Made by a program: the position numbers and the translations under genes. 64,000 bases of DNA from the NCBI RefSeq assembly GCF_000165425.1, contig NW_001798973.1, forward strand, positions 228,918 to 292,917, written 5' to 3'. The notes beneath the pieces are model-generated. The model saw only the letters and a list, made by a program, of their open reading frames with translations, had not been told where the DNA came from and searched no databases. Of the stretch, positions 1 to 64,000 are shown piece after piece; the stretch's first letter is position 1, and every line of letters begins with the position of its first letter. Source of the stretch: Paramecium tetraurelia (taxonomy: Eukaryota; Ciliophora; Oligohymenophorea; Peniculida; Parameciidae).

Positions 1-39
1 TATGGATGTGCTCACAAAGCCTTGAATATATTCCTCCAT
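1..39 (-). CDS. 5' end of a gene running off the left edge
   Basis: A minus-strand ATG at 39 opens a frame reading MEEYIQGFVSTSI to the window edge with no TGA. The AT-rich stretch to its right (40-222) looks like a 5' flank. Only 13 codons are visible, so neither function nor the start is secure. Confidence 0.3.
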   Translation of the reverse strand, partial: MEEYIQGFVSTSI

Positions 40-222
40 AAATAAAATGTAATATTAATTATTTTATTAATTTAAGCATTTAAAACTCGTACTTAACTCA
101 TTCTGAAATTTTGCAACACAATTCAAAATTAAGACATGGGAATACTCCTACTTTTATTTCAAGAAGATAATTCTGTTTTTAATTATTTCGATAAGAATTA
201 ATTGTCAATATATACATTAATA

Positions 223-2037
223 ATGCTAAAAAATAATTAACATAAAAACTTACCTTTGTAGAAATATCTAAGTAGGTTTCGTATCTGCACTCTGATCCTC
301 CTTTTGAATATTCTCATAATTGCAGTGATAGTCCCACTTATTTTGGGAGTTTACCAAATCAACACTAATCTAGTCTATTATTATTTTCAGGAATCTGCAA
401 AGATGGCATTCGTAAATCAGAATAACAGGACGTTAAATTCAATAATGACATCCCAAGTGGCTTAATTGAAGAGTATGATGAATCGAAGTAAACTTTCTGT
501 TTATTCTTAAGCTGAGAGAACTCTGCAGAGCTTACAAAAATTGTATCTTCTTGATTAACATTATAATTTTTCAATAAACGTAAATCCGGAGATGTGTCAT
601 ACTTAATTTGATGATGAAGACTCATTTGACTATAGATATGACGGATATTGCATAAATATATATGATATTGAATTTGAAGAATTTTAATAATTACCTGAGT
701 AAGACTACTTTTCGAGGGATTATAATTTTGTGTCCCTTATGAATGAATGCATAATGCCGATGGATCCCACTCAAATATTTTTACCCGATAATATTTATTT
801 TAGCAAAGTCGAAAGAGAATTCACTGCCTGGTGGCCTCAATGGAATAGAATTAGGGATTATCATCCCTCTAAAAGGACATGGTTTATTTAACATTTGCAG
901 AATCATGAACAACACCCTAATTAAACTTGTTTCAAATCTGATATGTATCAATTTTTTGCAGACTATCCTGTAATGGCAATAACCACTACTTGCAGTTTGA
1001 AGGATGAAAATAATAAATTAATTGCCATTTTGGCTTCAGATCAAGAGTTACTAGATAAATATTATAAGCATCCTAGGTTAAATGTGATGATTGTGAATGT
1101 TGATGGAATGTTAGTAATTAGTACTATGGAGAGTTAATTGATAGCAAATTCAGCAGAACTTGGATATTTTTATGAATAAAATGTAACTGGTTTCAACAAT
1201 GAGGATTGGGATTAGATTGTTAAGTATGTGTAAAATCACTCTTATTAATCAAATTGTTAATATTTTCCAATTCCAGATGATTTGCTATGCCGTTATAATT
1301 CATTGTTGAAATAGGATGTGATATTCTAAGTGCAGAACTTAACAAACCCAAATTTTCTTTACATATTGTAAGAAATGGATTTTGTAAATTATTTAGATTC
1401 TTCAATTTGACTGATGAAATTTAATGGTTGGTGGATCAATAAGAAATCATACAAGAAATCAATATCTAATCGTACTACAACATTCTATTCCTGGTATCGA
1501 TAGCGTTATTAATCATAACCATCCAATTGGTATGTATATAGATAATCTTCCTTCCTCTGAACGATTTAATCAAACACTCAAGGGCTTATCTCAAATCTAA
1601 CTCTCACAGACTTCTCTTTAGATAGAAGGAATTCTACTTATATAACTTTTACATTGATGGTTATGCAAGCAGTATTGATATTCTCAATTTTAGATAATAT
1701 CCTATTAGGGTTAAAGTTGGCATATAAATAGATCTATCACAGAATAAGCAAGCAAAAGTTTAAGAAATGTGATTAGTGCTAGATCATTTAGAAGTTTTAG
1801 TATCCTTCAAATCAAATAAGAACTAAATTACATTTAATTAAACAACTGGATTTTGAATACTCCATTAAATTGACAGAGAATCAGATAAGGAAACAAATAG
1901 TTCAACCATGTTTAGTGAAGTCCTTTGATTTTTGAAATTAGTTATATTTTGCAGAATTACTATCAGAATAGAATATACTAGATTTAATATATGTTAGAAT
2001 AATCTACAAATTCAATTAAATTCTGGAAGATTAGTGA
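223..2037 (+). CDS. Membrane receptor with extracellular dCache-like sensor
   Basis: Predicted 577 residues after removing introns 1368-1396, 1758-1782 and 1915-1941. TM1 lies about residues 22-42 (LLNILIIAVIVPLILGV). The following 330 residues look extracellular and contain dCache-like features: a HPSKRTWF segment, then AITTTCSLKD, NKLIAILASD and a hydrophobic NVMIVNVDGMLVIST strand. TM2 (NILFLVSIALLIITIQLV) appears only when the first intron is removed, which supports that splice. The cytosolic tail of about 190 residues has no domain I recognise. Introns 2 (GTT donor) and 3 (GTG donor) are less certain; without them the frame stops at TGA 1770-1772. The fold suggests a small-molecule or ion sensor; the ligand is unknown. 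It ends 25 nt before the stop of the convergent gene. Confidence 0.7.
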
Positions 2038-2062
2038 GTCACAAGATAAAGATTAAATGAAA

Positions 2063-2965
2063 TCACTTAATATTTTTTTGGATTTGCTTAATTTACTTGT
2101 ATAGATTAGTGTAGATCTCCAAGTTCTCCTGATGTAACTAATCTATATTCTCAACGATGTTCTAAATATCTTCATTGGGATTGGCGTGTCTTAGATTGCT
2201 AGAGACAGTAGGTTAAGCCACTCTTTGTACTATTTTCTTGTCTTTCTCTGAAAGTTGAAATTTTAATGAAAATGTATCAGTTTCTTGGAATTGTAATTTG
2301 AGTGATTCCATAAACACTCTGTCCCTCATTTTCTTTTCCTCAATGCGAGTAAGAATGAAGCGGTCAGCCTCGTTCAATTCTTTGCCCAACTTACGGACTA
2401 TGAGATTATCTCTGGTCATCTGGATGGCATCCATTAAACGATTGACATTACGATCACTCCACAAATCTACCACTCCCATTGAACCATCATTGGCGGCATC
2501 CCCAAATACATCTCTCACTTTTTTAATTAAAGGTTGTAAGTAGTAATTATTCTTCTTTTCGTGAGTTCTGAATCCAAATTTAAGGAAAGTCAGTCTTTTA
2601 TTCTTGGATTGCTTATTGGCCACTCCAAATGTTTGATCTCGTTTCACTTGTATGTCAGTTTTAGGAAGTTCACGCATCTATTTGTATCTCAAGAGGCCTC
2701 GTAAATGACCCAAAGCAAAACTAGACTTTACATTTTCTTTAAGAATATCAATATTAGGCAGGAGAGAAGGTTCACTCTTCTATTTGGGTTTATGCTGTTA
2801 TGAAGATCTCGATAATTATTTCATTTTAAATATATTAGAAATGAATTTAAACATCTCTATATTGCTAGGATAATTAATGTTAAGGAGCATTATCAATATC
2901 ATATAAGAGGGTTAAGAGGAGTCTAAAGATGCAACCACACTGACATTAAATTCATTCGCAGCCAT
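2063..2965 (-). CDS. Uncharacterised charged helical protein
   Basis: Continuous minus frame of 300 residues with no intron needed. The middle (about residues 95-255) is rich in charged and amphipathic segments such as HEKKNNYYLQPLIKKV, FGDAANDGSMGVVDLW, RFILTRIEEKKMRDRV and QLSEKDKKIVQRV. The tail is a short coiled-coil-like helix. No known family recognised. The N-terminal 45 residues are hydrophobic-mixed, and an internal Met (MFKFISNIFK) could be the real start. It lies between a dCache receptor and a histidine kinase gene, 61 nt from the latter, in divergent orientation. Confidence 0.75.
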
Positions 2966-3026
2966 TTTTATTTTGATAAGCTACTTCGTGAATTACCATC
3001 TTACAAATCAAAGACTTTTGTAATTA
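2966..3026. promoter_or_regulatory. Short shared divergent 5' region
   Basis: Only 61 nt separate the ATG of the minus gene (2965) from the first in-frame ATG of the histidine kinase (3027). Any promoter elements for both genes must lie here or inside the coding regions. No motif is recognised. Confidence 0.4.
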
Positions 3027-5215
3027 ATGATCATTTAGATCATTATAGTATTGCAATTTGAAATTTCATTTTATGACAACCATCAATATTTATCTTTTAG
3101 CATAATCGTATACCTAATTTCACTCTAGCAGTATCTCAATAAACAAAGGAATTGTTTTCATTATTTAAGTCACATCGTATTGATATATGTTGTTACCAGA
3201 TTCCTAACACAAAGATTTAATGATCTTGTTATATGGGAGATCATACTAGTGTTAATATGGCAGCCATTCAATCATTATTTATTACATTTGCTGAGACGAA
3301 TAAAATATCAAAAAAAGGAAGAGTTAAATTCACAGATCCAATTCCATACTCTCTCAACACCCTAAGCATAAAACACTGAGAGACCCGAAGAGCAACCTAC
3401 AAAAGGTAATCTTGCTGAAGATTTTTTTGATTGTATTCCGGAGGGATTGGTTATTCTGGATGAATTTCATAAGATCGTCAGACACAATTCAAAAATATTG
3501 CATTATTTGAATATAACAGACCCACTTTAGATTCCATCAGCTCTGGATGGGCTGTTTAGAATGTAAAAGTTCAATTTAATTTAGAGCTCAAAAAAATAGA
3601 AGTCCTTAAAAGGAGAAAAAGAAGCCAGTTCCCTTGAAGCAAATCAAACAAAGGATGGATATACAATCTTATTATACCAGTTCTCTTGGAACTTCGTTGA
3701 AAAAGTAGTTCTGGATGTCTGATAAAGATCAATATAATTTTAGTCTGCAAAAAGGAGATTCCATTACTTACCCTTTCCTTTAATCCATACTCAATGAATT
3801 CAAGCAATAGAATTTGAATGAAAATATGACCATAACTTCAGAGTGTAATAGCATAGTAAAATACTAAATATCATAAGAAAACTCAGTCAAATAAAGACAC
3901 CTTTAAATCAAAATTTATGATATTAAAATGACTTCATATTCAACTACTCCAGTATTTTTATTTATTGTCGAAAATATAACCAATAAGGAACAACTCAAAT
4001 TATTAACGAATAGATTTAAATTCCAATAAGCATTGTTGAACTCCTTCAGTCACGAGTTGAGAACCCCTCTAAATTGCACTTTAACTTTATTATAAGCACT
4101 CAAAAGTAAATTGAAAAATGAAGAACTGAATGATGAATACTTGAATCCTTCAATAGTCTCAAGTCAAAGATTGCTGTACCAAATCAATGACATCTTGGAT
4201 TATGCCTAATTGGAATGCCAAGATTTTTAAATCAACATTACTGAATTTAGAGTTGGCGAAGTATTTTAGACCTTAAAAGACTTCTTTGAATAAGAGTGCA
4301 AACAAAAACAAATCGAATTGATTATTGAGAATGAAAGCTTAATATCCATTCGAAGTGACAAGGATAGAATTACTTAGGTTTTAATCAATCTCATTAACAA
4401 TTCAATTAAATTCACATCTTAAGGAGGAAGAATTGTGATCAGTTTTAAAAAGAGAGACAATATGTATTAATTCACTGTCTGGGACAACGGTTAAGGGATA
4501 TCTAGTTTAACTTTGGCCAACATCTTTGAATCCCAGAAAAATATGTATGCCAGTGTTAAATTCTTAGAAAATACTTCTAATTCAAATAAGTTGGGACTCG
4601 GATTAAAAGTGAGCAGAGGTATCGCTAGGAATCTCTGTTAAAATGGAGATCTCATTATTAAAAGTTAAAAGGGTAGTTATACATCAATTAACTTTTATGT
4701 TGAAGATCAACTCGTTAAAGTGAATGAAGATATCACAGAATAAGAATCCATCATGAGATTTGGAAGTAAGAACACTGTTCATAAATGTGAATGTCCCTAA
4801 ATACTGATTGTTGATGATGTGCCCTTTAATCATATTGCCTTGATTGCCATTTTGAGCAATTTTGGAATCAAATCAGAGAGTGCTTACGATGGAGCACAAG
4901 CAATAGAAAAAGTGAACGTTAGATTAAAAAACAAGGAATGTTGTAAATCATATCGGATCATATTTATGGATATTGAAATGCCTGGCAAAAATGGATTTTA
5001 AACTTCAGCAGAAGTAACCATAATGTGATTCATAGATAGTTGAAATTTTGAAGCAATCCAATTCCCAGTCAGTTATAGTGATGTGTTCTGCTTATACAGG
5101 AGAAGCAAATGTGGAATAAGCTCGGCAATGTGGAATGAAAGAAATAATACCTAAGCCAATAGCTCTCAATAGTCTATAACTATTAATATCTAAGTATTTT
5201 TAATCATTATCTTGA
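3027..5215 (+). CDS. Membrane-anchored hybrid histidine kinase with receiver domain
   Basis: Predicted 714 residues after removing two 22-nt introns (3563-3584, 5014-5035). The N-terminal 110 residues hold hydrophobic segments (FSIIVYLISL, IVLIYVVTRFL, VIWEIILVLIW). A PAS-like linker follows (PEGLVILDEFHKIV). The kinase core shows an H box FSHELRTPLN, N box NLINNSIKF, G1 WDNGQGIS and G2 NKLGLGLKVSRG. The C-terminal receiver has the acidic pair IVDD, the phospho-acceptor IFMDIEMPGKNG, a conserved switch region VMCSAYTGE and a KP motif (IIPKPIA). All catalytic elements for autophosphorylation and His-to-Asp phosphotransfer are present, so the enzyme looks active. The start could be a few codons upstream of 3027, but no earlier ATG is in frame nearby. 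Confidence 0.9.
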
Positions 5216-5253
5216 ATTTTACTAATATTTATTTTTAGTAATAAGATTATATA

Positions 5254-6646
5254 TCAAATATCTTAATTTTCATCTTAATCAGCTTGGCTAGTACTTTCTT
5301 AGTTCTTGCCTACGTCATTCGTCTCCTTTTAACTAGATCTTTCATTTATTCCACTCCCTTTGCTATTGTCATCTTGTTCCATCTAACTATTATTATTGGA
5401 AACATCCAATTCATTTGGATCTTCATATACTTCTTAATTTTCTAAATTTTCTTGATTTTCCTTATTTTCATGATTTTCTTCTTCAAAATGCTCTACATCA
5501 ACTTAACCGACCTCTAAATTTTAAAGTTTCTTTTTTTATTCGGATGCAGACTGCTGTTCTTCAGTTGGCATCTCTATGTCTTCCTATATTGTTTCCTGTT
5601 TCTTTCCTCTGCTGTAGATCATAAACCGTCTTTCTCTCTAACTAATAAATCCTTAAGATGCTCTCTATTGACTATCCGTGCTATTTGATCGTGAGTTTCT
5701 CTGACTCCTCAGCTGTCTCTATTGAGTAATCCTCTATTATTCATGCAAGGCTTGCTGTTCTAAGTGTTTGGCACTCTTTAGATCTATTTTCAACTGCAAA
5801 GGCGGCATCAACTTCCTTGCTGGATCAAATAATTTATGTAACATATAATAAGACATTGTTTTCTTTTCTATCATTTACACCTAAATTATAGTCGAAACTC
5901 TACCTCTCTGAAAAACTCAAATATTTCTATATTGGATGCCCTTGAGTTGGAATCCAAAAGTGCTGAAAGTGAGTTAATCAATTGTCTTTGAAATTATCTC
6001 AATTCACAGTAAAGATTGCAAGCTAATTTCTTTAGAAGAAAGTCATGTGGAAAATTAGATAAAGCTGTTTTTAATTAAGGAACAAGTGATAAACCATGAT
6101 TCACCAAGTTTTCCAATTTAAAACACTCTACAACCAGACTTCTATAAAATATCACTTATACTTAGTTTAGAGGTTTGGTTTTCGAAGATGATTATTACGG
6201 TATGCCTTCATTTCCTACACATTTAGTGCTAACTTCTGAAGATATTAGAGGAACGGAATTTGTAGATTATCAAGTAACCAAACTTCATTTGTTATCTACT
6301 TGAAAACAAAGGTTTCTGGTTTAGACGAAGGTCTACTTTACGATTTGTATTACTTATTGAAATATGCAAAATTCATCTTTGAAAATTGTTATGCAAATTC
6401 CTCACTAATGTTTAATACCTAGTGGATTGTGATTAGCATTTTCATCTTCACCGTGTAAGGTTGCAAATCCTCCTCTTAATAAACCTTGAAAAAATCTGTA
6501 ATATTTTATTCATCAGTTAGAAATGGAATTAGAATTTCCACGTCCTCCTATTTATAAACAAAGTTGTCTCTTGCTAAACTAGATTTAGTTAAAAAGCTTT
6601 CGAACTCTGATTAACCCTGAAATAGCTTCTTGAATTTCTTTATCAT
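5254..6646 (-). CDS. Uncharacterised protein, helical N half and acidic Q-rich tail
   Basis: Predicted 449 residues from three exons; introns 6142-6161 (20 nt) and 5881-5903 (23 nt). Splicing keeps a single frame from ATG 6646 to TGA 5254. The first 280 residues are helical (e.g. TVKMKMLITIHQVLNIS, FLQYLQKLALNVQEM, LVVECFKLENLVNHG), in a pattern reminiscent of an ANTH/ENTH-type superhelix, but I cannot confirm that. The last 170 residues are low-complexity: Q- and R-rich, then strongly acidic (EEENHENKENQENLE). Only 38 nt separate its stop from the end of the convergent kinase gene, an extremely tight intergenic space. Confidence 0.75.
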
Positions 6647-6781
6647 ATTTATAATTATACAATTACCAAAAATAACATGAGTGTTTTACTTCTAATTTAT
6701 ATATTTATTTAAAATAACTCTCTCATACTTAATCAAGACAGACAATTATCAACAATTTAATCTTATTTCATAATTCATATA

Positions 6782-7226
6782 TCAATCTGAATCCTCTTAA
6801 ATTTTATGGGAAATTAATTTTTTCTCCTCTTAAACCAACCCTGGATGTATAGTCTACAGCAATTTACAATATTCGTTAGTCTCATCTAAAAAGTTTTCGT
6901 ATTCTTTTTTGGTCATTTAACTACGAGGACACTTGCTTTTCTACTTCTTTATTTTCTTTCTTGCCATTTATATTAAATAATAATATTAAGTAATCTAAGC
7001 CACTTTGAAAAGAGTCCTTTAAACAATTTATATAGGCATCTATGAACATCTTATTTGTATAATAGAAATTTTCACAATAGTTCTTAAATTTTATTACATA
7101 ATCAATTGAAATTCATACTTTACTGAATTTACTAATATGAAATTGTTGTGTATTCTCATTTATCAAAATAGAACAATTATATAGAGTAACTAGAAATTTC
7201 CATATTCAGGAAAATTTAGCTATTTT
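6782..7226 (-). other. Ambiguous coding-like stretch, overlapping minus frames
   Basis: Two minus frames are open over this stretch. One begins with ATG at 6967 and encodes 61 residues to TGA 6782 (MARKKIKKQKSKCPRS..., then MTKKEYENFLDETNEY...). The other reads KFKNYCENFYYTNKMF and SGLDYLILLFNINGKK through 7110-6850. They may be 3' exons of the neighbouring LRR-ankyrin gene joined by introns I could not place, or a separate tiny gene. The coding look is good but the structure is unresolved. Confidence 0.35.
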
Positions 7227-9957
7227 TCATATTGACCAAATTTCATAATTCATAAAAAAATCAAATAAATCTTTTACTGTTACAAAATAAATTATTATTA
7301 CTCATTATTTAGTTCTGAGGCAACGAATGATTTTCAAGCATGTCTCTTTCTATACTAAGATCATCAATAATATCTGAAAATATCTTTCGTCTCTTAAATT
7401 TCATTAATTACAGATATTCATAATTTTATAAATTGAAAAAGTTAGTTTATTCTAGTATCTTTTCTATTTTTGAATTACATGAATACAACCAATTGAACAT
7501 TTGATATTGTAATTAAAATAACGGTGAGGCATAGTTATTTATATCATATATTAAATTGCTACTAAGTCGCAACCTTAAATCATTAATTTGTGTCAAATTG
7601 TTTATTTTTAAATCTCTGTTAAGATTAAATGAGGAGCATATCATTTTTTATCTTAAAATAATTTGTAGGGCCTTACTAATTTCAAGTTTACTTTGATCTA
7701 ATAGAAATTATTATAATTCCTTTAAATATTTATCTAAATATGTTATATTTTTAATACGTCTCAATTCACTTCTAAAATTTAACAATTAATATTCATTTAA
7801 AACTAGAAGTACATCATTAGCAATCTAAGTTTTTAACTCAACCCTTTTTTATTTAAATTTAAATTTCAAAAAGTTAACTTAATTTTTATATTTAATTCTT
7901 TCAGATACTGGTAAGGATTCATATTGTAAAATGTTTTTTAGTTTCTAAATTGTTACTTCTAAATTTCCACTTCTTAACAATTTTAAAATTTCTGGTAATT
8001 CATCTTAAAAATCGAACTCATTAATGAAATCCACATTTCTCTTGATGGCTTAGCTATGTTCATTAAGGCAGCTTGATTTTTAAAATATAGGAGCTGATTC
8101 AGCAACAGTCTCTCTAACAGAGCATTCACTACCAACCTAAAGACTATTTTCATTATAACTTTCCATTTCATCAAAATCTTCAATATCTTCAATTTCTTCT
8201 TAATCTAAATGCTTTTAAACCATGTTCTGATGCCTCTATACCATATTTTTTTCAATTTGATTTTTCATTTGATAAACATTTCTAATATCTAAATCATAAT
8301 TACTTTTCTTGCTATTCCAATAAGGATTTCTCCCTTAAAATATTTGTATAAATGTATCTCTTTTCAACTTTTCTTGTATTTTTAATAAACACTAAACTTT
8401 ATGTTGCAAAATATCTAGGCAGTTTATTAAATTTGTTGATGGCAAAGAAATCAGAATTAATAGCTAATAAGAATTCGATTATTTCTAAATTTCCGATGCT
8501 CATTGCTGTATGACACAAACTTTAACCATTTTGACTGGAGTGATGATTGAAATCAAACAATTAACCTTTCTTAATATTGTGTCGTTTAATTTGATTGTAT
8601 TAATATCCAAATTGAATTGCTTTGATTTACTATTTCTTTATAGCAACATCCAAAGGAGTACTACCTTCGTAATTCTCTACATTAGGTTCAGCCCCATACT
8701 AAAGAATAGTATTAGCAAACTCACTGCTATTTTCGTGTTTGTCAAAGTTCATCATTAATTAATGTAATGGAGTATTCCCATCCATATTTCTATGCATCAA
8801 CAAAACTTCCTAATATAATTATATAATTTGCAAACTTGATTATTATGAGAGGCCAGAATGAATCTCAAATTTTGGATGTCAGCTCGTTAGCTTATTTGAT
8901 GAATGGCATTTACTGAAAAAGTTGCTCCAAATGATTTGAGGATGCTTACTGATCTTTTTTATTATAAATACTTAACCTTAATTTCCCATCTAAATAACAC
9001 ACTGTTAGAGGAGTGTTGTTATCGAAATCTGTTTTGTTGATATCTTAAGGAATTATTTAATATAATCCATGCAAAGCTCCGATATCATCATTTAATCCTG
9101 CCTAACAAAATAGGTTCCTTTCCTTATAATCAGTTCCAGAAAAGTTCTATTCATTAACACTTAATAATTTCACAAAGTCTAAAAAATTTAATTTATTATG
9201 TTTCAATGCATTCATTAACTTTTACTGGATCGAAGGATATTTAACGAAGTTCAATTTCAAAGGCAACGGAGGCTTGCAGTATTTGAACCAGTCAAATTCT
9301 AATTGATTCATATTTTTTATGACCCTATCAAAACTCCTAGGGAGTTAAGAGATTGGGTTCATTTAGATACACAAGACATCAATTGAGTAGGGATATGGTT
9401 GCTCGAAATTATTGCTTGATATATTCAGTTATTTCAAACTCGCAATATGTATATTTAGACTGTGTAATTAATTGAATGACAAATCCAATATTTCCAAGAA
9501 TTTTAAAGACTCTAAGAAGTTTGGAACAAAAGTTAAAAAGTTTGAGCTCATATACAGTTTTTAGAGATTGACCATTGATCTTCTAGTAGTATAATAGATT
9601 TACTTGATATCTTCTGGAATTTAATGTAATTTACATCTTGTTAAATCAAGTAGTTTGAGGTTCAAATATTTATTAAACGATGTATGAGTATTGTTTAATC
9701 CTTTCCCTTGAACTTCCAATTTCTCGTCTGTAAACAAATATTCTTGTATCTATAATATTTTTATATCCCCTTACTGTTTCAGCTGGTGCTTTCAAGTCAA
9801 GAGGCTAATTGATGTTTAAATTTGAAAATTGAATTTTATCTTCTAATGTCTTCTAATTCAAAAAGGCTAGGTTTATCCCCCTTTAATGCTCATCAAATTC
9901 TGATTCATTATACATGTCACTTTAAGAACTTTCTACATATTGTAAAGTTTAATTCAT
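7227..9957 (-). CDS. Leucine-rich repeat plus ankyrin repeat protein
   Basis: Starts at ATG 9957. Several short introns are needed: 9750-9774, 8954-8976, 8810-8835, one near 8375-8400 and one near 7275-7300. The N-terminal third shows LRR-type strands (LKLLDLTRCKLHQIPEDI, LQKLYMSSNFLTFVPNF, LEILDLSFNQLHSL, LKQLNISSNNF). Ankyrin repeats follow (DNNTPLTVCYLDGKL, NMDGNTPLHQLM, NYEGSTPLDVAIKK, NGQSLCHTAMSIGNLEIIEF). The C-terminal 400 residues are charged and helical without a known domain. LRR plus ankyrin suggests a scaffold for protein binding; the partner is unknown. Two introns use GTT donors and two end in AAG. The 3' end is uncertain: the first clean TGA is at 7227, but coding-like sequence continues to 6782. 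Confidence 0.75.
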
Positions 9958-10565
9958 TTAATATAAAAGTAACTATTTTATTAATATAATTTCTCACAAT
10001 TAATTCACTTTAACTTCTCTATTATGTCACGCATTTGGATCATCAAACATTCATAGATATTGGTTCTATTAATCACTTGTTGAATATATATATATATTAA
10101 AAGGACTAAAAAAATAAAATTAATCTCCTCTCAGTAATAATTCACAAAATCAAAAACTTGACACTCAAGATTTGAATTGATGATCTATTTAATAATTTTT
10201 AAAGATGATTAATGATAGATCAATTAATTTTAAATAAGAAATTTATTATTTTCAATAATAACCTTATATTTGACCTAATAATACAAGTTTAGAAACCTGA
10301 ATTATGTAAAAATTCAAAACAGAGTTATTCTTTGAATATCTCTTAAATAGTTTAATAGTGTATTAATAATACAAGACATTCACAAGTTCCTGTAACAGAA
10401 GAATTTTAACTGTTTAATTTGAATGCTTTATTGGCTTACTGCATTTCCCCCAAATTATGGAGCCTCTTATAACTAATATACAAATTTAGCTAATTTAATG
10501 TTAGGATTTAATTTGAAAGACTACAATTGACCTTTGTATTAGTATTAGAAAAAAAAATACAAATA
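9958..10565. other. Mostly non-coding AT-rich spacer
   Basis: No complete gene seen. A 26-codon minus frame (10085 down to TGA 10005, QVINRTNIYECLMIQMRDII...) looks like a gene-end fragment. It is preceded by a short TA microsatellite at about 10084-10097. The rest is AT-rich with scattered stops in all frames. Confidence 0.4.
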
Positions 10566-10974
10566 ATGTTTCAGAACAATTATTCCATTACTCTTGAACT
10601 TATTTTTTTAAGCTTGATCATTTTGTCATGTTTGGGATATACAATAGGTAGTGGATCATTATTTAATTATGAAAAATCTATTAATGGGAGGAAAGATTGA
10701 TGATGTTGAACTTGGGTGGGCTTCCTACTATACAGCATCATTAGGCGTTGTTTATTTTAGATTTAACATCTTTTGCTTGTAAATTTTTTAAATTCTTTGT
10801 TTTCCTTTTATTTCATTACGTCAAGCTCTAAGTACTGCATACTCATCGTTGGAGGATCAAGAGTTGACAGCCTTCGTTTAACATCACACATTTAGGATGG
10901 CTGCGAGTTTTCAGTGTTAAGAGTTCTATGTCGAAATTATACTGTCTTCCTTTGATCATTTAATCGAGCAATGA
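10566..10974 (+). pseudogene. Relic of a multi-pass membrane protein, transporter-like
   Basis: A plus frame from ATG 10566 gives a transmembrane segment (LELIFLSLIILSCLGYTI) and stops at a TGA near 10698. One base away the other frame continues with KIDDVELGWASYYTASLGVV, a second hydrophobic stretch (FNIFCLQIFQILCFPFISL) and a soluble tail to TGA 10972. A single frameshift, or an unseen intron, separates them. The order of a GYT-G-type segment and a CFP-helix recalls amino-acid permeases of the AAAP type, but only two or three helices remain, so this is probably a fragment. No intact upstream part was found. Confidence 0.35.
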
Positions 10975-11090
10975 TTTCCTTAATGTTATATTGCATAAAA
11001 TAATTTATTGCATATACTAATTTAATTGCTCACATATATTAATTAATCCTGTTAATTTAAATTTTTAAATATTAGTGAAATAAATATAGA

Positions 11091-12851
11091 TCAATGAAGA
11101 TAGTCTAACTGCAACGAATTAATTTTTTAGCATATTTGTAGGAATTATTTTTTTGTTAGATTTGTTGGTTTTTCTTCCACCACTAATTTTAGTTTGAATT
11201 AATTCAATTAGAATATGGATGTATCAAAATTTTTGGCAACATGTTTACAGATCTCTAAGTATACGACCAAATATGTTAAGAGCAATATGCCACCTTCTTC
11301 TACTCCACCCAATTAATCATAATCCTTTACATTTATCAATTTGAAGTTCAATTAATTCTATAACAAAATAATTGAGTTTCTTATTAGAGGAAGCATTAGA
11401 ATGTAATAACTTTCAACTTCCAATTCACTTTAGTCAAAGGCAGCTGCAAATTTCTTATCTTTAAGGATTTCATTTAATAGAATTTCATCCCTATGAATTG
11501 AGTCCCACTAAATGATAAATGAAGCTGCTTACCAATTTGTTAAATGAAGTTCTAAATGTCTCATTCATAAGATTGCTTTGAACTATAAATTCACTCTTCT
11601 TTGTCTAATCAATAGTAGAATGATTCTTGTTCAAAATAAAAATGAGTTATTTTGATTTAAAAATAGCATGTTTGATAGTAATGTATAATACTTTCTCTTT
11701 CAATCCTCCTTCAAGAAAGAAGTCAAAATGATCAACAATTTTAGCTATTCTTAAAATCAATTTAAGTAAATTTAGAATGTTGTTTACAGCATCTCCATAA
11801 TTTACTAATTCCTATCTTGTCTCTAGGAGATTCTTATTGCTTTAAATTCGTTAAACAGAAGGGTTAGGACGTTATTAAGAATAACTGGTTTTTGCTCTGT
11901 TTTCAGGATTTGCTAATTGGGAATTATTAAAGGAAAATTAAACTGACTTTCTGGATGGCCTAACTTAAAAGTATCTGAATAAATCATGTTCCAATAATTG
12001 ATTACAATTGTATCTCTTGTTCTCTTCCAATTATAAACATTTGATGATGAGATCTTTCGCTACTGATGAAATCTATATATTTCTTGAGAATTAAATTGGA
12101 GTCGTTGTGATTACCTTAACAAATTCCTATTCTGTGCCTGCTTACCAAGGTACCTTTCCTAAGAAATGTAGAATATCAATACCATTCAAAATTTAATAGA
12201 ACATTACTCCTAAACTCCAAATGTCGCTCTTCTCTGAATATTTATTTTCAGTCAAAGCCTAAGGAGGCATATAAAGAGTGGTGCCAACATTATAATATAC
12301 CTTTTCTTTTGGAGAATTTATCATTTTAGAAAACCCGTAATCAGCAATCTTATAAATCCTTTCCTTTATCAAAATATTCGATGGTTTGAGATCTCTGTGA
12401 ATTACACCCTTTGAAATTTGCTCTTTGAATCCTGTCAAAATCTGATAAAATATTAAGACTGCTTCATTCTCAGGGATATGTCCTCTTTTTATGATCAGAT
12501 CTGCTAAATCACCTTTATAAATAAACAATGTGTTATACCCTAATTGCAGTATTCAGTTATGATATATGTGAAATTAGTGTTTTGACAGTAACAAAGCATT
12601 TTAACAATATTGATTGAATCTAAAACCTGTAAAGCTGTTATTTCCTGCTGTAATAACTGTCTCTCAATTTCATGCTGCATTTTAGAGTGCTCACATACCT
12701 TAACTTTAGTGAATAACCATACTTTTATAGCAACGATCTCTCCATTCATATCATTTTGCCCTTTGTAAACTTAGCTCTTGTATCCTGATCCAATCAAATC
12801 ATCTGGATTATAACTGTAAACACTAACTTTTATCCGCTTTTGATTGTTCAT
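11091..12851 (-). CDS. ULK-like serine/threonine protein kinase
   Basis: Predicted 569 residues; introns 12513-12538 and 11508-11532 restore one frame. A third in-frame 24-nt intron near 12702-12725 is possible. The N-terminal kinase domain shows GSGYKSQVYKG (glycine loop), VAIKV (ATP-binding lysine), EYCNQGDLADLI (hinge), GVIHRDLKPSNIL (catalytic loop), KIADYGFSKM (DYG variant of DFG) and KSDIWSLGVMFYQ. A C-terminal helical region of about 290 residues follows, as in many ULK-type kinases, where this part binds regulators. All catalytic residues are present. ULK/ATG1-type assignment rests on motif style and architecture only; substrates are unknown. Confidence 0.85.
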
Positions 12852-13270
12852 ATTTTTATAATTAATTTCTTTATTTTTATTGCCCTTCGGTAAATTAATC
12901 AATTTAAATGCTTAGTTGATAAAACTAAACAATTTATTAATTACGTTTTATCAGTATTTATTTAAAAAATGTTAAGGAAATCCTTTATTAGAGTCTTGCT
13001 AAATTAAAACTTAGATTCAATATGTGAATAAATGGTTTTTCTTTAAAATCAAGTGATGCTTTAAGATGTTAATTGAAATAAGAGAATTCATTATATGAAT
13101 ACTCCTAAGAACAGTTAATGTTTAATACTATAAATATTGTAAATTCTTATCATGAATTCTCACTCCATTCGCATGAAAAGGGAGTAAATATCCAAAATAG
13201 TTTTATATATTGATTGAATATCACTAAAATTTAAATATATTTGCGACTCAATAAAGATTCATAAGGTCAA
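12852..13270. other. Intergenic, no gene seen
   Basis: AT-rich sequence with TGA in all plus frames and frequent TCA on the other strand. It carries the 5' flank of the minus kinase and possibly of the decayed gene to the right. No repeat or RNA structure recognised. Confidence 0.5.
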
Positions 13271-13915
13271 TGGAAAGACTAAGCTTCCAAAAATAATATC
13301 ATTTTTCGACAACCTTTGCACAATAAAATTGATTAGAAACGTAAGGATGTTTGGGGAATAATAAACTTTTTTGGATACTCAATTTAGATAAAATAGTTGG
13401 AACATAATTCAAATTTCATAATTAAGGGACAATCTAAATGTACTTTTGATAGTAAAATGTTTGAGACTAATAATTTGTTGAAAATCATAAATAAAAATGG
13501 GTAAATTTTATCCTCAAGGGAAAAGAAATCCTAATTTTTTCAAAGTTTAGATTAAATCCTTTCAAAATATGGATATTACCAGAGAGACCTCAAGCCATAT
13601 AATATTTTATTAAGAAATAATGAGGATCCACATTTTTATTAACTGAATTCTATAGATAGGATGAAAATTATTTATTTCTTAATCAGGAAACAGTGATTAT
13701 CATGGTCCTGAAAAGATTACTATTGAATATTATAATTAAAAGGTGCTATTTCGTTAATAAGGAATGCAAATCTTTTGAAATATGCACTTTTTTCAGTGAT
13801 TGTGAGAAATTGATATATTAAATAAAAGGATTAATCTTGTTAGAGGATCTTGATACATTAAAGTCAAGTTTGGTATGTCAGAATGTCAAAGTGTTATTCG
13901 ATTAGTGACTTTAAA
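13271..13915 (+). pseudogene. Decayed or unresolved gene with kinase-like motif
   Basis: Starts with ATG 13271 (MERLSFQKQYHFSTTFAQ). Coding-like blocks then continue in changing frames: GCLGNNKLFWILNLDKIV, a block with YYQRDLKPYNILLRNNEDP near 13550-13625, and later FVNKECKSFEICTFF and KGLILLEDLDTLKSSL. TGA codons (near 13338 and 13692) and frame changes interrupt it, and I found no set of short introns that joins all blocks. The RDLKPYNIL block resembles a kinase catalytic loop, and two intact PH-kinase genes follow directly, so it may be a dying tandem copy. It may also be an unrelated gene whose introns I missed. Confidence 0.3.
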
Positions 13916-14003
13916 AATTATTTTAAAATCTAAATTGTTCTATATGTATAGCTTAAATACCTTTTCTAATAAGTTTGAGATAATAAATTAGTATATTTAA
14001 AAA

Positions 14004-15523
14004 ATGAAATCTCCCTCAAAAGATTTTGCTTCAACATAAATTGATGAAAAGATGAGTTCCTGTTGGTAATTCAAAAACATTTCCAATTTGCCTCTAACCA
14101 TCAGTTTTGATAGATTCAATGTGTTTTCTGAAAAGAAAAAAACGTTCAAAGAGATAGAGATAGCGAAGATGAAGAATTTAATCTTTAAGAAAAAGAAAAA
14201 TCAAGTAATAAGGAAATTTTGATTTTAGACTGGATTTTTGATTGTCGATATAACAGATTGTATCATTTCAATAGTTGAAAATAATCATATTGGACATGGT
14301 CTTCAATTTACGAAGGCAAGTTTTTAGTTTCTGATATTCGGGTCTCATATTCTTGATTGGTTTGAATCATTAAAAAAATATTGCTATTAAACAGAATTTA
14401 GTAACAAGTATGAGTTATTGAATTTAATCAACAGAGGATCGTTATACAAAGTATCAAATAATAATAAATCAAGTTATACGATGCAATTAATATTTACGAA
14501 TAAACTAATTATACTGTAAAAGTATATGAAAAATAATTATTAACAAAATAATCAGATATTGATGCCATCAAAAAAGAAATTTCTATCTTTAGATTGATGA
14601 ATCATCCTGGAGTAGTAAATTTGATAGAAGTGTTTGAGAATGAATAAGGATTCCTCATAGTATATGATTCCTTTGAAGGAGGCACTCTAAGTGATATGAT
14701 AAAAAAATATCAAATTCCAGAATAATAGGCTATTAAGATAATTTTTCGATTGCTAGACTCTCTAAGTTATATTCATGAATAGAGTGTCCTACATAGAAAC
14801 TTGAAGCCTGAAAACATTTTAGTAAAGAATGTTTTGGCTCCAAATAATGTTTAAATTAGTGATTTTAGTCTTTCTGATTTCTTTAGGAGGGATAATAAAT
14901 ACCTCTTTACTCGTTGTGGTACACCTGGGTATGTTGCTCCAGAAATTCTACAAGATAAAAGTTATGATTTTAAAGTTGACGTCTATAGTTTAGGGGTCAT
15001 TCTCTATACCATGCTATCAGGAGGTGCTTCTCCCTTTCCAACAAAAAGCTATGATGAAAGGATTTTTCTCAATTACAATGGCCAAATCGATTTTTCAATT
15101 ATTGATGCCTCATCTGATGCTCTTGATTTATTAAAGTAGATGCTTGAAATCAATCCACAGAAAAGGATCAATTCATTTAAAGCAATTTGGCATCCTGTAT
15201 TCAAAGGTTTACATAAACTGAAGATTACTAGCTTAGATTAAGAGAGAAGAAATTCCTCGATTAAATTGACTATTAAATAAAGTCTGCCTCCTAAGACTCT
15301 TGAGAATCTAAAATTAATCCCTTGTCCCATTAACATATTGCCTCCTGCTTCATTATAATTTTAGAGAAGACAAAAGTTTAGAATTGCTATGAAAAATAAC
15401 CGCCAGAGTCTAAGTAAAGCTTCATCTCCATTTATGTCTCCAGGAAGAACTCTATTTACAACGCAATCTCAGAAACCACTCTTTTAAAATTTATTTGAAA
15501 AGGAAACTACATAAATTTATTGA
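14004..15523 (+). CDS. PH-domain protein with predicted pseudokinase domain
   Basis: Predicted 490 residues after removing introns 14205-14228 (24 nt) and 14451-14473 (23 nt, AAG acceptor). Residues 55-140 form a PH-like domain ([15 protein letters not shown] ... [18 protein letters not shown]). A CAMK-like kinase fold follows: glycine-loop region NRGSLYKLYDA (degenerate), TVKVYEK (lysine kept), [12 protein letters not shown] (hinge), [35 protein letters not shown] and [12 protein letters not shown]. The catalytic aspartate of HRD is replaced by Asn, and DFG reads DFS, so phosphotransfer is unlikely; structural motifs are kept, implying a scaffold or allosteric role. The neighbouring gene downstream has the same architecture with intact motifs. 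Confidence 0.85.
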
Positions 15524-15795
15524 GTATATTTTGTTGTATAAGATTAAAAAATTTATTGATAGATAATTTTAATATTCGTTTCTAAATCCAAAAAAAAGGC
15601 TTAAATTTTTAACGATTAATAAAATACTTCATTTGAACCATTTAGACCGTTGATTCATGTTCATTTTATATTGAATTTAACATTATAAGATTTATATTTT
15701 GATCTTTTTTATATTAGAAACATACTTGAATTTGATAAATCAATTATATTTATGTTGAAAGTATAAACTAGAAATTCCATTAATAATTTTACCAT
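15524..15795. other. Intergenic spacer
   Basis: About 270 nt of AT-rich sequence between two tandem PH-kinase genes. No open frame of note, no repeat seen; presumably holds the 3' end of one gene and the promoter of the next. Confidence 0.5.
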
Positions 15796-17327
15796 ATGAA
15801 ATCTCACATTTTACTTAATTGCTAGTCGATACTTTTTGAAACAGATTAACATTTCTGGAAAAAAATAGATGAAAATATTAAAATCGATGAATTTACAAAA
15901 GAAGAGCTTTACTATTATTCCAAGAAACACAGAGAATATAAATAAAAGACCTTTGGCAGAAAGGGTTCGATTATAGTGAAATTCGGTAACAAAGAAGTAT
16001 ATTTTTTATTTTAAAGTAGAATGATATAATGTATTGTAATGTGGCAGACTCTTTAATGGAATAAACTAATCATCAAAAATTCGGGTATGGACTCAAGTTC
16101 ATCTAAAATACTTATCATATTGAGGTTTTCGGTTAAATTCAATAATGGAATCAAGAACTAAAAAAGTATTGTATTCAGACCAATCTTAAATCCAAATATA
16201 CAATAGGGAAAAAACTTGGAACAGGAAGTTTTGCAGATGTATTTATCTTATTTTAACCTTAGGTTTATCTTATCATTCATAATGTGAGTAAGTAAGAGTT
16301 CGCTGTCAAAATATTTGATAAGACTTCTAGTAAATTTGATTTAACTTGCATAAAATAAGAATTGCATATTTTGCGATAAATGGATCATCCAAATACAAGT
16401 CATATCATAGAAGCATATGAATCTTCAAAATACTTATATTTAATACAAGAATTTTACAAATATGGAAGTCTTTACGATTATCTCTTAAAAACTGAAATTC
16501 CAGAAGATGATGCCATAAAAACTACATATAAGTTGTTAGAAGCATTAATTAGTATTCATTCGAAAGGAATATTGCATAGAGACATCAAACCTGAAAATAT
16601 TTTACTTCGCAAACCCAATCTCGAGGATATTGTTATCTCAGATTTTGGATTGGCTGTCTATTATAATGATAATGGCAGGTATAAGCATTAAAGGGCTGGT
16701 ACACCTGGCAATATTGCTCCAGAAATTCTGAAGGATTAAAATTATGATTATAAAGTTGATGTTTATGGATTAGGGATGGTACTTTATTAGATGTTAACAT
16801 CTAAGTAATCTCCTTTCTACAATAAAAACTATCAAAAGATGCTGTCTGAAAATCAAGAAGGCTACATAGATTATTCGTAAATAAAAGCCTCATCTCAAAC
16901 TATTAATTTACTTACTAAGATGCTTGACCCTGATCCTTTGACAAGATATACAGCATAATAAGCTAAGCAGGATTAGGCATTTAAAAAGTATAATAGACAG
17001 ACGATTATAATCAAAAGAAAGAAATATAACAAAGATCAAACTGTCTCAAGTTTTAGCCCAAGAAGCAATTCTATTTATTTTAGTCCTTCCCAATAACGAA
17101 CTCCTCCTCTAAATGTCTCAAGCCCAGTGAATAATTCTCAATTCAATAGAAGAATACTGGGGCTCCCTTTAAGATTAAAACATGAGGATAGGAGATAGTT
17201 TTTTTCACCTAATTCCAATATAAATAGTGGGACCTTTTGTAATTTGTCGAAAAATAATTATAAAATATCAACTAACTTAACCAGAAATAGTATTTATTAT
17301 GGAATGATTTCTCAAAAGGCTTCATGA
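15796..17327 (+). CDS. PH-domain serine/threonine protein kinase, predicted active
   Basis: Predicted 503 residues after removing a 20-nt intron (15997-16016). A PH-like domain occupies roughly residues 60-125 (YCNVADSLMEQ ... TYHIEVFGQIQQWNQELKKYC). The kinase domain follows: LGTGSFADVF (glycine loop), FAVKIFDK (lysine), EFYKYGSLYDYL (hinge), GILHRDIKPENILL, VISDFGLAVYY, GTPGNIAPEIL and KVDVYGLGMVLYQ. All catalytic residues are intact. The C-terminal 130 residues are basic and Ser/Asn-rich, probably disordered. It is a tandem paralogue of the upstream PH-pseudokinase gene, sharing domain order. PH domains commonly target membranes; the lipid and substrates are unknown. Confidence 0.88.
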
Positions 17328-18438
17328 ATGAATTCGAAATAATATGATTATTTAATTTTAGTTGTTTATTATTCGAAATTTTTCATTATAACAAAATATT
17401 TATTGATTGCAGCTTCTTGATTTAGGGGGTCAAAATAAATTGTTTAATCCTATAAATAATCAAGTTTAGAAAAAAAAAAATAGGGATATTTTGATTCGTA
17501 AAATCCAAAAAATTAAGAAGGAACAATAAATGTTATTTTAAGTGATCATAATCTATAGATGACCTAGTTTCTATCATTTATTAAGTTTACAATTAAAATT
17601 AAAGATTTCTGCCCAACTTTAAGGAGAAGGTAGGTTTTTCAATGGAGGATTAAAATTATATTTATTTATAATGCTATGGGATGATTGAAATATTATATAT
17701 TCTTTCTGGATGCTGTAAAATAGATATTCTAAATAGTGATCTAAATTAACAATTTATGTAATTAAAGAAATTACATTAATTATCATCCTCCAATTTTGCT
17801 GTATTAAAAATTACATTAAAGATAATTTTAATATTTCTCTACTGCATTCATTGTTAAAGCTTGAAGATAGAGATTCATAAATTAATTATAGTTATTCTAA
17901 TGTGATTTTAAGAAAAGCATATCATGAATCATTACTTGTTTATTCAGGGATTATTTTTTAAATCATAATATGCATTAAGAATGGAGATAAAAATATAGAA
18001 TTATAAAATAACTTTAATTAGAGAGGAAAAGAAATGGATTGATAAATAGAAATGAGGATAATACAGAGTAAGGCCTTGTTATTAATTTGTGTTTGATAGC
18101 CCTTTGAATTTGAAGCAAAAAACAAACTATTTTTTAAGTAATGATATTTTGTTAATTAAATATAGAGATTTCTTTAGTGTGTTATATTTGCAACATTAAT
18201 TCTTTATATTTGTGGCCAATTTATCAAAATTATTATCTGAATTGAGTATATTTTTATAGAGATGGAGGATTTTTGATTTTAATTATTGGTGATAATTAAA
18301 TGAGTTTGAATGATATTTTATATGGGTTAATGGTCTTATTTATGTGCAAAGCGAAGTGAGGCATTATTATTTATTATTGATGTATTTATATAAATTAGAG
18401 ATTAAAATTGTTCTAGAGAATTTTCATAATTATTTGAG
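17328..18438. other. Long AT-rich stretch with coding-like fragments
   Basis: No complete gene assembled. Plus-strand fragments look partly coding: one from about 17679 (MIEILYILSGCCKIDIL, then NFAVLKITLKIILIFLYC), one near 17930-18050 (ITLIREEKKWIDKQK) and one near 18310-18430 (MGQWSYLCAKRSEALL). Each is bounded by TGA and lies in a different frame. They may be decayed sequence or a gene whose short introns I could not place. GC content seems lower than in the flanking genes. Confidence 0.35.
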
Positions 18439-18994
18439 ATGATTTTAAGAATAAGAAATATTTATAGGTTTTGTAGCAACAACAACTCAAATTATCATAA
18501 GATTGTTGGCTCATTGCCAGGATAGAACAACAAAGACATAAAGGAGAATTTAGAAAAGTTTTCAAGAATTTATTAAAAAGTTGATTTTAAACAATTGCAG
18601 AGAGAATAGATTGATGAATAACAAAAGAAATTTATGTTGCAGAATTAAGAGGCATATCAATTTGGTGAATCGATTCAAGTTGGTGAAAAGGTAATCAATC
18701 TTTATATGCGAGGGGAAAATTGGATAGAGCAACTATTTGAAATTGATGGGTGTATTTTTTTTGGGGATGTTCATATATTTGGGGAAAGAAACTTATAAAT
18801 TCTTTACGAACCCTAGAAATGTATTGCTATATGATGAGAGCACTGGAAAAACATACTACACTACTAAGGAAGAATTCGAGAAAATTAAGGCTGAGTAGAA
18901 AAGAAATAAGGAATTCAAAGAGTTCAGGTTTAAGGTGTTGTCCAAGCAACAAGATCAGAGGGAGTAAAAAGGAAGCACAGATTCATTATTTTGA
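18439..18994 (+). CDS. Small single-TM protein, probable mitochondrial targeting
   Basis: Predicted 177 residues with a 22-nt intron near 18693-18714; a longer 37-nt version of the same intron also keeps frame. The N terminus MILRIRNIYRFCSNNNSN is basic and amphipathic like a mitochondrial presequence. Two helical charged segments follow, then one transmembrane helix (YLKLMGVFFLGMFIYLG). A soluble C terminus follows (NPRNVLLYDESTGKTYY) and a charged helix ends the protein. Such small one-helix proteins occur in ciliate mitochondrial inner-membrane complexes, but I do not recognise the family. The frame upstream of the TM depends on the splice. Confidence 0.65.
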
Positions 18995-19215
18995 TAATTA
19001 TATAACACAATTAATTATTCTTGTGGAATCATCCCTTAAATTAATTGAAAAAGGTCATTTGATTTAGAAAGAGAGTTGAATCAGAATTTGATTGGATTTC
19101 TTAATTGCTTGCGTCATATTGAAAGTGTTTTATTTATCGAATTAATACTATATATAAATGAGCTATTCATTCTGCAAAATAATCATAAATAAAAATCTCT
19201 ATTTTGGAGGATTTG

Positions 19216-22200
19216 ATGCAATTCACTTTGAAATTGGCATTTATTTTAGCATATCTGCAAGAGACTTTATCTTAGACATGCAGAGTAAGCATTATTATAT
19301 GGTTAGCTTTAAAATACAGAATACAATTTGTTGACGATTGTGAATGGAGAGACCTTCCGCTTGCCACTGAATGACTATTTCATTGGTGATGGACTCTCAT
19401 ACACCATTCAGCCTCAAAATTCCCCATTTGCTGAGAAAACAGTAGCACAAGGACAGGAATCTATAAAAGAAACAATAATTTCTACAACATCCTCGTACCT
19501 TAACAATAATCCAAACACTTAAGGATCAAATTATTACGCACTTGCTCAATTGACAGGGGGTGGATATTACATATTATCATAATTCCAAACCGGAGCCCCA
19601 TATATTTAGAAGAATTACAATCACAATTTTGGATATATCGCTCCAGGACCAACTTGCTTTTCAATTAATTTCATTTAAAATGAAATTATGATAACATGCT
19701 CAGCTTAAGGAACCAATCAATTGACATACTTATTCTACACTATCGATTAAAATCCCCCTTAATTGTTATTATAGAGTTAGACAATCAATTCCAACACCAT
19801 TCAAGCTGGAGCTTATGTAACGACTTAAGCTGTGGGATAATATATAGTCACTTTAATAAATACTGGCACATATAAAACCGGAACCTATTTTTCAACATAC
19901 TCAGAACTCTATGTATTCCAATTGAGTTTGGATACTCCTTAATAATTCAATTTCAACCAAATACAAATCCCAAGTCCACTTGTTGGCACTGACTACTATA
20001 CAGGTATTTCCTTACAAGAAAATGGCATTCGTAATTATTATCATATATCTTAGTTTTCATTACTACTTATTAAAGTGGATTAGCATACTTGAATTTAAAC
20101 ACTGTGCCAAACTAACTCCAATTTTTCAATCCATTTAGCCAAGGTACTTTGGGAGTAAGTTCCTATAGTGTGGATTACTCATCAAGCTTCTTTTATTTAG
20201 CAATTTGGAACGCCGAGGGTATAGTGGCAGGTGTCTATAATTCAGCAAGTTAAGTACCGGTAATAAACTTAATATATAGTGTAGTTTAAAACAGCTTAAG
20301 TGATTCAAACTAATCAAATCACCCAAACTTAAATGTTTGCAACTCAAGTTTTTATGAATCCTAGATTCCTTGTTGCAGTGAACTCTAATGGTATTAGTGT
20401 CTATCCAAGCATCTTAAATGACATTAATAATTGGTAATTGCTCTATTATATCCCTTCAAATGTATTATCTAGCGCTTTCGATTATTACAATAATATCTTA
20501 GTAACTGTTGCAGGCTAGAATGTTATCACTTATTAATTTAATAACCCAATTGTCACAACCTCAAATTTGGCTACTTCTGCAGGCATTTAAAATTTCACAA
20601 TCACTGCAACTCCTTCTATGTTCGGAGGAGCAAAAACCAGTCAGCCATGTAGTTTGATTTTATACTACAATGTCACATCGCCCATTTAGACAGTTGACAT
20701 ATTTTAGGCATATCAAGTGAATAGTGCAAAGGAGACATTCGTTCAATGGGGTCCCCTATTTAATTTATATTTGGGCTCAATTTAAACAGTAAACATAAAT
20801 AAAATGTTAATTGGACCAGCTATTATTGCAGGATTCCCAACTACCAATGCAGCCTACTCTAATATTGATATTCAATTCTCAAATGTTCTTTCAACTCCTT
20901 CATTAAACAGTCCCTACAGAATTAACTCCAACCTAATAGTTGGATAAAAAATCTTGTACTCACAAATGTTTTATGATGCCTCCTACATAGTTAATGATAA
21001 ATTAGGAGAATAATTCAAGGACACTTACCTTTAATTGGTTCAAGTCTCCAATTATATTGTATTGTTCTAATGCTAAGGTTTTGAAGATTAACCATGCACT
21101 TAAATTGTTAACATCCCAAATAATGTTTCATTAATTGAACAATTTGCTTTGAGTTTTTCATCAAGCAACTTGATAAACATAGCATATATGTGGAATGATT
21201 TTAATGTCAAGGACTAAAATTCTATCGGCCATATTACAATTTGTCAAGTGGGTTATCATTCAACAGTTACTAACTAAAATTGCAAAACCTAAGATTTTAA
21301 CTCAAAAGATGATGGTGAAAGTCCCATTAAAGCATTATAAATTTCATTGGCTTAAGATAGTTTCTACATTCTTTTTTAATAAACTGCAGATTAAGTAACT
21401 ACAAATTATTTCTCTGCTTTCAATGTTTAGGAATATTTTAGTTCTACCAGTGACATTCTTGCACTGTAATCTTATCTTAATTCTACAAGTGCAGTTTCAA
21501 ATACAACTATAAAACTTTCTGATTACACTATAGATAGCTTCACACAAAACATTCCTGCATATGGAAATATCATCTTCCTTAATGCTTGGAATAGTGTAAC
21601 TAATGGTGACATTACCAATTATTATTATTACCTTATAGCCATTAATTATAATGGTGGTTACCTAAATATAAATGGGTAATATGTTTTAAATGTGATTGGA
21701 GCTGTTTAAACAAACAAAGTTACAACATCACCATTAACTAATTACTATTAATTTACTGTTGATGGAATGTACCTTTTGTAAATAAATACTAAAGGATCCC
21801 CTACACTAACTTTTTACCCAAGAGTCGATCTTTTGCCATCCCTATTTTTCTCTTATTAATAAACAAATCCACCTCAACAACCTGTTAATGGAATTTCATT
21901 ATAAACTTATGGACTTTCACATATTGTTCAAGTAACTTCATCAGCTCGTTTCTTATATATCATGGGACAGCCTGAAGGTTCTAACACATATTCAATCTAT
22001 GTATACAAGAATACCCCTTCAAGCTAAAATGCTTTGTATTATGTGATTTCAACTGATGCAAATGATCAAATAATAGATGCTCCTTTTAGTGTAACCAGCG
22101 CAATCCAATACGATGGAATATTATTTAAATCAAGAGGAAATGACGGATATCGCAACAGTCTTCTATTACCTGAATTTGAATTTGTTGTGAAATGCAATTT

Positions 22201-24437
22201 GAATAGCAATTTCTAATAGCAAATTGAATACAGTTACGTCTTATTCAAGGCCCAAAGTATAGTGAAATCGGGTTCTAAATTGTCTTAGACAGCTTAAGAA
22301 TATTGGGCAACTTTTGAGTCAGTGAATCTAGTCTCCTTTTCTAAGGAAACCAGTACAATTGCAAATGCTGGTAGTATATCAACTTCTGGATTCACATAAG
22401 TCGATCCAAGAGCTTACTTCTAAGGAAATATTTAGAGCTTCCTGCTTTCAAATGGAACAAATTCAACTACTTTTTATTACTTCAACATCACCTCTCCAGT
22501 CGAGAGATAACCTCAAACCACAAATTACCAATATCCAGTAACAGCAGTATCTGCTTATATGCAAATATCGGATTCGACTGTCCAACTCAACTCAAGTAAT
22601 TAATAATCTTAATATTGGTTCACATTTGTTTAAACAGACAGATTAGTATATGTGACTCCATATTTTTATTACAGTCCTCCTGAGGATTTCGCTGATAATT
22701 CAACTGTAAAGATTGATTATCCTTTGATTTACAAGCTACCTGTTTTGGATATAGCTCCCAATTCTTAGAAATGTCCATTGATATTTGTGGATCCAGGCTC
22801 AAATGGAATAGTCAGTGTATGTGGAACAAAGGTTGCTAATAAATTTGCAGCTTCCTTCACATTATTTAACCCATTAAACTAGGAAGTTATGGAAACAAAA
22901 TTAATAATGTTGGATTAGGCATTCCCTATTTTAGGTTAGACTACTTTAACAAATAATGGATCATATCAGCTTTAAACAGCAACTTATCTAGATATAGGAG
23001 TAGTAGTGTTGTAATTCTAATACACTTATAACTTTGGTTCATCACCTCCAACAATTATCATATTACCATTTTTATATACCTCTAATTTGCATTAAAAAAT
23101 AGCAAGTTATCCATCCAATCCAACTCTCTATTTTTACTAATTTATCTAGCCAATTTAATAAGTCTATCAAGTTCCAAGCAGCAATTTGGGTAGTTCAATT
23201 TCTGTGACAGCATTTGCTTTAACCACAATCTACCTTGGTAATTAAAATGAAGCAAACCAGTAAACTTTTATTAGTTTCGGATTTTTATGTGTGTCAGATA
23301 TCAAGGAAGAATGCTTAATACCATATACCTAAGGATAGACATAAACTCCAACTAGCGGAGTGGTCATCCAAGTAACTCCAAGACTTTTGAATACAATATT
23401 TTCATCAACTCTCTTAGTCAGTTTCAGTTCACCAAACAACATATATTTAGCAACTCAAAATCCATTCTAGATATCTTTATTGAACATAGTTTCAGGTATT
23501 AATTTTTATTAATTGTTAGATTACACCCAAAACTCAGTTCAATAAGTTATTTAAGCAGGAGCTCCATTAATTCAGAATGGTGTGATCTCTGAAGTGCCCT
23601 TAATTGCAGTCAGTCAAGGAACAGCCTACATCTTCAAGTTGTAATTCTATTTGAGTAATGCCCAATACATCCAATCATTATACGCTTGCACACTCTTAGG
23701 ATTATCTGATCAGAATCGTATTTTGCAAATTTCAGCAAGCAGCTCAAATACTGGTCAATATCAAGTGGTGGCAATCATAGCAAATCCCACAGCCTCAGTT
23801 AATAATTAAGTAACATTACTTAACTATGGATTTATCAATCAGTAAATATCATATTCATTTTGATAGGTAATGTTCCATCAACCCTACCGCAGTATCAACA
23901 ACCGTTTAACCAACTAAACTCTAAGATGGATTGGAAGTGTTGGTAACAGCTATAGGAGCAACAACTTATGTCTCAGCTGAAGCTACTCCAGTTTTGGCTT
24001 TGATGCAACCCCCTGCTATAAACAATTAAGTTATTGATATCGCTAGAACATTAATAAGTGATAATCAAGTGATCACTTTACTTGACACTAGTCCTTATCT
24101 TACCATCTCAGCTTATCCAAATTATAATCTTAAAGGAGGTGTCTCCTTGAATTCGACAAATTTATTTTCAAGTTCTGTTGAACCTCTGATAACATCAATT
24201 TCAGCCATGAGCGTTTAAACTTACATCAATAATTTGTTAATATCCGGAGAAGGAGGCTCTACACTATTTGAATTCAGTATTTCACAAATTCCCGTCAATT
24301 CCACTTTCCCAGATTCTGTTTGGGATAGAAAATTATGGGGTTAGTTCATCTGGGGATCTATCATGTTTATTATCATCGTAGGTATTATCGGATACTTGTT
24401 TTACAAATCATAGCCATTGCCATACGATAGATTTTGA
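19216..24437 (+). CDS. Very large type I membrane surface protein
   Basis: Begins with a signal peptide (MQFTLKLAFILAYL...) followed by a 22-nt intron (19285-19306). The frame then runs, with several more 22-26 nt introns (one at about 20028-20050), for roughly 1,700 residues. The ectodomain is rich in Ser, Thr, Asn, Gln and Tyr, with many beta-strand-like blocks (e.g. YFIGDGLSYTIQPQN, FLVAVNSNGISVYPS). Some blocks recall beta-propeller or Ig-like surface proteins, but no named domain is clear. A single TM helix (FIWGSIMFIIIVGIIGYLF) and a 13-residue cytosolic tail (KSQPLPYDRF) end at TGA 24435. It is likely a cell-surface or secretory-pathway protein. Few cysteines are seen, unlike the surface antigens of this genus. 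Confidence 0.75.
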
Positions 24438-24479
24438 TATATTAGACAGATACATATAAATTAAAATATTTGAATTAAA

Positions 24480-26765
24480 TCAAAGTTCTTCATAATAGAT
24501 CTCCTCTTCAACCACCTGCTGCTCTTCCTCCCCACTTACTACTTTATTCTTTAAAAGAGAAGGCGGCTATAATAAGCTGTCTGTTAATTGAAACTGGCTC
24601 TACTCTTCTTCCCTTTGCTACTCCTTGATCTGTTCCACTTTTTAAGTTACAACTTTTGTCTAATCGCTTTACTTCTTTATAAAAGGAATGCTCTCAACAT
24701 AAGTCTCACTATAGGTAATGTTCTCTCTTCCACAAGTTGTTGGTTTCCTGCTTTCCGAAGTCTTCAATGAATTATCATTCAATCGTAATTCTAAGTTAAG
24801 AATCTCTATTTACATGAATATGTTAGAATTGGTTCAATAGTTATCTGCATTTTCATTTCAACATGCTTCTGCACTATATCCTCATCATCATCGTATTTTA
24901 CTATAATCTTTGGTGTTGATTTATAAATTTGGAAATTGTTCATCTACAATTTATTCAATTAATCCATCATTTCGCATTCCTCCCTCAAATACAAACTCAA
25001 AAATCCTTGATCTATAGTACCAGAATCCCCAAAATACAAAGAATTTATTAATTTCAGAAAGCTTATGTGTTCTGAATTCCACTTTGTATTGTTCTTTAAA
25101 AAAATTATGTAATCATCAATATTGTACTTTTTGTCCTCCAGTCTTATTGATTTCATTTCGAAATTCAAGAATTTTATTAAGCTGTTCTTATTTACGATGC
25201 TTTTGAAATTGAATTGAGTGTCTTCCTTACTCGGTACTATTTACTGTATCATATCAGTGACACTCTGAGTATCTTCCCATTGAATTCGATATGCTTATCC
25301 TTTGTCTTCTCCAATGAAATATCTACTTAAAACTAACGCATCTTTTTCTGAATAATTAAAGGGCCTCCTCATAAACAATTCTAATCCTTATTGCAATTAA
25401 ATAAATTAGATTCCTTTAAATAAGTATTGAAGTCTTGTTCGAGTCAAACACATTGAAATTACTTTATACCTTAAATCTTCAAGTAATTCTTTTAATCTTT
25501 CTTAATCTATTGGATCTGTATTGATAATATCAGTAGCTTTATGCTCTGCTTATTGGACTTCTGGAAATTATGTAAATTCTGATCTATAACATTTTGGTGG
25601 AATCAAATGTTTAACAACAGGTTCTTCAGATGTAGTCTTCTATTTAAGTAAATCCTATATAGCAACACGATCTTGTAAATCTTGTCTAATTAATAATAAA
25701 CTTATTTGAAATAATACATGAGTAACTCCTTTTTAAGAAGTGCATCTTCTAAATTCTGTTTAGATTTTTGAACTAAGGCTAATTATTATTTAAACTCTCG
25801 TTCTTAATCTTGTTATTATTTTGTGACTTATTTGTACTTAGTCTCATAAAGGGATAGTTCTCCCTTCAAAGAGTCGACTTATTTTAATACGCTCCTAATT
25901 ATAATAATGCATGATACTGCAGTTTCATCTCCAAAAATTATCTTTTCTTCTATTAATATTATTCAGTCTCAGTAATGATTTAATCCTCTAACTTTTTCTT
26001 CAATTGAGTTTTTTCAAAAGAAACCTACTTGACTTCCTCCTTCACCTTAATATTATCTTCAACAAGCCCTTAATATTCACATTTAAGTTGATTGATTTGC
26101 TTCTCTAGTACTTCAATTTGGCTCTCTTGGGCATTGATGGTCAACACATAATTTTTTATACGCTCCCCTATATCTGGATCATTAAATAAGCTGTTTTCAT
26201 ATGGAAAGCATACTCTTGGTCTGTCACCTTGATGGCGACTTATTGAAACTGTTTCAAACGCATGATTTCATCCTACTGATTCTTTATCTCTTTCTGCAAT
26301 TCTACAAGTTAAGTTAATTTCACAGATTTGCATTGTCTTCTCAAATCATCCGTAAGCTCTGCAATTTATTATGCCTATTCTCGAATCTTCGCTTTTAACA
26401 TTGGCACAATACTCCCTTCTTGGTTTGCAGTTGTCAATCCTAATGGGTCTGTGTGTAACTGATAGCGATCAACTTTCTCTATTTACTATACGCGATTCTA
26501 AAATATTAAGATATAGATAAATTACTTATAACTATTAAACCAAAGTTCTCAACTTAATATTCTGCATACGAAGCACATTGGCCTCTTGTTTGTATTGAAG
26601 ATTCTGAATATAAAGAGTCTCTCCATCAGCATAACGTTTAGTCGGAGGGCTAGTAACTTTGTTTGGTTTAGGAGTAAACATTAGATGAGACATTGAATCT
26701 CTAGATCGAGCATCAGATGCCTCAGATTTCAACTTCATTATTGCTGATTGAGGTCTATTCTGCAT
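24480..26765 (-). CDS. Long coiled-coil protein with calcium-binding-like C-terminal half
   Basis: Starts at ATG 26765 (MQNRPQSAIMKLKSEAS). After an intron near 26494-26521 the frame becomes a heptad-rich coiled coil (e.g. AKIREQAQQIAELTDD, LVELQKEIKNQQDEIM). The C-terminal half is globular with an EF-hand-like loop (NLFNCNKDQNC) and pieces such as NYSEKDALVLSRYFIGED, DKKYNIDDYIIFL and YFGDSGTIDQGFLSLYL. A 23-nt intron near 24777-24799 leads to a Q/E-rich tail ending at TGA 24480. Around 25370 I see a small frame break (NCL... versus FMRRPFNYSEK), either a missed intron or an indel. Coiled coil plus EF-hands suggests a cytoskeletal or ciliary role, but this is inference. Confidence 0.7.
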
Positions 26766-27114
26766 TATTAAGTAATTAATATATCACTATAAATTTCTTT
26801 TCTACTTTTTTTTAATTTCTTATTAAATACTTGAAAATTTGATAAACTGTCGACCTCAATGCCTTCCTTGAATTCCAATTATATTCATTCTCTACTGGTT
26901 GACATAATATATTATTATCAACATTAACACTTATTTTTGTTAATTATAATCTTTATTATCTTTAAATTAGTGCCATAATATTTTTATTTAAAATTCTTTT
27001 TTTATAGAATTTGCAAATACACACTTTATTATATTATACATATTAATACATACTTAAATCAACTTTAATCTGTGTCTAACTTGTTTAATTAATATTTATT
27101 TATTTAATCTAAAT
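26766..27114. other. Divergent intergenic region
   Basis: About 350 nt of AT-rich sequence between two divergent ATGs (26765 minus, 27115 plus). It contains poly-T and poly-A runs and no open frame. It must carry both promoters; no element recognised. Confidence 0.5.
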
Positions 27115-27789
27115 ATGATTCTTCAAGCAAACTTTCATTATGAAATTGATAAAATGGAAAAACTCGCTTCCACATCTGCTAAGAATGGAAATGATCTCTT
27201 TGAAAGCGTTGGAAAACTTACATCCGATATCTAATAGTATATCATATACTTAGACAATACCTTCCAAAAAGTATTTGCAATATCGAAAGTCGAACTCGTC
27301 AGACTTCCTGATGAAAAGAAACCTTTGGAAAACTTTATAGACCTTATCTTTCATATAGCATGTCAGAAAGGGATTAAAACTATTGCTTTTCATTTGAGAA
27401 AAGAAAAAATTTCTAATACAAATATATCAATACATGAAAACGAAAAGATTCTGCAGCTCTTAGCGGACTTTCAAAATTAAAAGGATTCAGACTAATAAGG
27501 AAAAATGGAAAAGAAAATTAGTGCCTTTGCCTTATAAGACAGTGATTACATTGGTATGAGAAAAAAGCTTAATTTTTTATTTTTTGGGAAAGAACACTTT
27601 TAAGACTTAACTATAGAACAAAGAAAAGAATAAGAATAAGTTTTCAGTATTTTCATTCAAATACCGAATTCCAATAAGAGCTCTTCATGTTATATTTAGA
27701 ATAAAAATCAAACCTTTACAGTGCTATCTAATTGTAAATTAAATTTCTATTAGTGTTTTAGTTCAAATAAGATAAGCACACCTCTATGA
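27115..27789 (+). CDS. Uncharacterised protein, 224 residues
   Basis: One uninterrupted frame from ATG 27115 to TGA 27787. The first 60 residues are helical (HYEIDKMEKLAST, LTSDIQQYIIYLDNTFQKV). A mixed alpha/beta region follows (FIDLIFHIACQKGIKTIAFHL, ENEKILQLLADFQNQ) and a variable tail. The last 20 codons lie inside the first copy of a tandem repeat (27730-27835), so the C terminus may have been changed by that duplication, and the true end may be an older stop. No family recognised. Confidence 0.6.
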
Positions 27790-27925
27790 GACTAACCTAT
27801 CATGGACAAAATAAAATTCAGAAAATAAAAATTAGAATTGTAAATTAAATTTCTATTATAAGCATCCAATCTTTATGAAACTCATCTATAATAGCCAAAC
27901 TAAAAATAAGAAAATAAAATACAAC
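27730..27925. repeat. Imperfect tandem repeat, two units of about 106 nt
   Basis: Unit 1 starts at 27730 and unit 2 at 27836. Both begin with the same 22-nt block (aattgtaaattaaatttc...) and share later pieces (ttatgaaactcatctata compared with ctatgagactaacctat, and aagaaaataaaa near the end). The middle of the units has diverged. Unit 1 overlaps the 3' end of the upstream coding frame. Confidence 0.6.
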
Positions 27926-28321
27926 CTAGATTATTTCTTGAAGTTAAAGTGATAGAATCAAAAATTATGAAAAACAATTTTACATATGAAACTACATTAA
28001 CAATGGACACTCACTAGAAAACTTAGAATCATTTAATGTTTGTTTTTAATAGTAAAGTGCTTGCCTTTTAGTTTCCCTTAAAATTTACAAGCAATTAATG
28101 AAATTATTATTCATTTATGAATTCAATTCTAATTTTATTGATAGGTTTTCTTTTGGGTCATAAAATGATTCTTTTCTTTTAATATATTTGTCTTAAAAGA
28201 GGATTCATACTTTCACAATATTTTAATATAAGCAAAATATTCTATTTCCTCTTTTTCAAAGTAATAGGATATTGGAAAAATAATTATTGAATAAATGTGA
28301 TATATTTATAAGTAAGTAAAA
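27926..28321. other. Intergenic, no gene seen
   Basis: AT-rich sequence with TGA in all plus frames. It lies between the tandem repeat and the 3' end of the minus-strand channel gene. Nothing recognised. Confidence 0.45.
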
Positions 28322-30967
28322 TCAAATAATTTATTACACGATAGATTGGCATTCATCAATAATGAGATCAATTTCTCTTTCTAATTTCATAATTTCAAAT
28401 TTATGAATTGAAAATTTCATTGCTTACTAAATTAAGTAATTCACATTCAAATTTAATAACTTAAGTTATTAGACTGAATTTTTTCTAATATTCTCTTGTT
28501 TTTATTTAATTTTTTATTTTTGATCAATTCTAGTTTGTAGAAGTTCTTGATAAATTTGTGTATGAAATGATGAATAGTATAGATCAATTTCCCTTTTTAT
28601 TGATTTACGACGTTTATTGTGATTCCATTTAGCAACTAGATCTTTAAGTTTCTTTCTCTTTATTTTTTCATAAGATTCTTATTTTTTTTTTATTATAAAT
28701 GATTAAACTTAATTCTCTTATTCTACCACTTGACCAAATTTATGCATAAGCTTTTTTAATTAATTATTAGTTTCAAACATTTGAGTTTAAATTGTCTATT
28801 GACTTCTGGTGGCAACCAATTCTCTAATGATTTTATAATCTTAATCAATCGTGAAGGTACTTCTTCTTTTCTTGGTTCTAACTAGCATTTATTTGATTCT
28901 TTCCACAGCCTTGATATACAAATAAGGTATACCAATCTAAACTTCTCTCGAAGAAGTTTTTTCCGAGCCTACTTTTAACCTACAACTGATAACATCAAAT
29001 CCTATTAAACACTGATGTAATTTCGACAATCTATTTTGGATTTGAATTATTATCTATTTTCACTTGATCTTCTAACCTCTTGTGTCTTAACGACCTTACC
29101 TTCTATAATGATGGCAGTTGATCTTTTCAGTCTAACAGCCTATCCTATTAATTATGGATTGTAAATATTACTTTATTTTTGCTCTGCATAATCAGATAAA
29201 AGGATTTTCCTTCTCTTATACATTTAGAATAATTCGAAAAACTATGTTGAGTTTTATTTAATCAAGGATTCAAAAAACCTACCTGGACACATCAGAACAA
29301 CACTTTTAGTAACAGCATGAGCATGCCATCTTCTTAAAGTCTATTCGATTGATTCTACTTCTCCAAAGACTGTCCCCTCCATGACTCTGATAATACTTTC
29401 TCCAGTCGCATCAGATAGTCTGACATCACCACTTAGAAGATAATAAAAATCAGAGGAACTTTGACCTATATGATATATTGTAGCATATTCATCATATTTG
29501 GCTAAAGTACAATAAGGCAGAACCATGGCAGAGAAATTAATGTCATTGGCAATGAAGGGTACAATTTTAAGAATGTCCTTATGAGTCGATGCAATAACAT
29601 ATTATCTCATACTCCAAGGCAATGCTTAGACCATTTCAATAGTATTACGTGCCCAAAAGGGATTGTGAGAAATATTGAATTTAGCAAATGATATTAATTC
29701 TTTGAGTATTTCCTCTATCATAAATGTTTGATCTCCCAATTCCTCCAGCAATATCAATTAATCTTCATACTCTTAACGTGGATTAACATTCACTAAGATG
29801 CAAGTGATATCACCAATAGTAAATGAATAGAAACCAACTCCAATGAGCATCCAGAATATTTGAAGAAAGAACTCAAAGGAAGTTTGAGCTGCAATGTCTC
29901 CATATCCTATTACAGTTACTGTTTAGATTGCCCAATAGAAACAGGTCACATATTATTTACCTATGTTATAATCATAAACATTCTCCCTTACTGCCCAGGT
30001 GTTCTAGTTAAATTCATCAATTCTAGCACTCCAAAACCATAAACATGCAAAAATGTGAGTCAAGATTATCATGTCTATAAATATGGTTACAATTCTTCTG
30101 ATTCTTAGATCTATGTTATAATCTGATCTATAGAATAGATCTTCGTTTACAACAATCTCCTTCTTTTTAATTATATCATTAGTAGTATGGTAATTTTCAC
30201 GTCTTTCGTACATGAAATACTTAGCTACTCGAAACAATCTCATCAACCCTAACATTTTTGTAATCTCATATGTTTCAAAGGGTATTATAGATAGTAAATC
30301 AACTATAAACCATCCTTTTATGTAATAGGGAATGATCTTATCAAAAGTATGTAAAAGCGTGTTATGTTCATCGATGTGGCAACTGATGAAGTTAAATAAG
30401 ATATCTATTGCAAATATTGAAGATATGATTTAGGTCAATAATGTTCCAACTCCCCTTATATTTTTAGATACAATACTTGGAATGCTAACTGAAAAGGCAA
30501 TATTATTGAAGCTATGCAATGCAATCCTTTTATAAAAACTATCCAAAAGATATATATCTTATCATCTGGATACAATGGAAAAAAGTTGCGATGCCGATAT
30601 TTGTATTCCATGTGCTATGATTTCAATTATTCAGCATATGATCGAAGTTCCTTCACAAAATTCATTGCATGGATTAATTTTCTACTTATTTTTCTAAATA
30701 CGCATTTAGCTTTCCTTTTCTACAGCTACGAATGACTAACAAAACTAAACTTCAGATGAGAGTCTGTTCTTGACAATGTATTCCTCGATTCAGTTGAAGA
30801 TGGAAGATTATAAAGTGGCAATCTATTCATTACATATTCTGATACAGATATCGCGAGGTCTTAGCAATATGGATCTTCTTCATTTAATTTAATCCATTCC
30901 TATTTCCACTTCCAAATATAACTTCATTTATAGGCGAATCATCACTACTCATTGGATATATTTGCAT
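28322..30967 (-). CDS. Voltage-gated-type K+ channel with cyclic-nucleotide-binding domain
   Basis: Start ATG 30967; stop TGA 28322. A cytosolic N terminus of about 170 residues is followed by an S1-like segment (FWIVFIKGLHCIASIIL), S2-S3 (SSIFAIDILFNFI; GWFIVDLLSIIPF), an S4-like LGLMRLFRVAKYF, S5 (IFIDMIILTHIFACLWF) and a pore with the K+ selectivity motif TVIGYGD. After S6 a C-linker and a cNMP-binding fold follow (YDEYATIYHIGQSS, YYLLSGDVRLSD, EGTVFGEVE). This is the CNG/HCN/EAG-like architecture typical of ciliate K+ channels. A long coiled-coil tail follows, joined by a 23-nt intron near 28900. Between S1 and S2 (about 30455) the frame does not join cleanly. Confidence 0.88.
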
Positions 30968-31049
30968 ATTCTAAATTTTGATTAATAATTATTTACAAAC
31001 GCAACAAAAATCAATTTTTTATCATTATATTTTACTATCATGTCCTATA

Positions 31050-31267
31050 TCACAAGGATTGAATTGCAAATCAATATAAACCGACAATATTTTACTCTTC
31101 ATTTCCTCATCAAACTAATCCAAAATTATAATTCTCATCTTGTTCAATACTAAGTAATATCATTTCATTTTGTATACTCCAACACATCTATGCATCTGAA
31201 TATTGGTACAATTAATCGATCCTAATATTAAATTCTTCAAATCAGCCAGCTTCCTAAGTGTATCCAT
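31050..31267 (-). CDS. Small uncertain gene
   Basis: From ATG 31267 a minus frame reads MDTLRKLADLKNLILGSINCTNIQMH... for 36 codons to a TGA at about 31158. Coding-like pieces continue in other frames (ILLSIEQDENYNFGLV; FDEEMKSKILSVYIDLQF), which would need one or two introns I could not place convincingly. No family recognised; may be a small protein or a decaying fragment. Confidence 0.3.
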
Positions 31268-31333
31268 TCTATACATAATACACATTTTATGTAGCCATTG
31301 TATTAAATTAAAAATAGTATAAATTATTATATT

Positions 31334-31818
31334 ATGTCGAATAATAATAAACATTTTCCATTACCTTAAACATTCGATTAAGAAAATATCCCAACAATAT
31401 CTAAGGTGTAATATCCTTCCTTTGAACTCTAAGATTAGAATTAAATGGCTTATAATTAATATGCTCAACCTATTTAATAAGGATATCCAATCTAATACTC
31501 TCCAACATTTTAAAATTGTATAATATATCTAAAATATCAAACATAGCTTAAATATCAATCCAATCGAATTCTTCAGTTGTTGTGAGTTGCTATTATTGTC
31601 AAAAACAGGTTCAAACCATTGTTTCCTACGAAGCCGGAGCAGGAGCCTATTTAGTTGGAGGAGTCCTGGCTGCTTTAGGACTATGGTTTGGGTATCAATT
31701 AATCTAAATTGTTTATAGTTGTTGTTTGATTCCTTGTTATTTGAAAGATTGTCAGGATTCAGTTCACTTCTGCTCCTAATGTTCTGCCTAATTGGGAAGA
31801 AAAAAGTTTATATTTTGA
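31334..31818 (+). CDS. LITAF-domain membrane-associated zinc protein
   Basis: Predicted 151 residues after removing a 29-nt intron (31518-31546). The N-terminal 80 residues are Q/P/Y-rich and likely disordered (NQYAQPIQQGYPIQY). The C-terminal LITAF domain has the first knuckle CYYCQK, a hydrophobic membrane-embedding stretch (AYLVGGVLAALGLWFGYQL), then YSCCLIPCYLKDC and the second knuckle HFCSQC. This zinc-ribbon split by an in-plane hydrophobic helix is the hallmark of LITAF/SIMPLE proteins, which sit on the cytosolic face of endosomal and lysosomal membranes. Length fits the family (about 130-160). Confidence 0.9.
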
Positions 31819-32535
31819 AACAGCTATCATTATCCCATAATCATATCATAATAAAACTCTATTGGTCTCATTGATATTTTTAAACACACTAGTTAATTAG
31901 TGTTATAGCTTGTTGAATTTATATAATTTATTCTTATAATCATTTGTTTCTCAGAAACTCATGAATCTACACGAACTGATAAATGAAAAACTATTTATAT
32001 CTTCTATAATTATAAATTATCTAAATAATTTATATTTGAATATTTTAAGAATCTGTTTCTCTAATAAGTTGAAGTGAAGTTGGAATCGAAAAATATCCAA
32101 ACCTTAAAAATAATAAAATATTCGAAAAATAAGGATCGCTTGATTTGCAATTATTCTTAATTTAATTACAATTTCTTTTATTTCTGTAAGAATTACAAAG
32201 AATTTTAATTACTTTAAATTCCTATGTGAATAATTATAAATTTTAAAATCTTTAAAAGTATATAATCATTCATTAAGTTGATTTTAATATCAAATCAATA
32301 TATTCATATCGTAAAATCTAATAGTTATATTTATATATTCTCATACTTATATCTTAGCATGAACATAGAAATTTTCATTCTTTCCTTTTAAATTAAAAAA
32401 TGATTTGATGATCATAATCAGATATTTTTAATTAATTTGTCAGATCCAAGAAGATTATCGTTTAATTTAATATAGAATAAGTTTATAAATTTGAATTCAG
32501 AACTTTTGTTTACTTTTTAGATCTTTAAATATTTA
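31819..32535. other. Intergenic, AT-rich, no gene seen
   Basis: About 700 nt between convergent genes, one of the longer spacers in the window. All six frames are broken by TGA; no repeat, hairpin or RNA gene recognised. Confidence 0.5.
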
Positions 32536-33414
32536 TCATTAGTTTCTACCAACCATTTCGGATATGTAGGGACCCTATGCCTTTACTGCAATCAAATCTG
32601 CTAATGGGTGAGGTAAGAATCTGATTAGATTTGATAATAGCCAATAAAATGAAGGAATAGAATGGACATCTTTTTAATTTTCAATTGCATCAATGATTTC
32701 TATGGCGACTCTTTCTTCTTTTAATTCAGGCATTAGAAAATCGATTTTAGATTTCACTCCTTTAAACATTCCTGTGTTGATTGCCCAAGGAGCAATGAAT
32801 GTGCATTTGACAGGACTTTTTTTCAATTTCAATTCAACTCTTAAACTATTATGAAAACCTAATAGAGCATGTTTGGAGGCACAATATGCTGTTACTTTTA
32901 ATCCAGTTATAATGGATAAAACAGATCCTACATTGACTATATGTCCAAATTTTTATGCTTCCATTTTGGGAATAAGTAGTTTGCATAGGATAACTGGTGC
33001 AAGGTAATTAACTGCATGAGTCAACTAAAGATCTTGAAATGATTATTCTGTGAATAGTTTCAGTTTAGCTACTCCAGCATTATTGATTAAGATATGGATT
33101 GGTTCATTGATTTAATTAATAGTTTCTATGATCTGTTCTTATTTCGATAGATCACATTCATAAAATTGTACAGTACTTCCATATTGTTCAATAGTATTTT
33201 TAAGATCAGCAACTAGATCCTTTCTAATGTCTAAGACAATAATCTTGCATTTCTTCATTGCCAATAATTTGCACATTTATTTTCCAATTCCCATGCATCC
33301 TCCAGTAATTAAAACAGTCATATTTGAATCTAGTTTGAGTTTTTTTTATTTCCTGATAAGTAAAAAGTATGTCAGAAAAATAATGAAAAAAGTTAGGGTA
33401 TAAACGACAATCAT
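32536..33414 (-). CDS. Short-chain dehydrogenase/reductase, membrane-anchored
   Basis: Continuous 292-residue frame with no intron. An N-terminal hydrophobic anchor (TLTFFIIFLTYFLLI) precedes a classical SDR core: the NAD(P)-binding loop TGGCMGIGK, an acidic residue after beta2 (IVLDIRKD, favouring NAD), NNAGV, an active-site serine region (NVGSVLS) and the YxxxK motif as YCASK. Length and anchor position match the DHRS/RDH/17-beta-HSD11 group, which act on retinoid, steroid or fatty-acyl substrates at the ER or lipid droplets. The exact substrate cannot be deduced. The stop is TGA 32536. Confidence 0.92.
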
Positions 33415-33475
33415 AAATATAATAATAATATTTATAATTTGAATTAGTTTAGATATTTATAAACAACACATGATT

Positions 33476-34425
33476 TCATTCATCATTAACTTCTGCTTGT
33501 TAATCTTAAGATTCAATTCTAGCTTTTAATTTTTGATCACCCTTTCTAAGCTTCTTTCTTTTCTTTAAGGCTAGAGTACTGAGATCTTGTTGTTAAACGA
33601 AAACCTTTCCTCTTTTGTCACCTACTTCATCATATACGATGTTTTTTTCCTAAAATGATTAATACATCAATTTACATGTGGTTTAGCTTTTGGTTTAGGT
33701 TAACGACAAGCTTTCTTAAATATTTCATCATCTGCCCACTTGGTTCTTCTTATATCAAAAACGCTTCTAGGTCCGATTTCTTAGATTTTGATTCCATCTT
33801 CATGAGTCTATTTTTACAATACTGTTATTGCTAAAGTAGAATCATCTGCTGCAGTAATGCTTATGATTAAATGGATTTCTTATGACTTTATGTCTTAGAT
33901 GGGGACATTTTCAAAAAAGAAATCAGTCAAAAGATTATGCAATTTCATATGATTTGGATTAAATCCGAAGACTTCACCATTAAAAACTATCAATGGTCTT
34001 GCATGCATAGGAACTTCAACAGATGTAGCAAATTCCTCTTGACTTTTGTATTCTTTGAGATGTAATTCTACCATGTCTAATACTTTTTTATCAAATGTTC
34101 TTCCAATAATAAGATTATCTGGTCTTTTCTTTGAATTTGATACAAAGCAGAACATTGAACATTAGCTCCTTTCACAAAATGTTTCTAATTGTTTTGCATC
34201 TTCAAATGGTTGAATTTCGTGATTCTTATTGTAGGTTGTACTAAAATCTCTTTTTATCAAATGCCATTCATGAGCCAATTATCTTACACTAAGAGAAGTC
34301 TTAGGACCTCTTATGAACAGAGTTTGTTTTGGACCTTCAACTAATTTAGGTTCACGAGACTCTAGAATTCTTTTGCCTTTATGAGTCTTAGCTCCTCTAG
34401 GTGTTGTTTCTTCTTGATCAGACAT
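33476..34425 (-). CDS. RPF2: Ribosome production factor 2, Brix domain
   Basis: Predicted 307 residues with one 26-nt intron (33650-33675). The Brix-domain signature is clear: GPKTSLSVRQLAHEWHLIK near the N terminus, then DNLIIGRTFDKKVLDM, PLIVFNGEVFGF, HLIISITAADDSTLAI and IQEIGPRSVFDIRR. The C terminus is basic (LKKRKKLRKGDQKLKAR), as in RPF2. RPF2 works with RRS1 to bring the 5S RNP into pre-60S particles in the nucleolus. Length agrees with the family (about 300). It ends 62 nt after the SDR start, both on the minus strand. Confidence 0.92.
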
Positions 34426-34510
34426 TATAATTTTAATTTAAATTAAAGAAATTTTTATATTAATAAATAAATTTATTTATATATCAGAAATTTCCTATTT
34501 GATTACAATA

Positions 34511-37188
34511 TCAATAATCACTCTCTTCACTTTCCACTTCATCATCTTCATGTTCTGATTTGATATAATTATCTTTTAATGCCATTAAATTTCTCTCTCG
34601 TTCTCTAATATTATAAATATTGAGCTATACTCTTATCTCCTTTCCTCCTCTAATAGTTTCCTTTGTTTAGCCTTGATCTCTTATTAGATTCTTAATTATT
34701 TCAACTGTTCTTTCTAAATATCTTTCTATGTCTATGGATCTAATCTTGGCTATTTGAATTTGCTTAAAGTAGGAGGCTTTCTGCTTTTGAGTTTTTTAAG
34801 ATGATTACTCATTCTAAGCTTGAATTCATCCTCTTTATTTGTATGTAAGTCTTTATGCTAGATGATAAAATAGAATGAATACTTTTTTCACCAGGAAAGA
34901 AGTAAGAATGTCTGTAAATTCGAACAGTAACAATTCATATTTAATAATGGATGTAGCTTTATCTAAAGTCTTTTTTTGATCTTTTTCAGCAGTCTAATCT
35001 TATTATTTCTTTCTACGCTTACTACCATCTTCTCTGACTGTTTAATTAACAGACGATTGATCAATTTAAGAAATCGATTATTAGGTAATTTGACCTTCAT
35101 CAGTATCAAAGTTTTTATCTACATAACTTATTAGAATGAGTTTGTCTTATTCTGAAGCATTGAGTAGTTTATAGATTTACTCTAAATTAATAGTTCTATC
35201 AGTGAATCCAAACTATGTCTCTCTATTTTCGATTGACCATATATCAAATATAGGTTTGACTTCATCAATGAAATCTCCAATAATTATTTTAGGATGAGTA
35301 GATTTCTTAGTATCATCTAAGGATTGATTCTACTTGCCCTTCTTTCTTTCAAAATATGGAGTCAATTTACTGATGATTACTCTCTCAATAGCTCTATGTA
35401 AATCAACCAGATTGCCATATTTCAAGTATGATAATCTCACAATTAATTCAATAAAATGTCTAAATAGAATACACCTTCTTGGATCATGAATATCTTCAAC
35501 TTTCTTCTTGAATGTTACATCTTTAAGTTGGAAATCTTGGTAATTGATTTTTTCAGTTGATATGCAATCAAAAGCCATTTGTTAATGAAATAAATCATTA
35601 AGTTCTTACAAGTTGATGTTACTACCTTATCTACTCAGAACATCAATTTCAACATTCAGTTCTAGTCTATCATATTTTAATCTATAATTATTCTTGGATC
35701 CTTATAGGAAATTTCTGTTCAACTCTGCCAAAGAATAATTTTGATTCAATAATTTAGCCTAAATAATACAAATATTAAAGTACATCTCTTGCAATTTTCC
35801 AAAAACCTTCTAAACTCAAAGAGAAAGTATCTTCATAGAGCAAACTTTCAAATTTATTGGCAAAGAATTTATAATGTGTTTTAAGTGTGTAATTATGTCT
35901 CAATAACATAGTTTAAACATTTTGATCAATTAATTAAGAGTCTAGTTGCAATCCTTTATATAAATCTGAGAAATCAATCATATAAGAATAGGGATTGGTT
36001 TCTATTGTTTTATTTAGATTAGTTTAAGTTTGATTGGGATTATTGATACCTGCCAATTTTTCAGGTCTCTTAGTGGTATTACCCAATTTAATCTTATCTT
36101 TATCTTTATCTTTATTATCCTTATCTTTATTGTCTTTATTATCTTTATTATCTTTTTTTCTGTCTTTATTATCCCCTGCTTCTTTAGGGTTTTCATGTTA
36201 TTAGATTACTTCTCCACCTTGAGGAGCAATTTCTCTGGGTAGAATACCAGTTCTAGATTCATTTTCAGTTGTTGCATAAACCTTAAGTAATCTGTCTTAT
36301 TTGAATTCTCCAAGAATGAAACCACCTGTATCTGTGATGAATAGAGCAACTCCATATTTGAGATTATTCCTCCAACTTCCCATATATTTGGCTCCATTTG
36401 CATAGTAAAAGACTCCAACTCCACTCCTTTCTCCATTTTCCCATTCTCCTTCATATCTATTCTCTCAAATATTTGGAACCTTCTCCTTTAGGTTCAATCC
36501 ATAGATGAACTCCCCAACCATTTTGAACATTGTCCTTCCATTCTCCGTAATACTTTTCATTTGAATTCAACCAAAACATCACTCCCTAACCTTCTTTCTT
36601 GTCCATCAAGAAATCTCCATCATAATAATTTCCAGAAGGATAAATCATCTTGCCTTTCCCAGATTTATTGCCTTGATAGAATTGTCCTTCAAATGTGGCA
36701 CTAAATTTCAAATTGGACAATTATACCCACTTTTGAAAGTAATCTTGCCAAAACCATGTCTTAAACCATTCTCCCATTAACCTTCATAAACGGCTGATTT
36801 ATCTGCTGTAACAAATTTGCCTTGTCCATGTCTTAGTCCATTCACAACAATGCCAGTATAAGTGGAACCTTCAGGCCAATAATAGGTTCCTTATCCTTCG
36901 ATTTTGTTGTATGTGAATTCACCCTTATAGATAACTCCAGAGGCCCAAGTAAATGTGCCCTCACCTAGTTTATCGTAAATTACTAGAACCATGTAACATC
37001 CCATTATGAAATTCTCCTTCATACTTGTTTCCATTTTTGAATGTAACTTCTCCCTTGCCATGTAATGCTTTGCCATAAACTTAATCAGGCTGATCTAAGA
37101 TGGCCAAATCAGCATCCCACTTATCATAAATGATCTTGGCCAAATCCAAAGGGATAATCAGATTTTTTGGATCCTCCTTGAAATTCAT
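34511..37188 (-). CDS. RSPH10B: RSPH10B-like MORN-repeat radial spoke protein
   Basis: Starts at ATG 37188. Introns near 36971-36995, 36706-36731, 35762-35786, 34849-34873 and 34630-34655 join the exons. The N-terminal half has about ten MORN repeats (KYEGEFHNGMLHG, YKGEFTYNKIEGQGTY, YEGQWENGLRHGFGK, YYGEWKDNVQNGWG, YEGEWENGERSGVG). A Lys/Asp/Asn repeat follows, then a conserved globular C half (e.g. DPRRCILFRHFIELIVRLSYL) and a coiled-coil Q/E-rich tail. Length of about 850 residues and MORN-plus-helical order match RSPH10B, a ciliary radial-spoke protein. Near 36460 two MORN blocks (GSKYLRE / RYEGEWENG) lie one base out of frame. Confidence 0.82.
36091..36171. repeat. Hexanucleotide-type low-complexity repeat in the RSPH10B-like gene
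   Basis: Imperfect tandem units of tatctt/attatctt on the plus strand. On the coding minus strand it reads as an alternating Lys-Asp/Asn run (KDNKDNKDNKDKDNKDKDKDK). It links the MORN half to the C-terminal half and is probably a flexible, length-variable linker. Confidence 0.75.
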
Positions 37189-37255
37189 ATTATATTATAA
37201 ATATATTAATTCAAGTAATTGTCTACAATTCATATAAATATTAATATTAAAATTA
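37189..37255. promoter_or_regulatory. Head-to-head spacer between two MORN genes
   Basis: Only 67 nt separate the divergent starts of the RSPH10B-like gene (37188, minus) and the MORN-IQ gene (37256, plus). The sequence is A/T runs only. A bidirectional promoter and co-expression are plausible but not shown. Confidence 0.4.
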
Positions 37256-38566
37256 ATGGGAAATTGCCAACAGTGTGACAATTTAGATCCAATAAAAACT
37301 CAAGAGATTTTGACATCCAAAACCACCAAGTCCAAATAAAGCATGAAAATAAATAAAAATGATCTCAAAGGAATAATAAAAATTCAAGCAAACTTCAGAG
37401 GTTTCATCACTAGAAAGTATTACATTAATCTCACCTAGAAAATACAAATTTAAATCGTCAGGGTCAACAGCACAAAAATATGGTACTTCCATTAACTAAT
37501 AAAAGAGTTCTTAAAATGATTCAGTTATCGCAGACTCTTATTAAATCACTGTCAAAGCCTAATAAATTTAATAACTACAAAGAAGGCAATCTCCGATCAA
37601 AATTTTAGATCAGGATGACCATAGATAAATTTGTGAAGCCGATATTACAAGAAATATCCATAAAGATGAAGATGCAAGTTCCTATTCTGAAGTTAGAAGC
37701 AAGCACTTAATCAGTTTTCAAATGAATGAACTCTGCTTCATTCCTATACATAAATAAGATCAGAAAAGAGTCTAAAATGAAGAACAATAAAAGCTTTCCA
37801 TTCTTTAAATGAAGAATGGATGCTACTATGAAGGATAATGGAAAAAAGGCATGGTTCATGGATTTGGAAAATATACCCTCTCAGAAACATCATTTTACAT
37901 TGGAGAATGGATTGAAAATAAGGCAAATGGATTTGGTACTTTTCAACATTCCAATGGTGATATATATGTTGGATCGTGGAAGGATGGTACTGCCAAAGGT
38001 AATGGTAAATACTCATTTGGAGATGGCACATACTACGATGGTTAATGGAATAATGACCTACCAAATGGATAAGGCAAATAAACTTATGAAGGTGGATGGA
38101 TTTATGAGGGTAAACTCTTTTCTGTATTCCAAAGCTAGGAAGCTTTTAAAATGGGTTTAAAAGTGGGTTTGGTTAGTTAACATATCCTGATGGAACTGTC
38201 TATGCTGGCAAATTCGAAAATGATCTAATGAATGGCTATGGAATACTGAGATTCCCAGATGGAAGAACCTACAACGGAGAATGGAAGAGTGGACTCAAAA
38301 GTGGGAAAGGAGAGTTTCTCTGGCCAGATGGGAGGAAATATGAAGGATAATTCCTAAATGATCAGAGAGAGGGTTACGGAGTATTAATATGGTCGAATGG
38401 CCAAAAGTATAGTGGACTCTGGAAAGAAGGACTTCAACATGGGAATGGGTAAATCATTAAAGCAAATGGTGCTACCTTCCGAGGAAGGTGGATCAAAGGA
38501 AAAATAGTGTCAACTAAATTCACTACTAATACTCCAGCCAAAGTAATAAAATTAGTTAAGGGATGA
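37256..38566 (+). CDS. MORN-repeat protein with IQ motif and lipidation-type N terminus
   Basis: Predicted 419 residues after removing introns 37417-37438 (22 nt) and 38110-38138 (29 nt). It begins MGNCQQC: Gly2 followed by cysteines is the usual signal for N-myristoylation plus palmitoylation, so membrane attachment is likely. Residues 40-60 hold an IQ calmodulin-binding motif (IIKIQANFRGFITRK). After a variable region, eight or more MORN repeats run to the C terminus (YEGQWKKGMVHGFGK, YIGEWIENKANGFG, YAGKFENDLMNGYG, YNGEWKSGLKSGKG). Both splices preserve MORN spacing. MORN proteins bind membranes and scaffold cortical structures. It starts head-to-head with the RSPH10B-like gene. Confidence 0.9.
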
Positions 38567-38622
38567 TCCTATTAAAGTAGATAGATGTCTACTTGATTCT
38601 AATATAATTATAATTAAAATTA

Positions 38623-39606
38623 ATGTTCGATTGTCCAATATGTTTAATATCTTATGATAACAATCAAGCCTTTACATTCCCTTCATGTTTTCATACATTT
38701 TGTATCAATTGTCTAAAATCGACCTTTGAAACTAGAATCAAGGAACAAAATGTAAATTTGGATACCTTTAAATGCCCTGGGTGTGAAATTCCATTCGATC
38801 AATCCTTGATCTAGAATTTTATATCTCAAGAAATTTTCAAGAAATACTGTGAACTAAGTATAGAAATGAATCAAATCTTCGGATTGGAAGAGAATGAGAT
38901 AATGGCCAATTGTTTAAACGAAGCTTGTCGAGAAAAATATATAATCTGGAAGGATGCAGGTTTGATAGAATTATCTTAATTTAGAATACTAAAAATGTGT
39001 AAAATGTAAAATGGAATATTGTCGTTTATGTTTTTTACCCTATCATAAAGACACTTGCACTTGTGAAGAATAAAAACTACTTTATTAAGATAAAGTTTAC
39101 AAGGACTTAAAAGTTCTCCTCAAAGCAAGTAGGTGTCCTAAATGCAGGATTATGGTAGAAAAGGTAGCAGGCTGTAATTTTATGACCTGTAAATGTGGCA
39201 CATATTTTTGCAATCTATGTGACGTTTAGCTTGAAAGCAAGGTAGAATTTAAGATAGATTAAATTAGGATCATTATTCTCACTTTGAGAACAATAGTCCT
39301 TCACAAGATAAGTGCAAAATAAAAGTGAATGGCCAATGGGTATCACGACCAGCAGTGGAAGAGGTTAAGAAACCTTAAATTAAATAAGTTATCAAAGAAC
39401 CTGAAAATGCGATTAATTCTATTCCTTGTCCTAATTGCAATTCAACCAATCCAAATATCACCAAGCTTCAACTTTATGATAGGGTTGCACATTGTTGCAG
39501 TGTCAAATGCTAAAATAGAGCCTATTGCATATATTGTAAAAAGATGCTTCCCAGTTAAGATATATTAAATCACTTTACAAATACATTGGCATGTAAGTTC
39601 AAATGA
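38623..39606 (+). CDS. RBR (RING-IBR-RING) E3 ubiquitin ligase
   Basis: Predicted 310 residues after removing introns 38960-38984 (GTT donor) and 39242-39267. RING1: CPICLISYD ... CFHTFCINCL ... CPGCEIPFD. IBR-like region: CVKCKMEYCRLC ... HKDTCTC. The RING2-type block is CPKCRIMVEKVAGCNFMTC KCGTYFCNLC, whose cysteine after the CPKC pair and the GCNFMTC stretch match the Rcat active-site region of RBR ligases. A second Cys-rich segment follows (CPNCNSTNP ... CCSVKC ... CIYC). RBR enzymes transfer ubiquitin through a thioester on the Rcat cysteine. Target unknown. Confidence 0.85.
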
Positions 39607-39650
39607 GTTTTATATTGATAAGTTTGAGAATTTAGTATAATATAAATATA

Positions 39651-40976
39651 ATGTTTAATATTGTAGGGGAACTTTGGAAAGCGTAATAGTATGCTAAAAA
39701 CGAATGCTGTTTTGAAGTTCCTTAAACATTCTACTTACAAGGTAGCAAAATATCTCACTATTTCACCAGTTCACAATGTTCTGGTAAAATCTTGAAGAAA
39801 AGGAAAGAGAATGTAACTTTAAAAAGCATATTGGACACTTTCAACTCTAAGGAGAAGTACGTGTGTTCATTTTAGAGGTTATTGAACAAAAAAGATGTTC
39901 AATTTAAATACTTAACTCGTATTGAACTTGAGGCACTCATATCCGACATTACTAATTTCTCAGAATTATATCAAGATGTCATCATCTAATAAACATTCCA
40001 GAATGAAAACATAATCGCCTATTGTAGACATGGACATATAACACAAATTTAACAAAGGATCCCTCTCTAGTCAGAACCATTGATTACTTTAAAAGATAGT
40101 TAATTTGCTTGTGAAAAAGTAATATTTGAAGCCAGAGTTAACAAAGTCGGACTAGCAATTGAACAATTCATAAGTTTGATTGAAGGTTCAAAAGTTAATG
40201 AAATTGAACTATACATGAAATATGTTGGAGAGAAATTGATTGTTATGTGGAACACTAATCTTAAATGTAGGACTAACAGAAGAGCTTTAAACTTCATAAA
40301 TTCATAGAACTATCTACACAATTAAGAATATTTCGAATAGTTCCAACCAAAAAAATAGGTTACGGATGAAATCACCATGATTTAATGTTGCAGTTGCAGG
40401 AAATTAACTAAAATAAATGATACATTTGAAGTGTTGAAGAATAGAATATGGAAGATTAGAATGCATAGAAATCTGCATCATTTGAATGATTAGAAATTGT
40501 ATCTAGATGTAACAGGGAGAATTGTGCCAAAATTTGATGAGTTTTAATTTGTGAGAGTCTGTGGAATATGTTATAATAGTTTTATTGAAACTATATCCAA
40601 CAATAATACTAAGACTGAGAACACACTGAGGAAATTACCATAAAAATAATAAGATCTATAATAATTGATGATGCAGAATGGTCCTAGAAGAAAACTGTTT
40701 AAATTAAATGACAATTAAACATATTTAGGTAGTCGATCAAATAGTACCCAGATTAAGGAGAAGAGAATGACACCTTAAATAATGAATTCCACATTTGATG
40801 AGAATTATGAGAGTATCTAGAATTAAAGAATGGAGATAGATGATGATTTTGATTAATTATTGAATGAAGTGAAAAATGAAGTCAGAAGTTCTTATTAATC
40901 CAACAAAGTGGTGACTAATAAAGCTAGAATACAAAGTGCTTAAAACAATCAGAAATTTAAATTATATTACTAATGA
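39651..40976 (+). CDS. Uncharacterised protein with two CxxC motifs
   Basis: Uninterrupted frame of 441 residues. N-terminal 130 residues are mixed; the middle is helical (VIFEARVNKVGLAIEQFISL, EIELYMKYVGEKLIVMWN). Two cysteine pairs, CCSC and CGIC, about 65 residues apart in the conserved-looking part (residues 245-320) could bind one zinc ion. The C-terminal 120 residues are Q/N-rich and likely disordered (KLPQKQQDLQQLMMQNG). No named family recognised; the layout occurs in many ciliate proteins of unknown role. The gene starts 44 nt after the RBR ligase stop and ends 26 nt before the cyclin stop. Confidence 0.8.
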
Positions 40977-41002
40977 ACATATATATATAAATATTAACAG
41001 AA

Positions 41003-42082
41003 TCAATCACAAACTAATTTAAGTATTTCCAAAGAGTTGATGTCAAGTTGTTTATCATTCAACTAATTGACTACTCTAATATATTTTGATACAAATCTTA
41101 GAGATTGTTAAAGTGATTGTTTGGTCTTATTATGCATCTTCAGGAAATCCTCAAATAAATCATCTGATAGATCCTTTTGAAAAAGTGCAAATACTATTGA
41201 AAAGGAGAGATCCTCTAGAGAGTAACTCATGTAGTTGTGATCCAGAACGATGACGTTAATAATTTAATTGATAATTTTTGAATCTTGATCTGATTAGCTT
41301 TTTAAATTAGGATGAGCAATATAAAACCTACAAATGATCTCATACATAATATCTTATATAGTTAGTGGATTCGTATGCCAATCTAAGACACTAAGGATGA
41401 GTCTCTCATATTGTATAAGTTATTGCTTGGTCATATTGAGTGATGACTATGATAAGAGTGAACTAATATTTGGAGTTTCAGCATTCATTTTAGTTGCTAC
41501 AAAGATCATAGCCAAGGATAGAAATCTTAATTGAGTTTAGTTATTTATGGTTTTACTTTTAAGTCTGCAAAGGAATAAATCATAAAGATAGATGGCTTTA
41601 TGAGAAAAAGGGTTATTTAAGTTCTAACAATTATCTTAAATTCGATTCAAGATGATGGCCCTTGTTTTGTAGTTATATTCTTTCTCATTGTATTCTTATA
41701 AGTACAGAGGATTGATATTGTAGATTTCTTTCTATATTGGAATTGGAGAGGATTTGGTCTAAAAGGTGATTGGGACTGATTCATCATTTTGTATGCTCTC
41801 GTAGCAATATAAATCATCTTCATAGGTGTGGAGAGTGCTTTCGGCAGTGACTTTAACTTTCTAATACAAATTGAAAGAATTAATACCTTAATAATTTATG
41901 GAGATTGTAACAAATAGTCGATTTGAGTGAAATCCTAGGTATTTGTTTGAGTATTGACGCATCTTTTGAGAGTGCTTGATTTAGTGGATGAGGCAAAATA
42001 GTCTAGAGATTAATTGCAATGTCTTACTTGTTGACCCTACTTAATTAAGTCCTAGCATCAGTTTAAATCTTTTGTTGTCCAT
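41003..42082 (-). CDS. Cyclin-fold protein
   Basis: Predicted 342 residues after removing introns 42003-42027 (25 nt) and 41861-41886 (26 nt); together 51 nt, so the frame is kept. The cyclin box is at about residues 125-235: a basic helix TRAIILNRIQDN, KAIYLYDLFL, LRFLSLAMIFVATKMNAE, the typical start of helix 3, and YERLILSVLDWHTNPLT, matching the conserved E..IL..L.W segment of cyclins. A second helical domain follows. The N-terminal 100 residues are variable, as usual in cyclins. Which CDK it binds and the cell-cycle phase cannot be told. Confidence 0.88.
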
Positions 42083-42229
42083 CTTCATTAATTATTTTAT
42101 GGCGAGAAATCCTTTTAATAATTGCCTTTTTTATTTAAGACTGAGCGCAATTTAAAGATTTTCGTGTTTAATTTGTATTTTGGAACCAGAAAAGAGAAAA
42201 GTATTTTTAATATTATAATAATTATAAAA

Positions 42230-42907
42230 TCAATCGACAAATTTCTTTTCTTCTGGTTTCGAAGCTATTGCAACAAAACGAGAGGTGCTAAAGTATATGT
42301 TTTTGGTTAAGAAACATAGGACAACTAGTTTAATCAATAAAATCAGAAGAGTGGTTGCAGAAATGAAAAAGTTTGCTATCCAAATCTAATTCGCAAACAA
42401 ATTTTCAGGTGTATAAAATTCTTGTTCATCCTGAGTAGTAGCATTTTCATCTCCTTCATCAGGCAATGCACATTAATCACCCATACCCAATAACACTTTT
42501 AAACCCTAAAAAAAGGAAATACCACCCACAGAAACCAACAACGCTATTTAACATAGAATAACCACTATCAATCGAAACCATCTATCATCTGAAGCATACT
42601 TCACTCTATAAATGTAGAAATCTAAAATCCCAGAAAAAAACACCGCTATCAATTGACCTATGATCCACGGCTTATACGAGACCGTGCAATTATCATCCAA
42701 TCCATTGATCTCAACTACATATGCCACTATAACTCCTGCGATCATTAACATTGACATAATGCATTAAACCAAAAACGCAGCGGGTGATACGTTCTTCCAT
42801 AATGGAGCACTTTCACCAGTGAATTCTCCCTTTTCTGACTTCATGATGTAGGTTTTGCCCCATTGACATTTGTAACATCTCTTCACGTAAGCAAATAGCA
42901 CACTCAT
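42230..42907 (-). CDS. Four-transmembrane protein of unknown function
   Basis: Uninterrupted 225-residue frame. Membrane segments: AAFLVQCIMSMLMIAGVIVA (about 40-65), IIGQLIAVFFSGILDFYIY (90-110), FRLIVVILCQIALLVSVGG (118-140) and IWIANFFISATTLLILLIKL (178-200). The first 35 residues contain a Cys pair (CYKCQW) and the loop between TM3 and TM4 is acidic and Cys-bearing. No known family recognised. It lies between a cyclin and a GET4-like gene, all on the minus strand, with 27 nt to the next gene. Confidence 0.8.
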
Positions 42908-42934
42908 TATTTAAATATTTATATTAATATAATT

Positions 42935-43856
42935 TCATTAAAAGAACTAACTCAATAATCCACCAATACCCTATGATGATTATTCCTTTTCTTTCAGTCC
43001 AAAGTATTTCACTCCCACTTTATAATATAACTAAAGATATCTTAATAGTATATACCTCTTAGAATATTGGATCTGCGTCTATAACAACCTTAAATTTATT
43101 GAAAACCAAATCGTATGCTTCTCTGCTTTAAATTCTTATTGATTTCACTAAAAGATGAATGAATAGAGCCTCCTAAGTGACTGTGGTAGGAATTAATTCA
43201 TGCAATATTTTAACACTTTCGTTGAATAATCCTTGTCCAAGTTTACTAATTCATTTACTTAACAATTTTACATTAACAAATATCTGATTAAGTTATACTG
43301 TCTTTCTTATTCAGACAATTGCTAATTCCATTTTACTAGCATCTGAATTTCTGTATTGACATCAGATAATTATATTAGGTATCTCCAGGCTAAATGGAAT
43401 TTGTTATGGTTGATTAGATCCACACCTACTTATTAACAAATTTAGTCTTTATAGTTTGGATATTTCTTGAGCACCTTATTTATGAATTGGACTTTCAATT
43501 TACTGAATTGGGCTATGGAATAAATTGACATTATCTAAGCTTCGAAATTAATAGATCATTCTTACCAATATTTTGAGAATCCAAATCATCTGATATTTTG
43601 ATTACTTCTGTAGCTAAATTAAAGCCTGAATTGTCTTGATTGTTCTTAACCAGAAGTTTGCTGGCTTATAAATAAAGAGTGATAGCTCCATCCTTATTTT
43701 ACTAATTAATGAATCTGGATCCAAATGTTAGTATTTTTTATTCATATTCATAGTATTTTTATTCTTTTAACAATTACTCTTATTTGAGTAGGATCTATGA
43801 TTGTAATCAGATGTTACTTGTTATACTTTATCAGAATTTGATGTTTCTACGTTCAT
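42935..43856 (-). CDS. GET4: GET4-like tail-anchored protein insertion factor
   Basis: Start ATG 43856. Introns of 23, 26 and 25 nt (near 43796, 43547 and 43045), plus one more near 43240, join the exons. The characteristic GET4 segment KDGAITLYLQASKLLVKNNQDNSG FNLATEVI is present, followed by an alpha-solenoid (LKVQFINKVLKKYPNY, VGVDLINHNKFHLAWRYL) and the family-type C terminus ending YYKVGVKYFGLKEKEQSS, where the aromatic YFG lies near the GET5-binding end. GET4 acts with GET5/SGT2 in cytosolic delivery of tail-anchored proteins to the ER. One join in the middle is not resolved, so the central sequence is approximate. Confidence 0.7.
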
Positions 43857-43884
43857 AATAATTTATATATATATTTAATATAAG

Positions 43885-44513
43885 TCAATTAATTATATTA
43901 GATTCTTCTTTGACTTATAATTGTGTAATATTTTTAAAGTTCTAAAATAAATTAGATTCTATTTTACTTGGATCATCATTAATAATTAAAAATTGAGCAG
44001 TTTTTGCTAAGCCAACTCTCTTTGACAAAGAGCCAGAGCAATTTATGTACTATCAAGGTTTGGAGTACTCATCACTGGAATCACTGTTTACTAAAAAGGC
44101 GGAGGTGAAGGTCTGATTTCGGGAGATATTGATTTCATTTATTAAGGTTGTTCAAGATTGTACATTGATTAAATCTTTCTTGTTTGATTGTAATCTCCCA
44201 AATCCTATTTACTTCTATTTCTATCTCTAGTTTTTTTCTTTCCGATTCGACCTTCCTTGCGATAGGTTTGTAAAATTGCTTTGGCAGTAGAGAAATTGAT
44301 TCCAAATTCTTTGGCCGCCTCCTTTATTGTCGATTGTTTAGAGAGTATGCGACGTAATAGTTAAATACGAACAGATTAATCAATAATAGCATATTTTTTG
44401 TTATCTCTGTTCTTAAATTCTTCGATGTTCTCTTGATGTCTAATTGATAGTTGTATTAAATTTTACGATTCAGGTGTGAAACTGTTTAAACTCTCTTCGT
44501 CTGAATGTATCAT
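43885..44513 (-). CDS. Helix-turn-helix DNA-binding protein
   Basis: Predicted 200 residues with one 26-nt intron near 43935-43960. Residues 45-100 form a helix-turn-helix (VRIQLLRRILSKQSTIKEAAKEFG followed by INFSTAKAILQTYRKEG), then a basic stretch (RIGKKKTRDRNRSK). This resembles the Psq/homeodomain-like fold used in transposase N termini and in many transcription factors. The rest is Q/P-rich and unstructured. A second, shorter member of this family lies at 60411-60815. A role in DNA binding is inferred from fold only; the target is unknown. Confidence 0.75.
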
Positions 44514-44847
44514 TGATTTTATAAACGAGATAAATTTATATATCAAATTATTAAGATTCCCTTTTAAAATCACGAAATCAATTTATATTGAATTATCAGA
44601 TACTTTTAGACAAAAATGAATCTTAATTTTCAGAATATTTTAATATCTAAATTATCAACACATATACGTCATATTGTTATTATTAATTAAATACTTTACT
44701 CATTTAATCAATTTATTTGATTTTGTCTATCCTTCAATCCCCATTCTCTCAACCAACTCATTTGCAGACCTCATTTAAACAATGGAAGAGATCTTAATTT
44801 ATATATATATAAGTTATATATAAACTAAAATTAGTTGTTAATATTAA
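44514..44847. other. Intergenic, no gene seen
   Basis: About 330 nt of AT-rich sequence with a short TA run (near 44799-44823). It holds the 5' flank of the HTH gene. No open frame or RNA gene recognised. Confidence 0.45.
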
Positions 44848-46469
44848 TCAATTCATTTACTATGATTGCATTAATAACGGAGAGCTTATCTGAGAACACG
44901 TTTTTTTTAAATTTGTTTATTTAGGCATATACTTTATAGGTGAAGAATAGAACCTATAACAAGTCATATCATCATCAAGTTAAGTCAATATTTTAGAAAA
45001 TTGTACACGAGTTTTCAAAGATGATGCAAATTTTTCTACACTGAATTAAGATATATTATTGATTGGTTTTTTAGGTAAGAACTAATCTCTAGCTAAATAT
45101 TTCAAAACTGATTTATCTTACAAATTTATTTCATTTTTAAGACTCGTATATGGTTGATCATCTGTATTCATATCTTGATCATATTAATAATTAACCTTTG
45201 AAAACCGTTCACTTGATACTTTATTATGATCATGATACTATTTTATCCTAAAAATCATCTTCTTCAACTGAGGGGACACGAAATTATTTGTCTTTTGTTT
45301 CTCTGTATCATCCTATATCTATAAGATAGGCAACTTCTCCTTTTACTCATATTTATCAATCAAATATTTCAGAAGCCATTTCGATGACAAACCATACTCA
45401 ATTACATCTACAAATTATTAACAAGGAATCTTAATAATTTTTGAGTCACTCTTCACTATCGCTGTTGTTCTTCTTATCAGCCTCTCCTTGCTTGTCTTAT
45501 TCAAGTACAATTCATAATCTCCTATTAACTATCCAACACTGAACAAACCAATGTTTTTTATGCGTTTTTGCTTCTGAAAATTAACAAAATACTTATTTTC
45601 TCTAATCTTTCCTCCAGCAGCATTTTCTATTGGCTCTTTAATTGAGACCTACACTTCCCCTTTAATTATAAGATACACTGAATCCACAATCTACAATTCC
45701 TTATATAATAAACTTCCAGCCTAAATATTTAGTTCCTCTTGATTATGCAAAATGGATTGTAATTGTTATTCATTTAATAGATGAAATGGATGCATTCTTG
45801 CAATTACAACCTGTCTTAACTATAAATTATCAGCCTTTAGTTCACTCAGTAATGTTTAATAAGCATCAAAAGTCAAAATAGCAAATATGCAAGATTCTTT
45901 AGTAATGACAGTGGCTGTCCTTGGGATTCTCTGTTCTATTGCTATCTCTCCAAAATAATCATATTATTTTTTATAAGCAACAATCCTGAAATTTTAATAA
46001 CGATGTAAAATTAACTCATCGAAAGTCTTAGTTGCTCCTATTATAATATTTGATATTTCATTGTACTTCTTCGTTTATAGTCATCCTTTTTTTAATGAAC
46101 CTCAATTTAATCTTGATTTCTAATTAAAACAGCTGCTTCTCCTTGTAAAATAATATACATTTTCCTTCCAGTTTCACCTTGATTAAATACAACACTGAAT
46201 GCATCGAATTTTTCTATTGATATGGTTGACATCAATTTAATTAGAATACTGGGATTCAATTTATTACGTATTTATTAAAAGTAATTAACATATTGCTCAA
46301 ACTTATAACACAACAATTATAATTATGAATAGGATCTGTTCTTTGGCTCAATACTTAATATTGCTATAATAGTATCCACATCTGACAAATGTTTACGTTA
46401 CTATTTATTATTCCCTTAGAACATTGAATCATCACTCTCAGATTCCTCTGAACTAGACATAAAACTCAT
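44848..46469 (-). CDS. Protein with two cyclic-nucleotide-binding domains
   Basis: Start ATG 46469, stop TGA 44848, with at least one short intron near 46050. The first cNMP-binding domain shows the EKFDAFSVVFNQGETGRKMY IILQGEAAVL jelly roll and a phosphate-binding cassette FGEIAIEQRIPRTATV, whose Glu and Arg are the usual cyclic-nucleotide contacts. A second domain follows (QAGSLLYKELQIVDSVYLII, GQLIGDYELYLNKTSKE). The C-terminal 180 residues are charged and variable. Tandem domains resemble PKA regulatory subunits, but I see no kinase-inhibitory substrate motif and the tail is long, so it could be another cNMP effector. cAMP versus cGMP is not clear. Confidence 0.82.
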
Positions 46470-46503
46470 TAGCAAAATAATTTTATATAAATAAAATCTA
46501 AAA

Positions 46504-47939
46504 TCAAAATAATTTCTATTTTTCTAAATCAGATCCCATAAAATTATTAGTCAATTCTCTTTTAGCTTTTTGACTTAATACTTCATGTAAATTCTATACT
46601 TAACTAACCTGAAATTCAATCAATTTTCGTTTAAATTAGTTTTCCTATAAAAATCTATCAAAACCTTCATTTGTATCTATTTCCATATCCTGATTTTTGT
46701 ATCTACTTCTGGCTGTTTCAAAATAGGTATTCAACTCTCTGCCCATAAGATTTATTCTCTTTTTCAATACCTAATTTGATATTTTGTGTTCATCTTCAAA
46801 CAATTCGCATTTATCCATAATAGTTTTAATTTTTTAACTAAAATCAGTGTTTACAATATTAATAGGTGACCTACTGTCACTAAAAGTGCCAATAGACGTA
46901 GTCATCTGTTTTAGTTCTTGATGCATTGAAGTTTACGGTGACATCTATACAGTAGTAGGTTATGAGATAAAGATGTTATTTGAAGCTGTAAATTATTATG
47001 AAAGTGTAACTTTATGTTTTGATTCTGGAGTTTTCTTCTTGGAATGAAAGAAATGCTTTGCAGTAGTATTCCTTGAGGAATGATGAGATTTAACTTTAAA
47101 TATTTCAGAGAACATTCTGTCTTGGATTTCTTTTTATCTTTTTATCTTACACATATTAATCTATCCTTATTTCTTGAATTCAGGTTCAAATTAATCATAT
47201 CTCGTCTCCTTATATATATTTACTAGATTTTAATTGTACTATTGTTCCAGCTTCATTAACTATTCTAATTCTTCTTACTTGATTCTCTTTTAAACTAATT
47301 CCTTCAATATTTGTTCCTAATTATCTAATTTTAATTCTTTTTTCTCCACATCTACACTCAACAGTTTCCCTACATCAATCTCTGGGTGATTCCTGCAAAT
47401 CTCTGTCAGAAAATATTTAACTTATTCTTCATCTTCCAATTCGACATGATTTAACTCATTTAATTAGTATGATTTCTTGGCTTGCAATTTTACTAAGTTA
47501 GCTTTCAAATTGGCTAGTTTATACTCCTAATACAATGGACTTATTTAATGCTATCGAAGTAATTCATCATTTAAATAGGAAGCCAATCTAACCTCAGGTT
47601 TCACTGGAGGAGATCTAAACTTATACCGACACTTTTTCTCCGAATCTTCCTATTATACAGATAAAGACTTTTGTTTTAATGAAGCCTTCCTTTTTATTCT
47701 GTGTCCTTCAGTATTCTTATCTTTTGGTATTTTGATCTTTAGGTTCATTATTCGCTTAGCTGATATATCGTTGCTGCCACTTTAAACTAATACATTCATA
47801 CAATACATCGTAGATCAGCTAGCTTTTTGTTGATAAATAGAACAAAATTTTAATCAGTGAAATCATCATAATAAACAGGCTTTTGTCTGATTGGGAATTA
47901 CTGAATAGTTTTCTTAACCAAAAATCCTTAGAAACTCAT
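46504..47939 (-). CDS. Coiled-coil protein
   Basis: Starts at ATG 47939 (MSFQGFLVKKTIQQFPIRQK), with a 22-nt intron near 47789-47810 and probably another nearby. From about 47700 to the stop at 46504 the frame is open. A coiled coil spans the middle (e.g. LNHVELEDEEQVKYFL, KELVQKRIKQEELEQLM) and Q/S-rich segments follow, with a conserved-looking end (DPTNFMGSDLEKQKLF region). No known domain. It is next to the cNMP-binding gene in the same orientation. Confidence 0.65.
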
Positions 47940-48473
47940 TATTAAATAAATAAAATTAATTATTTTAGTAACTATTAATATAATAAATATTTATATCGAT
48001 CCATAATATATATTACAATAAAAACAAACTTATGTTTAAAACTATATTAAATTTATGTGTAATTGAAATCTAAAATAAACAAACAAATTTATCTTCCAAA
48101 GAAAGTTCCGATATTTTTATCATCAATTATTATTTTGATAAAAAATGTTTAAATAACTAAGAATGAAAGTTAATGATAATTATCATAGAGTTACTTTTAA
48201 ATTACAACAATTTGAATTTATTGAAGTAGTTTTATAATTAAATATGTAATTAAAGCATTTCCATTACTATTAAGTAAGAACAAAGCGGTTAATTGATCTA
48301 AAATAAAAATTTTATGAGATGTCAGGTACACATTCTCTCTTAAATTGATTAGATCATACTTCAAGTAATCTACTAATGTAAGTAGTTCTCACATTGATAT
48401 ACATCATCTATTTGTAATTGTTTGCATCAAAATAAAATTATAATTAATATTCTAGTGATAATAAAAATAATTG
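47940..48473. other. Intergenic, no gene seen
   Basis: About 530 nt between divergent genes; AT-rich with TGA in all frames. It contains both promoters. Nothing recognised. Confidence 0.5.
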
Positions 48474-49940
48474 ATGCTTAATGAAGAAATATAGATTGCT
48501 TGTCCCATTCATAATTAAGAAATCGTTCTACTTGATATTCAAGAAGGTATTCTCCTAGGAGAAAGGGCTTGCTGTAAAGAATGTCACATACGAAAAGCAT
48601 ATAGTATCACTAAAGCAATACAAAGAATCAATGCGTTAAGACTATAATAAACTTAGTTTATCAATAATAACATAGAGTAGACACTGGCAGATATAACATA
48701 AATAGAAAAAACAATAAAAGAATTTTGGAAAGAAATTGAAGTTGGTTTTCTTGAAATGAACAAATCTTTAGACAATTAGAAAGCAATTCTAAAAGGGTAA
48801 TTAAATGGTGAAAATGAAATAAAGATTAAATCTTTAGGAGATCTTTAACAACTTGGATAAATGATATTTGAATTAGAAAACAATAAACTTAATCAATAAA
48901 GTGAAATCAATCAAGAAGATAATAATCTTTATTAAAGTAATCTACACAATCAATTAGATTAGATTTAGAATATTGTTGAGAAATATTTGACTACATTAAA
49001 AGCCACAAAAATTAATCAAGAATTATAGGTTTTCTTTCGAAATAACTATTAAGAAATTTAATCTACTTTCTTGGAAAGATGGGTTGATCCTATTATATTT
49101 TTAAATGATTAGTTAAAGGCAGTATTATGTGATTTTGCTGGAGTTCTAGAGCTCAATTTTGAGAATAACCAATGTTTAGTCTAGCGTTTAATATAGATGT
49201 AGAATATAACTGGAATTTATGTTGGAGCTGATTTAACTTGGATAGTAACAGCAGGACAAGATGCAAGAATATCAATTTGGCAAGCAGACAATTAGAATTG
49301 GAAATTGAGCTAGTAACTTTAAGGACATCTTCACTCAATCAATAAAATGATAATTAATAAAACTGAATCATAGGTGATATCTGGAGGATTAGACAGTAAA
49401 ATTGTAATTTGGAATAAGAAAGGCTCTAAATTAGAAAAACATGCCTCTTTAAAATAACACGAGAAAAGCATTACAAGTTTAGCATGGAGTCACTCTGGAA
49501 CATATTTTGCTTCTGGAAGTTCTGATTAAAATTTGATTGTTTGGAAATCTAATAATGGAGCCTGGGAGATATTTTAAAAGATTAGCGATAAACATCAAGC
49601 TATGATTTCTGACATTATCTTTGATAATTATGATAATATTTATACTGCAGCTGAGAATGTTAAAGTATGGAAATAAGATAATTGTCAGAAATATCTGCTT
49701 TCATCAATTGTTAAAACCTTCAATGAAGTCAAAAAAATGCTGTTCGTTTACGATCACTAATATTTAATAATTTTACAAAAAACCATAGAAATCTATAAGG
49801 TTATGAAAAATGATATAGTTCACAAATAATCAATAGATGACGAATATAATAGTGTTGCAGTTTCAAAGGATGGTTAATATATGATAGCTTAAAAATATAA
49901 AAATCAATAATTACAATTGTTGAAATTATAAGCGATGTGA
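48474..49940 (+). CDS. WD40-repeat protein with N-terminal zinc-finger-like motif
   Basis: Single 488-residue frame without introns. The N terminus has a Cys/His cluster (ACPIHNQEIVLLD, ACCKECHIRKAYS) like a B-box-type zinc motif. A coiled coil follows (residues 65-200, e.g. LADITQIEKTIKEFWKEIEV). The C-terminal half is a WD40 propeller: DLTWIVTAGQDARISIWQAD, SQVISGGLDSKIVIWN, GTYFASGSSDQNLIVWKS and later degenerate blades. The B-box plus coiled coil plus WD40 arrangement is common in ciliates as a protein-interaction scaffold; a ubiquitin-related role is possible but unproven, as no RING is seen. Confidence 0.85.
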
Positions 49941-50146
49941 ATATGGAAAAATTGATAGATTACCTTGAAAATTAATAAATTTATGTATAAATATATTAAT
50001 TTAAACAGCCACCATCCATATAAGAATGTAGAGAGATACAAAAACTTAAGTAAAAGAAAGGACTTAGCTTGATTATATTTATAATAATAAAATTTGTTCC
50101 AGAATTTCTATGGTTTATTTAGGGATGTTCAGATCGATTAATTATA

Positions 50147-50556
50147 ATGAAAAATCATTATGACACTTTAGGCTTAGAGAGGAATGCTTAACCTAACCAA
50201 ATCAAGAAAGCCTATCATAAATTGGCCCTTCAGTGGCATCCAGTATTAACTTGCTGATGTCTTTTTAGGATAAGAATAGTGATTTTAAGGCAACTGATTA
50301 ATTTCACTAAATAAATGAAGCCTATACTACCCTATCCAAAGAAGAATCGAAAACAAAATACGACAAAAGACTCTAAACCAGAGATAATTTGAATGATCTG
50401 TTAAACTATATTAAATCGTAACAGGAAGAACCATTTCTATAATATGATACAAGAGATGATTTTATATCACAAGAGGATCGGGAATTCTTAAGAAACTTTT
50501 CAAATAAACAAGAGATAGAAACAATTAAAAAAAAGAGAATTCGAAAAAAAAAATGA
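50147..50556 (+). CDS. DnaJ-type J-domain protein, minimal
   Basis: Predicted 127 residues. A J domain starts at residue 3 (NHYDTLGLERNAQPNQIKKA YHKLALQWHP) and a 26-nt intron (50243-50268) falls exactly between HP and D of the HPD motif, which is restored as WHP-DKNSDFK after splicing. Helix 4 continues QINEAYTTLSKEESKTKYDKR. The remaining 50 residues are charged and variable, ending in a Lys-rich tail. The HPD triad is the part that stimulates Hsp70 ATPase, so this should be a functional Hsp40 co-chaperone, but without Gly/Phe or zinc domains. Confidence 0.9.
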
Positions 50557-50574
50557 AAATCTTACCTTTACAAA

Positions 50575-50917
50575 TAAATTTTTAAAAATCATAAAAAGTA
50601 TCAGAATTAGTTGTCTCCGTAAATGTGGATTGTAGCTAATCCATTCTATTGTTTTTCAAAAAACTAAATACTTTTTCTAATATATTTAATGTACAAATTT
50701 TATCAGTAAATAGTATGTCTCCTTTATCATCCAGAGCAACTAACCTAATTCCCTTCGAACCTTATATCAATAATTTATCTATTCATTAATTCCTTATATA
50801 AATTAAATTTCAATAAATCTCATCCTTCAAGGTTCTTCACTTCAAGAATATTTAAACACCCTCCAAATCTATGTTTGAAGTGTCTCCATTTAATCTTATT
50901 ACAATTACACCATACAT
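50575..50917 (-). CDS. Small uncharacterised gene
   Basis: From ATG 50917 a minus frame reads MYGVIVIRLNGDTSNIDLEG..., and further coding-like sequence in another frame reads GSKGIRLVALDDKGDILFTD, NILEKVFSFLKNNRMDQ and TFTETTNSDTFYDF. They should be joined by one intron I could not place exactly (near 50770-50870). The start and repeated hydrophobic strands recall small longin- or roadblock-like folds, but this is only an impression. It ends near the 3' end of the J-domain gene. Confidence 0.45.
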
Positions 50918-51252
50918 ATGTTTTATTAGATTATTCTAAAAATTATTATTTAGTATTTTATAACAATATTTACAATAATGTTTAAATAAATAATCTTATA
51001 AAATTATTTCATTTATGTTTCAATATTTAGGCATTTTGTTGTGTAAATATTTGATAATCAATTAAATTATAGAATGGTAATAAATAAAGGTATTATATAA
51101 GTATATATTACTACAATGATAGAACCCTATTAAAACAAGGTTAATATAAGAAAAACATTAATTGAAATCTAGCATCTAGTGCTATTATAATTGGTCGTGA
51201 ATTTTCCTTAAAAATACTATATTTCTTAAATTTTATGTAAATATTTAATGAC
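50918..51252. other. Intergenic, no gene seen
   Basis: About 330 nt, AT-rich, with TGA and TCA throughout; no gene or repeat recognised. Confidence 0.45.
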
Positions 51253-54200
51253 TCAACTATGAACTACTGAAGATGATTTAATTATTGTTGAATTTTGAAT
51301 AAAGGAAGTCTATAATGGTTATGCTTTCTTTCTTAATTCATCACACTCGATTAATGCATTTTGAAGTGATTAAGTTAATCTATCATTGTCATCTGTAAGC
51401 ATGACAATTTGATCATTCATTCTACTATTCTCACCTTATGATTTTGAATATTTTTGAATTTAGACCTCTAATTGTCCTGCCAACAGAGCGCATTTATTCT
51501 CAAGATCATTTTTTGATTTTTCTAATTTTTCAATTTATCTTTATAATAAATCCATTTTTGCATGCCATTCCTCCTTTTCTTTATTTTAAGTAACAATCTA
51601 TAATTGTAATTTCTATTCTTCAACTTGTAATTGCTTGATAATTTAGTTTTATGAATCATAATCATTTAATCTAAATTAAATTTATAATTTTACTTCTGTT
51701 TCAAATCCAACAACTCTCTGTTCTTACTTTGCAATTACTATTATAACTCTTCCTATTATTTATTTAAGGCTTAGATTTTGCTTTCTAATTCATTTTTGAT
51801 TCCATTAAATTATTTCATTTAATTGCATTCGTTTTGTAATCTTTAGACTTCTTATATGAGATCCTCAGATTTAACACTTAAAGTTAATTGGTTCGATTTC
51901 AAAGAATCTATGTCCTATAATAAGGTGGTGTTCTTTTGTTCAACATTTTCCTTAATTTACTTAAGATCTTCGCATTCCTTTTATTTAAGAGCTAAGTTTT
52001 GTTTAATAGTATCAATTTATCCTTTCATTTAAATAATTTATTCTTCAGATCTTCTAGCATCTCCTTCAAAAGCTGATAATTAAGTAACTAATGTTTCTAA
52101 ACGTTGATTAGCTTCCTTCAAATTATCAATTTCATCATTTTTAGTCTTGACCATATGCTTTTATCTTTCAATTTCAGAGGCTAACAATGCTACTCTTGAT
52201 TCTAAACTTTCCTTCCAATATTAGAATTAAGCAGCCTCAGCTTCTTTGATTTTCAATTTTTCTTTCAAATCATTTAGTTAATCTTATAATTATTAAGAAT
52301 CCTCAATAATTTTGGCATAATCTGTTTCAATAGCTTCTAATTTCTTTAATCTCAAAACTGCATTTTGATTTGTAACCTTCAATTAGAAATTCTCTTCTTA
52401 GATTTCATTGATTCTTTTTTGGAATTGATTCAATTATGAAATATGTTATTCATTTGCTTATTCTAATTCCACAATAACTTTGGATCTTTCTTGAATCTAT
52501 TATTCTTGGCTCTTTAATTGCTCTTAAGCGTGTTACAAATCCTTTAAGTATTGATTAGCTGTCTCTGTGGCTTAAGCTAATTGTACTTAAATATTGGCCA
52601 AGGAATTTTAACTAAAATAAATAATTAATGTACTCTTTTTAAACAATATGTTATAAATCTTCCCATTGGTTTCTAAAAGGTATCAATTGATTAATCTTAA
52701 ACTCTTGATTCTCATTTTAAGTCTGGAGAGCCTTTACTTGACTACTCAATTATTGGTTTTTGGTTTATAATGCAAAGTTTTCCTCTTAGGATTGTCCTAA
52801 TTGACCTTCCACAATCATTAATTTCTAACCTAATCTTTCTGCTTCAAGTGCCTTTACTTCTGCTTTGCCTAGACGATTATTTAATCTATCAACTTCCATC
52901 TATAATTAAGTCAATGTTGCCTTGATCTCCTCTTTTTCTGATGCTGCCTTTTCATATTTATCAACGTATTCTTATCTGATCTTTTAAGTATTTTCTAGAT
53001 CTGTTCCAATCAAATAGTTAGAAGTCTTTAATTTAGCAATATCTTAATCTTTTACATTACTAATGCTCTTCAAAGAAGCATATTCATTCTATAAAATTTA
53101 ATAGTTCTTCAATTATAATTGATATTTGGCAATTTTTTAATTCAATTTATCAATATCTGTATTTAATAATGTCATCTCATTAAGTTAATCTTCAATTTAT
53201 TATTATAATTAACGATTTTATCCTTATAATTCAGGTAAACTCTTTTCCAAGAATCTCAAATCAGTAATTCTAGATTCCTAGGTATTGCATCTACTTCTTA
53301 ACTCTTCACATTCTCTCACCTTATTTTGGAAGGCTAAAGTTAATTTTTGATTTTCCTTTAATAATTCATCAATTCTCTTTTATAAAGGTGTTAAATCCTT
53401 GTCTGCTAGTTCTTATTTCAATAAAGGAATCTAGGTAGCTGTATTCAAGAATTCTTATTGTAATTTATCATATCTACTTTAGAGTTATTACAATTATTAT
53501 TAAAGCACTTCATTAGATTCGTTAATATTTTGAGCCTAAGGTTAACTTTAAGATTGTTCTCTTAATAATTGATTGAGTCTTTCGTTATCCAATTTACTTT
53601 AAGTGAGTTATGCATTTGCATAGGTATATTTCTCTTCAATTCCCTTTAAATCGTGATTTAACTATTCTGATTGTAAGTATTTTCTTCTCTAATTTTCACA
53701 ATCTTCTGTCTTTATTTGCAATTGAATCTTTAAATATTAGAGGTCTTAAACCATTTGATTGATTTCTCCTTAAGATTTCAAATTTTGCTCAACAGATTAT
53801 AAGGAAATCTTTTATGAATTGTTCTATTCATCTATTAATTGACTTTTAAGTTATTTGATTTCATTAAGTAATTTGGTGTTTTCAGTGTTCAATAAAGCTT
53901 GTTGTGCTTCTAATTCTTTGAGTTATTTCTTAGCTTCGGTAGCATCAACATAATAATTACCGGCCTATCTTCTCCAGTCTTCAACTTCTTATCTTCTAGC
54001 TATTAATTATTTTTGTAGCAATCTCATTTAATCATTTAAGAAATCACAATTTGTTTATAATTCTTAGTTCAATCTAGATAATAGATCTAATTCAGATGAC
54101 AATTGATTAGATTTTAATGCCCATTAGTTCACTTCAGTTTTATCTTCAATACGAGTTTCTTATGTAATTTCAATTGAAACCATTTATTAAGACAATAACA

Positions 54201-55953
54201 TGTATTACTTACTTTATTTATCATATTGTTCTTATAATTGAGCAAATTCTGCTTTTAATTACTCAATAACATTCAACAAAGATTTAATTCTAGCTTCTAA
54301 TTCGCTTGTGTCTTTACTCTTAGGTTGTAATTCAAATTAAGTTAGTTTTCTTCTTAGATTTTAGATTTCATTATCTTTCAAGATGATAAGCTCATTGAGT
54401 TTCTTATTATCAATTTCAAACAATTTTAATTATTGAATTCTAGCTTACAAATCTTATATTTCAATTTTATTAGCTTCAATTTGATCTTCTAAATATTTGA
54501 CTCTTCTAATTAATGTTTAATTTTCATTATTTAATTGTTTGATTTAAGTAGTCAGATATTTGGTTTCTTCCAATCTTTATTGAATTTAATTCTTCTCAAT
54601 TTCTAGATTACCATATTTAATTTTGAGTGCATCCAATTGATTCTTTCTATCATTAGCTATTTGTTTGAGTTCTTCAACAGCCACTATTAATCTTTTATTT
54701 TCACTTTCAAATTCAATCTTTAACAACTTTTCATGTCTCAATTCTCCACAATTATTCTCTAATCTAGAAATTTCTTTTCTTAATTCTGTCATTGCCGTCA
54801 ATTATACCTATAACATTTCATTGAGATTGCCTATTTCTTAATTCAATACATTGATTTCCAATAATTTATTTTGTAAATTAGTAATTTCAAGATTCTATTC
54901 ATTAATTAATTTACTCTTTTATTGAATAGTCATGCTCAAATTATTCAATTATTCCTGTAATTTGACTATCTTCATCTTCTAAGCTTCAACATCTTATTAT
55001 TTTAATTCAACTTCAGTTTCCATTTACAAAGTCTTCTTTCTCCATTCATCAACCTAACCTTGTAAATGCTGAATCAAATTTTTCAATTTCAGAATTTCAG
55101 CATCTCTTAATTTGATTTCAGTTGCATTGTTTCTCTAGGCAGCCTCAATTTAAACAGCATTCAGTCTTTCATTGAGTTCGAAGATTTAATTTTATAATTT
55201 ATTTCTCTCATCCACCATTTCCCAATATCTATCTTACCATTAATTAGCCTAACCTTCAAGTCCTTTCAATTGCCCTTCAACCTACACATTCTTAATTTCA
55301 ATTGCTTAGTACCTACTCAACTCAGCTTCCAATTTATTGTATTTGTCTCTCCATTCATCCAATTCCCCTAATCTACTCTTCAATTATACTTACAAGTTCT
55401 CTAAAACATAGAAACCAATAATACCATAGTTATTCTTTGTCTCCTCAATTGAATTGTTTAATTCATATGTATTTAATCTCATTTTCAATTCGTCATTTTC
55501 TTTGATCAGGGATCTAATCTATCCATACAAATCATTGTTCTCCCCGTATAACAATTGTATCTTGGCCTCTTATAATTTAATCTATAAAAATCCATACTAT
55601 ATTTATACCACTTCTTCATTTGCTATGTTCTTGTCATACATGGCCATCAGATCCAAATATCGTTTTCTCCACAATTCAACTTCATGCAATAGAGATTGGA
55701 TCCTGACTTCATAATCAGAGAAATTTTGTTAATCCACTTTCTTAGTGACAGTGTATTGAACATCTAAAGGGATGACAGTCTCTCTTGGAGTTGATGATAA
55801 TAAAAATTAGGATTCTCTTAGCTATGGATTCACTATAGTTTCTCGCTGAATAACAGATCCTCCATTGCGCTCTCCAAGTTGAGGAGACAAGTAGCGCATA
55901 TGCGATTTTGTTAATGATGACTAAATGATTGATTCTTACTTAGAGAAACTCAT
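51253..55953 (-). CDS. Very long coiled-coil protein
   Basis: Start ATG 55953 (MSFSKQESIIQSSLTKSHMR), stop TGA 51253; about 1,540 residues after removing a few short introns (for example near 54190-54215 and 52605-52630). Almost the whole chain is heptad-repeat coiled coil rich in Glu, Lys, Gln, Leu and Asn (e.g. EEVVQIQYGFLQIKLQEAK, ENKRLIVAVEELKQIAND, ELRKEISRLENNCGEL). No motor, SMC hinge or other globular domain is visible. This is the profile of structural proteins of basal bodies, the cell cortex or the nuclear matrix; which one cannot be told. It is the longest continuous coiled coil in the window. Confidence 0.85.
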
Positions 55954-56112
55954 TTATAAAGATATTTTTTTATTAAATAAACTTATGCATATATAAATAT
56001 ACAGACATTTTATTTAAGATCTCAATTATATAACGTATATTAATCTAATATAAGAAAAATAAGGGCCTTCCTTAAACTCAAATTTATATAATAAAAAATA
56101 AAACAACCTTAA

Positions 56113-56841
56113 ATGAAGTTTTCTAGAACAGCATCTACTCATCTCACTAATTTATCCTTTAGGTCAAGTAATCCAAGCACTACTCAAACACCCTAAAGCA
56201 ATTCACGTTTGAGTGAGGTTAATAATAAAATTGATGATCTATTAAAAAAGTCAACTACTTCAATCAACAAATAAGAGTTTAAATTTCCTTCTTAAGAGAA
56301 AAAGATTAATTAAACTTACAATTGTACTCTTATGACTGAACAAGCATAAAAGGAAAAAAAATAATTATTGACAATCCTATTATAGAAAGATAGTATTATA
56401 AGGGACTAATAGAACAAAATTGCATAATTGGATTAATAGAATAAGAATTTGATGAAGTAATTGCAATAATTCACTAATCTTCAACCTTAAATGGGATAAT
56501 TGGAAGAGCAATGCTAATAAATTATCAAGTAGAATGAATAACTGAAATATGAGAAAAACTAAATACAAACCTCGCTTAATTATCTTAAATGCTAAAACAT
56601 TTAAGTTATAAGTCAAGAATTAAAGAATTCTTTGTAATAACTGCATTAACAAATAAAGAAATATTACATCTGCAATTATAAAGAAGACTACTATAATTTA
56701 GAATAAAGTAGAATGACTCTAAAAATGAGTGACCTTGATTTCTATACTATACTAAGGGAATGTTTGGATTGCATATTGTATATGATTAAAAACACTGACC
56801 ATTCATTAGACCAATATTTAAATAGAAATACTAAAATTTGA
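56113..56841 (+). CDS. Coiled-coil protein, 242 residues
   Basis: Uninterrupted frame. The N-terminal 60 residues are Ser/Thr-rich and probably disordered (RTASTHLTNLSFRSSNPST). Residues 85-190 form a Gln- and Lys-rich coiled coil (LLQKDSIIRDQQNKIAQLD, LEEQCQQIIKQNEQLKYEK). The C terminus is a short globular piece (LDFYTILRECLDCILYMI). No family recognised. It is divergent from the long coiled-coil gene, with 160 nt between the starts. Confidence 0.75.
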
Positions 56842-57905
56842 TTTAAACTGTGTAATTAAAATAACCATCTAGATCCTTTAATTAATTTATTCGAATTATT
56901 CTAAAAGTTGCTACTTCAATCTAAAAGTTATCCCTTTTAGCTAATCAAAAATTATTATATCCTAAAATTATTTGTTTCAATTTCTTATCTCTTTAGTATT
57001 TCGATAATAATGTCATTAATTGCAATACAAATTCTATTTTCATCATGAGAAAAATCCTTTAATCTTATGTTAAAGAGTTTAGAAGAGGCATTTTTCAAAT
57101 AACAACTCTTCCCGAAAGTTTTTTAAGATTTTCAGTAAATTAACAAACCTATCTCAATTAATTCAACTTATTCAAAGATATATAGGATCTATAATCATTT
57201 AAAATTGTTTGATGATTCATAACTTAAAATAATTAAATTAATTATAAAAGTTAATGATGTTCTTATTTAATTTAAACGATTTTGATGATAACTTATATAA
57301 ATATTAGAACCATTCAATAATTTCTTTGTGGCAACTGGTGTTCTTAATTATCAGAAAAATAATAAATTAATCTTAAAAGCAATTAAAAACATATCTATCA
57401 TTCAATCGATAAATCTTTGAATAATTATAATTAATATTCTTACAAAATAAATAACTTCTAAAGATTATCATCAATTAATATAAAGGAGTGTGAGCTGATA
57501 TATATGCTTAATATATGTACTTTGTGTAATATAATTAAAAGATGGGTGTATAATTAGAAGAGGGTTGAAAAATTAAATTGTTTTGATATATTATCATCTA
57601 ATAATTATTCTGAAATGTTCATAGAATTTATAAATTAATGAAAAAAGGAAATAATTTTATTAATTAAGTAGCAAGATATTTATAATTGTTTAAAGTATTT
57701 ATAAAAATAATTAAAATGAACTCTAAGACTTTATGAATAGAGTGGAAATTTCATAACAGATTATATATTTGAATATAATGATGAATAAAGTATTAATATG
57801 ATTCATAAAAGAAAGGATAAATGTATCATGGATTTTGGAGAATAAATAGGGAACATAAATTTGAAATGAATTAATTATAAAATATAAAAATTATAATATT
57901 TCAAG
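56842..57905. other. Long AT-rich spacer
   Basis: More than 1 kb with no assembled gene: TGA in all plus frames and TCA frequent on the other strand. Some short coding-like pieces exist (near 57720-57880) but none is convincing. This is one of the emptiest parts of the window and base composition looks more AT-rich than its neighbours. Confidence 0.5.
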
Positions 57906-58932
57906 ATGGACAATAGGCAATTCGAAGCAATACAAGTTTAATCTCGTAATACAGTGAAATAATAGGAAGTAAGGTGGTATTATGATAAAAGGACCTTTAT
58001 ATATCATTGCCAGATTTATATATTAGAAAATATGTGCTTTCTGAAAAAATATGTGCTTTGAAAAAACCATACATTCCAAAAGTGAATATGCACGATCATA
58101 CAAATTAAGAAGTATAGGTGAATCGTAATTTTAGATTCTGAGAGTGCCAAAAGTTTGGTAATAAGTGATGAATGATGTACAATTGAAGGCGCTTGATTTT
58201 TAAGAGAGAAAGAAATGGAAAGTAAGTGAATGATTGAATTTTGCATAGATAGCTGTGAATTATTAATTAGCATAGGAAGCTAAGGCCACTCATTAGATGT
58301 TACAGAAAGAGAGGGAAGAAATTGAGTAATTTGGAATTTGTATTTCTTACTCATTATGTCAGATGGTATAAAAGGCATTCAATTAAATGGGTAGTTATTA
58401 AATTATAGGATTAGACGTTGAGGAATCTAATTAGAAACCAATATAAAAGTATTTGAAGACGATGAAGGGTGAGAATTAGGATTTGGATGAGTAGAGATAT
58501 TAAGATGCACTTCAAAAAGTGAAGAGGTACTTGTCAACAAATAGAGATATCTACGTTTCCTTAGAATCACTATTTCCAGATATGCAATAAACTTATTCAG
58601 AATCAAATACTCATGATATCCATTCCAGTGATAGGAGAAAGATTAAACAGACAGTTGAATTCGATTTTAAGAAGAAATATGAGAATCTTTAGGAGGCGTT
58701 GCAATTGTTTGTGAATAAGGATATTCCATTAAAGGAGTCTTTTGAGAAGAGCGTAATGAGTATAGAGAGTTTTCCGACTTCTTTGGAAATGATATACAAA
58801 TACAAAGTGAAATTATACTATCAAGAACCTTGTTTGGATCCAGAATATGAAGAATTATTATATAGAATTGGTTGTACTCCTGAATAGGTTTTGAATGATG
58901 GAGAAAAGATGATGAAAAAGTAATTTAATTGA
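57906..58932 (+). CDS. Uncharacterised protein, multi-exon
   Basis: ATG 57906 (MDNRQFEAIQVQSRNTVKQQ). Introns near 58110-58132 and 58218-58244 join exons (EILRVPKVWQQVMND, VQLKALDFQERKKW, then KIAVNYQLAQEAKATHQMLQ). From 58240 the frame is open to TGA 58930, reading IGLDVEESNQKPIQKYLKTM, DIYVSLESLFPDMQ and KLYYQEPCLDPEYEELLYRIG. Around 58020-58060 there is a short direct repeat (aatatgtgcttt twice) and the first splice there is not settled. No family recognised; alpha-helical, acidic C terminus. The stop is only 10 nt before the next gene's ATG. Confidence 0.6.
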
Positions 58933-58942
58933 TGATTTTAGA

Positions 58943-60320
58943 ATGAAGATATTTTCAAGTAATTAAGTTGTAGAACAATAATTACTTCCTTAGTTAGAAT
59001 TAAAAGATCTGTTTCGATACAAATATAATTACATAGAAAAAGATTGCCATTTTATTTAACAGAATGGAAAATTCATTCCATTAAATGCTGAAAGATTTAA
59101 TTTGCATTCTTAATAGATAACAAAATCCAATGACTTAGTCAAACAATATTTCATATAGTATTAACTTTAAAAATTAAATTTTTAGTTATTATCAGAAATT
59201 CTAAGGGGACTTCAATTAAGTTAGTTAAGCACTATCGTCAAACACCGTCACAGCCAATTTATATTTGTATACCCCAAATTTCTGTGCCGATCTCTATGCT
59301 TGGTTGATATTTAATAAGAGCATTCCATCAAACTCTAAATTTATATTGCCTTAACAATATTAGAAGAAATGCGAATCTATTAAATACATGTAGAAACCTC
59401 AATAACAAACACCTCAATACAATAATATACTAAATGATTATGAATCACTAATTTAAAAGAAACTACCAACCAAAATACAACATCTAAGAATCACTTCCTT
59501 AGAATGCATTTAAATAATATACGAAACCTGTCTTCAAAGAATTACTAACTAAAATCAAATTTGATGACCCCATATCAGTTAAGACTTCTGGATAAGCTGA
59601 TTATTCAATGGTTGAAAGACTTTCATTTTCTAATTTGAAAGAGTTAGTCAAATCTGCTAACAATTCAAAAGGCCATATTGAAAAAAGATACAAAAACATA
59701 TATGACATAGCCAGATAAGATTGCTACCCTATTGAATAAATTAAAAAAGAAATTGTACATAATTCTTATATTTTTAGAGGAAAAATTATAAATAATAATA
59801 ATTGGCAAACTAAAGAATGTTCCCGATGTCAACTATGAAATATAATTAACCGCAAACTTCTGGAATACCAATTAGTCAATATTAGCAAAAACCAACAACA
59901 ATTGAGAATATGAGCACCACTTAGAATATTTTATTGTCATCATAGCAAACATCTACACAATAAACTGTGCCAATATAAACCTAATAACCATTGTAAACAG
60001 CGTAACCACCATAAGCTCCTCCTCCTCCAGTAGCTTAACCATATAATTCATCTGGTACATCAAGACCACGTAAAACAAAACCAGAAGTTCCTGCTTAAAC
60101 TCCTTAATAAGCTCCTCCAGTTGTTTAATAACCAGCATCTGCAAAGAAAACCAATAGAAAAAAGGATGATTCAGTAGCTCAACAAGCTTCAGTAACAACT
60201 CCTGCCAATGTTGAAACTTAGGAACCACCTAAACAATCCAAAAGAACCAAAAAATAAACTAAGGCCAACGAAAAAAATAAACAATAATAACCAGAAGATC
60301 GTAAAGATGATAGTGTTTGA
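58943..60320 (+). CDS. Uncharacterised protein with disordered Pro/Gln-rich tail
   Basis: ATG 58943 (MKIFSSNQVVEQQLLPQLEL). A globular part follows (LLSEILRGLQLSQLSTIVKH, FIFVYPKFLCRSLC), then a region at 59430-59760 in another frame (KPVFKELLTKIKFDDPISV, FSNLKELVKSANNSK). A 23-nt intron near 59756-59778 puts it in frame with a tail of 167 residues rich in Pro, Gln, Thr and Lys (PPQAPPPPVAQPYNSS, VETQEPPKQSKRTKKQ). The tail also has its own ATG (59817), so it could be a separate gene. Joins in the middle are approximate. No known domain. Confidence 0.5.
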
Positions 60321-60410
60321 ATACCTATGTAATTTTTATGTAATTTAATTATATTTTTGTTATTTTATTATTTTATTAATTTATTAATTTTACAATAAAT
60401 ACATTACGTC

Positions 60411-60815
60411 ATGGCCTCTGTTGATCAGACATAATTTACATTCATCAAGAGACGCCACTTCTCCAAAAAGCGTAAACAAGAATATAAACCGCGAAATTAC
60501 TCATATATTACATCTGATGCCAAAAAATTGTTTCTCTAGCTCTTTCTATTTCAGAGCTACAAAATCCATGATGTAAGCCATAAAATATAAGTTTAACATA
60601 GGCTGCTAACAAGGCTGGGATCAAGTATTCTTCAGCTAAAACAATCCTCTTTGCACACCGCAAGTAATACAAATAAGAATTAATTAGAGATAAATTGGCA
60701 GCTGTATTATTTTTTTCAAATATAGAATTCCATACAAACTAAGTGTTGTGGATATAAACTTAAATAAACTAGTTAAGCAGATCCTATATAAGTAATCACC
60801 AGAGTTGGTATGTGA
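60411..60815 (+). CDS. Small helix-turn-helix protein, second family member
   Basis: Predicted 117 residues after removing introns 60573-60601 (29 nt) and 60704-60725 (22 nt), total 51 nt so frame is kept. The N-terminal 25 residues are very basic (FIKRRHFSKKRKQEYKPR). The helix-turn-helix reads AKKLFLQLFLFQSYKIHDAA then NKAGIKYSSAKTILFAHRKQ, closely matching the HTH at 43885-44513 (AAKEFGINFSTAKAILQTYRKE). It therefore looks like a short paralogue, possibly with only the DNA-binding part. Function beyond DNA binding is unknown. Confidence 0.7.
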
Positions 60816-60896
60816 CCCTACCAATATCATTATTTATTGTATATATTTATGAATTAAACTGAAAATCACAATAAAATAATAATTTTCCTGTTAATT

Positions 60897-61468
60897 ATGA
60901 ATTCATTTTCGGAGGACCTTGGGAATTAAAGTAGAATTTAGCATTCAAGACAACCCTACTAACATCAAACAGATTGAGTTTAGATTGATAGAATTTTTTT
61001 ATTCTCGATTTCTATTTCAATTTATGAGTAACTTAATTGTATTAATATAATCAAAATACTAATTTAAGTAACTATTCTTTTCAATCTTTAAATTAATAAG
61101 AGTAGTCATACAAATCTTCGAATGAAGTTCTAAACATTCATTTAAGAAATTGCTCAAATTCAATTAGAAAATCGAAAACTTAAACCAAATTTCTTGCAAT
61201 CGATTTATGTTACTAAAAATATACCTCGATAAAGTATCAAGAACACTAATTATTATTAATTTTCATTCAATTCTAATAAAAAATATCCATAATCAAGTTA
61301 TCAAAAGAGGATTTAATTGTTGGAAGATTTAAGACAAGAACGGAGCTAAAAATAAAGTAGTAACAAAACTGAAGTCATCAAACTATAAAACAACTATCCT
61401 GAATATATAGTAGTGATATTAAGAATATATAGTTTATTCTTATTCGTCAACCTTCATTAAAGAATTGA
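60897..61468 (+). CDS. Uncharacterised basic protein
   Basis: ATG 60897 (MNSFSEDLGNQSRIQHSRQP). A TGA near 60973 implies an intron I cannot place, after which the frame continues from about 61100: MKFQTFIQEIAQIQLENRKL, KNIPRQSIKNTNYYQF, QLLEDLRQERSQKQSSNKTE. A 23-nt intron near 61409-61431 leads to TGA 61466. The protein would be about 170 residues, basic and Gln/Asn-rich, with no recognisable domain. The 5' part is tentative. Confidence 0.45.
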
Positions 61469-61667
61469 TATATCAATTTAAAAACAACTTTTATAGAATG
61501 AAATTCTTTCAAAAAAAAAAATATTCTGAATCAAAAGTTATTGTTCATAAACTATTAATTATAAAATAAATTGTATATTATGAATTTTAGTTGGTTGTGG
61601 CAATCTAAAAATTCCAAGAATGCCATTGCTTATGTTAAAACTGAAATTTAATGATATAGTTAAGAAA

Positions 61668-63131
61668 TCAATAATAAAAATATAATATATAATCAATCAT
61701 TGTTGGAAGATTTGTGGCTAATTTGCATTAATTAATCGTGAAAACTAAAAAGCTTTTCGAAAATTGTTTAGTTATTTATAAAGAATGCACTTGAGAATTA
61801 TAAATTAAAAGAACCTTTGAGTTTAATTATTGCTTCCGTGTTCCAAATAGTTTTAGAAATCCATTCATCACAGCATTATATGGAATCAACCCATCTTCCT
61901 TAAATTTCTAGAGCTTCAACTAATAATATATTTTTTAATACTTTTTTTGATATAGAATTCACTTATAGTGTTGTTTTTTTTAATTCCTTTATCCCAACAT
62001 TAAATAATCTCTTCAAATTTTCCCTATTTGAATAAACATCGTGCTTTAAAACTATTATTTTAATTACTTTTGGCTTCGTAAAAAATCATATCATCGAATA
62101 AATCAATATAATGATTGGCCTCTTCGATAATTTATTCTATCTTTTCTTATTCTTCTAAAGCTTAAACTAAAATTATCTAATAAAAGTTAACATTTCTTTT
62201 TATAAAAAAATGAAGTATTTGGATTATTTTTCATTCCTTCGTCCCAACATTCAATGATTTCTTCCAATCTATTTAATTTCTTTAAATAATTAGCTAATCA
62301 TTACTAAATCATTACACCTTTATCTTCATAAAAGATTTGAACCTGCCTATGCATATGAATTCCATGATTCAAACATTTAATTACTTCATCCCATCGCTCT
62401 AATTTTTCTAAAGCACTAACTTAAATAATTTACTGTCATTCTACCTTTAGATTTAATATAAAATAGAGTATCATTTCCATTTTATATTGCAAAATCCCAA
62501 CATTCTACTATCTTTTCTTAACAAAATGTTTCTCCATAACATTGGATTAAAGCCTAAACTATATTATTCAAACTTTGAATACCTTTTTGCTTATAAAAAT
62601 ATGGATCTGTTTTATTATTTTAAATTCCAAACTCCCAAACTTAAATAGCCTCCTCTAACCTATTCTATTTTTCTAACTCCACAACTATCAAAATACCAGG
62701 ATATTTTGTACATTTATAGGCGTAAAATATAGGATCAGTCTTATTAAACATTATTCCTTAATCATAGCATTTAATTATCTCATCGTATCTCTTTTGACTT
62801 TTTAAAGCACAAACTATAAACTTAAATGCATAAATACCTTTCTAGTGATAAAAGGTAAAATCATTTTTATTATTTTAAATCCCTTATTCCCAGGCATCGA
62901 TAACTTCATTTTGAAGATCTAATTAATTTAAAATCCTTGCTAAATGGATTTATTCATCTATTAATACTTTTGGCTTTGTAAAATTCTAATTCATTTTTGT
63001 TATCTGATATTGCAATATCACATTATTTTAAGGCATCTTGTAATCTACCTTACTTTATTAAAAGAGAAACTATAAATTAGAATCTTTATACTTTCTTTAG
63101 AAATAAATTGAAAATCTGATTTTGAATTCAT
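61668..63131 (-). CDS. TPR protein with an intron in every repeat
   Basis: Predicted 397 residues built from about ten 34-residue TPR-like repeats of the form VxALxxQxRxDEIIKCxDxGIxxNKTDPxFYxxK. Eleven introns of 22-28 nt all fall at the same place, phase 1, immediately after the codon of the Lys that ends each repeat (examples start at 62829, 62727 and 62603). Removing all eleven (270 nt) gives a perfectly divisible frame from ATG 63131 to TGA 61668, strong support for the model. Repeats include VCALKSQKRYDEIIKCYDQG and FVELEKQNRLEEAIQVWEFG. TPR solenoids bind peptides; the partner is unknown. Confidence 0.9.
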
Positions 63132-63196
63132 AAGGGTATTACAATATTCTCAGCTTAATTTATTTTTTATTTTTTATTTAATATTCAATTTCTATT

Positions 63197-64000
63197 ATGT
63201 TAGAATAGAATTGTGGTTGCTCTGTTGATCATTAAGAGGAAATAATTGGAATTTGTTTATCAGATAAATGTGTGAATAATGCATAATTTTGCTATAATTG
63301 TTTAAGATAATTTCATTATGAGCACTAAAAATAATGCCAGACTTTTAAAAATCTCTTCAACTAACTGGTTGAGGATAAAAAATAACTTTAAATTTATGTT
63401 AATTATGTAAAACAATTTAAGGTGATATTTGACGAAATCTATCGAAAGCAGCTAGAAAAAAGTTAAGAAAATATTGAAAAATTAAATTCAATAAATTTAC
63501 GTATAAAAGAAAAATCATTTTATCCAACAGATTCAGACATCCATTTTCTTAGGAATTATAAGTCAAGCTAACAATATTTTTAATGTAAATTATAATAATT
63601 ATCTGAACAGAATGGATTGCCAAATTGGAGTGGATTGAGAAATGAGTTTATAATTAGAAGGATTATTAAGATCAGGATCAGAACAAAACTGACTAATAAA
63701 CAATAGATAAGACTTAAGATTAGAAGCGTGCTACTGAACCGGACTTAACTGATGGTTAAACAATAGATCAAGATCAAGATTGAGAGAACACAGATGTTGT
63801 GGTATAATAAGGTATGCATCAGATATTCAATTTTGGGTATTGACTTATTTGATAACAAGTGATTTCGGGGAGCATTAGTAATTTTTGAGAGGTTTCCTAA
63901 TTCTCATAAAGAGGCTATCAATTGGAAAAGTATTTTTCAGATTCATAAGGTTGATAGTGTAATGCTTATTGCGAATGAGAGGTTATCGTTATTTTGTCGA
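63197..64000 (+). CDS. Zinc-finger-type protein, truncated by the window end
   Basis: ATG 63197 opens MLEQNCGCSVDHQEEII then a Cys/His cluster (ICLSDKCVNNAQFCYNCLRQ FHYEHQKQC) like the B-box-type motif at the start of the WD40 gene at 48474. A helical region follows (YVKQFKVIFDEIYRKQLEK). From about 63660 short direct repeats rich in gatcaagat/actgataa occur, which in one frame encode an Asp/Gln-rich stretch; splicing here is unresolved. Coding-like sequence continues to base 64000 (RFPNSHKEAINWKSIFQIHKV), so the 3' end is outside the window. Confidence 0.6.

What the first reader, a model, noticed from the sequence alone, without database searches (positions are those of the whole stretch)
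61668..63131. TPR gene with a phase-1 intron at the same spot in every repeat
Eleven introns of 22-28 nt each interrupt the codon right after the Lys ending a 34-residue repeat. The total spliced length is an exact multiple of three and every repeat keeps its pattern. This suggests that an exon-intron unit (about 100 nt coding plus 25 nt intron) was amplified, or that introns were gained at a protosplice site before amplification. Repeat growth by adding whole modules cannot break the frame, which fits a tiny-intron genome.
Basis: seen in the sequence. Interest (0 to 1): 0.85.

Follow-up and report, generated by a model that had tools for sequence, protein, structure and literature searches.

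The report
Exon-modular TPR repeat genes in Paramecium
This Paramecium gene is built from repeated protein modules, each encoded by its own exon of about 34 codons followed by a tiny intron, and it is an old member of a family whose genes grew by copying exon and intron together.

Summary
On the minus strand, 63131 to 61668, a Paramecium tetraurelia gene encodes one tetratricopeptide repeat (TPR) per exon. All 11 proposed introns (22-28 nt) are phase 1, and those between repeats split the codon of TPR residue 8. Intron 11 is doubtful.

It is not a one-off. In 33 TPR loci of the genome, 357 of 391 introns lie at that exact residue and phase. Of 297 internal exons, 285 are exactly 102 nt. Eight further loci gave 64 of 68 introns and 50 of 54 exons. 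Arrays carry the intron either nearly everywhere or almost nowhere. Within arrays, intron identity rises with exon identity from 0.56 to 0.90, so exon plus intron was copied as one unit. In the window gene itself the introns are too diverged to show this.

The family is enriched near contig ends. In young arrays, replacements concentrate at TPR concave-face positions, without proven positive selection. The closest known case is the 90-bp-exon, phase-2 LRR arrays of Tetrahymena (PMC6564038). I rate this a new variant of that kind. RNA evidence is lacking.

The parts
61668..63131 (-). TPR-array gene, 12 exons, 397 aa plus TGA stop
   Evidence: spliced model; Pfam TPR hits; public protein P0001 on a contig of the same length
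63092..63131 (-). exon 1 (ATG, 13 codons plus 1 base), not a TPR
63070..63091 (-). intron 1, 22 nt, phase 1
   Evidence: GTA...TAG; TPR exon on one side only
62968..63069 (-). exon 2, TPR unit, 102 nt (profile score 32.5; the public model reads its end in another frame)
62940..62967 (-). intron 2, 28 nt, phase 1, in-frame TGA (read as coding, in another frame, in P0001)
62838..62939 (-). exon 3, TPR unit, 102 nt
62814..62837 (-). intron 3, 24 nt, phase 1
   Evidence: also spliced in P0001
62712..62813 (-). exon 4, TPR unit, 102 nt
62685..62711 (-). intron 4, 27 nt, phase 1 (read as coding in P0001)
62583..62684 (-). exon 5, TPR unit, 102 nt
62559..62582 (-). intron 5, 24 nt, phase 1
62445..62558 (-). 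exon 6, TPR unit with 4-residue insertion, 114 nt
62420..62444 (-). intron 6, 25 nt, phase 1
   Evidence: not called
62318..62419 (-). exon 7, TPR unit, 102 nt
62294..62317 (-). intron 7, 24 nt, phase 1, in-frame TGA (P0001 uses another splice here)
   Evidence: not called
62192..62293 (-). exon 8, TPR unit, 102 nt
62167..62191 (-). intron 8, 25 nt, phase 1
62068..62166 (-). exon 9, TPR unit, 99 nt
62044..62067 (-). intron 9, 24 nt, phase 1 (read as coding in P0001)
   Evidence: not called
61942..62043 (-). exon 10, TPR unit, 102 nt
61920..61941 (-). intron 10, 22 nt, phase 1
61815..61919 (-). exon 11, TPR unit, 105 nt
61790..61814 (-). proposed intron 11, 25 nt, phase 1, weak sites (GTT...AAG): uncertain
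61668..61789 (-). exon 12, C-terminal part; reading frame depends on intron 11; not TPR-like in either reading

Best explanation
The gene is an old, diverged member of a family of P. tetraurelia TPR-array genes whose unit of growth is one 102-nt exon (one 34-residue TPR) plus one tiny phase-1 spliceosomal intron that splits the codon of TPR residue 8. Shown: position, phase and exon length are the same across the family; exon and intron are copied together in young arrays; arrays either have the intron almost everywhere or hardly at all. Inferred: a founder TPR gained one intron in the residue-8 codon without loss of coding sequence; the exon-plus-intron unit was then multiplied by unequal crossing-over or gene conversion in the germline nucleus. 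Exons flanked by phase-1 introns and 34 codons long add or lose whole TPRs without a frameshift. In old arrays such as this one mutation has erased intron similarity but not intron position. The protein is expected to be a TPR solenoid that binds other proteins; its ligand is unknown.
For: Gene model and TPR assignment. 357 of 391 array introns at one residue and phase in the 33 loci with a TPR segment, of 42 loci scanned; on 20 modular loci, 291 of 322 with a profile made only from intron-poor arrays, 312 of 322 if a slip of 1-2 residues towards the exon is allowed; 64 of 68 in 8 later loci. Exactly 102-nt exons: 285 of 297 and 50 of 54. Intron identity follows exon identity within loci, hardly between loci; permutation test at or below 0.05 in 11 of 20 loci. 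Junction occupancy 0.79-1.0 in 20 loci and 0-0.13 in 11. Nearest exon in the same locus for 165 of 292 exons, about 15 expected. In close pairs intron cores diverge about as fast as third codon positions. 275 of 357 introns would shift the frame or bring an in-frame TGA if kept (from the table).
Against: No RNA data. In the window gene the intron sequences show no excess similarity, and only 1 of 7 of its 102-nt exons has its nearest neighbour in the same gene. 9 of 20 loci give no significant exon-intron correlation, most of them diverged arrays but also L032, L040 and L044 (mean exon identity 0.77, 0.70, 0.63). 82 of 357 introns could be read through, and the public model reads introns 4 and 9 of this gene as coding. 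Tandem duplication and gene conversion cannot be told apart here. Two loci have intermediate occupancy: L055, 3 of 7 junctions, and L008, 1 of 5. Intron lengths (18-34 nt allowed) and GT/AG ends are limits of the search itself.
Confidence: 0.85

Rival explanations
1. Introns were gained independently at a preferred site (AAG|G-like, at the Lys-Gly8 codons) after the repeats had multiplied.
For: The site resembles a protosplice site (recalled notion): 272 of 357 introns follow AAG. In old arrays, the window gene included, introns are unrelated in sequence.
Against: Young arrays have introns as alike as their exons. Occupancy is bimodal, not intermediate. Intron-poor arrays with mostly Gly or Ala at the same residue have introns at 2 of 92 junctions in L035, L038 and L046.
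Confidence: 0.07
2. Gene conversion between repeats, and not addition of whole units, spread one intron along already existing arrays.
For: Gives the same exon-intron co-similarity, and paralogues are homogenised within loci.
Against: Does not by itself explain different array lengths between loci; the introns would have to fill nearly every junction.
Confidence: 0.2
3. Some of the segments that are multiples of three are not introns but variable coding insertions at repeat ends.
For: The public model P0001 reads introns 4 and 9 as protein; by eye P0015 and P0026 hold similar insertions; 82 of 357 segments are readable.
Against: They have GT...AG ends at the same site as the 275 that cannot be read, and removing them leaves the usual 34-residue unit (exon 9 of the window gene then has 33). 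In L060 29 of 31 such introns carry an in-frame TGA, though after removal of near-copies there is no general excess of TGA.
Confidence: 0.1
4. The introns arose by intronization, that is from former coding sequence at the repeat ends.
For: Splicing of exonic sequence is described as a major mode of intron gain in Paramecium (passage in PMC11334263).
Against: 285 of 297 exons still encode the full 34 residues, the same unit as in intron-poor arrays, so no coding sequence was lost.
Confidence: 0.03

Closest known systems
Tetrahymena 90-bp-exon LRR gene arrays (PMC6564038; abstract and passages seen)
   Same: Ciliate gene family; tandem exons of one exact length that is a multiple of three; nearly all introns in one phase and register; young and old members; amplification by recombination proposed there; location towards chromosome ends (there of germline chromosomes, also near centromeres).
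   Different: TPR not LRR; 102 nt not 90 nt; phase 1 not phase 2; introns of about 26 nt instead of tens to hundreds. That paper says P. tetraurelia LRR genes lack the 90-bp peak and have few introns. Here only ends of somatic (macronuclear) contigs could be looked at. Association with a retrotransposon was not tested.
Exon-bordering domain repeats of animals (PMC1553488; abstract part and passages seen)
   Same: Repeat growth by copying exons flanked by introns is considered for some families.
TPR superfamily (Pfam TPR_1, TPR_2, TPR_11, TPR_14, TPR_17)
   Same: 34-residue units, hits over cut-off.
   Different: The window gene lacks Gly or Ala at TPR position 8 at 10 of 11 introns; the family at large keeps Ala or Gly in 302 of 357.
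Multi-copy IESs in TPR and WD40 repeats of P. tetraurelia (PMC3464196; passages seen)
   Same: Germline inserts multiplied by expansion or recombination of TPR repeats in this species.
   Different: IESs are removed from DNA, introns from RNA; the passages seen do not describe the exon-intron unit.

Membership tests
TPR repeat proteins | Pfam TPR score above curated cut-off | tested here: met
   TPR_14 43.4 bits (cut-off 23.5), TPR_17 32.9 (24.4), TPR_2 31.5 (27), TPR_1 31.3 (27.8), TPR_11 28.8 (26.8)
TPR repeat proteins | 34-residue period | tested here: met
   7 of 10 units exactly 34, the rest 33, 35, 38; family 285 of 297 exons
TPR repeat proteins | Gly or Ala at position 8 (recalled consensus) | tested here: not met
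   Window gene 1 of 11; family 302 of 357. Not needed for the Pfam assignment.
TPR repeat proteins | helix-turn-helix solenoid fold | not tested
   The spliced protein is not contiguous in the DNA, so it was not sent to the structure tool
Paramecium spliceosomal introns | 20-35 nt, GT-AG | tested here: met
Paramecium spliceosomal introns | removed from mature mRNA | not testable with these tools
   No RNA reads available; public model agrees for 5 of 11
Tetrahymena 90-bp-exon LRR arrays | LRR domain, 90-bp exons, phase-2 introns | tested here: not met
   TPR, 102 nt, phase 1: works like it, is not a member
Tetrahymena 90-bp-exon LRR arrays | tandem exons of one exact length with extreme phase bias | tested here: met
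   (family level)
Tetrahymena 90-bp-exon LRR arrays | retrotransposon next to exon-intron units | not tested
   -

The most novel reading that the evidence does not exclude
P. tetraurelia carries a chromosome-end-enriched, fast-evolving repertoire of recognition proteins made of exon-encoded TPR modules. Each intron cuts helix A between the two groups of fast-changing, ligand-facing residues (TPR positions 34, 1, 2, 5, 6 at the exon end; 9, 12, 13 at the start of the next exon), so copying or swapping modules makes new binding surfaces as well as longer arrays. It would be a TPR counterpart, arisen independently, of the Tetrahymena LRR arrays.
Probability: 0.3. Interest if true: 0.8.

Novelty: new variant of a known kind. 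Interest (0 to 1): 0.6.

Why it matters
It would show that two ciliates independently built repeat-gene families from exact exon-intron modules, with different repeats and different intron phases. It offers a system with introns among the smallest known in which module copying can be dated unit by unit, because the intron records near-neutral divergence while the exon records selection. It also suggests that public gene models of this family keep some readable tiny introns as protein.

Tried and rejected
Intron similarity inside the window gene as proof of recent module copying: rejected, no excess.

In-frame TGA enrichment in introns that are multiples of three, as proof of selection by nonsense-mediated decay: significant on all 357 (odds ratio 2.6, p = 3e-4), but due to one clone (L060); it vanished after removal of near-copies at three thresholds (p 0.42-0.71).

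Positive selection at concave positions: dN/dS 0.88 (bootstrap 0.65-1.24) against 0.42 (0.35-0.51) elsewhere in 67 disjoint pairs; faster evolution is shown, values above 1 are not. The control is imperfect: ohnologue-like units of intron-poor L035/L038 give 0.03-0.04 with no concave excess, but these are copies between loci, not repeats within one gene. Of the seven positions taken as concave, position 33 is not raised (0.90), and positions 6 and 1 outside the set are (1.76, 1.52). The pairs behind share exons and are not independent.

Near-contig-end location: 19 of 27 modular arrays within 30 kb (4.5 expected; 0 of 200,000 simulations reach it), but contig ends may also be assembly breaks caused by the repeats. 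With arrays under 3 kb from an end left out, 11 of 19 still lie within 30 kb (2.9 expected, P = 3.5e-5). Intron-poor arrays: 4 of 11, 1.9 expected, P 0.10. Loci were chosen by match score, hit pattern and cluster size, not at random; places are those of the TPR matches; the window gene was not counted. The reversed-pattern control of the telomere search (85 and 146 matches against 45 and 51) is no control, since the reversed repeat is itself telomere-like; I rely on position only.

Full report
What was checked. The window is the last 64 kb of contig C20 (292,917 bases) of a 69-Mb ciliate assembly. The public protein on a contig of that length is labelled Paramecium tetraurelia, macronuclear. 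Read with TAA and TAG as glutamine, the minus strand from 63131 to 61668 gives, after removal of 11 short GT...AG segments, an open frame of 397 codons plus TGA. Five Pfam TPR models exceed their cut-offs. Exons 2-11 carry one TPR each; all 11 introns fall after the first base of a codon. In TPR numbering (recalled) the split codon is residue 8.

Strength of the single-gene model. Seven of 11 introns must be removed to avoid a frameshift or an in-frame TGA; introns 3, 4, 5 and 9 could be read through. The unbiased search found introns 2-5 and 8-10 in register and broke off at 6 and 7; with a profile from intron-poor arrays it found 2-8 and 10, half of them one or two residues off. The public model P0001 splices introns 3, 5, 6, 8 and 10 as here, starts in another frame inside exon 2, reads introns 2, 4, 9 and 11 as coding and splices differently at intron 7 (comparison by eye). 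Exon 2 in my frame scores 32.5 against the family TPR profile; the last exon scores no better than shuffled peptides in either frame, so intron 11 is open.

Family survey. I wrote a spliced Viterbi search with a circular 34-position TPR profile, in which an intron of 18-34 nt with GT and AG ends may fall at any residue and phase at equal cost. It was run on 42 loci fetched from the genome by TPR searches; one gave a segment above the score threshold. Of 391 introns inside arrays, 357 lie at one residue and in phase 1. To test for a bias from the starting profile, a profile made only from three intron-poor arrays was run on 20 modular loci: 291 of 322 at that place, 312 of 322 there or one to two residues on, in phase 1. 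Eight loci fetched afterwards, chosen for matches that begin near residue 7, gave 64 of 68; seven of the eight are modular. Exons between such introns are exactly 102 nt in 285 of 297 and 50 of 54; the exceptions are multiples of three, as the search requires. For comparison, P. tetraurelia genes have 2.3 introns on average (PMC5663052, passage) and Paramecium exons average 393-418 bp (PMC11334263, passage). The TPR lists were capped or partly scored, so the family size is not known.

Two kinds of array. Twenty loci have an intron at 79-100% of repeat junctions; eleven have 0-13%; two are in between on few junctions (L055 3 of 7, L008 1 of 5). The intron-poor arrays also repeat in units of 34 codons, so units with and without an intron both multiply.

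Copying of exon plus intron. Within loci, mean identity of intron cores rises with exon identity: 0.55-0.56 at exon identity 0.4-0.5, 0.61-0.62 at 0.6-0.7, 0.68 at 0.7-0.8, 0.79-0.80 at 0.8-0.9 and 0.89-0.91 above 0.9; random introns give 0.58; pairs from different loci stay at 0.55-0.63. A permutation test per locus is at or below 0.05 in 11 of 20 loci; the failures are mostly arrays with low exon identity, but L032, L040 and L044 (mean exon identity 0.77, 0.70 and 0.63) also fail. The window gene belongs to the diverged group: mean exon identity 0.59, intron identity not above baseline, r = 0.34 with 28 of 2000 permutations as high. Nearest-neighbour exons lie in the same locus for 165 of 292 (about 15 expected), but for 1 of 7 in the window gene. 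Copying as a unit is therefore shown for young arrays and inferred for this one.

Nature of the segments. Of 357 introns, 237 are not a multiple of three and 38 of the other 120 carry an in-frame TGA, so 275 cannot be read as protein. In close exon pairs intron cores diverge about as much as third codon positions (0.086 and 0.088 above exon identity 0.9). GT and AG are invariant by construction of the search. Since the exons keep 34 codons, the founder intron was probably inserted, not carved out of coding sequence.

Evolution and place. dN/dS among repeats of one locus is 0.66, 0.60 and 0.48 in three identity classes. Replacements concentrate at TPR positions 9, 2, 12, 5 and 34; the positions taken as concave (2, 5, 9, 12, 13, 33, 34: recalled from the TPR literature, not from a call) average 2.08 against 0.71, rank test p = 1e-5, over 11 loci; position 33 is not raised. 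In disjoint pairs dN/dS is 0.88 there and 0.42 elsewhere; the interval of the first includes 1. Modular arrays lie near contig ends: 9 of 27 within 5 kb (0.75 expected), 19 of 27 within 30 kb (4.5 expected), with the assembly caveat. Telomere-type repeats lie within about 1 kb of the arrays on C76 and C174. The window gene is 0.9 kb from its contig end, which shows no such repeat.

Prior art. [quoted passage not shown] abstract and passages seen). Its authors were unaware of other eukaryotes with such uniform exon and intron features and noted that P. tetraurelia LRR genes lack the 90-bp peak. I found no description of the Paramecium TPR modules in the listings, nor in the passages that I opened of PMC3464196, PMC12862383, PMC5663052 and PMC11334263; that library lacks most subscription papers. 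A 2012 paper notes that multi-copy IESs of P. tetraurelia reflect expansion or recombination of repeats such as TPR and WD40 (PMC3464196, passage). Earlier work on introns in repeat-protein genes in general (Street, Rose and Barrick) is recalled only.

Other species. The window protein found only its own record and two distant proteins of other sources at E up to 0.001. Among the 120 listed of 215 hits to a young-array query, most of them prokaryotic or unnamed TPR proteins, are one of P. octaurelia and one of P. sonneborni (P0022, P0090); their intron structure could not be seen.

Verdict. Observation confirmed, with intron 11 doubtful. A new variant of a known kind.

Noticed in passing
window 63197-64000 (+): A reading frame on the other strand has an ATG 65 bases from the start of the TPR gene (head to head), with a Cys/His-rich, zinc-finger-like start (by eye), and runs towards the contig end.
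   Followed up: no
P0001, P0015, P0026: Public P. tetraurelia models of these arrays seem, by eye, to translate some readable module introns as insertions of about 8-9 residues at repeat ends.
   Followed up: partly
L060 (C24:251900-256300): A very young array (mean exon identity 0.86, intron identity 0.89) in which 29 of 31 introns that are multiples of three carry an in-frame TGA: one founder intron multiplied.
   Followed up: partly
L035 and L038 (C229 and C10): A pair of nearly intronless TPR arrays; 33 of 34 units of L035 have a close match in L038, strongly conserved (dN/dS 0.03-0.04), in contrast to the modular arrays.
   Followed up: partly
C174:16746-16842: Telomere-type repeats inside a contig, about 1 kb beyond the end of a TPR array; possibly an alternative chromosome end or an assembly join.
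   Followed up: no
C25:309276-310490 and C128:458285-459499: TPR matches with identical scores and spacing on two contigs, suggesting a very recent segmental copy; neither gave an array segment.
   Followed up: no
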